50,854 bases of DNA from Dichelobacter nodosus. Lineage in GTDB: Bacteria; Pseudomonadota; Gammaproteobacteria; Beggiatoales; Beggiatoaceae. Each line of letters starts with the position of its first letter. Positions within the stretch are counted from its first letter, which is position 1. The notes beneath the pieces are model-generated. The model made no database searches and was not told the DNA's origin. It saw nothing but the letters and a program-made list of their open reading frames with translations. A program made the position numbers and the translations under genes. Below, in pieces: positions 1 through 50,854 of this stretch. The stretch spans positions 13,483 through 64,336 of the forward strand of contig DYPE01000002.1 in NCBI GenBank assembly GCA_020720085.1, given 5' to 3'.

Positions 1-342
1 AAAACTCGTCTTCTTCTTCAGATAATATGGTTTCTTCATTTTCTGCGCTAAAGGAAATATCTGCTGTCAGCGTTTCTTCCTCTACTGCCAACGAGGCCAA
101 TGCTTGGTTTGCATCCGCATCCGCTTCGTCCTCAGCCAATTCCGACAAGGCCAATGCCACATCCAATTCAAAAAACTCGTCTTCTTCTTCAGATAATATG
201 GTTTCTTCATTTTCTGCGCTAAAGGAAATATCTGCTGTCAGCGTTTCTTCCTCTACTGCCAACGAGGCCAATGCTTGGTTTGCATCCGCATCCGCTTCGT
301 CCTCAGCCAATTCCGACAAGGCCAATGCCACATCCAATTCAA
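1..342. repeat. 171-bp coding tandem repeat (two copies, a third diverged)
   Basis: Bases 1-170 read the same as bases 172-341, a period of 171 bp or exactly 57 codons. A diverged copy continues to about 510. In protein order the diverged unit (residues ~860-913) comes first, followed by two units that appear identical, and the array may continue past the left edge. The unit is acidic and includes DEFFELDVALALSELAEDEA. The period keeps the reading frame, so gain or loss of a copy would change length without breaking the protein. Confidence 0.9.
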
Positions 343-3082
343 AAAACTCGTCCTGTTCCGCTTCAGATAATACGCTTTCTTCATTTTCTGTGATAAAGGA
401 AATATTTTCTGTAAGAGTTTCTTCACCCAATTCAATCCCTGACATTTCGCTTGCAGCTAATGCCTGGCTTACATTCGCATCTACTTCGTCTTCATTGAAT
501 GCGGGCAAAAGCAAGGTTTCGTCTAACGCTTCTTGATCCAAGGGGGTAGAGATTGTATCGTCTTCAAACCGAGTAATAAATTCTGGCGCTGCATTCAGTT
601 CATCCAGCACAGCATCCGCACTGTCTTCAATCAATTCTGGGAGTTCCGGCACCTCGGCAAGAGCTATAATCACTGCCTCCTCGCGAGCGAAGGGCAAATT
701 TGTGGCATCCGTTTCTGATATCCCCCCAGTGCGCAGCAAAGCAGCCAACTCTATCGCGTGCGTTTCTGCCATGGGCAAAGGCCAAGCCGGATTGCATAAA
801 TAATCCGCCAATTCTTGCGCTCCGTCCCCAGGCGCAAGCAAATAATCCATCATGATTGCTGGCCAGGCCGTCAACGCAGGCGCAGCCGCCTGACGTTCCT
901 CTGCGGTTTGCGCGGCCAAAGCCAGTATATTTTCAGTAAGAAAAGCGCAACATTGCTCTAATCCAGCCATTTGCTGTTGCAGCGATTCGTTGCATAGAGG
1001 CTGAAGTTGGTCAATATAATGTTCCGCTGCATACAGCAAGGCATCTTCTGTACTCTCAGCGGCTAACAAGATATGCTCGGCATCTTGTAGTGCATAGGCC
1101 AGATCAGCAACCAGAACATCCAAATTCTGGACGATCATTTTTTTAGCTGGCTGGTCAGCCCATTGTGAAGACCTGGTTTCTGTCTGCATTTCAACCATGT
1201 CTTGTTCTAGCATAGGCAAGTGTGCCATGGCTTCCACGCCATCTTCGCCCAATTCCAGCGCACCATTTAACATTAGCTCCGCCGATGGAGGCTGTTCCGT
1301 TGCCAATAAAACCAATTCAGGCGCATCTTGCTTCAGCAAAGAAAACTCTTCTGGTGATTTTTCTAACTCTTCTAAAATGTCCTCAACATCAAATCGTTCT
1401 TTTGCCAATGCGGCGGATTGCCATGCATCGTCATCTGTGCTGTTTTCTGAACCAATGAACGGCATGTCGTCTTCCGCCACCACGGGATTTTCCTGTGTAG
1501 CTTCAACCACGAAGGAATCATCCTCTATATCCCCGCTAAGTTCAATCAGTGGAAATTCTTCTTCCCCCATTTCATCCACAGCAACAGGCTCTAAATCTGA
1601 TAAAGCCAGTTCTTCCGCACAAAAATCCATACCATCCAAGCCATCTCGGCTTTCCGGCAAATCACTTACAAGCAAATCGTCATGAGCTTCACTCTTTGCC
1701 TCTGAGGTAGGAATGGATGCAAATATTTTTTCCTGTTTAGGCAGTGCGTCCAAGGTCAACATTGGCGCAGTTTGTTCTGGCAACGATTCGTCTAATTTAT
1801 CTTCAAATGCCTGAGGAAACTCTAGTGTAGGAAAATTAGACAGTTCTTCCGTGCTATTCTGCGTTTCAATCTCAGGAAATTTACGTAACTCCCTGGCATC
1901 GGTTTCGTCGGCCAAATCAATGAGGAGATCATCCTCTTCTTTAACCTCTAGTTCTTTTAATGCAGCGAATTCTTTGGATTCATCTACTTCTATAGTCGCA
2001 AACGCATCCATCTCCCCAACATCAACGTCGGCACTTAAAACAAATTCATCAATTTCCTCTAGAGCGGCAACCTCTTTTTGATGTAAAGGAAACAATACAT
2101 CCATTGATACAGTGTCTACATTTTCATTTACTTGTTCTAATAAAAGCTCTGCGGTTGACTCATTCGCAGATATTTTGTCGTCCGGTAATGAAAATTCCTC
2201 ATCCATATTTTCTTGTGCAGACGCAGTTTCCTCTAAAATATCTTCCTTTATAAATAGTAAGGATTCCCAATCTCCACTGCTCGATAAATCATCCCAATCT
2301 TCTTCTTGTTGTACATGAATTGGAGCTTCGTTATCTACATTCCCATTTGCTGGAAATTCTCCACCAGCATGGGCGGCTTCCATGGATACGACTTCAGTAG
2401 TAGAGGTTGTCGATGAAGCTACTAACGCCTGTTCAACTAAGTCAGAAATTCCATCAGCCTCGGATAATTCATCCCACTCTGTCCACTCTTCATTTTCCAA
2501 GACAAATGCTTCTTTTTCTTTTATAGGCTCTCTTTCTGATAAAACACAACTCTTTTCCATTTCTATGGCAGATAGCGCTTGCTTAGTTTTGATAATTTCC
2601 TCATCATTAGACCGTGTTTCTTGTGCAAGCGCGGGCTGCAATTGTTGCTCATAGTCCTGCTGCAATTGCGCCAGTAAAAGCGTTGCTTGCCGATCCGATA
2701 ATGGCCAAGCCCAGCGTGGGCTTTGTAAATGCTGAATTAAATGTTGGTGTGTCTGTTCATTTTGTGGAGAATACAAATAATGCGTGAGTAATCCAGGCCA
2801 GCGATCTAATTCATCATACGCAGTGGCAGTTTCGCCAGGCGCAGCAGCGAGTTCTAGCAAATTACGGTTAGTGAGAACACAAATTTGCTGCACACCATAT
2901 AATTTGGCGTGCCCAGCAGTTTCAGAAATTTCTTGTAGGTAGCGCAAACACTGTTTTAATGCTTCAGGCAAGCGGGCAGGCGAGCCATCTACATTGCTGG
3001 AGATGACAGAAACCTCATGCAACGTATACGCATTTTCAATAATTTTGTTACGTAGTCGATTTAGCAGCTCTGGCGTACACAT
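1..3082 (-). CDS. ChpA/CheA-like giant acidic chemosensory protein (N-terminal part, runs off window)
   Basis: Reading the minus strand from the ATG at 3082, I found no stop codon before the window edge, giving 1027 visible residues. An AGGGTGG stretch upstream supports this start; an in-frame ATG at 3136 is the alternative. Two helical modules can be seen, at residues ~60-140 and ~655-785. They share a pattern of W-P, then YL..P, then P.W..P, and so look like a diverged duplication. Between and after them lies a Glu/Asp-rich linker of low complexity. No HPt histidine motif, kinase core or receiver domain is visible, so those would lie to the left. Position behind PilJ-like and CheW genes, and the acidic multi-module layout, suggest a ChpA-type histidine kinase or an HPt scaffold; this is inference. 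The Ser-rich plus-strand reading frames here are antisense shadows of its GAA/GAT codons. Confidence 0.7.
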   Translation of the reverse strand, partial: MCTPELLNRLRNKIIENAYTLHEVSVISSNVDGSPARLPEALKQCLRYLQEISETAGHAKLYGVQQICVLTNRNLLELAAAPGETATAYDELDRWPGLLTHYLYSPQNEQTHQHLIQHLQSPRWAWPLSDRQATLLLAQLQQDYEQQLQPALAQETRSNDEEIIKTKQALSAIEMEKSCVLSEREPIKEKEAFVLENEEWTEWDELSEADGISDLVEQALVASSTTSTTEVVSMEAAHAGGEFPANGNVDNEAPIHVQQEEDWDDLSSSGDWESLLFIKEDILEETASAQENMDEEFSLPDDKISANESTAELLLEQVNENVDTVSMDVLFPLHQKEVAALEEIDEFVLSADVDVGEMDAFATIEVDESKEFAALKELEVKEEDDLLIDLADETDARELRKFPEIETQNSTEELSNFPTLEFPQAFEDKLDESLPEQTAPMLTLDALPKQEKIFASIPTSEAKSEAHDDLLVSDLPESRDGLDGMDFCAEELALSDLEPVAVDEMGEEEFPLIELSGDIEDDSFVVEATQENPVVAEDDMPFIGSENSTDDDAWQSAALAKERFDVEDILEELEKSPEEFSLLKQDAPELVLLATEQPPSAELMLNGALELGEDGVEAMAHLPMLEQDMVEMQTETRSSQWADQPAKKMIVQNLDVLVADLAYALQDAEHILLAAESTEDALLYAAEHYIDQLQPLCNESLQQQMAGLEQCCAFLTENILALAAQTAEERQAAAPALTAWPAIMMDYLLAPGDGAQELADYLCNPAWPLPMAETHAIELAALLRTGGISETDATNLPFAREEAVIIALAEVPELPELIEDSADAVLDELNAAPEFITRFEDDTISTPLDQEALDETLLLPAFNEDEVDANVSQALAASEMSGIELGEETLTENISFITENEESVLSEAEQDEFFELDVALALSELAEDEADADANQALASLAVEEETLTADISFSAENEETILSEEEDEFFELDVALALSELAEDEADADANQALASLAVEEETLTADISFSAENEETILSEEEDEF

Positions 3083-3147
3083 CGTATTGCCCACCCTATT
3101 GCATGTATGCGGATAGAAAAATACCGCACAAACCATTATGGGAGAAG

Positions 3148-5709
3148 TTAATCACCCGGCAACTTAAACTGACCGATGGAATCCATTAACATGTTAGAGT
3201 AGTCCGCCAAGCGGTCTGTCTGAATAGATTGCTCATCCAATTGGCGTCCTGTTTCTTCCGTGCTGGTTTTAATGAACAAGGCGTGTTCGCGTAATTCATT
3301 ACTGATCCGTGCTTGCTGTTGCGACGCCATGGCAATTTGTTCTACCACCTTTACCAAATTGGCCGTGGTATCCTGAGTTTCCTTCATCTGTTGACCGGCG
3401 CGTTCGGCCAATTGTGAACCTTCCACCACCTGTTGAATGGTTTTATCCATGGTAGCGATTGTGTCATTCGTTTCTACTTGGATGTTTTTCACCAGCGCAG
3501 AAATCTGCGATGTCGCGTTACGGGAAGATTCCGCCAAGCGTTGTACTTCGTCCGCCACCACTGAAAATCCTCGGCCTGCGTCGCCGGCTGCTGCCGCTTG
3601 CATGGATGCGTTCAGCGCGAGCACGTGTGTACGTTCCGCGATGTTGTTAATAATATCCACAATCCCAGAAATTTCTTGTGAACGTTCACCCAACCGCTTA
3701 ATACGTTTTTCTGTTTCGTGAATGGTTTCGCGAATTTCACTCATCCCATTCACTGTGCCAGTTACAGTTTGTAGCGCGATTTGCGTGGAGCGCGTGGCTT
3801 CTGCCGCGATTTCATTACAAGATTGCGCCACCTCGGAAATTTTATTCATGGCTTCAGCAGCAGCCGCCAATTCACTGAGTGTAGTGGCCACAATATTTCT
3901 TTCGTTTTCTGCTGTCTTGGATACGTTATCTGCCTGAGTTTTCACCTGGCGCGAAGCATGGGCTACGTCCTCAGAAATTTTCTTAACATTGAGCAACACC
4001 TTACTGGTTTCTTGCGCCATCTGGTTAATAGCGTCTGCCAACGGGCCAGTTACGTCTTCAGTCACAGGCACCTGCACGGTCAAGTCTCTTTGCGACAATT
4101 GGAACGATGCTTTCAGCAATTCAATAATCGAGTTATTTAACATTTCGTTTTCTTTTTCGATTTTTGCCAATTGGGTAAGGCGATCGTCTAAGAGTGCGTT
4201 AAACGCTTTACTCAACGTTTCCAATTCATCCTTGGTACGAATGTCCGCACGGGCAGTAAAGTCACCTTCTGCCACTTTATTCATGGTGTTTTCCAAAATG
4301 GAGATCGGGCGGGCAATACGTCCAAAGAAGAAGAATCCAAATAGTCCTCCGCCTAACAATACGAAAAAGCCGATAGGATAGGATGCTTTTTGAATACCAC
4401 CAGTAAGCGCATCAAGTTGTTCGAAAGACTCTGTTTCTTGCAACTCGGAGAAAATACCCCAGTTTAGTCCTGGCACGTTAATTGGTGCGAACGCAGACAG
4501 TACGAACACCCCCATGTAATTTTGGAAAATGTCAAACCCAGTCACCCCAGATAGCGCGGCGCGGGTACCCGGCGAGTCCACTTTTAATAAGCCTACCGTG
4601 GTGTCCTTAGATTCAATGGTTGAAATTACATTTTGTTCAAGCAACTTGGCTTCTTCCACGGCAACAACGAAATCTTCGCGGTTTTCCACAAAGGGGCGGC
4701 TGTCATTACGCATGGTGCCATCCGCCGCAATAAGTACGGTTTCACCGGTTTTCCCCGATTCGTCTAACCGCCAAGAACGGTCATACGTCATAATGTCGTT
4801 AATGTTGTCGATGGATAGGGCGAATATAATAATCCCCACTTTCTCCGCACCTTCAAAAACCGGAGCCGCAATGAATGCTACACGGTTTTGGAAAGAGGGC
4901 AGATAATTGGAGTAATCTTGCAAGGATACATTTTCAGTTGAAATTGAGTCCTTTACTTTCATGAATGTTTCTGAAATACCCTGGCCTACAAGCGGGCCAT
5001 CCATTAACGATGTGGCAAAATCGATATTTTTTAGAACGGAATAGGTGATATTTCCGGTTTTATGATCCACCAGGAAAACATCCTCAAATTCAAAGCGGGA
5101 CATAAAATCAAATATCAGTGGGTGATATTTACGGTGCACTTGGCTATAGCGAGAGTGATCATTTGCTACCAACAGCTCTTCCTTAGTGCCCAATGGATTA
5201 GGATTATCCGCAATATAAAAATATTGTAGCGCTAATGTGTTGGCAGGGAATTTTTCAATATATTCATTCATATTAGGCGCAGCTTCTGGATTTGCCATCT
5301 GGTATTCCATGCTGAACTCGCCAGTATAATAATCGGCCAATGCTTTTTTATATTGATCCAATGGTAAGGCTGGGCGCGTAGTTTCTTTGCCAGGCTCCGG
5401 CGGCCCTTCTTCACTTGACCCCAGTGCTTCATATTGGAAGTCGTTGTAAGCTTGGGTAAACTCCTTCACCATTTTTATGGTGCTGGGCTGCTTGGCAAAA
5501 TAGACCAATTGATCCGTAATTCGTCTAAAATAAGATTCAATTTCTTTCTTTTTCGCGTCACGGATGGAGGTAATATGGCTTTGCACACTTTGTTGTAAGG
5601 AACTCTCACCAATTTCACCGGCGCGGCTACTTACGAAATACACGGTCACCGCCACGGGAATTACGGCGAGAAGCGCCGAACCAATAAACATTTTTTGCCT
5701 AAGTTTCAT
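3148..5709 (-). CDS. Methyl-accepting chemotaxis protein, PilJ-like
   Basis: Inner-membrane chemoreceptor of 853 residues. TM1 is at ~7-27, a large periplasmic sensor at ~28-440, TM2 at ~445-463 and HAMP at ~463-515. A second HAMP-like helical segment follows at ~530-580, then the signalling coiled coil at ~600-850. The hairpin tip (residues ~691-725) contains LALNASMQAAAAGDAGRGFS and VVADEVQRLAESSRNAT, the PilJ/Chp style of tip. The sensor is far larger than that of classical PilJ and looks like a double-Cache fold; that fold is an inference from its size and the RDAKKKEIESYF membrane-proximal helix. GGAGG precedes the ATG. The gene lies between the CheW gene and the ChpA-like gene in one operon and probably feeds signals to a kinase controlling pili or gliding. 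Confidence 0.9.
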   Translation of the reverse strand: MKLRQKMFIGSALLAVIPVAVTVYFVSSRAGEIGESSLQQSVQSHITSIRDAKKKEIESYFRRITDQLVYFAKQPSTIKMVKEFTQAYNDFQYEALGSSEEGPPEPGKETTRPALPLDQYKKALADYYTGEFSMEYQMANPEAAPNMNEYIEKFPANTLALQYFYIADNPNPLGTKEELLVANDHSRYSQVHRKYHPLIFDFMSRFEFEDVFLVDHKTGNITYSVLKNIDFATSLMDGPLVGQGISETFMKVKDSISTENVSLQDYSNYLPSFQNRVAFIAAPVFEGAEKVGIIIFALSIDNINDIMTYDRSWRLDESGKTGETVLIAADGTMRNDSRPFVENREDFVVAVEEAKLLEQNVISTIESKDTTVGLLKVDSPGTRAALSGVTGFDIFQNYMGVFVLSAFAPINVPGLNWGIFSELQETESFEQLDALTGGIQKASYPIGFFVLLGGGLFGFFFFGRIARPISILENTMNKVAEGDFTARADIRTKDELETLSKAFNALLDDRLTQLAKIEKENEMLNNSIIELLKASFQLSQRDLTVQVPVTEDVTGPLADAINQMAQETSKVLLNVKKISEDVAHASRQVKTQADNVSKTAENERNIVATTLSELAAAAEAMNKISEVAQSCNEIAAEATRSTQIALQTVTGTVNGMSEIRETIHETEKRIKRLGERSQEISGIVDIINNIAERTHVLALNASMQAAAAGDAGRGFSVVADEVQRLAESSRNATSQISALVKNIQVETNDTIATMDKTIQQVVEGSQLAERAGQQMKETQDTTANLVKVVEQIAMASQQQARISNELREHALFIKTSTEETGRQLDEQSIQTDRLADYSNMLMDSIGQFKLPGD

Positions 5710-5764
5710 GGCATTATCCTCCCTAACTGCTGCAATGGTAATATTACTAACTGATTGCGGGTCT

Positions 5765-6292
5765 TCATAGCGCGACCCGACTGCTTAAAGAATCAAAAAA
5801 ATTTTTGTGGTCAAAAACAAACCACATCTCGTCTTGTAACTCATAACCCGTATGAATAAATGGGGCAATTGCCGTAGGCAACGCGGGCAAACTGGCTAAT
5901 TTGTCATTTTCGGTGAACGTTTTTTGCGCTGGTAATTCATCAATAATAATACCCGCCGCGCTTTGCCCTTCATCAAGCACCAATAACATACGTTTTTTGG
6001 TATCTGGCATTTCCAGACTTAAAATTTCCGTCATTTCAAATACAGGAATTAAGTTGCCGCGCAAATTAATTAAACCAACCAGCCAATTGGCCGTATTGGG
6101 TACTGCGCAAGGAGGCGTGGAAATGTCGAGGAGTTCGCTAATTGTACCTTCTGAAATCAATAGACCCATTCCCCCAATCTTAAATCCCATGCGTCGGATT
6201 ATTTCAATTTCTTCCTCCGCACTTTGCCCTAGCGCTTGCGGGTTTAGAAATGGGCGGTTAAGCGCTTGTGTCGGCGACAACTTTGATTTCAT
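5765..6292 (-). CDS. CheW-like adaptor (PilI-type)
   Basis: Cytoplasmic coupling protein of 175 residues that should link the chemoreceptor to the kinase. The CheW core is clear: WLVGLINLRGNLIPVF at about residues 87-102, followed by a second beta barrel half containing LLVLDEGQSAAGIIID. A ~35-residue N-terminal extension resembles PilI. GAGG lies upstream of the ATG. It is 55 bp upstream of the chemoreceptor gene and 56 bp behind the substrate-binding protein gene, all on the same strand, so one transcript is likely. Whether it serves a pilus or a flagellar-type pathway cannot be settled from this protein; the PilJ-like receptor tip favours a Pil/Chp system. Confidence 0.88.
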   Translation of the reverse strand: MKSKLSPTQALNRPFLNPQALGQSAEEEIEIIRRMGFKIGGMGLLISEGTISELLDISTPPCAVPNTANWLVGLINLRGNLIPVFEMTEILSLEMPDTKKRMLLVLDEGQSAAGIIIDELPAQKTFTENDKLASLPALPTAIAPFIHTGYELQDEMWFVFDHKNFFDSLSSRVAL

Positions 6293-6348
6293 GGGTAACC
6301 TCTATCGCCTTGCCTTTTATTATTCATGCCACGTTCATCCGGTTCAGG

Positions 6349-7461
6349 CTATTGATTTTCTGGGCCAGCGGTAAACGTTTGTAGCATCTTGGCATTATAA
6401 TGCAATAATGCTGGCGGACGACCAGGGTAAGATACCCAGCTGGAAACCACTTCATCGCCGCCTAAATTATGGCGTTGCATAAAATAGCGAATATGGCGCA
6501 TGGTTTTTCGCATACTGCGATCACGAATTGTGGACAAGGCTTTTACTTGTGTGTCGGTAAGCGCAATAGATTCTAGTTCTTCTTCAAAAAGATCGCGATC
6601 CACACCCAAAATATTGGCCATAGCCTCCAGGGTCGCGCCGCGCATATTCCCTTGCATACGTTCCATGATGTTAATCCAAATAGCCAGCAGGGCGTTTGCT
6701 AAGCCTGGATGTTCTTGTAATGCGTCGCGCCGAACTACAAGCAAGTGATTGATTTCTTTTGGTATTGATCGACTGCTAAAAATAACCTGTCCCTCTTTAT
6801 TTTTATATAACTCATGGGCAATAGGATTCCAGGTAACCACACCATGATTGCCAGCGTTTTCATATGCGGCAACAATATTTTCTTCGTTGGTATTTTCTTT
6901 TTTAACACTGTCAAAACTCATTTGTTGTTTTAGCAGATAACGATCTAATAAATAATGACTTACGGAATACTCCATCAGGGCTATATTTTTGCCTTCCAGG
7001 GTAATCCCTTCTTTACCTTTAGGGACGAGAATAGCGTCGTTACCATTGCTAAAACTGCTGACTAAAATTACATCCGCTTCTACGTTGCGCGGAATCAGGT
7101 TGATTACTGCGTCAATATTTGTAATGGCAATTGCGTGTATATTGCCGGAGATAAATTGTTCAATAAGTTGTTTGTAATCACCAGATTGGAATTCTATATT
7201 GACGTGGTAAATGGAGCTATAGTTACCAAACTGCTCTTCTTCATTTGCTAAAAACCAAGGCACGTAGGGTAATTGTTTAGGCGCTGCAAAAACCAAGTTC
7301 GGCAAGTTTTCTGTGGCAACCTCTTCGTCACCGCCTTCGCCGCCGCCCAGTTGCAATCCGCTCCATAGCCCTTCCAGGTATGAGCAGGATGTCAATAGCA
7401 GGAAAACAAGCGTAAACAGTATAAATTTCAAATAATTAAGCGGTTGATTGCGTAATTTCAT
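6349..7461 (-). CDS. NMT1/SsuA-type substrate-binding lipoprotein
   Basis: I chose the ATG at 7461 (370 residues) because it begins a lipoprotein signal ending in FLLLTSC, so Cys is lipidated, and AGGATA sits upstream. A longer frame from 7569 has no such logic. The body has the NitT/TauT family pattern: FAAPKQLPYVPWFLANEEE near the start, QLIEQFISGNIHAIAITNID for ligand-lobe contact, and a C-terminal helical tail. No permease or ATPase gene is nearby. It is the first gene of the chemosensory operon, so it may hand a ligand to the chemoreceptor's large periplasmic domain rather than feed a transporter. That role is inference; the fold assignment is firm. Confidence 0.8.
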   Translation of the reverse strand: MKLRNQPLNYLKFILFTLVFLLLTSCSYLEGLWSGLQLGGGEGGDEEVATENLPNLVFAAPKQLPYVPWFLANEEEQFGNYSSIYHVNIEFQSGDYKQLIEQFISGNIHAIAITNIDAVINLIPRNVEADVILVSSFSNGNDAILVPKGKEGITLEGKNIALMEYSVSHYLLDRYLLKQQMSFDSVKKENTNEENIVAAYENAGNHGVVTWNPIAHELYKNKEGQVIFSSRSIPKEINHLLVVRRDALQEHPGLANALLAIWINIMERMQGNMRGATLEAMANILGVDRDLFEEELESIALTDTQVKALSTIRDRSMRKTMRHIRYFMQRHNLGGDEVVSSWVSYPGRPPALLHYNAKMLQTFTAGPENQ

Positions 7462-7856
7462 GTTCGGGTATCCTAAGGCTTTAGAAGTAATAAACCGCAC
7501 AACCCACGACGCCATTGCTGTCCTGGCATCAGACAGGGTAGGGTATAAGAGTAATAAAAAAAATAGCAAATAACAAGTTACAGCATCATATTCATGTAAT
7601 TTATCAACATTGGCGCAGGTATGCTACCGTGCCCATGGCCTAACTTGCCATGGCACTGGCAATTCGGCGGTTTTCGCGGGCGTGCGCGGATGGCTTGCAT
7701 TGTACCAGAAGGTATTGCTACCCTGGGACTACGATTTTTCGCTGTGAGTTTTTTTGCAAAATTTAGCCTGGCGCGCAGTGCCAGGCAGGGTGTTGTTTGA
7801 TGCTGACGAGAAGCAACATGCTGGCCTTATTTTTTGAGTTGAGTGCGCACATCCAC
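7462..7856. other. Divergent non-coding region
   Basis: This ~395-bp region between the divergent chemosensory operon and the bioF operon shows no convincing gene. It contains two hairpins: GTGCCCATGGC paired with GCCATGGCAC at 7629-7656, and GCCTGG paired with CCAGGC near 7767-7786. It should carry promoters for both directions, but I see no box strong enough to mark. The base composition also changes here, from AT-richer on the left to GC-richer on the right. Confidence 0.45.
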
Positions 7857-8225
7857 ATGAAAACCGCACCGCGCTGGGGTATTGGTGCGTGGATGGCAGT
7901 GGCTATCTGTTTTGTTTGTAACTCGCCATTCGCCTATTCGCAACCAGCAGTGCCCACTGCGCCGCCCTTGCGCGCGTTGGCGGAAGTTGGTAGGCATTCT
8001 ACTGCATCTCCCGCTGCGCCGTTGGAGGTATCGCAGCGTTTGCAGAGCGTGCAGCAGGCATTGGCGCAGGAGTTGGCTGCGCGCGAAGCATTGCAGCGGC
8101 AGTTGGTGGAGGAAAAACAAAAATTACTTGATTTACGCCGTGCTTGGGATGCACAGGTGCAGGAGTTTTATCAGCGTATGCAAATGCTTGAACGCGCATT
8201 AGCGCCGCCCGAGTCGGCGGAGTAA
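7857..8225 (+). CDS. Small exported coiled-coil protein of unknown function
   Basis: Start placed at ATG 7857; an upstream in-frame ATG at 7797 would add 20 residues of no clear purpose. From 7857 the protein has a basic N-terminus and a hydrophobic stretch ending in NSPFAYSQP, a signal peptide with likely cleavage after a small residue, so it is probably periplasmic. After a Pro/Ala-rich segment, residues ~55-115 form a predicted coiled coil (heptads such as LAQELAAREALQRQLVEEK). I do not recognise the family. It ends 3 bp before bioF, so they are probably cotranscribed, but a functional link to biotin is not evident. No strong ribosome site is seen. Confidence 0.55.
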   Translation: MKTAPRWGIGAWMAVAICFVCNSPFAYSQPAVPTAPPLRALAEVGRHSTASPAAPLEVSQRLQSVQQALAQELAAREALQRQLVEEKQKLLDLRRAWDAQVQEFYQRMQMLERALAPPESAE

Positions 8226-8228
8226 TTC

Positions 8229-9404
8229 ATGGCGTGGGAGGCATTGCAAGCAGAATTGGAAATGCGTCAGCACGCTGGCCTGGCGCGCCGCCGCCGGGTG
8301 CGTGGTGGCGCGCAACTGCCGTGGCAAGTGTTGGATAACGAGGCGGTGTTGAGTTTTTGCAGTAACGATTATTTGGGCCTGGCCGCGCACCCTGATGTAC
8401 GCGCTGCTATGGCTGAAGGGATTGCCAGCGAAGGCGTGGGGTCTGGGGCCTCGCATCTCATTAACGGCCACAGCCGCTTGCATGAGGGGCTAGAAACGCA
8501 ATTGGCCGCGTTTTGCGGGCGGGAACGGGCGTTGTTGTTTTCCACCGGTTACATGGCCAACCTGGGCGTGTTGAGCGCATTGGCAGACCGCCACAGCGCA
8601 ATTTTTTTGGACAAACTGTGCCATGCCTCGTTGCTGGACGGTGCCAGGCTGGCGGGGGCCAATCGTTCGCGCTACCCGCACAATGACTGGCAGGCGTTAG
8701 CGCGCCTACTGCAACGTAATTGCGCGTCGCGTAAACTTATCGTGACCGATGGCGTGTTCAGTATGGACGGAGATATGGCACCGCTAACGGAATTGGCGCG
8801 TTTGGCGGTGGAACATGGCGCTTGGTTGATGGTGGACGATGCGCATGGTCTCGGCGTGTTAGGTTCCAGCGGGCGCGGCGCTCTGGAGGCGCATGGCCTG
8901 GGGCAAGCGCAAGTGCCGGTGCTAGTGGGCACATTGGGCAAGGCATTGGGCGGATTTGGCGCGTTTGTGGCGGGCGCGGACACTTTGATTGAATATCTCA
9001 CGCAAACTTGCCGGACGTATATTTATACCACTGCTTTGCCACCTGGCGTGGCAGCGGGTGTGTCCGCCGCGCTACGCATTGCCGAGGCGCAACCGTGGCG
9101 GCGGCACAAAGCGTTACAATTGGCGGAGCGGTTCCAACGCCTGGCGCAACCGCAGGGTTTGCCATTGTTGCCGTCGGTTTCACCGATTCAGGCGTTGGTG
9201 CTTGGCAGCGCGGATCGGGCGTTGGCTGTGGAGCAGCATTTGCGCAGACGCGGCATTGCGGTTATCGCCATTCGTCCGCCCACCGTGCCAGCGGGAACCG
9301 CACGCTTGCGCATTACTTTTTCTGCTGCGCACGAAGAAGCCGATGTAGATCGCCTGCTGGCCGCGCTGGTGGAAGTGATTGAGCCACTGCGCGCAGACGG
9401 ATAA
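8229..9404 (+). CDS. bioF: 8-amino-7-oxononanoate synthase
   Basis: PLP enzyme joining pimeloyl-ACP (or -CoA) and L-alanine in the first step of the late biotin pathway, in the cytoplasm. Its 391 residues match the family length. Visible features are SFCSNDYLGLAAHP near the N-terminus, HxS around H131 for cofactor stacking, the DDAHG motif (D203, H206), and the Schiff-base lysine K238 in TLGKALGGFG. No other bio gene is in the window. It sits between the small coiled-coil gene and the GspC-like gene on the same strand. The assignment over the related KBL and serine palmitoyltransferase rests on overall match and length. Confidence 0.93.
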   Translation: MAWEALQAELEMRQHAGLARRRRVRGGAQLPWQVLDNEAVLSFCSNDYLGLAAHPDVRAAMAEGIASEGVGSGASHLINGHSRLHEGLETQLAAFCGRERALLFSTGYMANLGVLSALADRHSAIFLDKLCHASLLDGARLAGANRSRYPHNDWQALARLLQRNCASRKLIVTDGVFSMDGDMAPLTELARLAVEHGAWLMVDDAHGLGVLGSSGRGALEAHGLGQAQVPVLVGTLGKALGGFGAFVAGADTLIEYLTQTCRTYIYTTALPPGVAAGVSAALRIAEAQPWRRHKALQLAERFQRLAQPQGLPLLPSVSPIQALVLGSADRALAVEQHLRRRGIAVIAIRPPTVPAGTARLRITFSAAHEEADVDRLLAALVEVIEPLRADG

Positions 9405-9491
9405 GCCGTGCTGGGATGTTATACTTTCTGCAATGTTTTCATGGATGGAAAAATACCTTCCATTTGTATTCCCACGCAATGTAATGAGTCA

Positions 9492-10010
9492 ATGAACCTT
9501 CCCAAAAGCAATTCAACTTTGTTTTTATTGGTGTTAGGCGCTGGATTGGCGGGCGGCCTATTGGCGTTGCGCCTGGCAACGCCGCCCGCTGGCGGCCTTA
9601 CGGCGGATGCAAGCCACGACAGCCACTGGGCGCTGCCTGCACTCGCCGCCACCACCGACGCCAATGGCCAAGACCTCAATCAAACACGCTTCGCCAGTTT
9701 GCGTGATCTCCACCCGTGGGGGGAGGACGCGCCTGATCCGGGCGCAGCGCAACCGCCAGAAATTGCGCAATTGACGCCAGGCTGGGATTTTTCCGGCGTA
9801 ATTGAGCAAGGTCGTGAGCGGGTGATGATTTTTTTGGATCAAACGCACAAATCACACCGCGTGCAAGCGGGCGATGCGTTGCCGGATGGCACGGTGGTGT
9901 CGAGCATTGGCTTAGACAGCATCCGCATTTTGCGTCCTGGCGCGACGGATATGGAAACGGTGTGCCTCTATTCTCGGGGTGAATTTCCGCCCCAGGAGCC
10001 TGCGCCATGA
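9492..10010 (+). CDS. GspC-like inner-membrane secretion/pilus protein
   Basis: I chose the ATG at 9492 because it precedes a short cytosolic tail and one membrane segment (LFLLVLGAGLAGGLLALRLA, residues ~9-28). A frame open from 9408 adds a Cys-rich stretch with no signal logic. After a Pro/Ala-rich periplasmic linker, residues ~100-165 look like the GspC homology region: GWDFSGVIEQGRERVMIF, then QAGDALPDGTVVSSIGLDSI. In type II secretion this region contacts the secretin. No PDZ domain follows. The stop overlaps the next start by ATGA. PilP-like proteins share this fold, so GspC versus PilP remains open. Confidence 0.6.
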   Translation: MNLPKSNSTLFLLVLGAGLAGGLLALRLATPPAGGLTADASHDSHWALPALAATTDANGQDLNQTRFASLRDLHPWGEDAPDPGAAQPPEIAQLTPGWDFSGVIEQGRERVMIFLDQTHKSHRVQAGDALPDGTVVSSIGLDSIRILRPGATDMETVCLYSRGEFPPQEPAP

Positions 10011-11062
10011 AATTATTGATAAATTTCTGGCAGTTGCGCCGCGCCTGGTTCACGCGCCCAACCCGGCGTTATTTCGACAGCCGCACGGGCGTTATTCCGC
10101 CGGAACCCGGCACGGGCCGGGGCGAATGGGTATTGTCGCGTGGCTGGTGCCGCTACCGCTGCTTTGATTTAGCGGGCTTGCCTGCGGCCCGCCGCGAAGA
10201 ATCCTTGCAATTAAAAATCCAGCAATGGTCACCCTACACCCGTACTGCTGAATACGTAGTGTGGCAGGGCGATTGCGCGCAAGTTTGGATTTGGGACGAG
10301 GCGCGCGCTGCACAGGTGCGCGAAGCAAGTGGCGCAGCACAGGCCGCGCCCGTGCCGGAAAATTTAGTGCGTCCGCCCCTGGCCGATGGCGTGCGCTTGG
10401 CGGCGTGCTTAGATGGCGTGGAAGGGCAAATTTGGCAACAGCGCCAATTGCTGGCTTCGCGCTGGTGGCTTAAGCCGCCAGATTTATTGGAATGGAGCCG
10501 TTTTCTGCGCGCGCACGGGCAACCCTCGCCAGCGCATGTGCTTACGCCTGAGCCTTTGCCCTTGCTGGCCAAACCTTGGGGCAAGCCGCGCCGCCGCAAC
10601 ACAGCGGCCAACGAACGCGCCATCGCGCTGGTGGCTGCCATGGCATTGGCCGTGGTGCTGGGCTGGGAAAGTGCTACCCTGTGGAAAACGCATCAAAAAC
10701 ACCAGGCCATTCAACAGGAAATTGAAAAGCTCAATCAAGACGGTGCGGCCATCCTGCAAGCGCGCGACCATGCGGTGACGGACAAAGAACGTGTCCGTCA
10801 ATTGGTTCGTCTGGTGCCCTATCCCTCGCAATTGGAACTCATGGCCGCAGTAGCCGGAAAATTGCCGCGCAATGGCGCGCAACTCGCAGAATGGCGTTAT
10901 CACGCAGGCACGTTGCGCGTAGCCGTGCAAGCGCCCAACATCGATCCGCGCAACTACGTGGCCGCGTTTCAAAGCCTACCGCTGTTCAAAGGCATTAAGC
11001 TCGAAACCAGCAATCAGGCGGATTTGATTATTTTGCAGATGGAGATTAATCCGGCGCAATAG
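10007..11062 (+). CDS. GspL/PilN-like bitopic assembly protein
   Basis: Protein of 351 residues translationally coupled (ATGA) to the GspC-like gene. It has a cytosolic N-terminal half of ~200 residues, one membrane segment in ALVAAMALAVVLGWESATLW (~residues 207-226), and a coiled coil (HQAIQQEIEKLNQDGAAIL). The C-terminal periplasmic domain looks ferredoxin-like and ends in LKLETSNQ-type strands, as in GspL and PilN. The N-terminal half does not show the clear actin-like pattern of GspL, so it is diverged. Together the pair would form an inner-membrane platform module away from a complete secretion cluster. Function beyond this resemblance is inference. Confidence 0.55.
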   Translation: MKLLINFWQLRRAWFTRPTRRYFDSRTGVIPPEPGTGRGEWVLSRGWCRYRCFDLAGLPAARREESLQLKIQQWSPYTRTAEYVVWQGDCAQVWIWDEARAAQVREASGAAQAAPVPENLVRPPLADGVRLAACLDGVEGQIWQQRQLLASRWWLKPPDLLEWSRFLRAHGQPSPAHVLTPEPLPLLAKPWGKPRRRNTAANERAIALVAAMALAVVLGWESATLWKTHQKHQAIQQEIEKLNQDGAAILQARDHAVTDKERVRQLVRLVPYPSQLELMAAVAGKLPRNGAQLAEWRYHAGTLRVAVQAPNIDPRNYVAAFQSLPLFKGIKLETSNQADLIILQMEINPAQ

Positions 11063-11069
11063 CCCGCGT

Positions 11070-11429
11070 TCAGCCTATGGCCAAGGCAGTGGCTTTGGAT
11101 TGCACACAGGGATATTTGCTACGGCGCTTCATGCGGCGGATAAAATTGCCATCCGGCCAACCCAGGTAGCATTGCATGGGCTTGGCCTCATGCACTGTGC
11201 AACGGTTGTCCTGCAAAAAAATACATTCGCCATTTTGGTCAAATAGATAGCGCACGCTTTGGCCATTGGGTAGCGCTTCTGCATAGGTGTGGCGGCTCCA
11301 GAAAGTGGCTAGGTCTAATTCCAAAAAAGCCGCCATGCGCGCAGCATCCGAGGGGTGGATTTCAATGCCAAAGTCCGCGCCCAGGCCCCGGCAACAATCG
11401 CCGCAGTGGTCGCAATAGGGTTTTCTCAT
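11070..11429 (-). CDS. YkgJ-type cysteine-cluster protein
   Basis: The start at ATG 11429 gives 119 residues beginning MRKPYCDHCGDCCRG, the CxxCxxCC zinc or iron binding signature of the YkgJ/UPF0153 family. Further cysteines occur in GECIFLQDNRCTVHEAKPMQCY and near the C-terminus, completing the usual set. A frame open from 11519 would overlap the kinase gene and begin with unrelated Arg-rich sequence. It lies 22 bp downstream of the hybrid kinase gene. The family is proposed to bind Fe-S or zinc; the substrate is unknown. Confidence 0.8.
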   Translation of the reverse strand: MRKPYCDHCGDCCRGLGADFGIEIHPSDAARMAAFLELDLATFWSRHTYAEALPNGQSVRYLFDQNGECIFLQDNRCTVHEAKPMQCYLGWPDGNFIRRMKRRSKYPCVQSKATALAIG

Positions 11430-11451
11430 GATTTTTCGATATTTTTCCAGG

Positions 11452-13539
11452 CTATAACACAAAAGTCGGCGGGCCGAAACCGCTGGGGCCGTAGCGCAGC
11501 ATATTTTCCACCTCGCCATGCAAACGCGCCAGATCAGCGGAGTTCAGCGCGGGCGGCACAAAGACGATGAGAGGAATGGTCGCGCAGGCGGGAATGGCGC
11601 GTAACCCTTGGATGCAGCTTTGCGCCTGCACGTTGTACATCCCTGCGTCCAAGGCTATCCAAGCCGGGGCTGGCATCCCTTTGAGCAAGGATTCGCGCAA
11701 TTGTGTCTCATTGCGAAAGCGCGACACATCCCAGCCTTGCGCCTGTAATTTTTCCCCCAGCAGCTCGCGGTTAAACTCTTCATCTTCCAACACCATAAAC
11801 AGTCCTTGCCGCTCATCCTCCAGCAGGGCCACGCTCTGCGAATCAGATGGCAAGCGCCCGCCGCTCTCCAGTTCAGCGATCACCGCCGACAGTTGGCGGT
11901 TAGACACGGGCCTGGTCATGGCGATTAAACGCCCGGCTGGATCCGCCAATACTGTGGAAGAAGGCATTTGCGTCATGATGATAGGGATTTGCTCTATGCT
12001 ATTTTCCGCTTTGAGTTCATTGTATAAATCCCAGCCATTGCCGCCATCGGCTTGCTGCATGGCCACCAGTATCAAATCGGGTCTGAGTTTTTTAGCCAGC
12101 AACGCGCCTCGGGCGTGGCTGGTGGCTATGGCCAGTGGGTAATGCAGCTTGTCAAAATAATCGCGCAGCAGTTCTAGCAGCGTGCGGTCAGGCATGACGG
12201 CCAGCAGAATGCCGCTGGTAGCCTCTTCGTCCACAACTCCGTCGTCTTCATCAGGATCGAGCAGTGGCTGGCTGGCCACTTGCTCAGGCAGCAAAGCATC
12301 CACTTTGACCGCAACCGGCAAAGTGACGCTAAAGGTGCTGCCCGCGCCAAACTCACTTTCCACTACGATGGAGCCGCCCATGAGTTCCGCGAATTCTTTG
12401 GAAATGGCCAAGCCCAAGCCCGTGCCGCCGAAACGTCGGGTGGTGGAGGCATCGGCTTGCGAAAACGGTTTGAATAATTTTTTGGTCTGCTCTTGGCTCA
12501 TGCCGATGCCATTGTCGCTGACGCAAAACTGCATTTGCTCGCTCGCATTGGGGGCAACGGACGGCAAGCGCGATACTTTTAGCCGGATTTCACCTTGTTC
12601 AGTGAATTTTGCCGCATTGCTGAGCAAATTAATCAAAATTTGCTTGGTTTTTACCACATCCGAGGTCATGGCACCCAACGGCTTGTGCAAGTCCACATGA
12701 AAAATATTGTTTTTCCTTGCCATTAAAGGCCCAACCGTATCGCGCACCTCACGGATCAAGCGATCCACATCAAATTCTTCTAAATACACCTGCATTTTGC
12801 CAGATTCAATTTTGGAAATGTCCAGCACGTCGTTGATCAGCCCGAGCAAATGGCGGGCAGACTCGCGGATTTTTTCTAAATCTGTGGAAAAATCAGGGCA
12901 TCCGGCTTCAAGGATATCTTCTAAAATGATTTCGGTATAACCGATAATCGCGTTCATGGGCGTGCGCAATTCATGGCTCATGTTGGCCAAAAACTGGCTT
13001 TTGGCAATATTCGCGGTTTCTGCCTCGTCCTTGGCGACCATCAGTTCGCGCGTGCGTTCTTCTATTTTATTTTCTAAATCCGTGGCATACGCTAGAAGCT
13101 GTGCGTCGCGTTGGGCAATTTCCTGCTCCAGCTTTTCGCGCAAACGATACAACTCTACATGGGTGCGCACCCGCGCCAGCATTTCCTTTTCCTGGAACGG
13201 TTTGCTCACATAATCCACACCACCCGCTTCAAATGCCTGTAATTTATGATCGGCATCATTGAGCGCAGACAAAAACAACACTGGAATTTCCACCAGCGCG
13301 GCTTCTTGCTTAAGACGGCGGCAGGTTTCATAGCCATCCCATTCCGGCATGGTTACATCCAGCAAGATTAAATCTGGCTTTTCCTGTAAAGCAATGTCCC
13401 GCGCCTTGGCACCGGATTTAGCCAATAGCACATGATAGCCTTCCTTTTCCAAAATCATGCTGAGGAAGGCGAGGTTAGTGAGTTGATCGTCCACAACCAG
13501 GACAGTTTTTTGATCTTGCACGGCCAAAGCGGTTCTCAT
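11452..13539 (-). CDS. Hybrid histidine kinase with N-terminal receiver and two degenerate C-terminal receivers
   Basis: Soluble 695-residue protein. Receiver 1 (~12-128) has acidic D17/D18, phospho-Asp D61 (LILLDVTMPEWDG) and K113. A coiled coil leads to the HisKA domain with H189 (SHELRTPMN). The ATPase domain shows the N-box (ILINLLSNAAKF), G1 (SDNGIGM) and G2 (GGTGLGLAIS). Residues ~442-555 resemble a receiver, but the phospho-Asp position is Ala (LILVAM, ~A493). Residues ~579-685 resemble another receiver that keeps an Asp (IALDAGM, ~D631) but lacks the usual Thr/Lys. No membrane segment is present, so it likely takes input through receiver 1. A partner regulator is not adjacent. Confidence 0.88.
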   Translation of the reverse strand: MRTALAVQDQKTVLVVDDQLTNLAFLSMILEKEGYHVLLAKSGAKARDIALQEKPDLILLDVTMPEWDGYETCRRLKQEAALVEIPVLFLSALNDADHKLQAFEAGGVDYVSKPFQEKEMLARVRTHVELYRLREKLEQEIAQRDAQLLAYATDLENKIEERTRELMVAKDEAETANIAKSQFLANMSHELRTPMNAIIGYTEIILEDILEAGCPDFSTDLEKIRESARHLLGLINDVLDISKIESGKMQVYLEEFDVDRLIREVRDTVGPLMARKNNIFHVDLHKPLGAMTSDVVKTKQILINLLSNAAKFTEQGEIRLKVSRLPSVAPNASEQMQFCVSDNGIGMSQEQTKKLFKPFSQADASTTRRFGGTGLGLAISKEFAELMGGSIVVESEFGAGSTFSVTLPVAVKVDALLPEQVASQPLLDPDEDDGVVDEEATSGILLAVMPDRTLLELLRDYFDKLHYPLAIATSHARGALLAKKLRPDLILVAMQQADGGNGWDLYNELKAENSIEQIPIIMTQMPSSTVLADPAGRLIAMTRPVSNRQLSAVIAELESGGRLPSDSQSVALLEDERQGLFMVLEDEEFNRELLGEKLQAQGWDVSRFRNETQLRESLLKGMPAPAWIALDAGMYNVQAQSCIQGLRAIPACATIPLIVFVPPALNSADLARLHGEVENMLRYGPSGFGPPTFVL

Positions 13540-13563
13540 CCAATAGATACGAAGAATTCGATA

Positions 13564-13593
13564 ATTGTAGGTTGGCCAGCTTGCTTATTGCAA
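13564..13593 (-). promoter_or_regulatory. Candidate sigma-70 promoter for the hybrid kinase
   Basis: On the minus strand TTGCAA and TACAAT are separated by 18 bp, and TACAAT ends about 25 bp before the kinase ATG. The -10 matches 5 of 6 consensus bases and the -35 matches 4 of 6. The -35 box lies in a small hairpin (GCTTGC/GCAAGC). The call is from inspection only. Confidence 0.35.
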
Positions 13594-13718
13594 GCCTTAT
13601 TCCTCATGCATGCAGAAATGGCGCTGTATTTGACTTGTGCGCAGAAAATCACGATGTGTCAAGTGGTTGACTAAGGCGCTTTCTGTCAAGGCAAATATCC
13701 ACCCGTCTAGCATGGCGG

Positions 13719-15713
13719 TCAAAACGCCCAACGCACTTGCAAATACGCGCCGCGCGGGATTGCATTGACCAATTTGTTGAATGTGTCGGGATTATATTCT
13801 TGATGCGCTGGATCGAATAAATTTTGTCCAGTCAGTGCGATTTCCACATCCTTGGCCGGATGCCAGGCCAGGCGCAAATCAAATTCGGTATGGGCTGGTA
13901 CTATGCCAATGGCCGAGCTGCCCATGTGGCGGGCGTACCGCAGCCAGGCATCCAGGCTCCAGCGGGGATTTAAGTCTGTGCCTACGCGCAAAGACACACG
14001 ATGGGGTGCAGTTTCACTTTCAATGTCGTCACTTGCGGAGCGGGTGCCAGGATAGAGCCGCATTTGCATCTTCAACCAAGTATACGCCAGGCTGGCTCGC
14101 CACTTGTCTCGCCGCCAATCTAGCGCCATCTCTGCGCCGTAGGTTTCACCTTCCATTTCGTTGAGGTTGTTGCTCAGCAGGACAAGCCATGGCTGGTTAA
14201 AATCCACCAAAGGCATTTCAGTGCGCACGATGAGTTTGTCGTATACATTGTAAAAACCGGTGATGTCCCACGACCAGCCGCCGACCCATTCGCCACGCGC
14301 GCCAAGTTCCCAGGCAGTCACGGTTTCTGGTTCGATTTTTTTATTGCCCAGCAAACGGACATGCATCGGAATCGGATAAAATGGATTTTCTACTGTTGGT
14401 ATGGCCAGTTCCGCCTTCACTTCGTAGGACATTTGCGAGGGCGTGCGCACTGCGCGTGACACCGCTGCCCAGGCGGTCAGGCGCTCGCGGGGCAGCCAGA
14501 GCAGGCGCAGGTTGGGCTGGAAATTAAAACCGGTGTAGTCATCGTGCTCGAATTTGCTGCCCAGGGTTAGGCGCAGCGTTTGGGGTACCAGACAGAGATC
14601 GTCTTGGATGAACGCGCTGAACAACTGATCGCGGCGTAGCGCTGGATCGCGATTGAACGGTGAGTATTCGGGCACGCTACTGTACAACCAGCGCCAGCCC
14701 AACCCCCAGAGCAATTCGTGGCCTGGGCGGAAACGCCAATGGTGCTGAAGCTCGAAATCCAGCACGCGGTTAGTCACGCCAAAATTGGGCGTGTGCCGGG
14801 TTTGATCGTCATAGTAGGTTTGTAGGGTAAGCGTGGCATCTTCGCCGTAGCTGCGTTCCCAGAGGCCCACGAGATTGCCGCCGCGCACGGTGGCCTGGGC
14901 CGGTACTAGGGTTTGCCAGCTTACATCATTTTCACGAAACTGATACATATCGCCATGTACTGTCCAGCGGGTATCCGTGTTTTGCCCGCCATCCAAACGA
15001 AAGCCGCCCTGGCTGGAATGCCAGGCGTCGTTGCCACGGGTGGGTTCCAGCCCAGCGTGGTAGGCGCTTTTGCCATACACGCGGTAATACGTTTCCCTGC
15101 CTAGCTGGCCGCCGTGGCGCAGCCCGCCAAAAGCGCGGTCTTCGCTGCCACTGCCAGCGTTGAGCAAATTGCCCTGAGTATCCTGGGCACGCTTGGTGAT
15201 GATATTGACGATGCCGTTGACCGCATTCGCGCCCCACAGCGTGCCGCCTGGCCCGCGAATTACTTCAATGCGCTCAATGTTTTCCAGTAGCATATCCATG
15301 CTATCCCAGAAAGTGCTGGACAATTGCAGGTTATACACGCTACGCCCGTCCACCAACACCAGCAGTTTGTTGTCGTACACGCCGTTGAAGCTGCCGCGTG
15401 AGGAAATGCGCCAACTGTGGGCGCTGTAACGGTCTACCTGGAGGCCAGGCGCCAGGCGCAGCGCCTCGGCTACGCTACGTACTCCGGCGCGATGGATGTC
15501 GTCTTGGCTGATGACGAATACCGCAGCAGCGGATTCTGCGATTTTTTTGGATTTTTTGCCGACCGAGGTGACCTCCACATCCATCAGTTCGGTCAAGCTT
15601 AGGGTTAATAAGTCATTTATATCCAATTGGGTCGTGGCAGGTGCTGCCAAGGAAAACGCGCTGGCGGACAGTAGGAACGCGGGCCAGTAAAAAAGGTGCG
15701 AATGTGTGAACAT
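13719..15713 (-). CDS. TonB-dependent outer-membrane receptor
   Basis: The ATG at 15713 is chosen because AGGAG lies just upstream; an in-frame ATG at 15737 is possible. The 664-residue product has a signal peptide ending near SAFSLAAPA and then the short conserved stretch LTELMDVEVTSVGKKSKK that includes the TonB-box region. The plug (~45-165) has FVISQDDI, APGLQVDR, LVLVDGRSVY, IERIEVIRGPGGTLWG and NGIVNIITK. A ~500-residue 22-strand-type barrel follows and ends in the terminal aromatic WAF. The ligand cannot be told from sequence; this subgroup includes siderophore, vitamin and unknown-substrate receptors. The neighbour yihY gene is 20 bp upstream. Energy would come from the exbB-exbD-tonB operon at 44842-46459. 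Confidence 0.92.
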   Translation of the reverse strand: MFTHSHLFYWPAFLLSASAFSLAAPATTQLDINDLLTLSLTELMDVEVTSVGKKSKKIAESAAAVFVISQDDIHRAGVRSVAEALRLAPGLQVDRYSAHSWRISSRGSFNGVYDNKLLVLVDGRSVYNLQLSSTFWDSMDMLLENIERIEVIRGPGGTLWGANAVNGIVNIITKRAQDTQGNLLNAGSGSEDRAFGGLRHGGQLGRETYYRVYGKSAYHAGLEPTRGNDAWHSSQGGFRLDGGQNTDTRWTVHGDMYQFRENDVSWQTLVPAQATVRGGNLVGLWERSYGEDATLTLQTYYDDQTRHTPNFGVTNRVLDFELQHHWRFRPGHELLWGLGWRWLYSSVPEYSPFNRDPALRRDQLFSAFIQDDLCLVPQTLRLTLGSKFEHDDYTGFNFQPNLRLLWLPRERLTAWAAVSRAVRTPSQMSYEVKAELAIPTVENPFYPIPMHVRLLGNKKIEPETVTAWELGARGEWVGGWSWDITGFYNVYDKLIVRTEMPLVDFNQPWLVLLSNNLNEMEGETYGAEMALDWRRDKWRASLAYTWLKMQMRLYPGTRSASDDIESETAPHRVSLRVGTDLNPRWSLDAWLRYARHMGSSAIGIVPAHTEFDLRLAWHPAKDVEIALTGQNLFDPAHQEYNPDTFNKLVNAIPRGAYLQVRWAF

Positions 15714-15733
15714 AACTCTCCTGCGCGATGCAT

Positions 15734-17023
15734 TCAAAATAATGGATGGATAGGTGGCGTGACAGGAGTGCTGGTTTCTGGATGTTGGTATAAGATTTTC
15801 AATGGTACGTCCATGAGTTGTGATGCTTGGCCTTGCAGGCGCGCTAAAATAGGGTGGAGTTGTTCATCCCAAGGGTGTGTTGGCTCATTGTCCGCATTGT
15901 GTTCGTTTGCTGTTAAGTGGGAGAATCCGCCGGACATAAGCCGGTACAAGTCTATCAGTTTGATTTCGCCTAAATCACGCACCAACAGCCATTGGTTGCG
16001 GTCTATGCGCGTCACGTAAGCGCCTTGTTCTAATTGAATTAATATGGCGTTCACTAGATCAATGGGCTGGTTCGGTTCCTTAGTATAGAGGAATTTTTCC
16101 GTCATGCCTTTGCCCTTGCATTGCGCTTCCCACAAATACCCAAGCAAACGGAACGCCAATAAAAAACGGTTGTCCGTCTCGTGTACTTCTGTATCTGCAT
16201 GTTTCCAGTTAAAAACCCCCAAGCAGTACGTGACTTCCGCACCGAGCAATACCACTACCCAGGATACATAAATCCATACTAGGAACATAGGAATAACAGA
16301 CATGACGCCATACAGCGTCTGATATACGCTGGAGTGAATCGCGTATAACGCAAAGGCTTTTTTCGCCAAACCAAATAGCGCTGCGGCAAACAGCCCGCCC
16401 AACAACGCATGGCGGAATGGCACCAAACGGTTGGGGATAATCATATAAAACAAGGCAAAGGCCATGGTGCTGCTGACAAATGGCAGCCAGATGAGCCATA
16501 GCGAGTCCTGCATTTGCGCCAGCCACGGAATCGATAACAACGACGCAGTGACAAATGCACCAGCACCGATAAGCAATGGCCCAAGTGTCAAAACCACCCA
16601 GTAAATCATAAAGCTACGAATCAGTGGGCGGTCTTGTGTGGTGCGCCAAATGCGGTTGAGCGAGACGTCAATGGTTTGCAACATCAGCAATGCCGTGACC
16701 ACCAGCGAGGCCACGCCTACCGCAGTGAGCCGCGAGGAATGCTGCATGAATTGCATGATATATTCCTGCACCACTTCGCCCGAGGCGGGAACTAAGTTTC
16801 TAAAAATGAAGCTGCGCAACTGTTCTTCGGCATTGGTGAATAGCGGAAATGCCGTTAAAATTGCGTAAGTTACCACTAGCAACGGTATCAGTGACAGCAA
16901 CGTGGTATAGGCCAGTGCGGAAGCGCTGCCCAGTGCGTTGTCTTCAATAAAACGGTTTTGCACAAATAGGTAAAACCGTTGCGCCGTGGCAAAAAAGGGA
17001 AAGTTGGCTTTATGTTTTGGCAT
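15734..17023 (-). CDS. YihY/virulence factor BrkB family inner-membrane protein
   Basis: A 429-residue polytopic membrane protein with about six hydrophobic helices in the first ~270 residues, including SASALAYTTLLSLIPLLVV and ALLGGLFAAALFGLAKKAF, which are characteristic family stretches. The last ~150 residues form a hydrophilic cytosolic domain, typical of the longer gammaproteobacterial forms. Members were once called ribonuclease BN, a name later withdrawn; their biochemical role is unknown. AGGA precedes the ATG. It is divergent from the gene at 17162 and probably cotranscribed with the receptor downstream. Confidence 0.88.
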   Translation of the reverse strand: MPKHKANFPFFATAQRFYLFVQNRFIEDNALGSASALAYTTLLSLIPLLVVTYAILTAFPLFTNAEEQLRSFIFRNLVPASGEVVQEYIMQFMQHSSRLTAVGVASLVVTALLMLQTIDVSLNRIWRTTQDRPLIRSFMIYWVVLTLGPLLIGAGAFVTASLLSIPWLAQMQDSLWLIWLPFVSSTMAFALFYMIIPNRLVPFRHALLGGLFAAALFGLAKKAFALYAIHSSVYQTLYGVMSVIPMFLVWIYVSWVVVLLGAEVTYCLGVFNWKHADTEVHETDNRFLLAFRLLGYLWEAQCKGKGMTEKFLYTKEPNQPIDLVNAILIQLEQGAYVTRIDRNQWLLVRDLGEIKLIDLYRLMSGGFSHLTANEHNADNEPTHPWDEQLHPILARLQGQASQLMDVPLKILYQHPETSTPVTPPIHPLF

Positions 17024-17161
17024 TTTTCCTGCTTATTTATAGGCATTATGAGAAATCAACCCATGCTGACCAAGTCAGCCAGGGTTCCACCCTCTGGCGT
17101 TGCTTGTTTCCAAGCGCCCGCTTGGGAACAAGGCAGGTTTAGCTTCACTAGGATAGAGTTT

Positions 17162-17944
17162 ATGAAAACCTCAAACGAAATCAATCAATTATTGTTAGCC
17201 AAACGTCCCGCCACGGTGCGGCGAGTATTGCCCAAGCCATTAATCGAGCGGCATCTCAAAATGCAATTGCGGCAATTGCTTGGCATGATGCACGCTTTCC
17301 AAGCCATTTTAACCTTTCCTACCGCTGGCAGGAACCTGCCTATGGCGGCTTTGAAAAAAATCCAAACTCAGCTTACTGACGATTTGCAACATGCAGAAGG
17401 CAAGCTTATGCAAGAAGTGGATTTTTTGATGAATTATGTGCAGCGGGAGTTTGTGTTGCAAACCAGCGTGATGATGAATGTAGTGGCTGAAACGCCGTCG
17501 CCATTCTGTGTGCTTAATGAAGTCAACTATATGCCCAAAGATAACCGGCTGGTGGACAATCGCGTATTCATTCCGTCATATGTTACGCTATGGGCACAAC
17601 AACGCGGGGAAGAGGAGCCGGTGCAAGTGTGGTTGCAACTGGAACCTAAAGACCCAGCGCACCGCAAGTGGATGCAAAAGGAGCCTTCGCGTTCTGCCAT
17701 GCAGGCGTTGCACCCGTTGGAGAATGAGGTGTATTTTCATGAGTTTGATACAGTCGTGAGCCTCAATCTATATGATGAGCCAAATGAATTGGAGGCCATT
17801 TATTCTGGCAAGAACTATGAGGATTTATTGCGTGAATTTGAGTTATTGCGCAAGACGCTGATTCGCCAAAAAGGCAACCGGGGCGAATTTATTCATGTAG
17901 TGTGGTGCAAACTGGAAAAGGAAAAACACCAATTTATTGTGTAA
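17162..17944 (+). CDS. Hypothetical protein of 260 residues
   Basis: The ATG at 17162 is preceded by AGGATAGAG, a good ribosome site; the frame is open upstream to 16979 but that part overlaps yihY antisense. The product is soluble, with no signal peptide or membrane segment. The first half is rich in helices and Gln/Leu (LKMQLRQLLGMMHAFQAIL), and the second is mixed, with PSYVTLWAQQRGEEEP. I do not recognise a family. It is followed by a 146-bp gap with attenuator-like repeats before the subtilase gene. Confidence 0.65.
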   Translation: MKTSNEINQLLLAKRPATVRRVLPKPLIERHLKMQLRQLLGMMHAFQAILTFPTAGRNLPMAALKKIQTQLTDDLQHAEGKLMQEVDFLMNYVQREFVLQTSVMMNVVAETPSPFCVLNEVNYMPKDNRLVDNRVFIPSYVTLWAQQRGEEEPVQVWLQLEPKDPAHRKWMQKEPSRSAMQALHPLENEVYFHEFDTVVSLNLYDEPNELEAIYSGKNYEDLLREFELLRKTLIRQKGNRGEFIHVVWCKLEKEKHQFIV

Positions 17945-17995
17945 GAACATGGCCGAATTTTCCTTGATAATTTCCCTTGCCCCAGGTTGGGCACC

Positions 17996-18071
17996 GCTAA
18001 AAATCCCGCCCTATCCACGAAAAAATGCGGGTTTCCGAGCTAAAAATGATCTGCGAACGGGGTTTTTAGCG
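17996..18071 (+). promoter_or_regulatory. Attenuator-like set of competing inverted repeats
   Basis: Four short elements lie upstream of the subtilase gene. GCTAAAAATCCCGC (17996-18009) can pair with GCGGGTTT (~18027-18034) or with CGGGGTTTTTAGC (18058-18070). GCTAAAAAT occurs again at ~18039 and can also pair with the last element. The 1:2 plus 3:4 and the 1:4 pairings are mutually exclusive. The region could equally hold a terminator for the preceding gene. No computed fold supports either yet. Confidence 0.35.
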
Positions 18072-18090
18072 TCTCCCTATGGGAAATACT

Positions 18091-19611
18091 ATGCACAATA
18101 TCAACAAAACTTTATTGGTTTGCAGCCTGGCGTGCGTCACTGTGTCCGTGCACGCCGAGCGTTATGTGGTGGCGCGCGATCATGCGCCACCCATGCCGTA
18201 TACTGTGGTGCGCGATTTAGCGCCGTTGCCATGGCGGGTGATAGCGTTGCCCAGCACGCGGCGCACGGGCACAGGATGCGCGCCTTGCCTGGAGGACGTG
18301 CGCGGCTGGTTTGCCGCCGACACGCTTAGGCCGAATGACCCAGATTTCGCGCAGCAATGGCAGTTGCGCGAGTTGGACGCACTGTCCGCCTGGCCATACG
18401 CCCAAGGCCAGGACATTGCCATCGCGCTGGTGGACACTGGCGTCATGCGCGATCATCCTGATTTGGTTGGCGCATTGCGTTGGGACGCGGGATATGATTT
18501 TGGCGACCAGGATGTGGATGCCGCAGATTGGCAAGGCCATGGCACGCTGATGGCTGGCTTGATTGCCGCGCGTTGCTTTAATGGCCTGGGCGGCTGCGGC
18601 ATTGCGCCATTGTCCACGCTGATTCCCTATAAAATCAATGAAAAAGACTCAAGCACATTTACCTCGTCCAATCTGGCCAGCGCAATTGTGGCGGCTGCGG
18701 ATCAGGGCGCAGTGGTGATTAACCTCAGCTTGGTATTGCCGCAACCCGTAGCGTGGGTGACCGATGCCATCCGCTATGCCATGGCCAAGGGCAGTGTGGT
18801 GGTGGCTGCTGCGGGCAATCAAGGTGGGGTGGCATTTCCCGCCAGTCTGCCAGAAGTGGTGGCTGTGGCTGCGTTGGGCACGGATGGCCAGCCGTTGTTC
18901 GCCAAAACCTACAGCAGCACCACGGGCATTGTGGCGGACACTTCTGCGCTCAAGCTTACCGCACCAGGCAACGCGCTGCCCAGCACCGACATTGCGGGCG
19001 GAACCTTTCCGGTCAACCGTTCGTCCTCCGCTGCGGCGGCGTTGACCAGCGGCGTGCTGGCGCTGTGGGCGCAGGCCACTGGCTTGCGTGGCCAAGCGTT
19101 GGCCGCCTTGGTGATGCAATATAGCCACGATGCCGGTGAACTGGGTTTTGACCCGGAATATGGCTTTGGCAAATTGCGCGCGCTGCCCGCCGTGCTCGGT
19201 GCATTGGCGCTGTCCGCGCCGCTGCCGCCACAGTTCACGCGCGGCCAAGTGGTTGCTGTGCATTTGTCTCTTGCCCCTGCCCCTGGCCAAGGCGCGTTGT
19301 TTTTACGTTTGTCATTGCCCGATGGCCAGGCCGGGCGTCAACAGCAATTTTTGCAATGGGGCGCGGGCTGGCTATCCACGCGCACCAGCGTGCATGGTTT
19401 GTTCAGTGAACTATGGGATTTTAGTGCGGCATTGGTGAATGTTCCGTTGACCGGCCCAGCGGATGCGCTGTTGGGCAGGGTCACCGTGGACAGCGCCATG
19501 CCTATGGGCTGGTACGAGCTGAGCGCAGAATTCGCACCCGCCAACGCCGAGAAAACCCTGCGCAGCCGCGCCGTGGTTTGGCTAGACCCAACAGACCGCG
19601 CCACTCAATAA
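18091..19611 (+). CDS. Secreted subtilisin-family (S8) serine peptidase
   Basis: The start at 18091 is chosen because GGGA lies 8 bp upstream; the in-frame ATG at 18079 has no ribosome site. A signal peptide (LLVCSLACVTVSVHA) is followed by a short pro-region and the S8 domain. In numbering from 18079, the catalytic Asp is D119 (ALVDTGV), His H154 (QGHGTLMAG), the oxyanion Asn N247 (AAAGNQGG) and Ser S317. The serine motif reads SSSAAAALTSG instead of the usual GTSMAxPxVAG, so the Gly and Pro are lost. A C-terminal beta-rich domain of ~130 residues follows. It should be an exported protease; activity is likely but the altered Ser loop leaves some doubt. Confidence 0.87.
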   Translation: MHNINKTLLVCSLACVTVSVHAERYVVARDHAPPMPYTVVRDLAPLPWRVIALPSTRRTGTGCAPCLEDVRGWFAADTLRPNDPDFAQQWQLRELDALSAWPYAQGQDIAIALVDTGVMRDHPDLVGALRWDAGYDFGDQDVDAADWQGHGTLMAGLIAARCFNGLGGCGIAPLSTLIPYKINEKDSSTFTSSNLASAIVAAADQGAVVINLSLVLPQPVAWVTDAIRYAMAKGSVVVAAAGNQGGVAFPASLPEVVAVAALGTDGQPLFAKTYSSTTGIVADTSALKLTAPGNALPSTDIAGGTFPVNRSSSAAAALTSGVLALWAQATGLRGQALAALVMQYSHDAGELGFDPEYGFGKLRALPAVLGALALSAPLPPQFTRGQVVAVHLSLAPAPGQGALFLRLSLPDGQAGRQQQFLQWGAGWLSTRTSVHGLFSELWDFSAALVNVPLTGPADALLGRVTVDSAMPMGWYELSAEFAPANAEKTLRSRAVVWLDPTDRATQ

Positions 19612-19637
19612 AGAAACAAGCAGAGAACACAAGCAAG

Positions 19638-20162
19638 ATGGTCAGAAGCAGAACCAAAAAATGGCTGATAAGCCTGGCGTTGACCTTGGTAATGGCCTTG
19701 GTGTATTTTTATGGCCAACATACAGTATATCAAAACGAATTTCGTTACTTAGAACGGGTGGTATTAGACACGGTGCGCCGTTCTTCTGCCGCGCACTATG
19801 GCCATGCTTATGTGGATGAAATTCAAGGCGTGTACGATGGCGACACGTTTCGTGTCATGATACGCGGTTGGCCACCGCTGATAGGCGAAGCCATGCCTGT
19901 GCGTATCCTTGGCGTAGATACGCCGGAAATCAAAGGTGATTGCGCACGGGAAATCCGCCTGGCGGAACAGGCCAAAGCATTTCTTGAAAATGCGCTGACT
20001 CATGCCAAGCAGGTGGAATTGCGCGGCATGCAGCGCGATAAATATTTTCGCATTCTGGCGGACGTATATGTGGATGGAACTTCCTTGGCCAGCGCTATGA
20101 TTGCCGCCCAGGTGGCGCGCCCCTACACAGGCGGGACGCGCGGCACCTGGTGTGATAAGTAA
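19638..20162 (+). CDS. Membrane-anchored thermonuclease-like nuclease
   Basis: The ATG at 19638 gives 174 residues; a frame open from 19578 overlaps the subtilase. An N-terminal anchor (LISLALTLVMALVYFYG, ~10-26) places the domain outside the inner membrane. The staphylococcal-nuclease fold is seen in VYDGDTFRV (D67, D69), MPVRILGVDTPEIKG (R89, D94), AEQAKAFLENAL (E110) and RDKYFRILADVYVDG (R138). The two Arg, Glu and Asp residues match the catalytic set for Ca2+-dependent DNA/RNA cleavage. It lies 26 bp behind the protease gene, so the two exported hydrolases may be made together. The gene converges with the amidase gene only 6 bp away. Confidence 0.82.
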   Translation: MVRSRTKKWLISLALTLVMALVYFYGQHTVYQNEFRYLERVVLDTVRRSSAAHYGHAYVDEIQGVYDGDTFRVMIRGWPPLIGEAMPVRILGVDTPEIKGDCAREIRLAEQAKAFLENALTHAKQVELRGMQRDKYFRILADVYVDGTSLASAMIAAQVARPYTGGTRGTWCDK

Positions 20163-20168
20163 ATTGCG

Positions 20169-21020
20169 CTATTCGGCGGCGATATTTTCCTCAGGCATGA
20201 TATAGCGGGATTGCACCCAGCCTTCCAAATCCACCATGCCATTCACATTATCCAGCACCTCCACAAACCGCCAATTGCCCTGCACCTGATGTGCGGTCAG
20301 GCGCGCGCCCTTGGGCAAGGGGCTGCCTTGAATTTGCGGATATTCCGCGCCAGGGCCGCTGCGAATATTGAGCAGGGAAGTGGTTTGATAAATCACGGGC
20401 GCATCGTCATCCTGACTCGCCCGGCCAAATAAGCGCGACCGGAAACTTTCCATCGGAAAGGCCGGGCCGGGGTCGGTTTTGCGCTGGGGCGCAATATCAT
20501 CGTGCCCCAAGATGTCGCGGAGCTGGTAATGTTCCACCAACAACATGCAAACCTTCAGCGCGGTAAACAATTGTTCTGGCGTGTACATTTGCCAGCCTTG
20601 TAGCGCGGTGCGGTTTTTATGCACGGCTTCAATCACTTGGTCGTTAGAATAGGTATTGCAAAACCACGCGGCCCACTGATCGCCGACACGACTGAGCGGC
20701 CCGGCATTGTCCAATTCAATGCCAATAGAGTATTTATTTAAGCCGCTTAGGCCGTCCCATGAACTCGTGCCTGCATGCCAGGCAATGGTATCAAAGCGTA
20801 CGAGTTGGGCAATCGCGCCATCGCGGCCAATCACCAGGTGCGCGGAAGCGCCTGACGCCGGATTGGTAAGCCAATTCACCGCATGATTGGCATTGGGGCC
20901 AGCGGTATAATGTATTACCACATAATACGGCGTTTGCAGCTTGCTACCGGTATTGGGCGAAGGCTTAAATGGATATGGCGCGCCATCATCGCGGTACAAT
21001 TGATGATCTATAATTTTCAT
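20169..21020 (-). CDS. N-acetylmuramoyl-L-alanine amidase (Amidase_2) with SH3b domain
   Basis: A 283-residue protein. The amidase domain (~28-190) has zinc ligands H37 (VIHYTAG), H173 (LGHDDIAP) and D183 (KTDPGPAFP), with E102 (IGIELDN) at the acidic site. Residues ~210-275 form an SH3b domain with LLNIRSGPGAEYP. No signal peptide or membrane segment is seen, so it could be a cytoplasmic AmpD-type recycling enzyme. The SH3b domain, however, is more usual in exported cell-wall enzymes. AAGGA lies before the ATG. It diverges from the hydrogenase gene, with a 308-bp gap between them. Confidence 0.85.
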   Translation of the reverse strand: MKIIDHQLYRDDGAPYPFKPSPNTGSKLQTPYYVVIHYTAGPNANHAVNWLTNPASGASAHLVIGRDGAIAQLVRFDTIAWHAGTSSWDGLSGLNKYSIGIELDNAGPLSRVGDQWAAWFCNTYSNDQVIEAVHKNRTALQGWQMYTPEQLFTALKVCMLLVEHYQLRDILGHDDIAPQRKTDPGPAFPMESFRSRLFGRASQDDDAPVIYQTTSLLNIRSGPGAEYPQIQGSPLPKGARLTAHQVQGNWRFVEVLDNVNGMVDLEGWVQSRYIMPEENIAAE

Positions 21021-21328
21021 GGATTCCTTACCGGGTTGTTGACCATAAATAGAGCGTTACAGTGTTACAAGATTACCTCGCCGCGTCAACCGCTGCTACC
21101 CCTGCCATTGCCGTTTTCCCCTCTGCGTTTATACGTTACTTACAGGACTTTGAGAATCGCGGTATTTTGCTTATACTTCACTCAACAAAATCATATCCCG
21201 CCAGGGCGAGTGCACGGGGCCGCTTGGTATTTTCGTCCGGCATGACGCCGGGTAACCGGGCAGCCCACCATTTCTTGCTTGGCATGAGCACGGGCGGCAA
21301 CAGTGGATGAAAAAAGAGGACGTGCCGA
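21021..21328. other. 308-bp intergenic region, promoter zone
   Basis: No convincing gene is present. In particular, no hydrogenase small subunit or fragment is seen here: short open frames in this stretch lack CxxC signatures or a Tat signal. It must hold promoters for the divergent amidase and hydrogenase genes; one candidate is marked separately. Confidence 0.5.
21150..21177 (+). promoter_or_regulatory. Candidate sigma-70 promoter for the hydrogenase gene
   Basis: TTGAGA and TATACT are 16 bp apart, each matching 5 of 6 consensus bases. They lie ~150 bp before the hydrogenase ATG, implying a long leader if used. Call by inspection only. Confidence 0.35.
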
Positions 21329-23065
21329 ATGAAACGAATTGTTGTAGACCCTATCACCCGCATTGAAGGCCATTTACGCATTGAAGCGCAAATGGAGGGC
21401 AATAAAATTGGCCAAGCCTATTCCTCGGGGACTATGGTGCGCGGCTTGGAAATCATTTTGCGCGAGCGTGACCCGCGTGATGCCTGGGCCTTTGCCCAGC
21501 GGATTTGCGGCGTGTGCACGCTGGTGCATGGTATTGCTTCGGTGCGCGCAGTGGAGGATGCTCTGAAATGCACGATTCCCGCCAATGCGCAACTGATTCG
21601 CAATTTGATGATTGCCGCACAGTATGTTCATGATCATGTGATGCATTTTTATCATCTGCACGCACTGGACTGGGTGGATGTGGTGTCTGCGCTGCAAGCC
21701 GATCCCAAGGCTACCGCAGAATTGGCGCAATCGCTCAGCCACTGGCCCAAGTCTTCGCGCGGCTATTTCGCGGACATGCAGAAAAAACTCAAAGATTTTG
21801 TCGAGGCTGGCCAATTGGGTATTTTCGCGCAGGGCTATTGGGGGCATCCGGCGTATAAACTGCCAGCAGAAGTGAACTTGCTGGCCGTGGCGCATTATTT
21901 GGAAGCCTTAGAATGGCAGCGTGACGTAGTGAAATTGCACACGATTTTTGGCGGCAAAAATCCACATCCCAATTTCCTGGTTGGCGGTGTGCCATGCCCA
22001 ATTGACTTAAATTCCGACTCTGCGCTCAACAGCGCGCGCTTCGCGCAAGTGCAAGCGGTGATTCACCAAATGCAGGCGTTTGTGGATCAAGTGTATGTGC
22101 CCGACACTTTGGCGATTGCCGGTTTTTACAAGGATTGGGGCACACGCGGCGAAGGCTTGGGCAATTTTATGTGCTACGGCGATTTTCCAGCCCAAGCCAG
22201 GAACGCTGGCGTTGGCATGAACGATCCTGCTTCCATGCTTTTCCCCAATGGCGCGATTCTTAACCGCAACCTCAATGAAATCCACCCGGTGGATTTGAAT
22301 GACAACGAGCAGGTGCAAGAATTCATTGCCCATTCTTGGTACCGCTATCAAGACGGCCAGGACACAGGCTTACATCCTTACGCGGGCGAAACCGAATTGC
22401 ATTACACTGGCCCGCAACCGCCTTACGAACAATTGGACGTGGCGCAGGCATATTCCTGGCTCAAAGCGCCGCGTTGGCGCGGTCATGCCATGGAAGTGGG
22501 GCCGCTGGCGCGCGTGCTGCTGCTGTATGCCAAGGGCCACGATCAAACCAAAGAGCTGGTGGATAGCACCTTGTCTAAGCTGCAACTGCCAGTGGAAAGC
22601 TTGTATTCCACGCTGGGGCGCACTGCCGCACGCACGCTGGAAACCAAAATCGTGGTGGATGCCATGCAGGGCTGGCTTAACCAATTGTTGGCCAACATCA
22701 AGGCTGGCGACACCAAAACCTTTAACGATACGCTATGGGAGCCGTCGTCATGGCCTGCCCAATGCCAAGGCGTGGGCTACATGGAGGCCCCACGCGGCGG
22801 GCTGGCGCACTGGATTGTTATTGAAAATCAAAAAATCGCCAATTATCAAGCCGTGGTGCCCAGCACGTGGAACGCTGGCCCGCGCGATACGCAAAACCAG
22901 CCTGGCGCGTATGAGGCGGCATTGCAGCACAACCATGAGCTGCACGATCCCAAACAGCCTGTGGAAATTCTGCGCACCATTCACAGCTTTGACCCATGCA
23001 TTGCCTGTGCGGTGCATTTGACCGACGCCACGGGCGCTGAACTAACGCAAGTGCGCGTGCGCTAA
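21329..23065 (+). CDS. [NiFe]-hydrogenase large subunit (group 1-like), orphan
   Basis: Catalytic subunit of 578 residues that should bind the Ni-Fe(CN)2CO centre and oxidise H2. The N-terminal ligand motif is RICGVC (C60, C63, with H67). The C-terminal motif DPCIACAVH has C557, C560 and H563, and is followed by a 15-residue tail that a maturation endopeptidase would remove after the His. VDPITRIEGHLRIEA at the start is typical of the uptake type. AGAGGA precedes the ATG. No small subunit, cytochrome b, endopeptidase or hyp gene is found anywhere in the window, which is unusual since small and large subunit genes are normally adjacent. A terminator follows at once, so it appears to be a single-gene unit. 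Confidence 0.92.
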   Translation: MKRIVVDPITRIEGHLRIEAQMEGNKIGQAYSSGTMVRGLEIILRERDPRDAWAFAQRICGVCTLVHGIASVRAVEDALKCTIPANAQLIRNLMIAAQYVHDHVMHFYHLHALDWVDVVSALQADPKATAELAQSLSHWPKSSRGYFADMQKKLKDFVEAGQLGIFAQGYWGHPAYKLPAEVNLLAVAHYLEALEWQRDVVKLHTIFGGKNPHPNFLVGGVPCPIDLNSDSALNSARFAQVQAVIHQMQAFVDQVYVPDTLAIAGFYKDWGTRGEGLGNFMCYGDFPAQARNAGVGMNDPASMLFPNGAILNRNLNEIHPVDLNDNEQVQEFIAHSWYRYQDGQDTGLHPYAGETELHYTGPQPPYEQLDVAQAYSWLKAPRWRGHAMEVGPLARVLLLYAKGHDQTKELVDSTLSKLQLPVESLYSTLGRTAARTLETKIVVDAMQGWLNQLLANIKAGDTKTFNDTLWEPSSWPAQCQGVGYMEAPRGGLAHWIVIENQKIANYQAVVPSTWNAGPRDTQNQPGAYEAALQHNHELHDPKQPVEILRTIHSFDPCIACAVHLTDATGAELTQVRVR

Positions 23066-23075
23066 CGCGCCCTGG

Positions 23076-23122
23076 CCCTGGCAAGAAGCGGGTATCCGCA
23101 TCATTGCCAGGGCTATTTTTTT
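23076..23122 (+). terminator. Rho-independent terminator after the hydrogenase gene
   Basis: CCCTGGCAA (23076-23084) pairs perfectly with TTGCCAGGG (23104-23112), with a small GCGG/CCGC hairpin inside the loop, followed by CTATTTTTTT. It starts 10 bp after the stop codon. Confidence 0.85.
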
Positions 23123-23152
23123 ACGCCCTCCAGAACTTGTAGGATTTTTTTC

Positions 23153-24124
23153 ATGCCATCCATTACCGCCAATGCGGCCAACCTCGTCCCGGTGTGCGTA
23201 TATTTGGGCGAAGAACTGGGCCGTTACGCCTTTCCTGACCATCCTTTTGGCGATGGGCGACTGGCCGCGTTTACCACCGCACTGCGCACGCAAGGCTTGT
23301 TGGCGCAAATTTGCACGCGCGCGCCGCAAACTGCATCCTCCCATCTTCTTGCCCAATTTCACCATAAAAAATATATAGAAGAAGTCATTGCCGCTGCAAC
23401 TGCGGGCGTGGGCAAGCTGGATTGCGACACGCCAGTATTTCCCGGCATTTACGACGCTGCCGCCACGGTGGTCGGCACAGCAGTGGCCGCCGCGCGCGCG
23501 CTCATGGATGGCGAATGCCGACGTGCGTTTGTGCCGATTGGCGGCTTGCACCATGGCTACCGCCACCGTTCTGCGGGCTTTTGCGTGTTTAATGATTGCG
23601 GCGTGGTGATTGAAATTTTACGCAAGGAATACGGCCTGCACCGCATTTTGTATGTGGACATTGACGCCCATCATGGCGATGGCGTGTTTTACGCCTTTGA
23701 GGATGATCCAGAATTATTTATCTTAGATTTTCATGAAGATGGCAAGTTTTTGTATCCTGGCACTGGCAGCCGCGACGAAACTGGCCATGGCCCAGCGCGC
23801 GGTACGAAACTGAATGTGCCGTTGCCGCCAGCAAGCAACGACACGCTATTTTTGCGCTATTGGCAGGAAGCCGCAGAGCCGTTTATCGCACAAGCGCGGC
23901 CTGAGTTTATTGTGTTTCAATGCGGTGCCGATTGTCTAACCGGCGATCCATTGGCGCATTTGCAACTGACGCCGGAAATTCACCGCTATACGGCGCAGCG
24001 CTTGTCCGCGCTGGCGGATGAACATTGCCAAGGTCGCATTTTGGGCCTAGGCGGCGGCGGTTATGCGTTACACAATTTAGGTCCCGCGTGGACTGGCGTG
24101 GTGGAAGGTTTTTTAGGCGATTAA
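23153..24124 (+). CDS. Histone-deacetylase-fold deacetylase (AcuC/acetylpolyamine amidohydrolase class)
   Basis: A 323-residue cytosolic zinc hydrolase. Visible motifs are GGLHHGYRHRSAGFCVFND with the paired His at 133-134, YVDIDAHHGDGV with zinc ligands D171 and H173, a second Asp in CGADCLTGDP, and the catalytic Tyr in LGGGGYALHN. The length fits the compact bacterial class. Substrates in this class include acetyl-lysine proteins and acetylated polyamines; nothing here decides between them. AGGA lies upstream. It ends 11 bp before the convergent FG-GAP gene. Confidence 0.88.
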   Translation: MPSITANAANLVPVCVYLGEELGRYAFPDHPFGDGRLAAFTTALRTQGLLAQICTRAPQTASSHLLAQFHHKKYIEEVIAAATAGVGKLDCDTPVFPGIYDAAATVVGTAVAAARALMDGECRRAFVPIGGLHHGYRHRSAGFCVFNDCGVVIEILRKEYGLHRILYVDIDAHHGDGVFYAFEDDPELFILDFHEDGKFLYPGTGSRDETGHGPARGTKLNVPLPPASNDTLFLRYWQEAAEPFIAQARPEFIVFQCGADCLTGDPLAHLQLTPEIHRYTAQRLSALADEHCQGRILGLGGGGYALHNLGPAWTGVVEGFLGD

Positions 24125-24135
24125 TGGGCCGTTGT

Positions 24136-26400
24136 TTATAACGCCGTGATTAACACGCGCGTGGTCAGCGCAAACCCTTCGTGCTCCACCGTATAATCCA
24201 CGCTGCCCTGTGCGTTGAGAACCAGCGCGGCAGTCACCGTCTCACCCGCGCGCAAGGCCAGGCTGGTAATGTCAAAGGTTGGCGACAAATGAAACCGTGT
24301 GCCCGCCGCGACCACTTCAAAAGTGCCATCTGCGTTAAATTGTGCACTTTCTACCCCAGCAAAATTTTGTGCCAACTCTACAAATATCTCGGGCTGCGGC
24401 ACAGTGGGAAACACCGCCTGCGCAGTGTGGTCAGCAAACACCATTAACGTGGTTTCACCCGCACTGCTGGTTTGCGTCAGCAATCCCGGCTCCGCGCCAC
24501 TCGGCGCGTCTTGTACCAGTGCGTCGAAAATCACAGTTTGGTGGATGCGCCCGCTGGATTGCGTGGTACGGCGCGAGGCTGCACCTGCGGGAAAATTCAG
24601 CGTGACATCGCCTTTAGTGCCGATGTGGATTGCCAAATCGCCACCGCCCAGGGCGGTGAATAGCGCTTGCGGGTCTTTGGGCGCGGCGATCAGCGGGAAA
24701 CGCTGATGTTTGGCAGTGGCCAGCACCAAACGCCCTGAAGTTTCTTGGCTTAAACCCGGTGCAGCACTGCCTGCATCTTGCTGCGTCATTTCATCCACAT
24801 CTGGCATGAAGGCGAACAACACCTGGGCGGATTCGCTGTGCGTCACTTCCAGCACACCATCCGCGCGTTGCGTGACGCGGTATTGCGCCAGCCCAGCACG
24901 GGCTACGCCGTCGTTTAATTCATCCAACATGGATGCGCCAGCCGTTTTGCCACCCAGGCCAAACCCAGTGCGGAAATCTGGCTGGTGCTGGGGTAAAGTG
25001 ATTTGCGCGGACAATCCGGTGGGCTTTTGCAATTCACGAAACCACAGCTTGGTTTTGGGTGGCACCGCCAATTCGCCGTTGTCTTGCAGGGTCCAGCCCG
25101 CAGGCAGTAGGCCACGCACGTCGGTTGGGGAAATTTTTGTGCCGTCTAAGTTGGTGAATATACGTGAAATATCCATGGGTTTGGCTGTTGCTAGCGCATC
25201 CGGCGGTAAGGCGCGCAGGTCTTCCACGCTGAACATATTGAGTACAGAGAGTGAAAAACCGCCAATATTTTCCCGGGTTACGCCTTGCAAAGCGGTTTTG
25301 GGTATGCGTGCGAATTGTTCTGGGGTCAGGCCGCGCAAGGCGCGCCAGCCCAATTGGCGTAATTGCTCAGCGCTCAGGCCCGTGAATGCGTCTGCTGGAA
25401 TTTTAGGCAAGGTGGCGGCAGTAAATGCGGTAAACGCTTGGTGCGGCATGGCTTGCAGTTGCGTGGCGTTGAGTTGTGGCAGGCCTTCTTCCATCACGCC
25501 ATAATCCGCTAGTACGGGTTTGATTGCGCCTTGCAAGCCTGGCAAGGGACGGCGTTCCAGCACGCCTTGCGCATTGCGCTGAAAAAACCACACACCGCCA
25601 TCTTGTTGGCCCACCAGCCAATCAATGTCACCATCGTTGTTCACATCCGCTGCGGCTGGACTGGCGTGGGGGCCACTCAGCACATCGGCGAATGCACCGG
25701 GCACGGATGCCTTGTCTGCAAAGCGCGGAGTTTGGGCGTCACCAAGATTGACAAAATACGCCAACTGGCCGTTACGGCTGCCCATGATCGTGTCGAAATC
25801 GCCGTCGTGATCCACATCTACCAGCATGGGTCTGGCGTGTCCACCTTCCGCACGCACATTGGCCAGCGGGTTGGCCGCGCCAATGCGCATTACGAAACGC
25901 GGGGCACTGGAGGAGCCGGTATTTTCAAAATAGCGGATTTCGCCACTGCTCATGCCAACAAAAATATCCTCATCGCCATCCGCATCTATGTCCGCCAATG
26001 CTGGCGATGCGCGCGCGCCTAAATCCAACGTGAGGCCATTGGCTTGAAACAAGGGCGGCGTGGGTTGTTGTACAAATACCGCGACTTTGCCGCTGTCATT
26101 GCCAATGACGCAATCCGCATCGCCATCGCTGTCCAAATCATGGCACGCCAAGCTCAAATATTCGCCGGACAGTGTGGCAAACGGATTTTCTGCATCTGGC
26201 ACTGACGTATAAAAAGGCCGGGTTGGCGTACCGGTATTGCGAAAATAGGCAATGCTACGCTCGCCGCCCATGGCCAAATCCAAATCGCCATCGCGATCCA
26301 TGTCTACCCAGGTGGGCGCGCTATAGCCGCCTATGCCGAACACAGCGGCACTACTGCCGCCTGCAAACCATAATGCCAGTATTGCTATAAGATTACGCAT
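24136..26400 (-). CDS. Exported FG-GAP/VCBS repeat protein with helical repeat region
   Basis: The ATG at 26400 is chosen: it begins a signal peptide (NLIAILALWFAGGSSAAVF) with AAGAG upstream, whereas the longer frame from 26502 runs through a hairpin. Of the 754 residues, ~25-275 hold five FG-GAP/VCBS blades, each with a Ca2+ loop: DMDRDGDLD, DLDSDGDAD, DIDADGDED, DVDHDGDFD and DVNNDGDID. Residues ~295-400 are short helical repeats of the type GLTPEQFARIP and GLSAEQLRQL. The C-terminal part is beta-rich and unrecognised. It lies 120 bp behind the Ig-repeat lipoprotein gene on the same strand. A surface or periplasmic binding role is inferred. Confidence 0.75.
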   Translation of the reverse strand: MRNLIAILALWFAGGSSAAVFGIGGYSAPTWVDMDRDGDLDLAMGGERSIAYFRNTGTPTRPFYTSVPDAENPFATLSGEYLSLACHDLDSDGDADCVIGNDSGKVAVFVQQPTPPLFQANGLTLDLGARASPALADIDADGDEDIFVGMSSGEIRYFENTGSSSAPRFVMRIGAANPLANVRAEGGHARPMLVDVDHDGDFDTIMGSRNGQLAYFVNLGDAQTPRFADKASVPGAFADVLSGPHASPAAADVNNDGDIDWLVGQQDGGVWFFQRNAQGVLERRPLPGLQGAIKPVLADYGVMEEGLPQLNATQLQAMPHQAFTAFTAATLPKIPADAFTGLSAEQLRQLGWRALRGLTPEQFARIPKTALQGVTRENIGGFSLSVLNMFSVEDLRALPPDALATAKPMDISRIFTNLDGTKISPTDVRGLLPAGWTLQDNGELAVPPKTKLWFRELQKPTGLSAQITLPQHQPDFRTGFGLGGKTAGASMLDELNDGVARAGLAQYRVTQRADGVLEVTHSESAQVLFAFMPDVDEMTQQDAGSAAPGLSQETSGRLVLATAKHQRFPLIAAPKDPQALFTALGGGDLAIHIGTKGDVTLNFPAGAASRRTTQSSGRIHQTVIFDALVQDAPSGAEPGLLTQTSSAGETTLMVFADHTAQAVFPTVPQPEIFVELAQNFAGVESAQFNADGTFEVVAAGTRFHLSPTFDITSLALRAGETVTAALVLNAQGSVDYTVEHEGFALTTRVLITAL

Positions 26401-26468
26401 ATTTTCGCTCTTTTTGCGGAGGGTTAAGTCGCCGCCAACTTGGGCAAAGTTTGCGTAGAGGGATTGCG

Positions 26469-26496
26469 GCTTACCCGCCGCACGCGGCGGGTAAGC
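26469..26496. other. Perfect 12-bp hairpin between two surface-protein genes
   Basis: GCTTACCCGCCG (26469-26480), a CACG loop, then CGGCGGGTAAGC. There is no T-run on either side, so it is not a classic terminator. It may be an mRNA-stabilising or processing hairpin between the Ig-repeat gene and the FG-GAP gene. Confidence 0.6.
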
Positions 26497-26520
26497 AACC
26501 ATTGTGGAGCCAAGGCCAGT

Positions 26521-29500
26521 CTATAATGTATTCCGGCACGAGGCGTTGTTATAACCCCTGGTTTCAATGCCAGTGTTGGGATCATTAGAAATGGTCGCCG
26601 GACCGCCAATGCCAAATGGGCTGACTGCGCCAGGCGGGCTGGTGGTCTGAACGATGTAGTCCTCAGCAGCGCCACTCAACTCAAATTCAGCCTGGTCAGC
26701 ATCTTCCGTACCCGCAACCACTGCCCGGGCGATCAAGCGCACATCCACCCAGTGGGCATTTTCTTGGCCATATAGGATGTTAAATGCGGCAAAGCCGTTT
26801 TTATCCGTGACTACCGTGCCTGGTTCTACTGCCACCACGTTACCCGGATCAAGGCGGTTATTGCCGTTGTAATCGCTTTCCGCATTGTCGAGAATGCCGT
26901 TAAAATCAAAATCCACCCGGCCACTGCTGCGGTCTTCATTCAAGCAGGCGCGGTAATCTGGATCCGTTAAATTGGCCAGCGGCGCAGTCTCCAGGGTAGG
27001 AATTTTTACCCATATTTTGGCCACGCCATTCCACTCATGATAGCCCTTGTAATAACGCAACGGTTGCACTGCCAACGTTACTTCCGCACCCGCCACTGCC
27101 GCGCCGTTAATATCTGTCACCAGCACGTTGTAAGGGTAGCGGTAGGTGGTTTCATTCAATTCTTCAATGGTATTGCCAGTGCCCAATGCCACGAACACGC
27201 CACGCTGCGCCACGGTTAAAGTCACCACGCGGCTGAGGCCGGTTTCGGTGCGTGCGGTGATTTTCACGCCATTGGACGCGCTGGACGAAGACCCCGCGAT
27301 GTACACGGTGCTGGCGCGGCCAAATTGGTCGGTAACCGCAGACGATGGGCTGATTTTGCCGCCCGTCACATCTTCCAGCAAAAAGTCCACCCGCATGTTT
27401 TTCACCAGATTGTTTTTGGCGTCGCGCACCACGGCAATAATTTCGCTTTGCTCCGAGTCCGCGCCTGGCTGATTCACACCCAGTGACGCTGGATTGGCTT
27501 GCAAGTCCAATAAGCTGGCGTCTTTGGAGACAAAATATAAGGAATAGGCGGCTGAAGGGCCGTCTGCGGCTTGGCTCTTGGCCGTAATGGTGGCTGGGCC
27601 AGCATTGTCGGCCTTTACGCCAAAACGCGCTTCGCCATTGACTCGACCCGTGGTCACCACGCCGTTTAACACATTGCCCGCATCATCCACCAATTGGCCA
27701 CGGGTGGTGGAGATGTTAATGGGCTGCAAGCCCAGTGGCGAATTATTTTGCAGCCATTTCACCACCAAGAAACAGGTTTGGCCCAGCGGCACGTTCAAAT
27801 CGGTGCCGGTCTTGGGATAGGCTTCGCAGGTGGCATCCGGTAGCAGCGTGAAGTTATCCGTGGAAATGGTTAAACTCACCTTCCCTTCGGTTGCTTTGGT
27901 CACGGCGGCATATTGTGGGTCTGGTACCAGTGTGGCCGTGATGGTGTCCGCATTGGCTGTGGCGGTAATTTGTAATTCAAATTCCGCGCGCCCACTGCCA
28001 TCTGTGGTCAAGTCTTTGTTGCTGATGGTATTATTTTGGGCAGAAACAATGGCCAGTTTTTGGCTGCCCAAGCCCTTGCCAGCAGAGTCTTTAACGAAGA
28101 CCGCATAACTTTGTTTGCTGTTGAGGGTGGCACTGGTCGGGCCAGAGATGGTGACATTGGTGCCATTCACTTCCACTGTAATGGTTTTGGTCAAGCTGCC
28201 GCTTTTGGCGGTTACTTGAATCGTGCGATTGAGCGGATTGCCCACCGTGGTCAACAACGCTTTGGCAATGCCCGCCGTGGTGGTTACGCCAGCGGCTTCA
28301 GGAGCACCATCGACTTTAATCACTTGAATGTCGCCGGAAGTGGCTTCAAAACGCACTGCCGCGCCCGCAAATGGGTTGTTATCTTTGGTTTTGATGCGTG
28401 CGGTGAGCGTCACACCCGTGGGATTGCCTTCTGAGGCCAAGGTTGGGCTGCTGGCCAGTAATTCCAGTGTGGCATCGGCTGGCGGCGGCGCGCTGCCCCC
28501 CAGTTGTACAAAGGTCACGCCCGCTGCCTTGGTTTGTGTTGTGCCTGGCGCAGTGGCTGTCACTGTAACCGCTTCTGGTACGGTGTTGGAAAGTGTGGTT
28601 TCAAACACACCATTCGTACCGGTAGTTCCTTCCGTTTTACCAAATTTCGCCGTGCTAGAAGTGGAGGTTAATTTGACGTTCTGGCCGCTGACCGGTGCGC
28701 CATCCTTATTCAGCGCGATAACCTGCACTTTGGCCGTATCCTGGCCGTCCGCGATGGGGCCACCACTGGTAGAGGGCGTCACCTTCAAATCCAGTTTATC
28801 CAGTTTGGCACTGCCGCCTGGGATGACAAATTCAATGGACACGGCTGAGGTATTTTGGATACCAGCCACAGTCGCGGTCACCGAATGCCTGCCCGGCGTG
28901 CCGCTCACCACCGAGACCGTCATCATGCCCATGGCATCGGTAACCCCTGTGGCCGGGGTTTTGAATTCCACCGTGTTGCCTTCAATCTGAACCTGCACGG
29001 GCGCGTTGGGCACGGGAACGCCCTTGTTTCTGGCCACCACGTTCAGTTGGATGGTATCCGTATTGTCCGCGTTCGCGCCATTGTTGATGAGGTTTACCGT
29101 GACCTCAGACGGCACGGCGCCCACAGGTGTGGTAAACGCAATGGTCACAGCTTGGCCTTTCACCCCATTAGCAGTGGGCGTAATGGTGACAGACTCGGCT
29201 TTGGTGTTGGTGACTTTAGCGCGGAACACACCATTGTCGCCAGTGTTGCCAGAAGCGGGGGTTAAAATCGCGGTGCCAGAGGTACTGGACAATTGAATGC
29301 CAATATTTTTCATGGGCACATTATTGGCATCCCTAGCGATTACGGTTACTTCCACCTCGGCTTTGCCATCAGCGACTTCGGTTGCTTTGTTCACGGTGGT
29401 GGTGACTATGGCGGGTGGTGAATCCGAGGAACTGGCCACGAACGTCACGGCTTGCGCGCTGGGCGTGCGTTTGTCAGACACCGTGGCGGACACCAACACG

Positions 29501-31365
29501 GTTTCAGGGATGGTATCCGTAATGGCTGTGGCGAATTTACCGCCTGCGTCGGTGACGCCCGTGGCTTGCGCTGGCGTGGCGGAGCCATGGGAAAATATTA
29601 AGGCCACTGGCGCATTGACCACCGGCTGCCCGGTAGCATCGCGGGCAACGACAGTGAACGTGGCAGCGGATTTGCCGTCTGCGGGTTGATTGTTATTGCT
29701 GACAGTAGCTTGCACGCTGTCCACTAGCGGCTGGAGCGTTTTAAAGGTAACCGCTTGGCGTCCGCTGGAAACGCCTTGCGAGGAAGCTTCCACGAAAAAG
29801 GTTTCCGGCACGCTGTTAACGACATTGGTGGTAAACACACCGCCGGCATTGGTTTTACCCGCAGCCGAGGTGAACACCGCTGTTCCAGAATCCGACGTGA
29901 ACACCACATCCTTGTCTGCCATGGGTACGTTTTGCGTGCTGCGTACAATCGCCGAGATCACAGTGGCGGATTTACCGTCTGCTGGCTGGTTATTGGGAGA
30001 AATCGTCAGCGTCACTTGGCCGGGCGGCGTAGTATCATCCTTCGGGGTGGCCACGAAAGTGACTGATTTTGGGGCCGAAGGCATGTTGGCGACCACACCA
30101 GTTACCTCAAAAGTTTCCGGTACCGAGTCGGTAAGCGTGGCGACAAACCGCCCGCTGGGGTCTGTGGTACCTGTGGCAGGGTTGAGTTTAGCCGTGCCGC
30201 TAGAAAGTTGAATGGCCACCGGCGCGCCCAACACCGGATTGCGGGCCGCATCACGGGCGTACACGGTCAGCGTTGTAAGGCTGGCACCATCCGCTGGCTG
30301 GTTGTTGCCACTCACGTTAATGATCACTTCAGCAACGTTGAATGCGGATTTGACAAAAACTACGTCTTTGGTTTCGCTATTTACTGTCCCAGCAGTGGCA
30401 GTGACTTTCACGGTTTCTACCACCGGGTCTGCCACGGTAAACAGCAGTACGCCATTGTCTCCGGTTTGACCGGTGGCGGGCGTCACTGCCGCACTGCCAG
30501 AGCTGACAGAAATTTTTACTGGCACGCCAGCAATGGGGGTGCCTGAAGCATCCCTGGCCACCAACATCAGTTGCGCTGTGTCCTTGCCATCCGCCAACGC
30601 ATTGTTTTTACTGACCGTAAGGGTGACACTATGGGGCGTGGTTAAGCCCACCGCCGTAAACCTGACTTCCTTCGGCGCTTGCGCGCCGCCACCGACAATT
30701 GGGGTCACCTGCGCTACTTCCGCCACAGTATCCACAATGGCGGCAATCACGACGCCGTTGTTATCCGTTACTGCATCCGGCGGCAACGAGGACAGCGCGA
30801 ATGATCCTAGCGAAAATGCCAGTTTGACGGGCACGCCAGCAATCGGCAAGCCATTATGATCTTGAATGCGCACAATAAGGTACACAGCAGCCGTACCATT
30901 GGCCAGTTGGTTATTGCCTTGCAATTCACTGGAAACCCGAGCACCGTAATACAACGTCAGCGTCTGCGTGACTGAGCCGCTGCCTACGCTCACGGTGACC
31001 GGGCCTGCGGCATTGGCAGTGACTTGGAACGAGGCCTGACCATTCAGCCCGGTGGCAGTAGGCAATCCGCCCAGCGCGGCATTTGAGGAAAAAGTCAACG
31101 GCGCGTTGCCCACCGGATTGTCATTGGAATCCAGTGTCTTGACTGTGATGGCGGTGGTTTTGCCCACATCCACAATGGTTTGGCCAACAAACTCCAGTTT
31201 GGCTACTGGCAGAGTCGTTGCCGTAGCGCCAGAGGTGGAGGTTCCAGAAGAGCTTCCTGAACTGCTGGAGCTGCCTTCGTCGGAAAATGCGCCGCCGCCG
31301 CTACAACCGGCTAAAAAGCCAGCAATCGTTAAAAATACAGTCCAAGAGAGCAGTTGTTTCCACAT
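26521..31365 (-). CDS. Giant Ig-like (Big_1-type) repeat lipoprotein, likely adhesin
   Basis: A 1614-residue protein with signal and lipobox (FLAGC), then a Ser/Gly-rich linker. About 13-14 tandem Ig-like units of ~100 residues follow, recognised by NNQPADGKS, then VVARDATGQPV.NAPV, then TDAGGKF and PETV.VSA. Units 3-9 are most alike; outer ones have diverged. The last unit carries an insert with DFDFNGILDNAE, a complete EF-hand loop, and DYNGNNRLDPGN, a partial one. Cysteines are rare, apart from a few near the C-terminus. AAGGA precedes the ATG. It starts 69 bp after pilQ on the same strand, so cotranscription with the pilus operon is plausible. Attachment or scaffold function is inferred from the intimin/invasin-type repeats; no beta-barrel anchor is visible. 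Confidence 0.82.
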   Translation of the reverse strand: MWKQLLSWTVFLTIAGFLAGCSGGGAFSDEGSSSSSGSSSGTSTSGATATTLPVAKLEFVGQTIVDVGKTTAITVKTLDSNDNPVGNAPLTFSSNAALGGLPTATGLNGQASFQVTANAAGPVTVSVGSGSVTQTLTLYYGARVSSELQGNNQLANGTAAVYLIVRIQDHNGLPIAGVPVKLAFSLGSFALSSLPPDAVTDNNGVVIAAIVDTVAEVAQVTPIVGGGAQAPKEVRFTAVGLTTPHSVTLTVSKNNALADGKDTAQLMLVARDASGTPIAGVPVKISVSSGSAAVTPATGQTGDNGVLLFTVADPVVETVKVTATAGTVNSETKDVVFVKSAFNVAEVIINVSGNNQPADGASLTTLTVYARDAARNPVLGAPVAIQLSSGTAKLNPATGTTDPSGRFVATLTDSVPETFEVTGVVANMPSAPKSVTFVATPKDDTTPPGQVTLTISPNNQPADGKSATVISAIVRSTQNVPMADKDVVFTSDSGTAVFTSAAGKTNAGGVFTTNVVNSVPETFFVEASSQGVSSGRQAVTFKTLQPLVDSVQATVSNNNQPADGKSAATFTVVARDATGQPVVNAPVALIFSHGSATPAQATGVTDAGGKFATAITDTIPETVLVSATVSDKRTPSAQAVTFVASSSDSPPAIVTTTVNKATEVADGKAEVEVTVIARDANNVPMKNIGIQLSSTSGTAILTPASGNTGDNGVFRAKVTNTKAESVTITPTANGVKGQAVTIAFTTPVGAVPSEVTVNLINNGANADNTDTIQLNVVARNKGVPVPNAPVQVQIEGNTVEFKTPATGVTDAMGMMTVSVVSGTPGRHSVTATVAGIQNTSAVSIEFVIPGGSAKLDKLDLKVTPSTSGGPIADGQDTAKVQVIALNKDGAPVSGQNVKLTSTSSTAKFGKTEGTTGTNGVFETTLSNTVPEAVTVTATAPGTTQTKAAGVTFVQLGGSAPPPADATLELLASSPTLASEGNPTGVTLTARIKTKDNNPFAGAAVRFEATSGDIQVIKVDGAPEAAGVTTTAGIAKALLTTVGNPLNRTIQVTAKSGSLTKTITVEVNGTNVTISGPTSATLNSKQSYAVFVKDSAGKGLGSQKLAIVSAQNNTISNKDLTTDGSGRAEFELQITATANADTITATLVPDPQYAAVTKATEGKVSLTISTDNFTLLPDATCEAYPKTGTDLNVPLGQTCFLVVKWLQNNSPLGLQPINISTTRGQLVDDAGNVLNGVVTTGRVNGEARFGVKADNAGPATITAKSQAADGPSAAYSLYFVSKDASLLDLQANPASLGVNQPGADSEQSEIIAVVRDAKNNLVKNMRVDFLLEDVTGGKISPSSAVTDQFGRASTVYIAGSSSSASNGVKITARTETGLSRVVTLTVAQRGVFVALGTGNTIEELNETTYRYPYNVLVTDINGAAVAGAEVTLAVQPLRYYKGYHEWNGVAKIWVKIPTLETAPLANLTDPDYRACLNEDRSSGRVDFDFNGILDNAESDYNGNNRLDPGNVVAVEPGTVVTDKNGFAAFNILYGQENAHWVDVRLIARAVVAGTEDADQAEFELSGAAEDYIVQTTSPPGAVSPFGIGGPATISNDPNTGIETRGYNNASCRNTL

Positions 31366-31434
31366 GATGAGGTTCCTTCACAAGTAAAAAAGCCAAATTG
31401 AACAAAACAAAGCCAGGATGTTGCTTGGGATAAA

Positions 31435-33657
31435 TCAATCCGTCGCGGCTTTGTCCGCCAGGATTTTGGGCGTTACAAAAATTAACAATTCACGTTTATC
31501 ATCTTTTCTTAATGTGGAACGGAATAATCCGCCCACGATGGGCAAGTCGCCGAAGAATGGCACACGCCGCACCGATTTATCCACCGTGCGTTCAAATACG
31601 CCGCCCAGTACCACCGTTTCACCGTTGTCCACCAACACTTGGGTTTCCACTTCGCGTTTATCAATTAAATATTCTGTGCCAGATACGCGCTCATTGTTTT
31701 TCGTGACATGCAAGTCCATGATAACGCGGTCATCCGGTGTGATTTGTGGTGTCACGTCCAATTGCAGCATGGCTTCCTTAAATTGTACAGTGGCAATCCC
31801 GCCGGCTGCGACGCGGGGATAGTATGGGATTTCCACACCTTGTTTGATAGTCGCTTTGCGCTGATTGGCGGTAATTACGCGCGGACTGGAGATGATTTCG
31901 CCTTCGCCGTTTTGTTGTAATGCAGTCAATTCCAATTGCAGCAAATACGTGCCAATCTTGCCAATGGCCATGCCCAGTGCTGCTGCGTCCGGTGTGGAGG
32001 CGGGCAAATCCACCATCAGACTTTCCTTGCCACCCACGCTGATGGCGGTTCCCGTGCCTTCCAGCACGCCCGATTTGGTAAATGAACCGCCAGTGATAAT
32101 GCCTGAACCCGGCTCGCCGGAAATGCGCGCATTGGTGCTTTGGCCAAAACGCACACCCAAGTCTTTGAGGAAAGCATCGGAAGCAATCACCACACGGGAT
32201 TCAATCAGCACTTGGCGCACTGGACGATCCAGCGAAGTCACTAGGGAGCGTACCTCTTCCAGCTTATCTGCTGTGTCTTGCACAATGAGCGTATTGGTAC
32301 GTTCGTCCACCGACACATTGCCGCGCGAGGACAAAAATGAGTGTTCGCCCTGTTTTTTCAACAAACCTACCAAAGTGGCGGCCTTGGAATAATTCACTTG
32401 CACGAATTCGGTGCGCACTGGCTCCAATTCCTTGATTTCTTTCTGCGCTGCCAACCGCGTGCGCTCGCGTGCATCGATATTGGCTTGCAAATCAATGCTC
32501 CACACGTTACCCATTTCGGTTTTGCCCAATGATTTAGAATTTAGAATAATATCCAGCGCCTGATCCCAAGGCACATTTTTTAAGCGCAAAGTCACCTTGC
32601 CAGTCACTGCATCGGTGGTGATGATGTTCACACCGCGAAAATCCGCAATCAAATTCAACACCGCATGAATGTCGATATTCTGAAAATTGAGCGAGATTTT
32701 CTCACCCGTATATTGCCGATCCTTAATGGCGATTTCCTCTTTTTTCTGTTCAGGCGCGACTTGCTTAACTTCTATGGTGTAGACATTGCCAGTTTGATAG
32801 GACAGGTGCTCATATTTTCCCGTAGTGGAGACTTCCATGTGGGTGTCTTTGCCGCTTTCCTTAGTGTCTATGGTGAGCACCGGCGTGGCAAAATCCACCA
32901 CATCCAAACGGCGATCTAATCGCTCTGGCAATACGGTATCGCGGAAGTCAACCACGATTTTTTTGCCTTCCTCGCGCATGTCCACAGTGGTCGTGGGATC
33001 AGATAACGTAATGATAATTTGCCCAGCACCACTACGGTTGCGACGGAAATCAATCTGCTGAATGTGCGGTTCGCGAACGATGGGTTCCGCTTGAGACGTA
33101 GCCTGCGTATCTGCGAATACGCTGCCTGGAGAATCTTGCATGGCTTGTCGCGTGGTAGGCTCTGGCGGTGCGCTTTCGGGTGGCGCATCCGCCACAGGTG
33201 GCGGTGGGCTGGTGGCAATTTGATTTTTAGCCGCTGTGCCAATGGAAACAATCATGCGGTTACCTTCCACCGCTGTGGTATACGCTTCAGTGCGCACCAG
33301 GCTAATGACCATGCGAGCGCGGCTATTGGCTTCCACCAAACCCACGCCTTGCACCGCGCCAATGCCAATATTCAGATTTTTTTCTGCCACACTGGGCCGG
33401 GTGGCAGGAAAGTCAAATACAATTCGCGAGGGATTGCTGGTGGTGAAGCTTAGCGGTTCAGGCACTTTGTCGGCGAATTCCAAGGTGACTTGCACATCAT
33501 TGCCGGGCAGTACAGAGAATTTCATATCCTTGATTTCATAACTGTCTGCCCGCGCTCCGTCCGCCAATGCCCACAGCAAGCAACCCCATGCGAGCCACCA
33601 GGCCCAGTGCGTCACGCGCTGTGCGTTTTCCGTTCTGTTCCACAGTGCATTGTTCAT
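31435..33657 (-). CDS. pilQ: Type IV pilus secretin PilQ
   Basis: Outer-membrane channel through which the pilus passes. The 740 residues have a signal peptide (LAWGCLLWALADGARA) and two AMIN domains (~42-130 and ~205-300), split by a Pro-rich linker, that bind peptidoglycan. The N0/N1 domains (~325-480) include NFQNIDIHAVLNLIADFRG. The secretin core runs from ~500 to the end, with VPFFGDLPIVGGLFR as its signature. AAGGA before the ATG overlaps the pilP stop. It is the last gene of the pilM-N-O-P-Q set, in the standard order. Confidence 0.96.
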   Translation of the reverse strand: MNNALWNRTENAQRVTHWAWWLAWGCLLWALADGARADSYEIKDMKFSVLPGNDVQVTLEFADKVPEPLSFTTSNPSRIVFDFPATRPSVAEKNLNIGIGAVQGVGLVEANSRARMVISLVRTEAYTTAVEGNRMIVSIGTAAKNQIATSPPPPVADAPPESAPPEPTTRQAMQDSPGSVFADTQATSQAEPIVREPHIQQIDFRRNRSGAGQIIITLSDPTTTVDMREEGKKIVVDFRDTVLPERLDRRLDVVDFATPVLTIDTKESGKDTHMEVSTTGKYEHLSYQTGNVYTIEVKQVAPEQKKEEIAIKDRQYTGEKISLNFQNIDIHAVLNLIADFRGVNIITTDAVTGKVTLRLKNVPWDQALDIILNSKSLGKTEMGNVWSIDLQANIDARERTRLAAQKEIKELEPVRTEFVQVNYSKAATLVGLLKKQGEHSFLSSRGNVSVDERTNTLIVQDTADKLEEVRSLVTSLDRPVRQVLIESRVVIASDAFLKDLGVRFGQSTNARISGEPGSGIITGGSFTKSGVLEGTGTAISVGGKESLMVDLPASTPDAAALGMAIGKIGTYLLQLELTALQQNGEGEIISSPRVITANQRKATIKQGVEIPYYPRVAAGGIATVQFKEAMLQLDVTPQITPDDRVIMDLHVTKNNERVSGTEYLIDKREVETQVLVDNGETVVLGGVFERTVDKSVRRVPFFGDLPIVGGLFRSTLRKDDKRELLIFVTPKILADKAATD

Positions 33658-33660
33658 AAT

Positions 33661-34278
33661 TTATTCCTTCGCCTCTGAGGCCAGTGTGGATGCGCGCTCG
33701 ACATAACAACCCCTGCCGTCGTCTACCATTTCCACCAGCTCAATAGCCGTTTCCGTGATGTTAATAATTTTGCCGTGATTTTGGCCGATGTAGTTATTCA
33801 CTTCTACCTGGTAAATCACCTGATCGGGATCCAACACCAAGCCCCAGCGGCGTTTGCCTTGTTCCAAAATACCTACCATGGTTAATGCATCCAGCGGAAA
33901 ATTTTCTAGGGCTTCTTTATTGCGATGGGCATCAGGCCGCATACACAGTGACGCATCTTCTTTGGCGGTATTTTCTACATTTCCTTTTTCCGTGCCCTGC
34001 ATCCGGTCAAGGTCTTGGAAAGGATCGCGCATATTCATCACCGTATACAAATGCGGAATGTCTGGTTTGAACGGCGGTAATTCTTGCGGTGGCGGGCTGG
34101 GTAGCTTTTTAATGCGTTCAACTTCCGCCGTTAAATCGTTGTAACTGCGTTCCGCGCACCCCGTCAGCCATATAGTAGCAATCCCTAGCATTCCGCGCGC
34201 CAATACTTTGCGCCAACCCATCCTGTTGGGCTGAGACAGCGTGATATGAGCTAATGGCGGATTATTTTTCATTTTCAT
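33661..34278 (-). CDS. pilP: Type IV pilus lipoprotein PilP
   Basis: A 205-residue inner-membrane lipoprotein (lipobox WLTGC) that connects the PilNO complex to PilQ. It has a Pro-rich linker (KKLPSPPPQELPPF), the motif MRDPFQD, and a C-terminal beta domain with GILEQGKRRWGLVL and VNNYIGQNHGKIINI. The start overlaps pilO by 17 bp; the ATG at 34272, two codons in, has GGAT upstream and is an equally good start. A ~40-residue N-terminal part before the hydrophobic stretch is longer than usual, so MGWRKVL further in is also possible. Confidence 0.93.
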   Translation of the reverse strand: MKMKNNPPLAHITLSQPNRMGWRKVLARGMLGIATIWLTGCAERSYNDLTAEVERIKKLPSPPPQELPPFKPDIPHLYTVMNMRDPFQDLDRMQGTEKGNVENTAKEDASLCMRPDAHRNKEALENFPLDALTMVGILEQGKRRWGLVLDPDQVIYQVEVNNYIGQNHGKIINITETAIELVEMVDDGRGCYVERASTLASEAKE

Positions 34279-34861
34279 CCATATAGCGGTAAGTTTTGGC
34301 TGTAGTGGTCATGCGCAGTTTGCTATCTTTGGCCGTGCGCGGTTGAATTATAATGTCGTGCATGGTCACAATGCGTTGCAATGCGGCAATGTCACTTACA
34401 AATTTACCAAACGAATGGTAGTCACCAATCACGCTGATTTTAATTTGCAATTCACGGTAAAATCCATCCTTGCCTTGTACTTCGCGTTCAGGTTGGAACA
34501 ACTCAAAGGTAACTTTATTTGCAATCCCGGTTTGTGAAATATCCACCAACAAACCTGGCACTTCAGTTTGGCTAGGCAGGCGTTTGAGCAATTCGCCAAA
34601 GGAGCTTTCGATTTCTTGTAATTGCGCTTTTAATTGTTCTAGTTGGTTGGCTTGGCGTTGTTTGGTAGTAAACTGCTCTAACAATTCTTTTTCTTTAATT
34701 TGCGCCCGACTTAATGTCTCCAATTGCGGTTGCGTGTCATAATAGTAACCAACACCGAGTAAAGTAACGCATAGCACGGCAATAACCACCACTTTTACGG
34801 GTACTGGCCAATTGCCGATATTTTTGGCATCTAATTTACTCAGGTCTATGCTATTGCTCAT
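34262..34861 (-). CDS. pilO: Type IV pilus inner-membrane protein PilO
   Basis: A 199-residue bitopic protein: short cytosolic tail, membrane segment VKVVVIAVLCVTLLGVGYYY (~23-42), a coiled coil rich in Gln/Glu (~50-95), and a periplasmic ferredoxin-like domain with LLVDISQTGIANKVTFELF and IKISVIGDYHSFGKFVSDIA. It pairs with PilN to align the secretin with the motor complex. It sits 12 bp after pilN and overlaps pilP. No strong ribosome site is seen, in keeping with coupled translation. Confidence 0.94.
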   Translation of the reverse strand: MSNSIDLSKLDAKNIGNWPVPVKVVVIAVLCVTLLGVGYYYDTQPQLETLSRAQIKEKELLEQFTTKQRQANQLEQLKAQLQEIESSFGELLKRLPSQTEVPGLLVDISQTGIANKVTFELFQPEREVQGKDGFYRELQIKISVIGDYHSFGKFVSDIAALQRIVTMHDIIIQPRTAKDSKLRMTTTAKTYRYMDENEK

Positions 34862-34873
34862 AAAATTACATAT

Positions 34874-35650
34874 CTATTCTTTTTCAGATTCTTTAGGAGA
34901 CGATGATGTTGGTTTAGGTTTTTCTGTTGGTTTATTGCCGGGTTTGTCTTTTTTATCCTTGGCATTTTTATCTTTTTTTGCAGATTCTTCTTCTGTATTT
35001 TGCGAGGGCTGCTCCATTTGCAAGGTAAATTGGCTTTCTTTTTTCCCACCTTGTTCCACGGTTTTAATTACCACCAATTTTACATCTTTGAACCATTCCG
35101 AACCGCCCGGAATCCCCCCATCTAATTTACGCATCAGTGTGGAAATACTTGCTTGGGATTGCGCCACACCGTTGATGGTAATGGTGCGATTTTTTTGCGC
35201 TAAACCGGTAAAATAAACGCCTGAAGGCAGTTGCTTCACCAATTCGTCAAACAGATGTACCACTTCTGGGCGGCTGGCTTGTAATTTTTGAATCACTTCC
35301 ATGCGGTTATACAGTTGCTCGCGTTTTTTCTTTAATTCCTTAATTTGTTCAATCTTTTCATCCGCTTTTTTAATTTCTTCATTCAGATAATCATTGCGGC
35401 GGTTTTGATAATTAATTAATCCAGCAATGTATAAATGCACCAATAGGAAAATGATTGCAGAAGCCGCCACTGCGATGCCTGTGGCAGCAGCAAAACGGGT
35501 TTCTCGCTCCTTGCGCAGTTCATCGCGCCAAGGCAGCAGGTTGATTTTCATCATTTGACGAGGCGCTGCGATGCGCGTATTGCTGCTTTCTTCTGCGGTT
35601 TTATCCTTCTTTTTCCACGCCGCAGTTTTTTTCTTGCCAAACCAGCTCAT
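34874..35650 (-). CDS. pilN: Type IV pilus inner-membrane protein PilN
   Basis: A 258-residue protein containing the conserved stretch INLLPWRDELRKERE, which is the PilM-binding site. Here it is preceded by ~30 extra Lys-rich residues. A membrane helix follows (~75-95), then a coiled coil (IKKADEKIEQIKELKKKREQ) and the ferredoxin-like periplasmic domain. A Lys/Glu/Pro-rich C-terminal tail of ~40 residues (from about residue 215) is additional to the usual ~180-200 residue PilN. The start overlaps the pilM stop by ATGA. Confidence 0.94.
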   Translation of the reverse strand: MSWFGKKKTAAWKKKDKTAEESSNTRIAAPRQMMKINLLPWRDELRKERETRFAAATGIAVAASAIIFLLVHLYIAGLINYQNRRNDYLNEEIKKADEKIEQIKELKKKREQLYNRMEVIQKLQASRPEVVHLFDELVKQLPSGVYFTGLAQKNRTITINGVAQSQASISTLMRKLDGGIPGGSEWFKDVKLVVIKTVEQGGKKESQFTLQMEQPSQNTEEESAKKDKNAKDKKDKPGNKPTEKPKPTSSSPKESEKE

Positions 35651-36720
35651 TGGTAGAAACTCCGCAATGCTAGGCCGCAGGCAATCATTAACGCAGGTGC
35701 GTCGCTCATTAAGGCTTTTTTATTTACTTTTGAATTCACAGACATGCTGGCAAAAGGGTTGGCAACCATCACCCGCCCGCTCAATTTGGCAGCCACCAAA
35801 TCATCAATGCCGGGAATGGAAGCGCAACCGCCTGCTAACACAGTGTGAGTAATCGTGCCCACCGTGCTGGAGGAATAGTAAAAATTCATCGCGCGGCTAA
35901 CCTCTTGCGCCAGGGATTCCTTAAAAATTTCCAGCACTTCGTTTTCGTAATCTTCGGGCAAGGTATTTTGCCGTTTGGCCATCATGGCTTCGTCGTAGCT
36001 CAAGCCATAGCGCGATTGAATTTCCTCGGTCAGTTGATTGCCGCCAAAGCTCAATTCGCGGGTATATACGACTTTCAAATCTTGCAATACGCTGAAAGTC
36101 ATCACCGTGGCGCCCATGTCTACCAGCGCAATGGGTTCTTGCGTGGGAATTTCCGGATCATTTTCCGCGAGTAGGGCAAAGGCATTTTCCATTGCAAACA
36201 ATTCAATGTCCACCACCTTGCCTTTGAGGTTGGCATATTCCAACACCGCCATGCGGGCATTGATGATTTCCGTTTTGGAAGCCGCCAGCATGATGTCGAC
36301 TTCATCTGGATTTTTTTCGCTAGGTCCAAGAACTTGAAAATCCAGGCTCACTTCATCCATGGGGTAGGGAATGTACTGTTCCGCTTCCAAACGCACAGAT
36401 TCGAGCATTTCCTCGTCCGCGCCGCCGCCAGGCATTTGGATGGTTTTGGTGATTACAGCGGAACCTGCCACGGCAATCGCTGCCCATTCGGTTTTGGGCT
36501 TGGCTTTTTTAATCGCGCGCACTAACGCTTCGCCCACAGGCTCCACATCAACAATGTTTTTATCCGCCACCACATTTTGCGGCAACGGTTCCACTGCGTA
36601 GGTTTCCACCCGGTAACGATGGGTATTGGCTGCCAGGCGGCTAAGCTCCAGCAATTTCACCGCTGTGGTGCTGATGTCGATGCCCACTACTGGCACTGGC
36701 TTGGTACTGAAGATTCCCAC
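35647..36720 (-). CDS. pilM: Type IV pilus actin-like protein PilM
   Basis: Cytoplasmic FtsA/actin-like ATPase that docks PilN to the motor. I chose the GTG at 36720 because AAAGG lies 10 bp upstream and the product then begins VGIFSTKPVPVVGIDIS, as PilM proteins usually do; the frame upstream opens only with a TTG at 36756. Actin-like motifs include GIDISTTAVKLLELS (phosphate 1), ALVDMGATVMTFSVL (phosphate 2) and HTVLAGGCASIPGID (adenosine site). The length of 357 residues is typical. It begins the pilMNOPQ operon. Confidence 0.95.
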   Translation of the reverse strand: MGIFSTKPVPVVGIDISTTAVKLLELSRLAANTHRYRVETYAVEPLPQNVVADKNIVDVEPVGEALVRAIKKAKPKTEWAAIAVAGSAVITKTIQMPGGGADEEMLESVRLEAEQYIPYPMDEVSLDFQVLGPSEKNPDEVDIMLAASKTEIINARMAVLEYANLKGKVVDIELFAMENAFALLAENDPEIPTQEPIALVDMGATVMTFSVLQDLKVVYTRELSFGGNQLTEEIQSRYGLSYDEAMMAKRQNTLPEDYENEVLEIFKESLAQEVSRAMNFYYSSSTVGTITHTVLAGGCASIPGIDDLVAAKLSGRVMVANPFASMSVNSKVNKKALMSDAPALMIACGLALRSFYQ

Positions 36721-36802
36721 GTGATTTGACCTTTCAAATCGATAGGTTAGGCGCAATAGCTCGAGTAAACATTAAGCAACGGCTGTAACTATAAAACAAA
36801 TT

Positions 36803-36854
36803 AAAAAAAACTTCTACTGCCTCGCGCGCAACGCGGCCTACAGGCGTTATGCGC
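36803..36854 (-). terminator. Possible terminator between the DUF815 gene and pilM
   Basis: On the minus strand a bulged hairpin (36826-36854; GCGC and AACGC arms) is followed about 15 nt later by a run of eight T (36803-36810). The long distance between stem and T-run makes this weak. It would separate the ATPase gene from the pilus operon. Confidence 0.3.
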
Positions 36855-36899
36855 GTTAGATTTAGGAAGAGAACGTGGGTGTTGGCGCGGATGATCGCC

Positions 36900-37790
36900 T
36901 CAGCCGCTGGCCTGGGCAGTTTGCGCTTCGCGCGCACGGCCTGTCCAGTCCTTGGCGAATTGCCAAGCGGCGCGGCCACTGCGGGTACCGCGCGTTAAGG
37001 CCCATTGCAATGCTGCACGTTGGGTTTCTTCCCAATCCAAGGCCGGACACTCCATGCGTTGCAGCCAATGCTGGACAATATTCAAATACGCTTCCTGGCC
37101 AAAGGGATAAAACGATAACCATAAGCCAAAGCGTTCAGACAGTGAAATTTTTTCTTCCACACTGTCGCCCTGGTGCAGTTCGTCATCAACAAAATGCGCC
37201 TCTTGATTTTCATGCTGATATTCTGGCAATAAGTGGCGGCGGTTGGAGGTGGCGTAAATCAGCACATTTTCTGGCGGCGCGGCAATAGAGCCGTCCAATG
37301 CGCTTTTTAGCGCTTGGTAGCCGGGTTCATTTGCGCTAAAGGAAAGATCGTCGCAGAACAAAATAAAGCGTTCGGGCCGCGCCACGAAAATTTCCACCAA
37401 CTGGGGCAAATCCAGTAAATTGTGTTTATTGATTTCCACCAACCGCAGGCCAATCGGCGCGTATTCATTCAGTAGCGCTTTGATCAGCGAGGATTTGCCT
37501 GTGCCTTTGGCTCCCCACAACAGTGCGTTATTGGCGCTAAAGCCATGCACGAATTGGCGGGTATTGGCCGTTAAAGCAGCGCGTTGGGCGTCAATGCCAT
37601 GCAGCTCATCCAAACGGATGGGGTGTGGGTGGCGCACGGGTTGGAAATACCCTTGGCCATTGCCCAGACCTCGCCACTGGAATGCGATACAATTTTCCCA
37701 ATCGGGCGGTAGCGGCGGCGCGGGCAAGGTATGTTCCAAGCGTTCGAGCACACGCTGCAAGCGGATGAGCAGACGTTTTTTGGCGCGCAT
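36900..37790 (-). CDS. DUF815 family AAA-type ATPase
   Basis: The ATG at 37790 is preceded by AGGA at a good distance, giving 296 residues. A Walker A (LLWGAKGTGKSSLIKALL, ~95-112), a Walker B-like ILFCDDLSF, and a sensor-like YATSNRRHLLPEY match the DUF815 family of predicted ATPases. Residues HFVDDELHQGDSVEEKISLS and ERFGLWLSFYPF are further family marks. The family's role is unknown. It lies between glycosyltransferase genes and the pilus operon on one strand. Confidence 0.85.
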   Translation of the reverse strand: MRAKKRLLIRLQRVLERLEHTLPAPPLPPDWENCIAFQWRGLGNGQGYFQPVRHPHPIRLDELHGIDAQRAALTANTRQFVHGFSANNALLWGAKGTGKSSLIKALLNEYAPIGLRLVEINKHNLLDLPQLVEIFVARPERFILFCDDLSFSANEPGYQALKSALDGSIAAPPENVLIYATSNRRHLLPEYQHENQEAHFVDDELHQGDSVEEKISLSERFGLWLSFYPFGQEAYLNIVQHWLQRMECPALDWEETQRAALQWALTRGTRSGRAAWQFAKDWTGRAREAQTAQASG

Positions 37791-37911
37791 AGGCAAAGTT
37801 CCTGAAGACGGTTGCCGGAGAAAAGAGTACGCGAATGCGCTGGTTTTTTAGGCAATCGCCTTACTCGCCTTTCATAACCCAAGGCGGTGCACAAGGCACG
37901 CGCGGCGTTTT

Positions 37912-39315
37912 TTACCGTGCGCGCCACCACCATGTCAAGCTCTGTGCTACATCTGCAATTTTGGGCGCGACACGTAGGCAGAACCCTTCATCATTGATGT
38001 ACAGTAAGCGCGCACCCAGCCAAGCCAATGGGATTAAGGCTCGGTAATCGGATTGCAATACCATGTCGTAACGTCCGCGCAACCGCCAGTAAAACCACGC
38101 ACGGCGCAATCGGCAAGACGGCAAGGTGATAAAATGGGCGCGCGGCCATTGTAACCAGGCCTGGCCTGGCTCAGCCAGGTAATCGACTTGCAATTCAGGA
38201 CGTTGGCGCATGGCTTGCACCAGCGCTTGCTGAATTTGCGTGGCCTGCAAATTCACCGGCCAGGGAATGAGGATACGGCGAACCGTAGGATCGAGGAAAA
38301 CGGCAGCGATGTTGCGGTTGGGCTGGTATTGCGCCTCCAAACGGATGGTTTTTTTGCCCAACTGGTTGGCGTGAAAATCCACCACGGCGTCGTGGTGCAA
38401 GCGGCTTAGGTCGGCTTTGCCCAACAGCGCGTAATACACGGCTTTTTTGTAAATATAGCGGATGGCGCGTTGCAGCACGCTTGGGTCAAAACCATGGTGT
38501 TGCAAGGTAACCAGCACATTGCGGTTGTCGTAATATAACACCCAGGTAGGCACTTTGGCGGCAGCGGATAAATGCCAAATCAATGAGTTAGCGGAAACCA
38601 CCACGCGCTGGCGCAGCCCGCTGGCAATGCGCAAACACCATTCCACGTCGTCGTAGTGAATGAAAAAATCACGCCATAAGCCCGCTAATTTGGCCACATC
38701 GGCACGAATTAACAAGGACGCTGCGGCTACGTAATCTACGTCCATATAGGGATGGCAATGCAGCAAATATTGCGGCAAATTGGGATCAGCGGATAATAAC
38801 TCTTGCACACGCCGTCCTTGCCAGTGCGGAATGGTTTCGTGGTGGCGATTGAGGATCAACTGGCCATTGGCGCGGTTAAAAAAAGCACCCATTTCGTTGA
38901 TTCTATAAGGATAATCTAGTTGCATCATGGTGGAACCAGCCACCGCGATGTCTGGCTGTGTTTCCAATACGGCCACCAATTCTGCCAGTGCGCGCCGATG
39001 CACCAGCACATCGTTGTCCAGCAGCCAAAGATATTTAAATTGGCCTTGCGCTTGCTGAAACGCCCAGTGCAAGCCGGTATTAAAACCGCCTGTACCGCCG
39101 AGATTTTCCGCATTGCGCACCACGGTTACACTGGGGTGCGCTTGCGCAATGGCTTCTACGGTGCCATCTTCGCTGGCATTGTCCACCACCAACACGGTTA
39201 GCGCGGCGTTGGGATAATCCATGTTGGCCAAAGAGGAAAGTAAGTCCAAAACATATTGTTTTTTATTCCAAGTGACAATAATCACCAGAATGGCAGGGGC
39301 AACTGGTTGGCTCAT
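37912..39315 (-). CDS. Family-2 glycosyltransferase with C-terminal extension
   Basis: A 467-residue enzyme with a GT-A domain in residues ~1-280: ILVIIVTWNKKQYV, VDNASEDGT, GGTGGFNTGL, LLDNDVLVH (the D-x-D metal site) and a late DDVEWCLRI catalytic-base segment. This resembles rhamnosyl/galactofuranosyl-type GT2 enzymes. The last ~130 residues contain several aromatic-rich stretches but no clear domain. It overlaps the upstream glycosyltransferase gene by 4 bp. Likely makes a surface polysaccharide or modifies a surface protein; the acceptor is unknown. Confidence 0.87.
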   Translation of the reverse strand: MSQPVAPAILVIIVTWNKKQYVLDLLSSLANMDYPNAALTVLVVDNASEDGTVEAIAQAHPSVTVVRNAENLGGTGGFNTGLHWAFQQAQGQFKYLWLLDNDVLVHRRALAELVAVLETQPDIAVAGSTMMQLDYPYRINEMGAFFNRANGQLILNRHHETIPHWQGRRVQELLSADPNLPQYLLHCHPYMDVDYVAAASLLIRADVAKLAGLWRDFFIHYDDVEWCLRIASGLRQRVVVSANSLIWHLSAAAKVPTWVLYYDNRNVLVTLQHHGFDPSVLQRAIRYIYKKAVYYALLGKADLSRLHHDAVVDFHANQLGKKTIRLEAQYQPNRNIAAVFLDPTVRRILIPWPVNLQATQIQQALVQAMRQRPELQVDYLAEPGQAWLQWPRAHFITLPSCRLRRAWFYWRLRGRYDMVLQSDYRALIPLAWLGARLLYINDEGFCLRVAPKIADVAQSLTWWWRAR

Positions 39316-40220
39316 GCGCGTCCCATAAGATGATGAAATAAACTGTTTTGGCGGATAAAGCGCGCGAATTCACGGCGCAATGGCGCCGATAGCGGCTGAT
39401 TGGGCACGGGCGTGAACAACGCTTCGCGCACGGCCTGCCAATACCAACCCAGTTGGCGGCTTTGTACGGCGCGGACAAGCCCAATGCACACGCGCGAAAA
39501 AATCAAATACCCCGCGCTCCACGAAGAAAAGTGGCTGCGGATAATCCAAATGGTATTGCGGGTAGGAAAATACACGCGCCGCCAAGAATGGCGGTTGGCA
39601 GGCGATTCGCGGTGTACTACCCGGCAATCGGGCAAATAATGAATGTAAAATCCTTGGCGACGCACTTGGATGGCCACTTCCAGTTCATTTTGATAAAGAA
39701 AAAACGGCTCTGGATACCAGCCTGCTTGCGCGAATACTTCACGCCGGATGGCGAAGCCGCAGCCCACAAATGCCATGGACGGCGCAATTTGTTCTGCCGC
39801 GTCGGGCAAGTGCCAGGTGGTTACCGTGCGCCCGGTCGGGGATTCAATGCGGCACGCCACCACGCCCACAGCGGGATGCGCATCTAAATACTCGATAATG
39901 CCATGCAACGTTGCGCCATCTTTGGGGTGGGAATCATCGTCTAGCACCAAAATATAACGCCCGCGCGCTTGTTTGAAACCGTGATTGTAGCCGGCAATGC
40001 CAGTGTTGTCTGGCAGTAAGATAGCTTGCATCCATCCGCGTTGCGTAGCAAGGTACTCGCCCGTGCCGTCGTGGCTGGCATTATCCACCGCAATCACTTC
40101 ATAATCAGGATTGCCCGCCGTCAGTGCACGCAACGCTTCAACGGTACGTTGCGTCTCAGGTAGCCGATTGAAATTTAAGAAAACAATGCTTAATTGGGGT
40201 TGATCTTGGTGCATATTCAT
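39312..40220 (-). CDS. Family-2 glycosyltransferase
   Basis: A 302-residue GT-A fold enzyme. Motifs are LSIVFLNFNRLPETQRTV, VDNASHDGTGEYL, DNTGIAGYNHGFKQARG, LVLDDDSHP (DxD) and a later acceptor-side FLYQNELEVAIQV. A short C-terminal tail follows, containing hydrophobic patches that may touch the membrane. Its start overlaps the ribbon-helix-helix gene stop by 4 bp, and its stop overlaps the next glycosyltransferase start. Three genes are therefore translated in a chain. Donor and acceptor sugars cannot be told. Confidence 0.87.
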   Translation of the reverse strand: MNMHQDQPQLSIVFLNFNRLPETQRTVEALRALTAGNPDYEVIAVDNASHDGTGEYLATQRGWMQAILLPDNTGIAGYNHGFKQARGRYILVLDDDSHPKDGATLHGIIEYLDAHPAVGVVACRIESPTGRTVTTWHLPDAAEQIAPSMAFVGCGFAIRREVFAQAGWYPEPFFLYQNELEVAIQVRRQGFYIHYLPDCRVVHRESPANRHSWRRVYFPTRNTIWIIRSHFSSWSAGYLIFSRVCIGLVRAVQSRQLGWYWQAVREALFTPVPNQPLSAPLRREFARFIRQNSLFHHLMGRA

Positions 40221-40558
40221 CCGCCTCCCCGGCGGCGCCCTGGTCGCATTTTTTCCAAATTGTGTATCATCTCTTGAAAGGCCACGTCATCTAATTGTTG
40301 TAAAGCATGTAAGCCGCTGCGGATCAATTCACTTTTATTGATGCGTATACGCAGGTCTAAGGCGCGATTGAGCAGATCATCCATTAACACTGCATCCGAT
40401 TCAGGCATTGTGAAAGAATCACGGTGAATCTTTTTTTGGCCATCGTCTATATCCAGCAGCCCAGGGTTTGCTGTCGGGCCTAACAGACGGCTCAGTTGTT
40501 GCGCCAAAGCCGCTTTGGCTTCTATATCTTGATCTCGCTTGGACATGGGAATATTCAT
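40217..40558 (-). CDS. Ribbon-helix-helix-like small protein
   Basis: About 113 residues from ATG 40558 (ATG 40546 is also possible; no strong ribosome site decides). The middle, DSFTMPESDAVLMDDLLNRA followed by INKSELIRSGLHALQQL, fits the CopG/ParD/Arc pattern of a beta strand and two helices. The C-terminus is basic (RPGRRRGGG), and the N-terminus has a helical Ala/Gln-rich segment. It is the first gene of the set with the two glycosyltransferases. It may be a DNA-binding regulator of this operon, or an antitoxin-like protein; no toxin gene is adjacent. Confidence 0.6.
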   Translation of the reverse strand: MNIPMSKRDQDIEAKAALAQQLSRLLGPTANPGLLDIDDGQKKIHRDSFTMPESDAVLMDDLLNRALDLRIRINKSELIRSGLHALQQLDDVAFQEMIHNLEKMRPGRRRGGG

Positions 40559-40783
40559 TATGCAATTTTGGGATGAAGTTATTGTAGCAAAAACCGCTGG
40601 CAAGAAGGCACACGCCACACCACGCACGGCCCACCATGTAACCGTTTGTTAAATGTTATAAAAAATTTTCTCCAGTCACGTAAATATATCGCAAAAATCA
40701 TACACTGAAAAAAAACAAGCCGCAATTCTCCCAGCGTGAATAAAAAGCCAACCAGTCACTGCCATTAAGTTAGACAAAAAACA

Positions 40784-41024
40784 CGCCCTGAAAGGGCGTA
40801 ATATTTAGAGCCTTGGGCAATACTTCGACAGGCTCAGTACATCGCGCCCTGGGAAAATAGCAACCCATAACACCAAGCCCTGAAAGGGCGAAATATGAGG
40901 AAAGTCAATCTATTATTTCGCCCCTTCAGGGCTTGGTTATAAACATACCCACTACCCAGGGCGCGATGTACTGAGCCTGTCGAAGTATTGCCCTGGGCTC
41001 TAAATATTATGCCCTTTCAGGGCA
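40784..41024. repeat. MITE-like 241-bp inverted repeat (imperfect palindrome)
   Basis: Two arms of ~110 bp (40784-40899 and 40910-41024) are near reverse complements. Each arm has a terminal and an inner mini-palindrome of the GCCCTGAAAGGGC type. Between these is a shared ~40-bp block including TTCGACAGGCTCAGTACATC. The element lies in the 600-bp gap between the divergent RHH gene (start 40558) and copper ATPase gene (start 41159). It contains no open frame of note. The remaining gap is AT-rich on the left (40559-40783) and shows no gene. No target-site duplication was identified with confidence. Confidence 0.8.
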
Positions 41025-41158
41025 TCTATTTGCCAAATTGAATGGCAGTGAGCCAACCAGCGGTATTACGCAATGCGTGCTTACTGGCCAAAATGGCGCA
41101 TACTCTTGTGAACCCAGTAGGGCAACGGTACGATACACGATTTGTCAGCGGAATTCCC

Positions 41159-43672
41159 ATGCAACCCAACCTTTCTACTACACAATGTTTTCATTGTGGC
41201 CTGCCCTTGCCCAAGGGCATGGATTTTACTGTGGACATAGACGGCACGCCGCGCGCGATGTGCTGCCCCGGTTGCCAGGCTGTGGCGCAGGCCATTGTGG
41301 CGAACGGCTTGACGAATTATTACCGCTACCGCACTGAACCAGCCACCACTGGCCAGGAATTGGTGCCCAGGGCGTTGCGCGAAATGCAGGTGTATGACAA
41401 CCCGCAGGTGCAAAAGCGCTTTGTGCAGCGCAGCGCGGAAAATTTAGTGGGAACCCCGTCGTTAAACGAAGTTTCGCTGATTTTGGAAGGTATTCAATGC
41501 GCGGCCTGTGTGTGGTTGAACGAACAACATCTGCGCGCACTGCCCGGCGTGGTTGAGGCGCACATCAACTTGTCCACCCAGCGCGCTCGCGTGTGTTGGG
41601 ACCCCGCGCAACTGCAATTGAGTGAAATTTTGCAGGCCATCCGTGCCATTGGCTATGAAGCCCATCCTTACGACCCGGCCCGCCAACAAGAAGTGTTAGA
41701 CCGCGAACGCAAGCAAAAATTGCGCGGCATCGGCGTGGCTGGCGTGTTTGGGATGCAAGTCATGATGTTCGCCACCGCGACATACGTAGGCGATGCGTAT
41801 GGCATGGAACTGGAGTTCCGTGCGTTATTTTATTGGATATGTCTGCTACTCACCCTGCCAGTGCTGCTCTATTCCGCCCGCCCGTTTTTTAGCAATGCCT
41901 GGCGCGATATTCAACTGGGCCGGGCTGGCATGGACGTGCCGGTGTCTGTGGGCATTGCGCTGGCCTTTGCTGGCAGTGTCTGGGCCACAGTGCATACCAC
42001 TGGCGAAGTGAACGGCGGCCATGTGTATTACGATTCCGTGGCCATGTTTGTGTTTTTATTGCTGTTAGGACGCTATTTTGAAGTCATGGCGCGCCAGCGC
42101 GGCGCACGGGTGTCGGAAAATCTAGTGCAAATGGCCCCAGCCACGGCCACGCGGCTTAGCATGGATGAAACCGGCGTGACACAGCAAGAGGACGTGCTGG
42201 TGGCGGATTTAGCGCCTGGCGATGAGGTGCTGATCCGTCCTGGCGAAGGCGTGCCTGCGGATGGCGTGGTGACCAACGGCCAGGCCAGCGTGGATGAGTC
42301 TATCCTCACCGGCGAAAGCCTGCCGCTGACCAAAATCGCGGGCGACCGCTTGACCGCAGGCGCAATCAATCTCGACAGCCCGTTGCAAATGCGCGTGGAA
42401 CAAGTGGGTGAAGCCACGGTGTTGTCGCATATTTTGCGCCTGTTGGAACGTGCGCAAACCGAAAAACCCGCCATCACTCAACTGGCGGATCGCGTGGCGG
42501 GCTGGTTTGTGCTGGGCGTGCTACTGCTGGCAGCCGCAGTGGCGTGGTATTGGTGGCAACAAGATTCGCCGCAATGGCTGGCCATTACCTTGTCGGTGTT
42601 GGTAGTGACCTGCCCCTGCGCGTTGTCGCTGGCCACGCCAGCGGCGATTACTGCGGCCACCGGCACACTGACCCGCCACGGTTTAATCACCACGCGCGGC
42701 CACGCGCTGGAAACCCTGGCGCGCGCCACGCATTTTGTATTCGACAAAACCGGTACGCTCACCACCGGGCGGTTGCGTATGCATGGTTTGCCTTGGCTGG
42801 CACAAGGCCACACACCGCAAGCCGTGCTGGCCATTGCCGCCGCGTTGGAAAGCCACTCCGAACACCCCATTGCCCAGGCGCTGATTCATGCCGCTGCGGC
42901 GTTTCCGCTGCCTGCTGGGCCTGGCACGCCACAAGCGCAAAACCTGCGCAACCAGCCCGGTGCGGGGTTGCAGGGTGAAGTGGATGGCGTGACTTATTTT
43001 CTCGGCACCGATGTCTACGTGCAGCAACACACTGGCGCAATTCCCGAAGGTTTGGCAGAACCGTTGCAGCAAGCCGGGCGCACGCTGGTATTTTTAGCAC
43101 AAGAAAGCACGCTGCTTGCGGTGTTTGCGCTGGAAGACGACATCCGTCCCGGCGCGCGCGCATTGGTGGCCGCGTTGCACGCCCTGGGGCGCGAAGTGTT
43201 GCTGCTCAGCGGCGACCATCCCCACAGCGTGGCCAAAATCGCAGCGGAATTGAGCATCCAAACCGTGGGCAGTCGCTTGTCGCCAGAAGATAAACTCAAT
43301 TGGGTTAAGGCGTTGCAAGCCAAGGGTGCAGTGGTGGCGATGATTGGCGACGGCGTAAACGACGCGCCGGTATTGGCCGCCTCGCAAGTGTCCATTGCCA
43401 TGGGCAATGGCACCCAAGCCGCCAAGGCGGGTGCGGATATGATTTTGCTCACCGAACAACTGCCCAACCTGTTGATCGGCATCCACACCGCGCGCCAAAC
43501 CCTGGCCATCATCCGCCAAAACTTGCTGTGGGCCATTGGCTATAACGTGTTGGTGCTGCCGCTGGCCGCCATGGGCTACATTTTGCCGTGGATGGCGGCG
43601 ATTGGCATGTCTGCCAGTTCGTTGCTGGTGGTGGTGAACGCGCTACGCTTGCAACAAACTAAAATTCAATAA
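41159..43672 (+). CDS. CcoI/FixI-type copper-translocating P-type ATPase
   Basis: The ATG at 41159 (837 residues) starts MQPNLSTTQCFHCGLPLPKG; a frame open from 41042 adds nothing familiar. The Cys-rich N-terminal domain (C10, C13, CCPGC ~35-39), then a heavy-metal domain with CAAC (114-117), mark the CcoI/FixI/CtpA class that supplies Cu for cytochrome cbb3 oxidase. Core motifs are TGES (384-387), the membrane CPC (485-487), DKTGT (D529), the HP pair in SEHPIAQAL, and GDGVNDAP. Eight membrane helices are expected. No cco oxidase gene is near. It ends 5 bp before mnmD. Confidence 0.9.
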   Translation: MQPNLSTTQCFHCGLPLPKGMDFTVDIDGTPRAMCCPGCQAVAQAIVANGLTNYYRYRTEPATTGQELVPRALREMQVYDNPQVQKRFVQRSAENLVGTPSLNEVSLILEGIQCAACVWLNEQHLRALPGVVEAHINLSTQRARVCWDPAQLQLSEILQAIRAIGYEAHPYDPARQQEVLDRERKQKLRGIGVAGVFGMQVMMFATATYVGDAYGMELEFRALFYWICLLLTLPVLLYSARPFFSNAWRDIQLGRAGMDVPVSVGIALAFAGSVWATVHTTGEVNGGHVYYDSVAMFVFLLLLGRYFEVMARQRGARVSENLVQMAPATATRLSMDETGVTQQEDVLVADLAPGDEVLIRPGEGVPADGVVTNGQASVDESILTGESLPLTKIAGDRLTAGAINLDSPLQMRVEQVGEATVLSHILRLLERAQTEKPAITQLADRVAGWFVLGVLLLAAAVAWYWWQQDSPQWLAITLSVLVVTCPCALSLATPAAITAATGTLTRHGLITTRGHALETLARATHFVFDKTGTLTTGRLRMHGLPWLAQGHTPQAVLAIAAALESHSEHPIAQALIHAAAAFPLPAGPGTPQAQNLRNQPGAGLQGEVDGVTYFLGTDVYVQQHTGAIPEGLAEPLQQAGRTLVFLAQESTLLAVFALEDDIRPGARALVAALHALGREVLLLSGDHPHSVAKIAAELSIQTVGSRLSPEDKLNWVKALQAKGAVVAMIGDGVNDAPVLAASQVSIAMGNGTQAAKAGADMILLTEQLPNLLIGIHTARQTLAIIRQNLLWAIGYNVLVLPLAAMGYILPWMAAIGMSASSLLVVVNALRLQQTKIQ

Positions 43673-43677
43673 AATCT

Positions 43678-44403
43678 ATGTTAGACATTAGGATACAGCC
43701 TGCAAGCCTACATTGGGACGCAGACGGCCACCCACGTTCGCTGGCATTTGATGACATCTACTACGAAGGCAACGACGGGCTGGCCGCCAGCCGCTATGTT
43801 TTTATGCAAAGCAACCAGATACTTCCCCGTCTATTCTTGGGAAATCTGGTGATCGGCGAAATTGGATTTGGTACTGGACTGAATTTTCTGGCATTGTGGC
43901 AAGCGTGGGAACACGCGGGCGCGCCCAATGGCTTGCATTTTATTTCGCTGGAAAAATTTCCCTTACAGCACGCGGATGCCGCACGGGTGTTGGGCACATG
44001 GCCAGAATTAGCGGAGTATGCCGAGGCTTGGTTGGCCGTCTATCCGTCCTTGCGTGCAGGCTGGCACACGCGCGAATTTGCCCAAGGCCGCGTGCGCCTG
44101 GTGTTGTGGTTGGGCGACGCCAAGGACGGCCTACACGCTTGGGCCGGAGCGCAACCGCCAGCAAGCGCGTGGTTTTTAGATGGCTTTGCGCCAGCGCGCA
44201 ACCCAGCGTTATGGGATCATGAATTGTGTGCGCTTATCGCTGCCAACAGCCGTATTGGCGCAACCTTCAGCACCTTCACCGCTGCGGGTCAAGCACGGCG
44301 CAACCTACAACAGGCGGGTTTTATCGTGCGCAAACAACCTGGGTTTGGCCGCAAGCGCGATATGCTGGTGGGCGAGTATAGCCCAGCACAAACCATTGCC
44401 TAA
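43678..44403 (+). CDS. tRNA (5-methylaminomethyl-2-thiouridine) methyltransferase domain protein, MnmD
   Basis: A 241-residue SAM-dependent enzyme equal to the N-terminal half of bifunctional MnmC. It methylates the nm5s2U34 intermediate at the tRNA wobble base. Motifs are FDDIYYEGNDGLAASRYVF, the SAM loop VIGEIGFGTGLNFL (~58-71), and AWFLDGFAPARNPALW (~163-178). The FAD-oxidoreductase half of MnmC is absent: a stop at 44401-44403 is followed by non-coding DNA. It is either a true stand-alone MnmD or the relic of a split mnmC. Confidence 0.87.
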   Translation: MLDIRIQPASLHWDADGHPRSLAFDDIYYEGNDGLAASRYVFMQSNQILPRLFLGNLVIGEIGFGTGLNFLALWQAWEHAGAPNGLHFISLEKFPLQHADAARVLGTWPELAEYAEAWLAVYPSLRAGWHTREFAQGRVRLVLWLGDAKDGLHAWAGAQPPASAWFLDGFAPARNPALWDHELCALIAANSRIGATFSTFTAAGQARRNLQQAGFIVRKQPGFGRKRDMLVGEYSPAQTIA

Positions 44404-44412
44404 ATTTTGGGC

Positions 44413-44450
44413 AAAAAAAACCGGAAGCATGACGAATCATGATTCCGGTT
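44413..44450 (-). terminator. Minus-strand terminator-like hairpin
   Basis: Arms 44419-44432 and 44437-44450 (AACCGGAAGCATGA and TCATGATTCCGGTT) pair at 13 of 14 positions with a CGAA loop. On the minus strand a run of eight T follows at once (44413-44420 in plus is poly-A). It thus fits a terminator for leftward transcription, presumably that of the exbB-exbD-tonB operon, with a ~390-bp trailing RNA. It could also serve weakly for mnmD. Confidence 0.65.
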
Positions 44451-44841
44451 AACCCCCATGTCAAAGGAAAAAGAAAACCCCATGGCTGAAACATTCATTT
44501 TACCGAGATACGGCTAAAACGCCATGTCCCAAACCATGAACACAGTATACTGACTTCTGTGTTACATTGAAATCGACAAAAATTAAATTACTGTTGCATT
44601 GAATGCAACATGAATGCAACATAGCTCTTCAAAAATAGCCCGTTACTCGCTTTGTAACGCTGGGAAACTTTTGGTTTTTCCGAAATAAATTTTCGCATAA
44701 ACAAGACAAATCAGAATGTTGCAATCGACATCCATCCATTTGTGAACTATCCGAGCTAGCCCCGTCTCCAACCTCTGCACCAATGGAATTAGGCGGGAAC
44801 CCACGCCATTCGATAGAAAATTGCGATATTAGCTCTGGCCA
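44451..44841. other. Non-coding convergent region with an operator-like palindrome
   Basis: No gene seen. TGTTGCATT-G-AATGCAACA at 44592-44610 is a perfect 9-bp inverted repeat about one base. A third half-site AATGCAACA follows at 44613-44621, and a further TGTTGCA occurs near 44718. This looks like a binding site for a dimeric protein. The region lies between two convergent genes, where an operator would not be expected. A small RNA or an unrecognised short gene would explain it, but I see neither. Confidence 0.4.
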
Positions 44842-45651
44842 TTATTCTAAGTGGTAGTGGATTTCTAAACTAAACTCCCACTGGGTTTTTACCCATTCAG
44901 GCGGAAATGGCAATGCGCCGGAAATGGCTTGGATGGTTTGCAAGGCGCTGTCATCCAGCCATTCATGGCCCGTGCCATGCACTACGCGCGCATCTACTAC
45001 CGTGCCGTCGGCTAGCAGGGTGAATGCGACTTCCACCGTGCCTTCCAGTCCCATGCGTCTGGCGCGCATGGGATATTTTTTATGCTCAGCAATCAGTTGC
45101 GTTAAACGATTGCGGTACGCTTTCTCCGCCGCGTCATCGGGCATGGCGGGGGCAGCAGGCAGAATGGGCAGCTCGGCGGGTTGCGCAGGCATGGCCACTG
45201 GCGCATCGGTTTGCATTACTGGTGGCTCGGAACGCTGGCGTGGTGGCGCTGTTTGGGCATCGGGATTGACTACGTCGGTGTTCCCGACTACGTCGGTGTT
45301 CCTGGTCGTTGGTTTGGGTTTGGGCTTGGGCTTGGGTGTGGAAGTTATTTTGGGCGCAGGCGTGGCTGGTTCTGGCATAATGGCTGGCATTGGCGCAGGT
45401 TCAGGGGTTGGCGCAGGTTCCGGCGGCGCAACGGGGGCGGGCGGCGCTGCAACTGCGACAGGTGGCAGGGGGGCAGGTTCCGCTTCAGGCGGTGCAACGG
45501 ACGCGGGCGGCGGTTGAAACATGGCCAGGTTTAGAGGAATCGTCAACGGTGCGCTGGGTGGCGGTGGCGAATGCCAGAAATGTTGCGCCAGCCCCAGCAG
45601 CCCGATGTGAAATACAACTGAAAATCCCCACCCCAGGCTGAAATGTTTCAC
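44842..45651 (-). CDS. tonB: TonB energy transducer
   Basis: A 269-residue protein spanning the periplasm. An N-terminal membrane anchor (FSVVFHIGLLGLAQHFW, with the His of the ExbBD-coupling motif) is followed by a long Pro/Ala and Lys-Pro (PKPKPKPKPT) extended spacer. The C-terminal TonB domain has YPMRARRMGLEGTVEVAF, ADGTVVDARVVHGTGHEWLD and a terminal strand. A short duplicated spacer (NTDVVG/NTDVVN) is noted separately. It overlaps exbD by ATGA and is the last gene of the operon. It should drive the receptor at 13719 and others. Confidence 0.92.
   Translation of the reverse strand: MKHFSLGWGFSVVFHIGLLGLAQHFWHSPPPPSAPLTIPLNLAMFQPPPASVAPPEAEPAPLPPVAVAAPPAPVAPPEPAPTPEPAPMPAIMPEPATPAPKITSTPKPKPKPKPTTRNTDVVGNTDVVNPDAQTAPPRQRSEPPVMQTDAPVAMPAQPAELPILPAAPAMPDDAAEKAYRNRLTQLIAEHKKYPMRARRMGLEGTVEVAFTLLADGTVVDARVVHGTGHEWLDDSALQTIQAISGALPFPPEWVKTQWEFSLEIHYHLE
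45268..45303. repeat. 18-bp direct repeat inside tonB spacer
   Basis: GACTACGTCGGTGTTCCC at 45268-45285 is followed directly by the same block with only the last base changed, at 45286-45303. On the minus strand it encodes a six-residue duplication in the Pro-rich spacer, so it preserves the frame and alters only spacer length. Confidence 0.8.
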
Positions 45652-46028
45652 GGCGTTTGCAGGGTTTGGATGGCCACTTGTTCAAAGTGCCGGGCTTTCA
45701 ACACATCCACCACCGCGATGAAATGCTCGAACGCTGCGGCTTTGTCAATGCGCAAGCGCACGGGCGTGGTATTGGCATGGCTATCCAACGCACGGCCCAG
45801 TTCAACTGCGGTCACGGCTTGCCCCTGCCAAAAAATGCGGTTCTCGGCAGTGATGGCAATTTCCAGCGGTGGCGCAGCTTCGGAGACCGCTTGGCTTTGT
45901 TGGGCTGCGGGCAATTCCACCGGAATCAGCCCTTGCGAAACAAACGTGGCCGTGGTTAGCACAATGGCCAGCAGCACCAACATGATGTCAATAAAAGGAA
46001 TCATGTTAATTTGATCAAAGCGCTTCAT
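45648..46028 (-). CDS. exbD: Biopolymer transport protein ExbD
   Basis: The ATG at 46028 overlaps exbB's stop (ATGA), and gives 126 residues starting MKRFDQINMIPFIDIMLVLL. The single membrane segment (~10-30) has D14 as the proton-channel Asp. The periplasmic domain includes IAITAENRIFWQGQAV and LRIDKAAAFEHFIAVVDVLK. A frame open from 46058 would start inside exbB. It forms the proton-driven motor with ExbB and passes energy to TonB. Confidence 0.92.
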   Translation of the reverse strand: MKRFDQINMIPFIDIMLVLLAIVLTTATFVSQGLIPVELPAAQQSQAVSEAAPPLEIAITAENRIFWQGQAVTAVELGRALDSHANTTPVRLRIDKAAAFEHFIAVVDVLKARHFEQVAIQTLQTP

Positions 46029-46459
46029 GTTTTTTTGCCATCCCGCATGGCTTGCCAACGGGCGGTAAGCACTTCCACCCGGCGCACTAGGCCGTTATAA
46101 AATAAAATGGCGGGAATGGCGACCAGCAGCCCGGCGGCAGTGGCTTTCAGCGCCATGGCCAGGCCAAGCATGATGCCGTGCACCTCGATTTTGCCGCCTT
46201 GCCCCATGGTGTGGAAGGTCACCAGAATGCCAAGCACCGTGCCCAGTAGCCCGACATAGGGCGCATTGGCAGCGATGCTGGAAATGGTGGACAGATTGCG
46301 CGTGAGATCGATTTTCAGCAGTTCAATGTGGTCAAATTGCGCCAACACCACACGGTTCAAATATAAATGGCGCTCCACCACCAGCGCCAGCATGAGCACG
46401 CTCATGAATCCCAATGCGCCCAGCATCAGGTAATCTAAATTAACCCGTAAAAATTCCAT
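46025..46459 (-). CDS. exbB: Biopolymer transport protein ExbB (short form)
   Basis: A 144-residue MotA/TolQ/ExbB family protein, with TM1 LMLGALGFMSVLMLALVV, the signature APYVGLLGTVLGILVTFHTM, and a third membrane segment near LKATAAGLLVAIPAILFY. It is shorter than E. coli ExbB (244 residues), lacking the long N-terminal and cytosolic parts; such short forms are known. AAGGA lies before the ATG. First gene of exbB-exbD-tonB, divergent from the DUF2333 gene with a 193-bp gap. Confidence 0.9.
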   Translation of the reverse strand: MEFLRVNLDYLMLGALGFMSVLMLALVVERHLYLNRVVLAQFDHIELLKIDLTRNLSTISSIAANAPYVGLLGTVLGILVTFHTMGQGGKIEVHGIMLGLAMALKATAAGLLVAIPAILFYNGLVRRVEVLTARWQAMRDGKKT

Positions 46460-46652
46460 ATTTTTTTCCTTATTTTCCTTGTGTTCTTCGTGGTTTCACG
46501 CAGTTGCCTGCATGATTTTTCCTTAAAACCAGCCGTGCTGTCAACGCTGCATGGGGCAATTCGGGGCGTTTTCGCCTGGCCTTCTGTATCCATCGGTCAT
46601 CTTGCAATACAATATAACCCATTATTTTTCCCTCACGCACAGGCAGAACACC

Positions 46653-47810
46653 ATGACCGATTCTAAGGACGCATTTCCGCCACTCCCGCCCCCCGTTGAC
46701 AGCGATCCCTACGCGCCGCTGCCGCCTAAACCCGGCAACCCTTGGCTAGAACGCCTGGCCAGCGCGCGCACTGGCGCGCAAACCTGGCTGGGCCAGCACG
46801 CTAGCGGTGCTGGCGGTTGGGGCACAAAACGGCTGTTGTTGGTGGTGGGCGGCATTTTTTTAGTATTTTACGCAGTGGCACTGTACTGGAGTTGCGAACC
46901 CGCCGCCTTTACCGTGATCAAGACCGCGCAAATACGCGCTGCCAAGCATGGCGTGCCTAGTGACGCCAAGTTGGTAACCGGTTATCTGACTACGGCCACA
47001 CTGGTGGAAGTGACAGAAACCTTGCTGCGCAAACCGGGCGGCTATGTATCTAACGACAAAACCCCGCCGGGCGCACTGATGGACAACATGGCCAGTTGGG
47101 AATGGGGTGTATTACAACAAACGCGCGATTTTGCGCTGTCGTTGCGCAATGACATGAGCCGTTCGCAAACGCAATCCACCGAAGACCGCGATTTAATGGA
47201 AGCGCAAACCTTATTTAATTTACCCAATGATTCGTGGATGTTGCCCGCAGCGGAAAGCAATTACCGCAAAGGCATACGCTATTTGGATAATTATTTGGCG
47301 CGCTTGGCAGACAATGACCAAGCGGATGCACAATTTTTTGCGCGTGCGGATAATTTGCGCGATTGGCTGAAATTGGTGGAAAAAAAGCTGGGCAGTTTGT
47401 CGCAACGCCTCAGCGCCAGCGTGCGCCAATACCGCGTCAATACCGACTTGGCGGGCGATGCGGAGGCAGCTAAGGCCAAGGAAGGCACAGCGCAAATGGA
47501 AACCAAAACGCCGTGGCTGGAAATTGACAACGTTTTTTATGAAGCACGCGGCACGGCCTGGGCCTTGCTGCATTTGCTCAAAGCGGTGGAAGTCGATTTC
47601 GCGGGCGTGCTAGAGAAAAAAAATGCGCTGGTGAGCCTGCGCCAAATTATCCGCGAATTGGAGGCCACGCAAAAAACCGTATGGAGTCCGTTGATTTTGA
47701 ATGGCGCTGAATTTGGCTTATTCGCCAATCATTGTTTGGTCATGAGTTCTTACATTTCGCGCGCCAATGCCGCGATTATTGATTTGCGCAATTTGCTGGT
47801 GCAAGGGTAA
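46653..47810 (+). CDS. DUF2333 family inner-membrane protein
   Basis: The start at ATG 46653 is supported by AGGCAG upstream; a frame open from 46551 lacks support. The 385 residues comprise a Pro-rich N-terminus (PPLPPPVDSDPYAPLPPKPG), one membrane segment (LLLVVGGIFLVFYAVALYW, ~63-81), and a large periplasmic alpha-helical domain. The latter has GGYVSNDKTPPGALMDNM and WEWGVLQQTRDFALSLRNDM, which mark this gammaproteobacterial family. Its function is unknown. It is 9 bp upstream of the scpB-containing gene. Confidence 0.85.
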   Translation: MTDSKDAFPPLPPPVDSDPYAPLPPKPGNPWLERLASARTGAQTWLGQHASGAGGWGTKRLLLVVGGIFLVFYAVALYWSCEPAAFTVIKTAQIRAAKHGVPSDAKLVTGYLTTATLVEVTETLLRKPGGYVSNDKTPPGALMDNMASWEWGVLQQTRDFALSLRNDMSRSQTQSTEDRDLMEAQTLFNLPNDSWMLPAAESNYRKGIRYLDNYLARLADNDQADAQFFARADNLRDWLKLVEKKLGSLSQRLSASVRQYRVNTDLAGDAEAAKAKEGTAQMETKTPWLEIDNVFYEARGTAWALLHLLKAVEVDFAGVLEKKNALVSLRQIIRELEATQKTVWSPLILNGAEFGLFANHCLVMSSYISRANAAIIDLRNLLVQG

Positions 47811-47819
47811 TGCGCGGGC

Positions 47820-49550
47820 ATGGAAGATAGTGCGGCCTTAAAATCCGTGGTGCAAGGCGCCTTGTTGGCGGCAGGGCGCGCGTTGACGGTGGATGAACTG
47901 GCTGAGTTGTTTTTACCACAAGAAGCGCGCGGCACGGAAGAATTGGGGCCATACCGCGAACTGCGCGAGGCCGTGCGCAAGCAAGTGCGCGCCGCATTGG
48001 CAGAATTGCGCGCGTCCTCTAGCCTGGACGCGGTGGAAGTGGTGGAAGTGGCCAGCGGCTTTCGTTATCAAATCAAACCGCCGATTGCCGAAAAAGTCAG
48101 CTATTTGTGGGATGCCCACCCGCAACGCCTAACACGCGCCATGCTGGAAACGTTGGCGCTCATTACCTACCGTCAACCCATCACGCGCGGTGAAATCGAA
48201 AATATTCGTGGCGTGAGCGTCAGCAGTCAGATTATTAAATCGTTTTTAGAATACGGCTGGATTCGCGTGGTGGGCCATAAAAATTCGCCAGGACGGCCCC
48301 AGTTGTTCGGCACCACCAAGGAATTTTTGGATATTTTTAGCCTCAAAAGTTTGGACGAACTGCCGCCCCTGGCAGAATTGCGCGATGTCGCGCAACTGCA
48401 AGCCCAGGGCTTGTTGGACTTGCCGCCCACCGAGGCGAGCACGCCGGAGCATGAACTGCCCCCGCCTTTTGCCATTGCAACACAAGGAGATAATTCTACA
48501 ATGACTGCCGTGCGTTTACCCGCCGAATGGGAGCCGCAGCACGCAATATTGCTCACTTGGCCCCATGCCCACACCGATTGGGCCGAACAATTGACTGCCA
48601 CCGAACAAGTGTACCTGGAGATTGCGCGCCAGGTGTGCCTGCGCCAAGATTTGGTGGTTGCCTGCCACGATGCTGCGGTGCTGGCGCAGGTGCGCACCCG
48701 CTTGGCAGAAGCGGGGATTGATTCGGCGCGTTACCGCCTGGCGATTGCGCCGTGCAACGACACTTGGGCGCGTGATCATGGCCCGATTACGGTGTTTATC
48801 CAAGAAAATGGCGCAAACCGCGCCGAGTTGCTGGATTTTCGCTTTAACGCCTGGGGCAACAAATATGCTGCAAATTTGGACGATCAAATCACCTGCACGC
48901 TGCATGAAGCGGGCGCGTTTCCTGGCCTAACGCGGCGTGCGCTGGATTTTGTGCTGGAAGGCGGCGGCATTGACAGTGATGGCCAAGGCACAGTGCTGAC
49001 CACCACCTCCTGTCTGCTCGCACCCACGCGCAACCCCGGGCTGGATCGCCCGCACATTGAGCAAAAACTGCATGAATTTCTCGGTGCGCAACGGGTATTG
49101 TGGCTGACCAACGGCCAGTTGCAAGGCGATGACACGGACGGCCATATCGACACGCTGGCGCGGTTCGCGGATGCGCAAACCATTGTTTATCAAGCTTGTG
49201 ATGACGAACAAGATGATTTATACGCTGTACTGCACGCCATGCGTGATGAACTGCACACCCTGCGCACCGCGCAAGGTGAACCTTACCGCTTGCTCGCCCT
49301 CCCCTGGCCGCGCGCCCAAACCAATTCACGCGGCGAACGGCTGCCTGCAACGTATGCTAATTTTTTGATTATCAATGGTGCTGTGCTCATGCCTAGCTAT
49401 GGCGATCCAGCAGATGGCGCGGCAGCCGCCGTATTGCAACAGGCTTTCCCTGAGCGCGAAATCGTCCCAATTGACTGCCAAGCGCTGATTCAACAATTTG
49501 GCAGTTTACATTGCGTGACCATGCAAATTCCCGCACTCCCCATTCCATGA
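47820..49550 (+). CDS. In-frame fusion: ScpB (N-terminal) and agmatine deiminase (C-terminal)
   Basis: One open frame of 576 codons. Residues 1-~200 are ScpB, the kleisin-partner of the SMC-ScpAB condensin complex, with two winged-helix domains: ALLAAGRALTVDELAELF, then TLALITYRQPITRGEIENIR, GWIRVVGHKNSPGRPQLFGT and FSLKSLDELPPLAELRD. A Pro-rich linker (~205-227) leads to an agmatine deiminase domain of usual full length (~349 residues). Its motifs WARDHGPI, EGGGIDSDG, DDTDGHIDT and the C-terminal catalytic Cys C565 in SLHCVTMQ appear intact. It converts agmatine to N-carbamoylputrescine. A strong AAGGAG and ATG lie inside, so the second enzyme may also be made alone. No scpA is near. Confidence 0.85.
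   Translation: MEDSAALKSVVQGALLAAGRALTVDELAELFLPQEARGTEELGPYRELREAVRKQVRAALAELRASSSLDAVEVVEVASGFRYQIKPPIAEKVSYLWDAHPQRLTRAMLETLALITYRQPITRGEIENIRGVSVSSQIIKSFLEYGWIRVVGHKNSPGRPQLFGTTKEFLDIFSLKSLDELPPLAELRDVAQLQAQGLLDLPPTEASTPEHELPPPFAIATQGDNSTMTAVRLPAEWEPQHAILLTWPHAHTDWAEQLTATEQVYLEIARQVCLRQDLVVACHDAAVLAQVRTRLAEAGIDSARYRLAIAPCNDTWARDHGPITVFIQENGANRAELLDFRFNAWGNKYAANLDDQITCTLHEAGAFPGLTRRALDFVLEGGGIDSDGQGTVLTTTSCLLAPTRNPGLDRPHIEQKLHEFLGAQRVLWLTNGQLQGDDTDGHIDTLARFADAQTIVYQACDDEQDDLYAVLHAMRDELHTLRTAQGEPYRLLALPWPRAQTNSRGERLPATYANFLIINGAVLMPSYGDPADGAAAAVLQQAFPEREIVPIDCQALIQQFGSLHCVTMQIPALPIP
48484..48503 (+). promoter_or_regulatory. Internal Shine-Dalgarno site and ATG for the deiminase part
   Basis: AAGGAG at 48484-48489 is followed 11 bp later by ATG at 48501, exactly where the agmatine deiminase domain begins (MTAVRLPAEWEPQ). 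An out-of-frame TAA (48490-48492) lies directly after the site, where a separate scpB might once have ended. This is the sequence expected of two tandem genes rather than of a designed linker. Confidence 0.7.
48501..49550 (+). CDS. Agmatine deiminase, possible separate product by internal initiation
   Basis: Alternative product of the fused frame, 349 residues, the usual length for the agmatine deiminase family. Internal initiation at ATG 48501 would use the AAGGAG site. The polyamine route then runs agmatine to N-carbamoylputrescine to putrescine; the amidase for the second step (AguB-type) is not in the window. The stop overlaps the ispD start by ATGA. Confidence 0.55.
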   Translation: MTAVRLPAEWEPQHAILLTWPHAHTDWAEQLTATEQVYLEIARQVCLRQDLVVACHDAAVLAQVRTRLAEAGIDSARYRLAIAPCNDTWARDHGPITVFIQENGANRAELLDFRFNAWGNKYAANLDDQITCTLHEAGAFPGLTRRALDFVLEGGGIDSDGQGTVLTTTSCLLAPTRNPGLDRPHIEQKLHEFLGAQRVLWLTNGQLQGDDTDGHIDTLARFADAQTIVYQACDDEQDDLYAVLHAMRDELHTLRTAQGEPYRLLALPWPRAQTNSRGERLPATYANFLIINGAVLMPSYGDPADGAAAAVLQQAFPEREIVPIDCQALIQQFGSLHCVTMQIPALPIP

Positions 49551-50299
49551 CCACCCCAATGGATGACAGCAACTTAGAATATTGGGCAGTATTGCCAGCC
49601 GCTGGCGCGGGCCTACGCATGGGCGCGGATCGGCCCAAGCAGTATTTGCCACTGCTGGGCAAAACTGTGCTGGAACACACCTTAGCGCGCATCCAATCCG
49701 TGCCCGGCCTGACAGGTACCGTGGTGTGCCTGTCCGCGCACGACCCCTACTGGCCCGCGATCCAGCCGCAACCCAACGTGTTGCGCGCAGCGGGCGGCGC
49801 GCAACGCAGCGATTCGGTGCGCAACGGACTGCGTACCTTGCTCGATCACGGCGTGCCTGCACAAGCCTGGGTGCTCGTTCATGACGCCGCCCGCCCGTGC
49901 GTGTGGGTGGCAGACATCCAGCGCTTAATGGCGCAACTGGCGCGCCACCCCGTGGGCGGGCTGCTCGCCACGCCTGTGCGTGACACGCTAAAAAAATCCG
50001 ACGCAGAACAACAAACCACCGCCACGGTGAACCGCACTGGCTTGTGGCACGCGCTCACCCCGCAAATGTTCCGCTTGGGCATTTTGCTGAACGCATTAGA
50101 ACAGGCTGCCGTTCATGCCGTGGCAATCACCGATGATGCGCAAGCCATGGAGTTGCAAGGACATGCGCCCATTTTGGTGGAAGGCCGTGCGGATAATCTC
50201 AAAATCACCCACCCGCGTGACTTGCGCCTGGCGGAAATTTACCTGCGCGCCCAGGCCGAAGAATGGGAATTTCAACCGCGCAAAAATGCCCCGCAATAA
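49547..50299 (+). CDS. ispD: 2-C-methyl-D-erythritol 4-phosphate cytidylyltransferase
   Basis: MEP-pathway enzyme that joins CTP and MEP during isoprenoid synthesis. ATG at 49547 overlaps the deiminase stop; it gives 250 residues. Motifs are PAAGAGLRMGADRPKQY (CTP-binding loop with the essential Arg/Lys), VLVHDAARPCV, PVRDTLKK, ALTPQMF, ITDDAQAME and NLKITHPRDL. It is a single-domain IspD with no IspF part. The gene follows the fusion gene in the same operon. Confidence 0.94.
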   Translation: MTTPMDDSNLEYWAVLPAAGAGLRMGADRPKQYLPLLGKTVLEHTLARIQSVPGLTGTVVCLSAHDPYWPAIQPQPNVLRAAGGAQRSDSVRNGLRTLLDHGVPAQAWVLVHDAARPCVWVADIQRLMAQLARHPVGGLLATPVRDTLKKSDAEQQTTATVNRTGLWHALTPQMFRLGILLNALEQAAVHAVAITDDAQAMELQGHAPILVEGRADNLKITHPRDLRLAEIYLRAQAEEWEFQPRKNAPQ

Positions 50300-50477
50300 A
50301 AAACACTTGCCAGGAAAAGAACTTTCCTTTACGCTACACCTGTACACGCACGCAACCGCTAAAAAGATAAGGTTGATTTGCTGTCATGGTTGGGGAAATG
50401 GACTGGCGTGGCGAAATGAACGTCCTCTGGCTGTTTCCCATTAGATTTTGTATTTATTATGTAAGGTAATTTGTTGT

Positions 50478-50681
50478 ATGAAAATCGGTACGGTTAAGTG
50501 GTTCAATGAGACGAAAGGCTTTGGCTTTATTACCCCAGTTGATGGAAGTAAGGACGTATTTGTTCATTTCTCGACCATCAAGCAAGATGGCTTCAGAACT
50601 CTGAAGGAAGGACAAAAAGTAAAATATGAAGAAAAAGCCAGTCCCAAGGGACCGCAAACCACCCTTTGCGAACCCTGTTAA
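50478..50681 (+). CDS. Cold-shock domain protein (CspA family)
   Basis: A 67-residue OB-fold protein starting [20 protein letters not shown], with RNP1 KGFGFI and RNP2 VFVHFS. It binds single-stranded RNA/DNA. AAGG lies 12 bp before the ATG. The last residues read [11 protein letters not shown] rather than the usual KGPQAANV type, an odd Cys-containing end. About 178 bp of leader lies between ispD and this gene, as expected for a csp 5' UTR; a hairpin follows the stop. Confidence 0.9.
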
Positions 50682-50702
50682 TTTGATTTAGCCCACCTTT
50701 TT

Positions 50703-50737
50703 CGGCCTCGCCCCCAATTTTGGGCCTGGCGAGGCCG
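50703..50737 (+). terminator. Hairpin downstream of the cold-shock gene
   Basis: CGGCCTCGCC (50703-50712) pairs perfectly with GGCGAGGCCG (50728-50737), with CCCAA/TTGGG-like pairing inside the loop. It starts 21 bp after the stop codon. A T-run precedes rather than follows the stem, so terminator status is uncertain. The rest of the window (50738-50854) shows nothing that I can support. Confidence 0.5.
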
Positions 50738-50854
50738 GATTCTGTAATCCCCCGTTTTATCCCATATCAAACGCTTTTTTCAGCTACTGAAAAGACGCAA
50801 ACCAACGCTTGCGCCCAATTTTAATCAATAGAACAAAAGCTTGCCATCACGACC

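Follow-up and report, generated by a model that had tools for sequence, protein, structure and literature searches.

A single open reading frame of 576 codons (576 aa), without an internal stop, was found at positions 47820-49550 (+) of the window, the 50,854-nucleotide stretch that was analyzed here from the Dichelobacter nodosus assembly GCA_020720085.1 (2.97 Mb, 170 contigs, 87% completeness). Based on Pfam searches, the translation carries two families in tandem: SMC_ScpB at residues 11-184 (profile 3-160 of 160, E 8e-43) and PAD_porph at residues 232-571 (profile 1-321 of 321, E 1e-119). The preliminary description of this locus as an in-frame fusion of scpB to an agmatine deiminase gene, with both parts keeping their full length and motifs, was correct in coordinates, frame and domains. 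No other ScpB match and no other deiminase of this kind was found in the genome.

The first part (47820-48380, +; residues 1-187) was identified as segregation and condensation protein B, with two winged-helix domains. It passed the curated cut-off of NCBIfam model TIGR00281 (106.4 against 89.2 bits) and matched the ScpB structure 3w6j in the PDB (E 4e-24). As in the ScpB of SMC-ScpAB (TIGR00281, PF04079; PDB 3w6j and 4i98), the winged-helix domains are complete and are followed by a variable C-terminal tail, but here the frame runs into the next gene, whereas the ScpB proteins of relatives, the tails of which are hypervariable, stop 11-211 aa past the conserved part. An extreme example of such a tail was seen in one relative, where it ends in a run of Gly-Ser-Glu repeats (GSEGSEGSE...).

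The second part (48501-49550, +; 349 aa from Met227) belongs to the agmatine deiminase family (AguA/PAD_porph). It matched the broad family PF04371 over its full length with 400 bits against a cut-off of 25, and the structures 1zbr (E 3e-97) and 3hvm (E 1.5e-82), the latter of which we take to be the agmatine deiminase of H. pylori. Alignment to 1zbr, 2cmu and 3hvm revealed the catalytic motifs, including the C-terminal Cys; WARDHGP, EGGGIDSDG, GDDTDGHIDTLARF and GSLHCVTMQ are all present. The name agmatine deiminase, as given initially, holds at the family level but not as an equivalog: the AguA models span this part fully, yet their scores fall below the curated cut-offs (TIGR03380, 230.6 against 381.8 bits; PRK13551, 241.5 against 483 bits). 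Because the models match at full length but below these values, agmatine can be proposed only as a putative substrate. The protein shares its full length and conserved motifs with the known members of the family (PF04371; 3HVM, 1ZBR) and is 53-60% identical to free-standing homologues from Thiomargarita, Ectothiorhodospira, Marinobacter and others; it differs in its sub-equivalog scores, in being fused behind ScpB and in lying away from aguB.

The upstream neighbour (46551-47810, +) encodes a DUF2333 protein (PF10095, E 1.5e-144), and its stop sits 9 bp ahead of the scpB ATG. The listed start of this gene is probably too early (46551-46652), the Pfam match beginning at aa 96; by inspection, the internal Met of MTDSKDAFPP looks better. 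Downstream, ispD (49547-50299, +; Pfam IspD E 4e-65, TIGR00453 above cut-off) shares 4 bp with the end of the deiminase gene, its start overlapping the stop there (ATGA, 49547-49550), an overlap present at five of the 18 close same-strand gene pairs in the window, this one included. Elsewhere in the window, positions 26521-31365 (-) encode a protein of 1614 aa that contains 10 Ig-like (Big_1) stretches as well as matches to Invasin_D3; the gene lies immediately downstream of a pilMNOP-secretin (pilQ-like) run at 31435-36756 (-). Positions 21329-24124 (+) hold the gene for a nickel-iron hydrogenase large subunit (578 aa, full profile) followed by that for a histone-deacetylase-family protein; no hydrogenase small subunit was recognized among the checked reading frames adjoining the large-subunit gene.

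The linker and the internal start

The two domains are joined by about 40 codons rich in Pro, Glu and Ala (48381-48500, +), a linker or variable ScpB tail without a family match; residues 185-231 of the merged frame gave no domain match in Pfam. Codon-usage scores trained on the other genes of the window favoured frame 0 across the linker; the preference is strong as far as about 48456 and weak over the remainder, up to 48500. A frame switch ahead of the junction was considered, and the coding signal gave none before about 48456.

The DNA of the linker also holds the ribosome site of the deiminase gene. As noted previously, AAGGAG and an ATG lie at the domain border; they were located at 48484-48489 (+) and 48501, respectively. 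The predicted pairing of AAGGAG with the anti-Shine-Dalgarno sequence (-8.5 kcal/mol) ranks third strongest among the 30 listed starts of the window and was matched by just two of 246 other in-frame internal ATGs there. The spacing of 11 nt to the ATG is on the long side, which counts against a reading as merged neighbours. RNA folding that would inhibit the internal start was also considered and rejected, the local structure not exceeding that of shuffled versions (z +0.84). The free-standing deiminases of relatives begin at or near the residue matching Met227. Based on the strong Shine-Dalgarno sequence, the lack of excess local RNA structure and these homologues, the deiminase gene most likely had its original start at ATG 48501, so that the second gene retains a native start and ribosome site at the border, as would be expected of a merger by stop loss.

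Initiation at an in-frame internal start gives long and short products from genes such as infB and clpB. The present frame resembles these in having an internal ATG with a ribosome site within a longer frame, and differs in that the internal start is most likely that of an originally separate gene. The junction sequence had no match in viral contigs.

Candidate sites of a possible stop loss

Enumeration of one-substitution stops revealed 11 codon changes in the linker by which a single base would create one. The candidate site of stop loss is the CAA codon at 48483-48485 (+), one base from TAA; with TAA in its place, the sequence becomes TAAGGAG (context ACATAAGGAG), a stop overlapping the Shine-Dalgarno sequence. 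Overlaps of a stop codon with the Shine-Dalgarno sequence of the next gene have been described among closely spaced same-strand genes (PMC2784483). Two further stops were found by reading the other frames. An out-of-frame TAA (frame 2) at 48491-48493 (+) could be the end of scpB if one upstream base were missing; it is the codon that had been placed at 48490 as a stop to be restored, and it exists, one position further on and out of frame. After the opposite frame change, scpB could end at the out-of-frame TGA (frame 1) at 48502-48504 (+), in an ATGA overlap with the deiminase ATG of the kind found at the deiminase-ispD border. One substitution or one-base indel therefore suffices to separate or join the two genes.

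This situation is common in the window. Of its 18 close same-strand pairs, six would be joined in frame by one stop substitution and another eight by one indel near the stop of the first gene; in total, 14 of the 18 are one point mutation from such a merger.

The same positions bear on the principal alternative, a base or assembly error (a miscalled or dropped base, or a chimeric join) that hides a real scpB stop, which we regard as a serious possibility though not the likely one. A changed base at 48483 would yield the canonical operon junction TAAGGAG, and a base added or removed at about 48455-48500 would yield either a TAA placed 10 nt ahead of the start or an ATGA junction; the critical 45 bp include a CCCCC run (48459-48463) and a TTTT run. 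The case is a singleton in a draft of 170 contigs and 87% completeness, and such isolated fusions are liable to be artefacts: when yeast and fly were screened for stop-loss extensions, the sole apparent gene fusion proved to be due to replicated assembly errors (PMC4494051). Against an error, the coding signal keeps its frame up to about 48456, and most of the checked reading frames of the window that match a family do so over nearly the full family length. The indel rate looks low, because none of the other checked reading frames in the window is evidently frame-broken.

The homopolymer runs, and the out-of-frame stops that immediately precede the deiminase start, could also be taken for programmed recoding, in which scpB would normally frameshift at C5/T4 onto TAA 48491 or TGA 48502 and the fusion would be the unshifted product. 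Such recoding is very improbable: by inspection a known slippery heptamer is absent, the local RNA structure is not notable (z +0.84), and the arrangement is not conserved.

Comparison with relatives and the rest of the genome

All relatives compared are at least one genus away from the source genome. A match over the full length (residues 1-576) was absent from the 57 other genomes of the relatives search. The ScpB-deiminase architecture was present in none of the 42 other genomes of the family (43 including the source), which make up the entire order as sampled, the order adding none. Likewise, none of 368 other genomes of the class gave a full-length match, 131 of them having a match at E <= 1e-80, and ScpB did not lie beside the deiminase at any of the best 80 deiminase loci in the genome_contigs collection. 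The search of the phylum, at a threshold of 1e-120, was sensitive to near-identical fusions only. Long open frames surrounding other deiminase genes, the longest of 859 aa, were considered as possible fusions; the 11 that were read had no ScpB match, and by eye their upstream stretches mostly look like shadow frames, rich in Gly, Arg and Pro. The search for the same architecture elsewhere that had been proposed at the outset thus left the source genome as the only case in the family, the class sample and the 80 loci, and the architecture was found in no other lineage.

The scpB and deiminase genes were unlinked in the relatives examined. It had been suggested that the fusion would be refuted if close relatives all had two separate genes; every searched relative having both does have them apart, all of these being at least one genus away. 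The scpB genes of relatives have their own stops wherever the contig continues past the gene. Neither DUF2333, ispD nor the deiminase gene was near the ScpB loci fetched from relatives, and the deiminase genes of the relatives examined were likewise without flanking DUF2333 or ispD. Because the relatives' ScpB loci are without these genes, the order DUF2333-scpB-deiminase-ispD appears, as far as the comparison extends, to be particular to the source lineage, with the merger nested in it.

The usual partners of the two parts were also sought in the genome. An scpA gene is present on another contig (C9:34105-34383; SMC_ScpA 74.8 bits, over the cut-off, profile 1-97 of 232), so that the ScpA partner of the complex is available. 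A gene for an aguB-like N-carbamoylputrescine amidase was found on contig C8 (1-907), beginning 29 bases from the contig edge; its score (286 against 410 bits) lies below the equivalog cut-off. With scpA elsewhere and the aguB-like gene on a further contig, both parts therefore have their usual partners separately. In comparison, an aguB homologue occurs within the flank examined at 83 of 109 deiminase loci, and in most loci outside the order it is close by and on the same strand.

These observations bear on a third explanation, a selected bifunctional protein, in which a fixed fusion, produced alongside a separate deiminase, would tie the polyamine enzyme to the SMC-ScpAB condensin; an example would be the placing of carbamoylputrescine or putrescine production at the nucleoid. 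Both domains are complete with their motifs, and the genome's only ScpB and only such deiminase are in one frame. The positive evidence for bifunctionality goes no further than these intact domains, and we consider it possible but improbable, since the architecture is conserved nowhere searched, the partner genes scpA and aguB are located elsewhere, the deiminase retains a strong independent start and the linker has no family match. The literature, as far as its text was accessible, held no description of an ScpB-deiminase fusion, in agreement with the earlier remark that none was known; the two co-mentions of ScpB and the deiminase appeared to be whole-genome strain reports.

A probable merger of adjacent genes

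The explanation that we favour, and hold to be probable rather than secure, is that scpB and the deiminase gene, lineage-specific neighbours, were merged incidentally by one recent small mutation, with the deiminase still initiating on its own. The two genes would first have become adjacent in the source lineage; this earlier arrangement is reconstructed, because the relatives are without adjacent scpB and deiminase genes. A single recent mutation in the 3'-terminal part of scpB would then have joined the frames, the simplest candidates being a TAA-to-CAA change at 48483 and an indel of one base within the final approximately 45 bp of scpB. Both the recency of the event and the identity of the mutated base are put forward tentatively, the comparison genomes all lying outside the genus.

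From such a locus two products may be expected. Initiation at ATG 48501 would give a separate deiminase of 349 aa (39 kDa), which is most likely still made because the gene has retained a ribosome site and start of its own. Ribosomes not stopping after ScpB would give an ScpB-linker-deiminase protein of 576 aa (62 kDa). The long product would be tolerated by the cell, since ScpB tails are naturally long and variable, and the link would be incidental and neutral rather than a condensin-polyamine device. Of the three options offered in the preliminary description, two are favoured jointly, a fusion together with a separate deiminase and a recently lost scpB stop, while a bifunctional link between condensin and polyamine synthesis gained no support.

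The merger proposed here resembles known cases in which neighbouring genes have fused through stop loss or a small indel: it joins a close same-strand pair in frame, lies one mutation away from the separate genes and is found in one genome. It differs in its partners, ScpB and the deiminase not being described together in the accessible text of the literature searched.

The fusion itself is thus confirmed as an observation, and its cause is most likely an ordinary one. The long protein, if produced and retained, would physically connect bacterial condensin with polyamine synthesis, a link of which no described case was found. On present evidence, the locus illustrates how closely packed genes on one strand can lie a single mutation from an in-frame merger, and it cautions against inferring function from a fusion known in only one draft genome.
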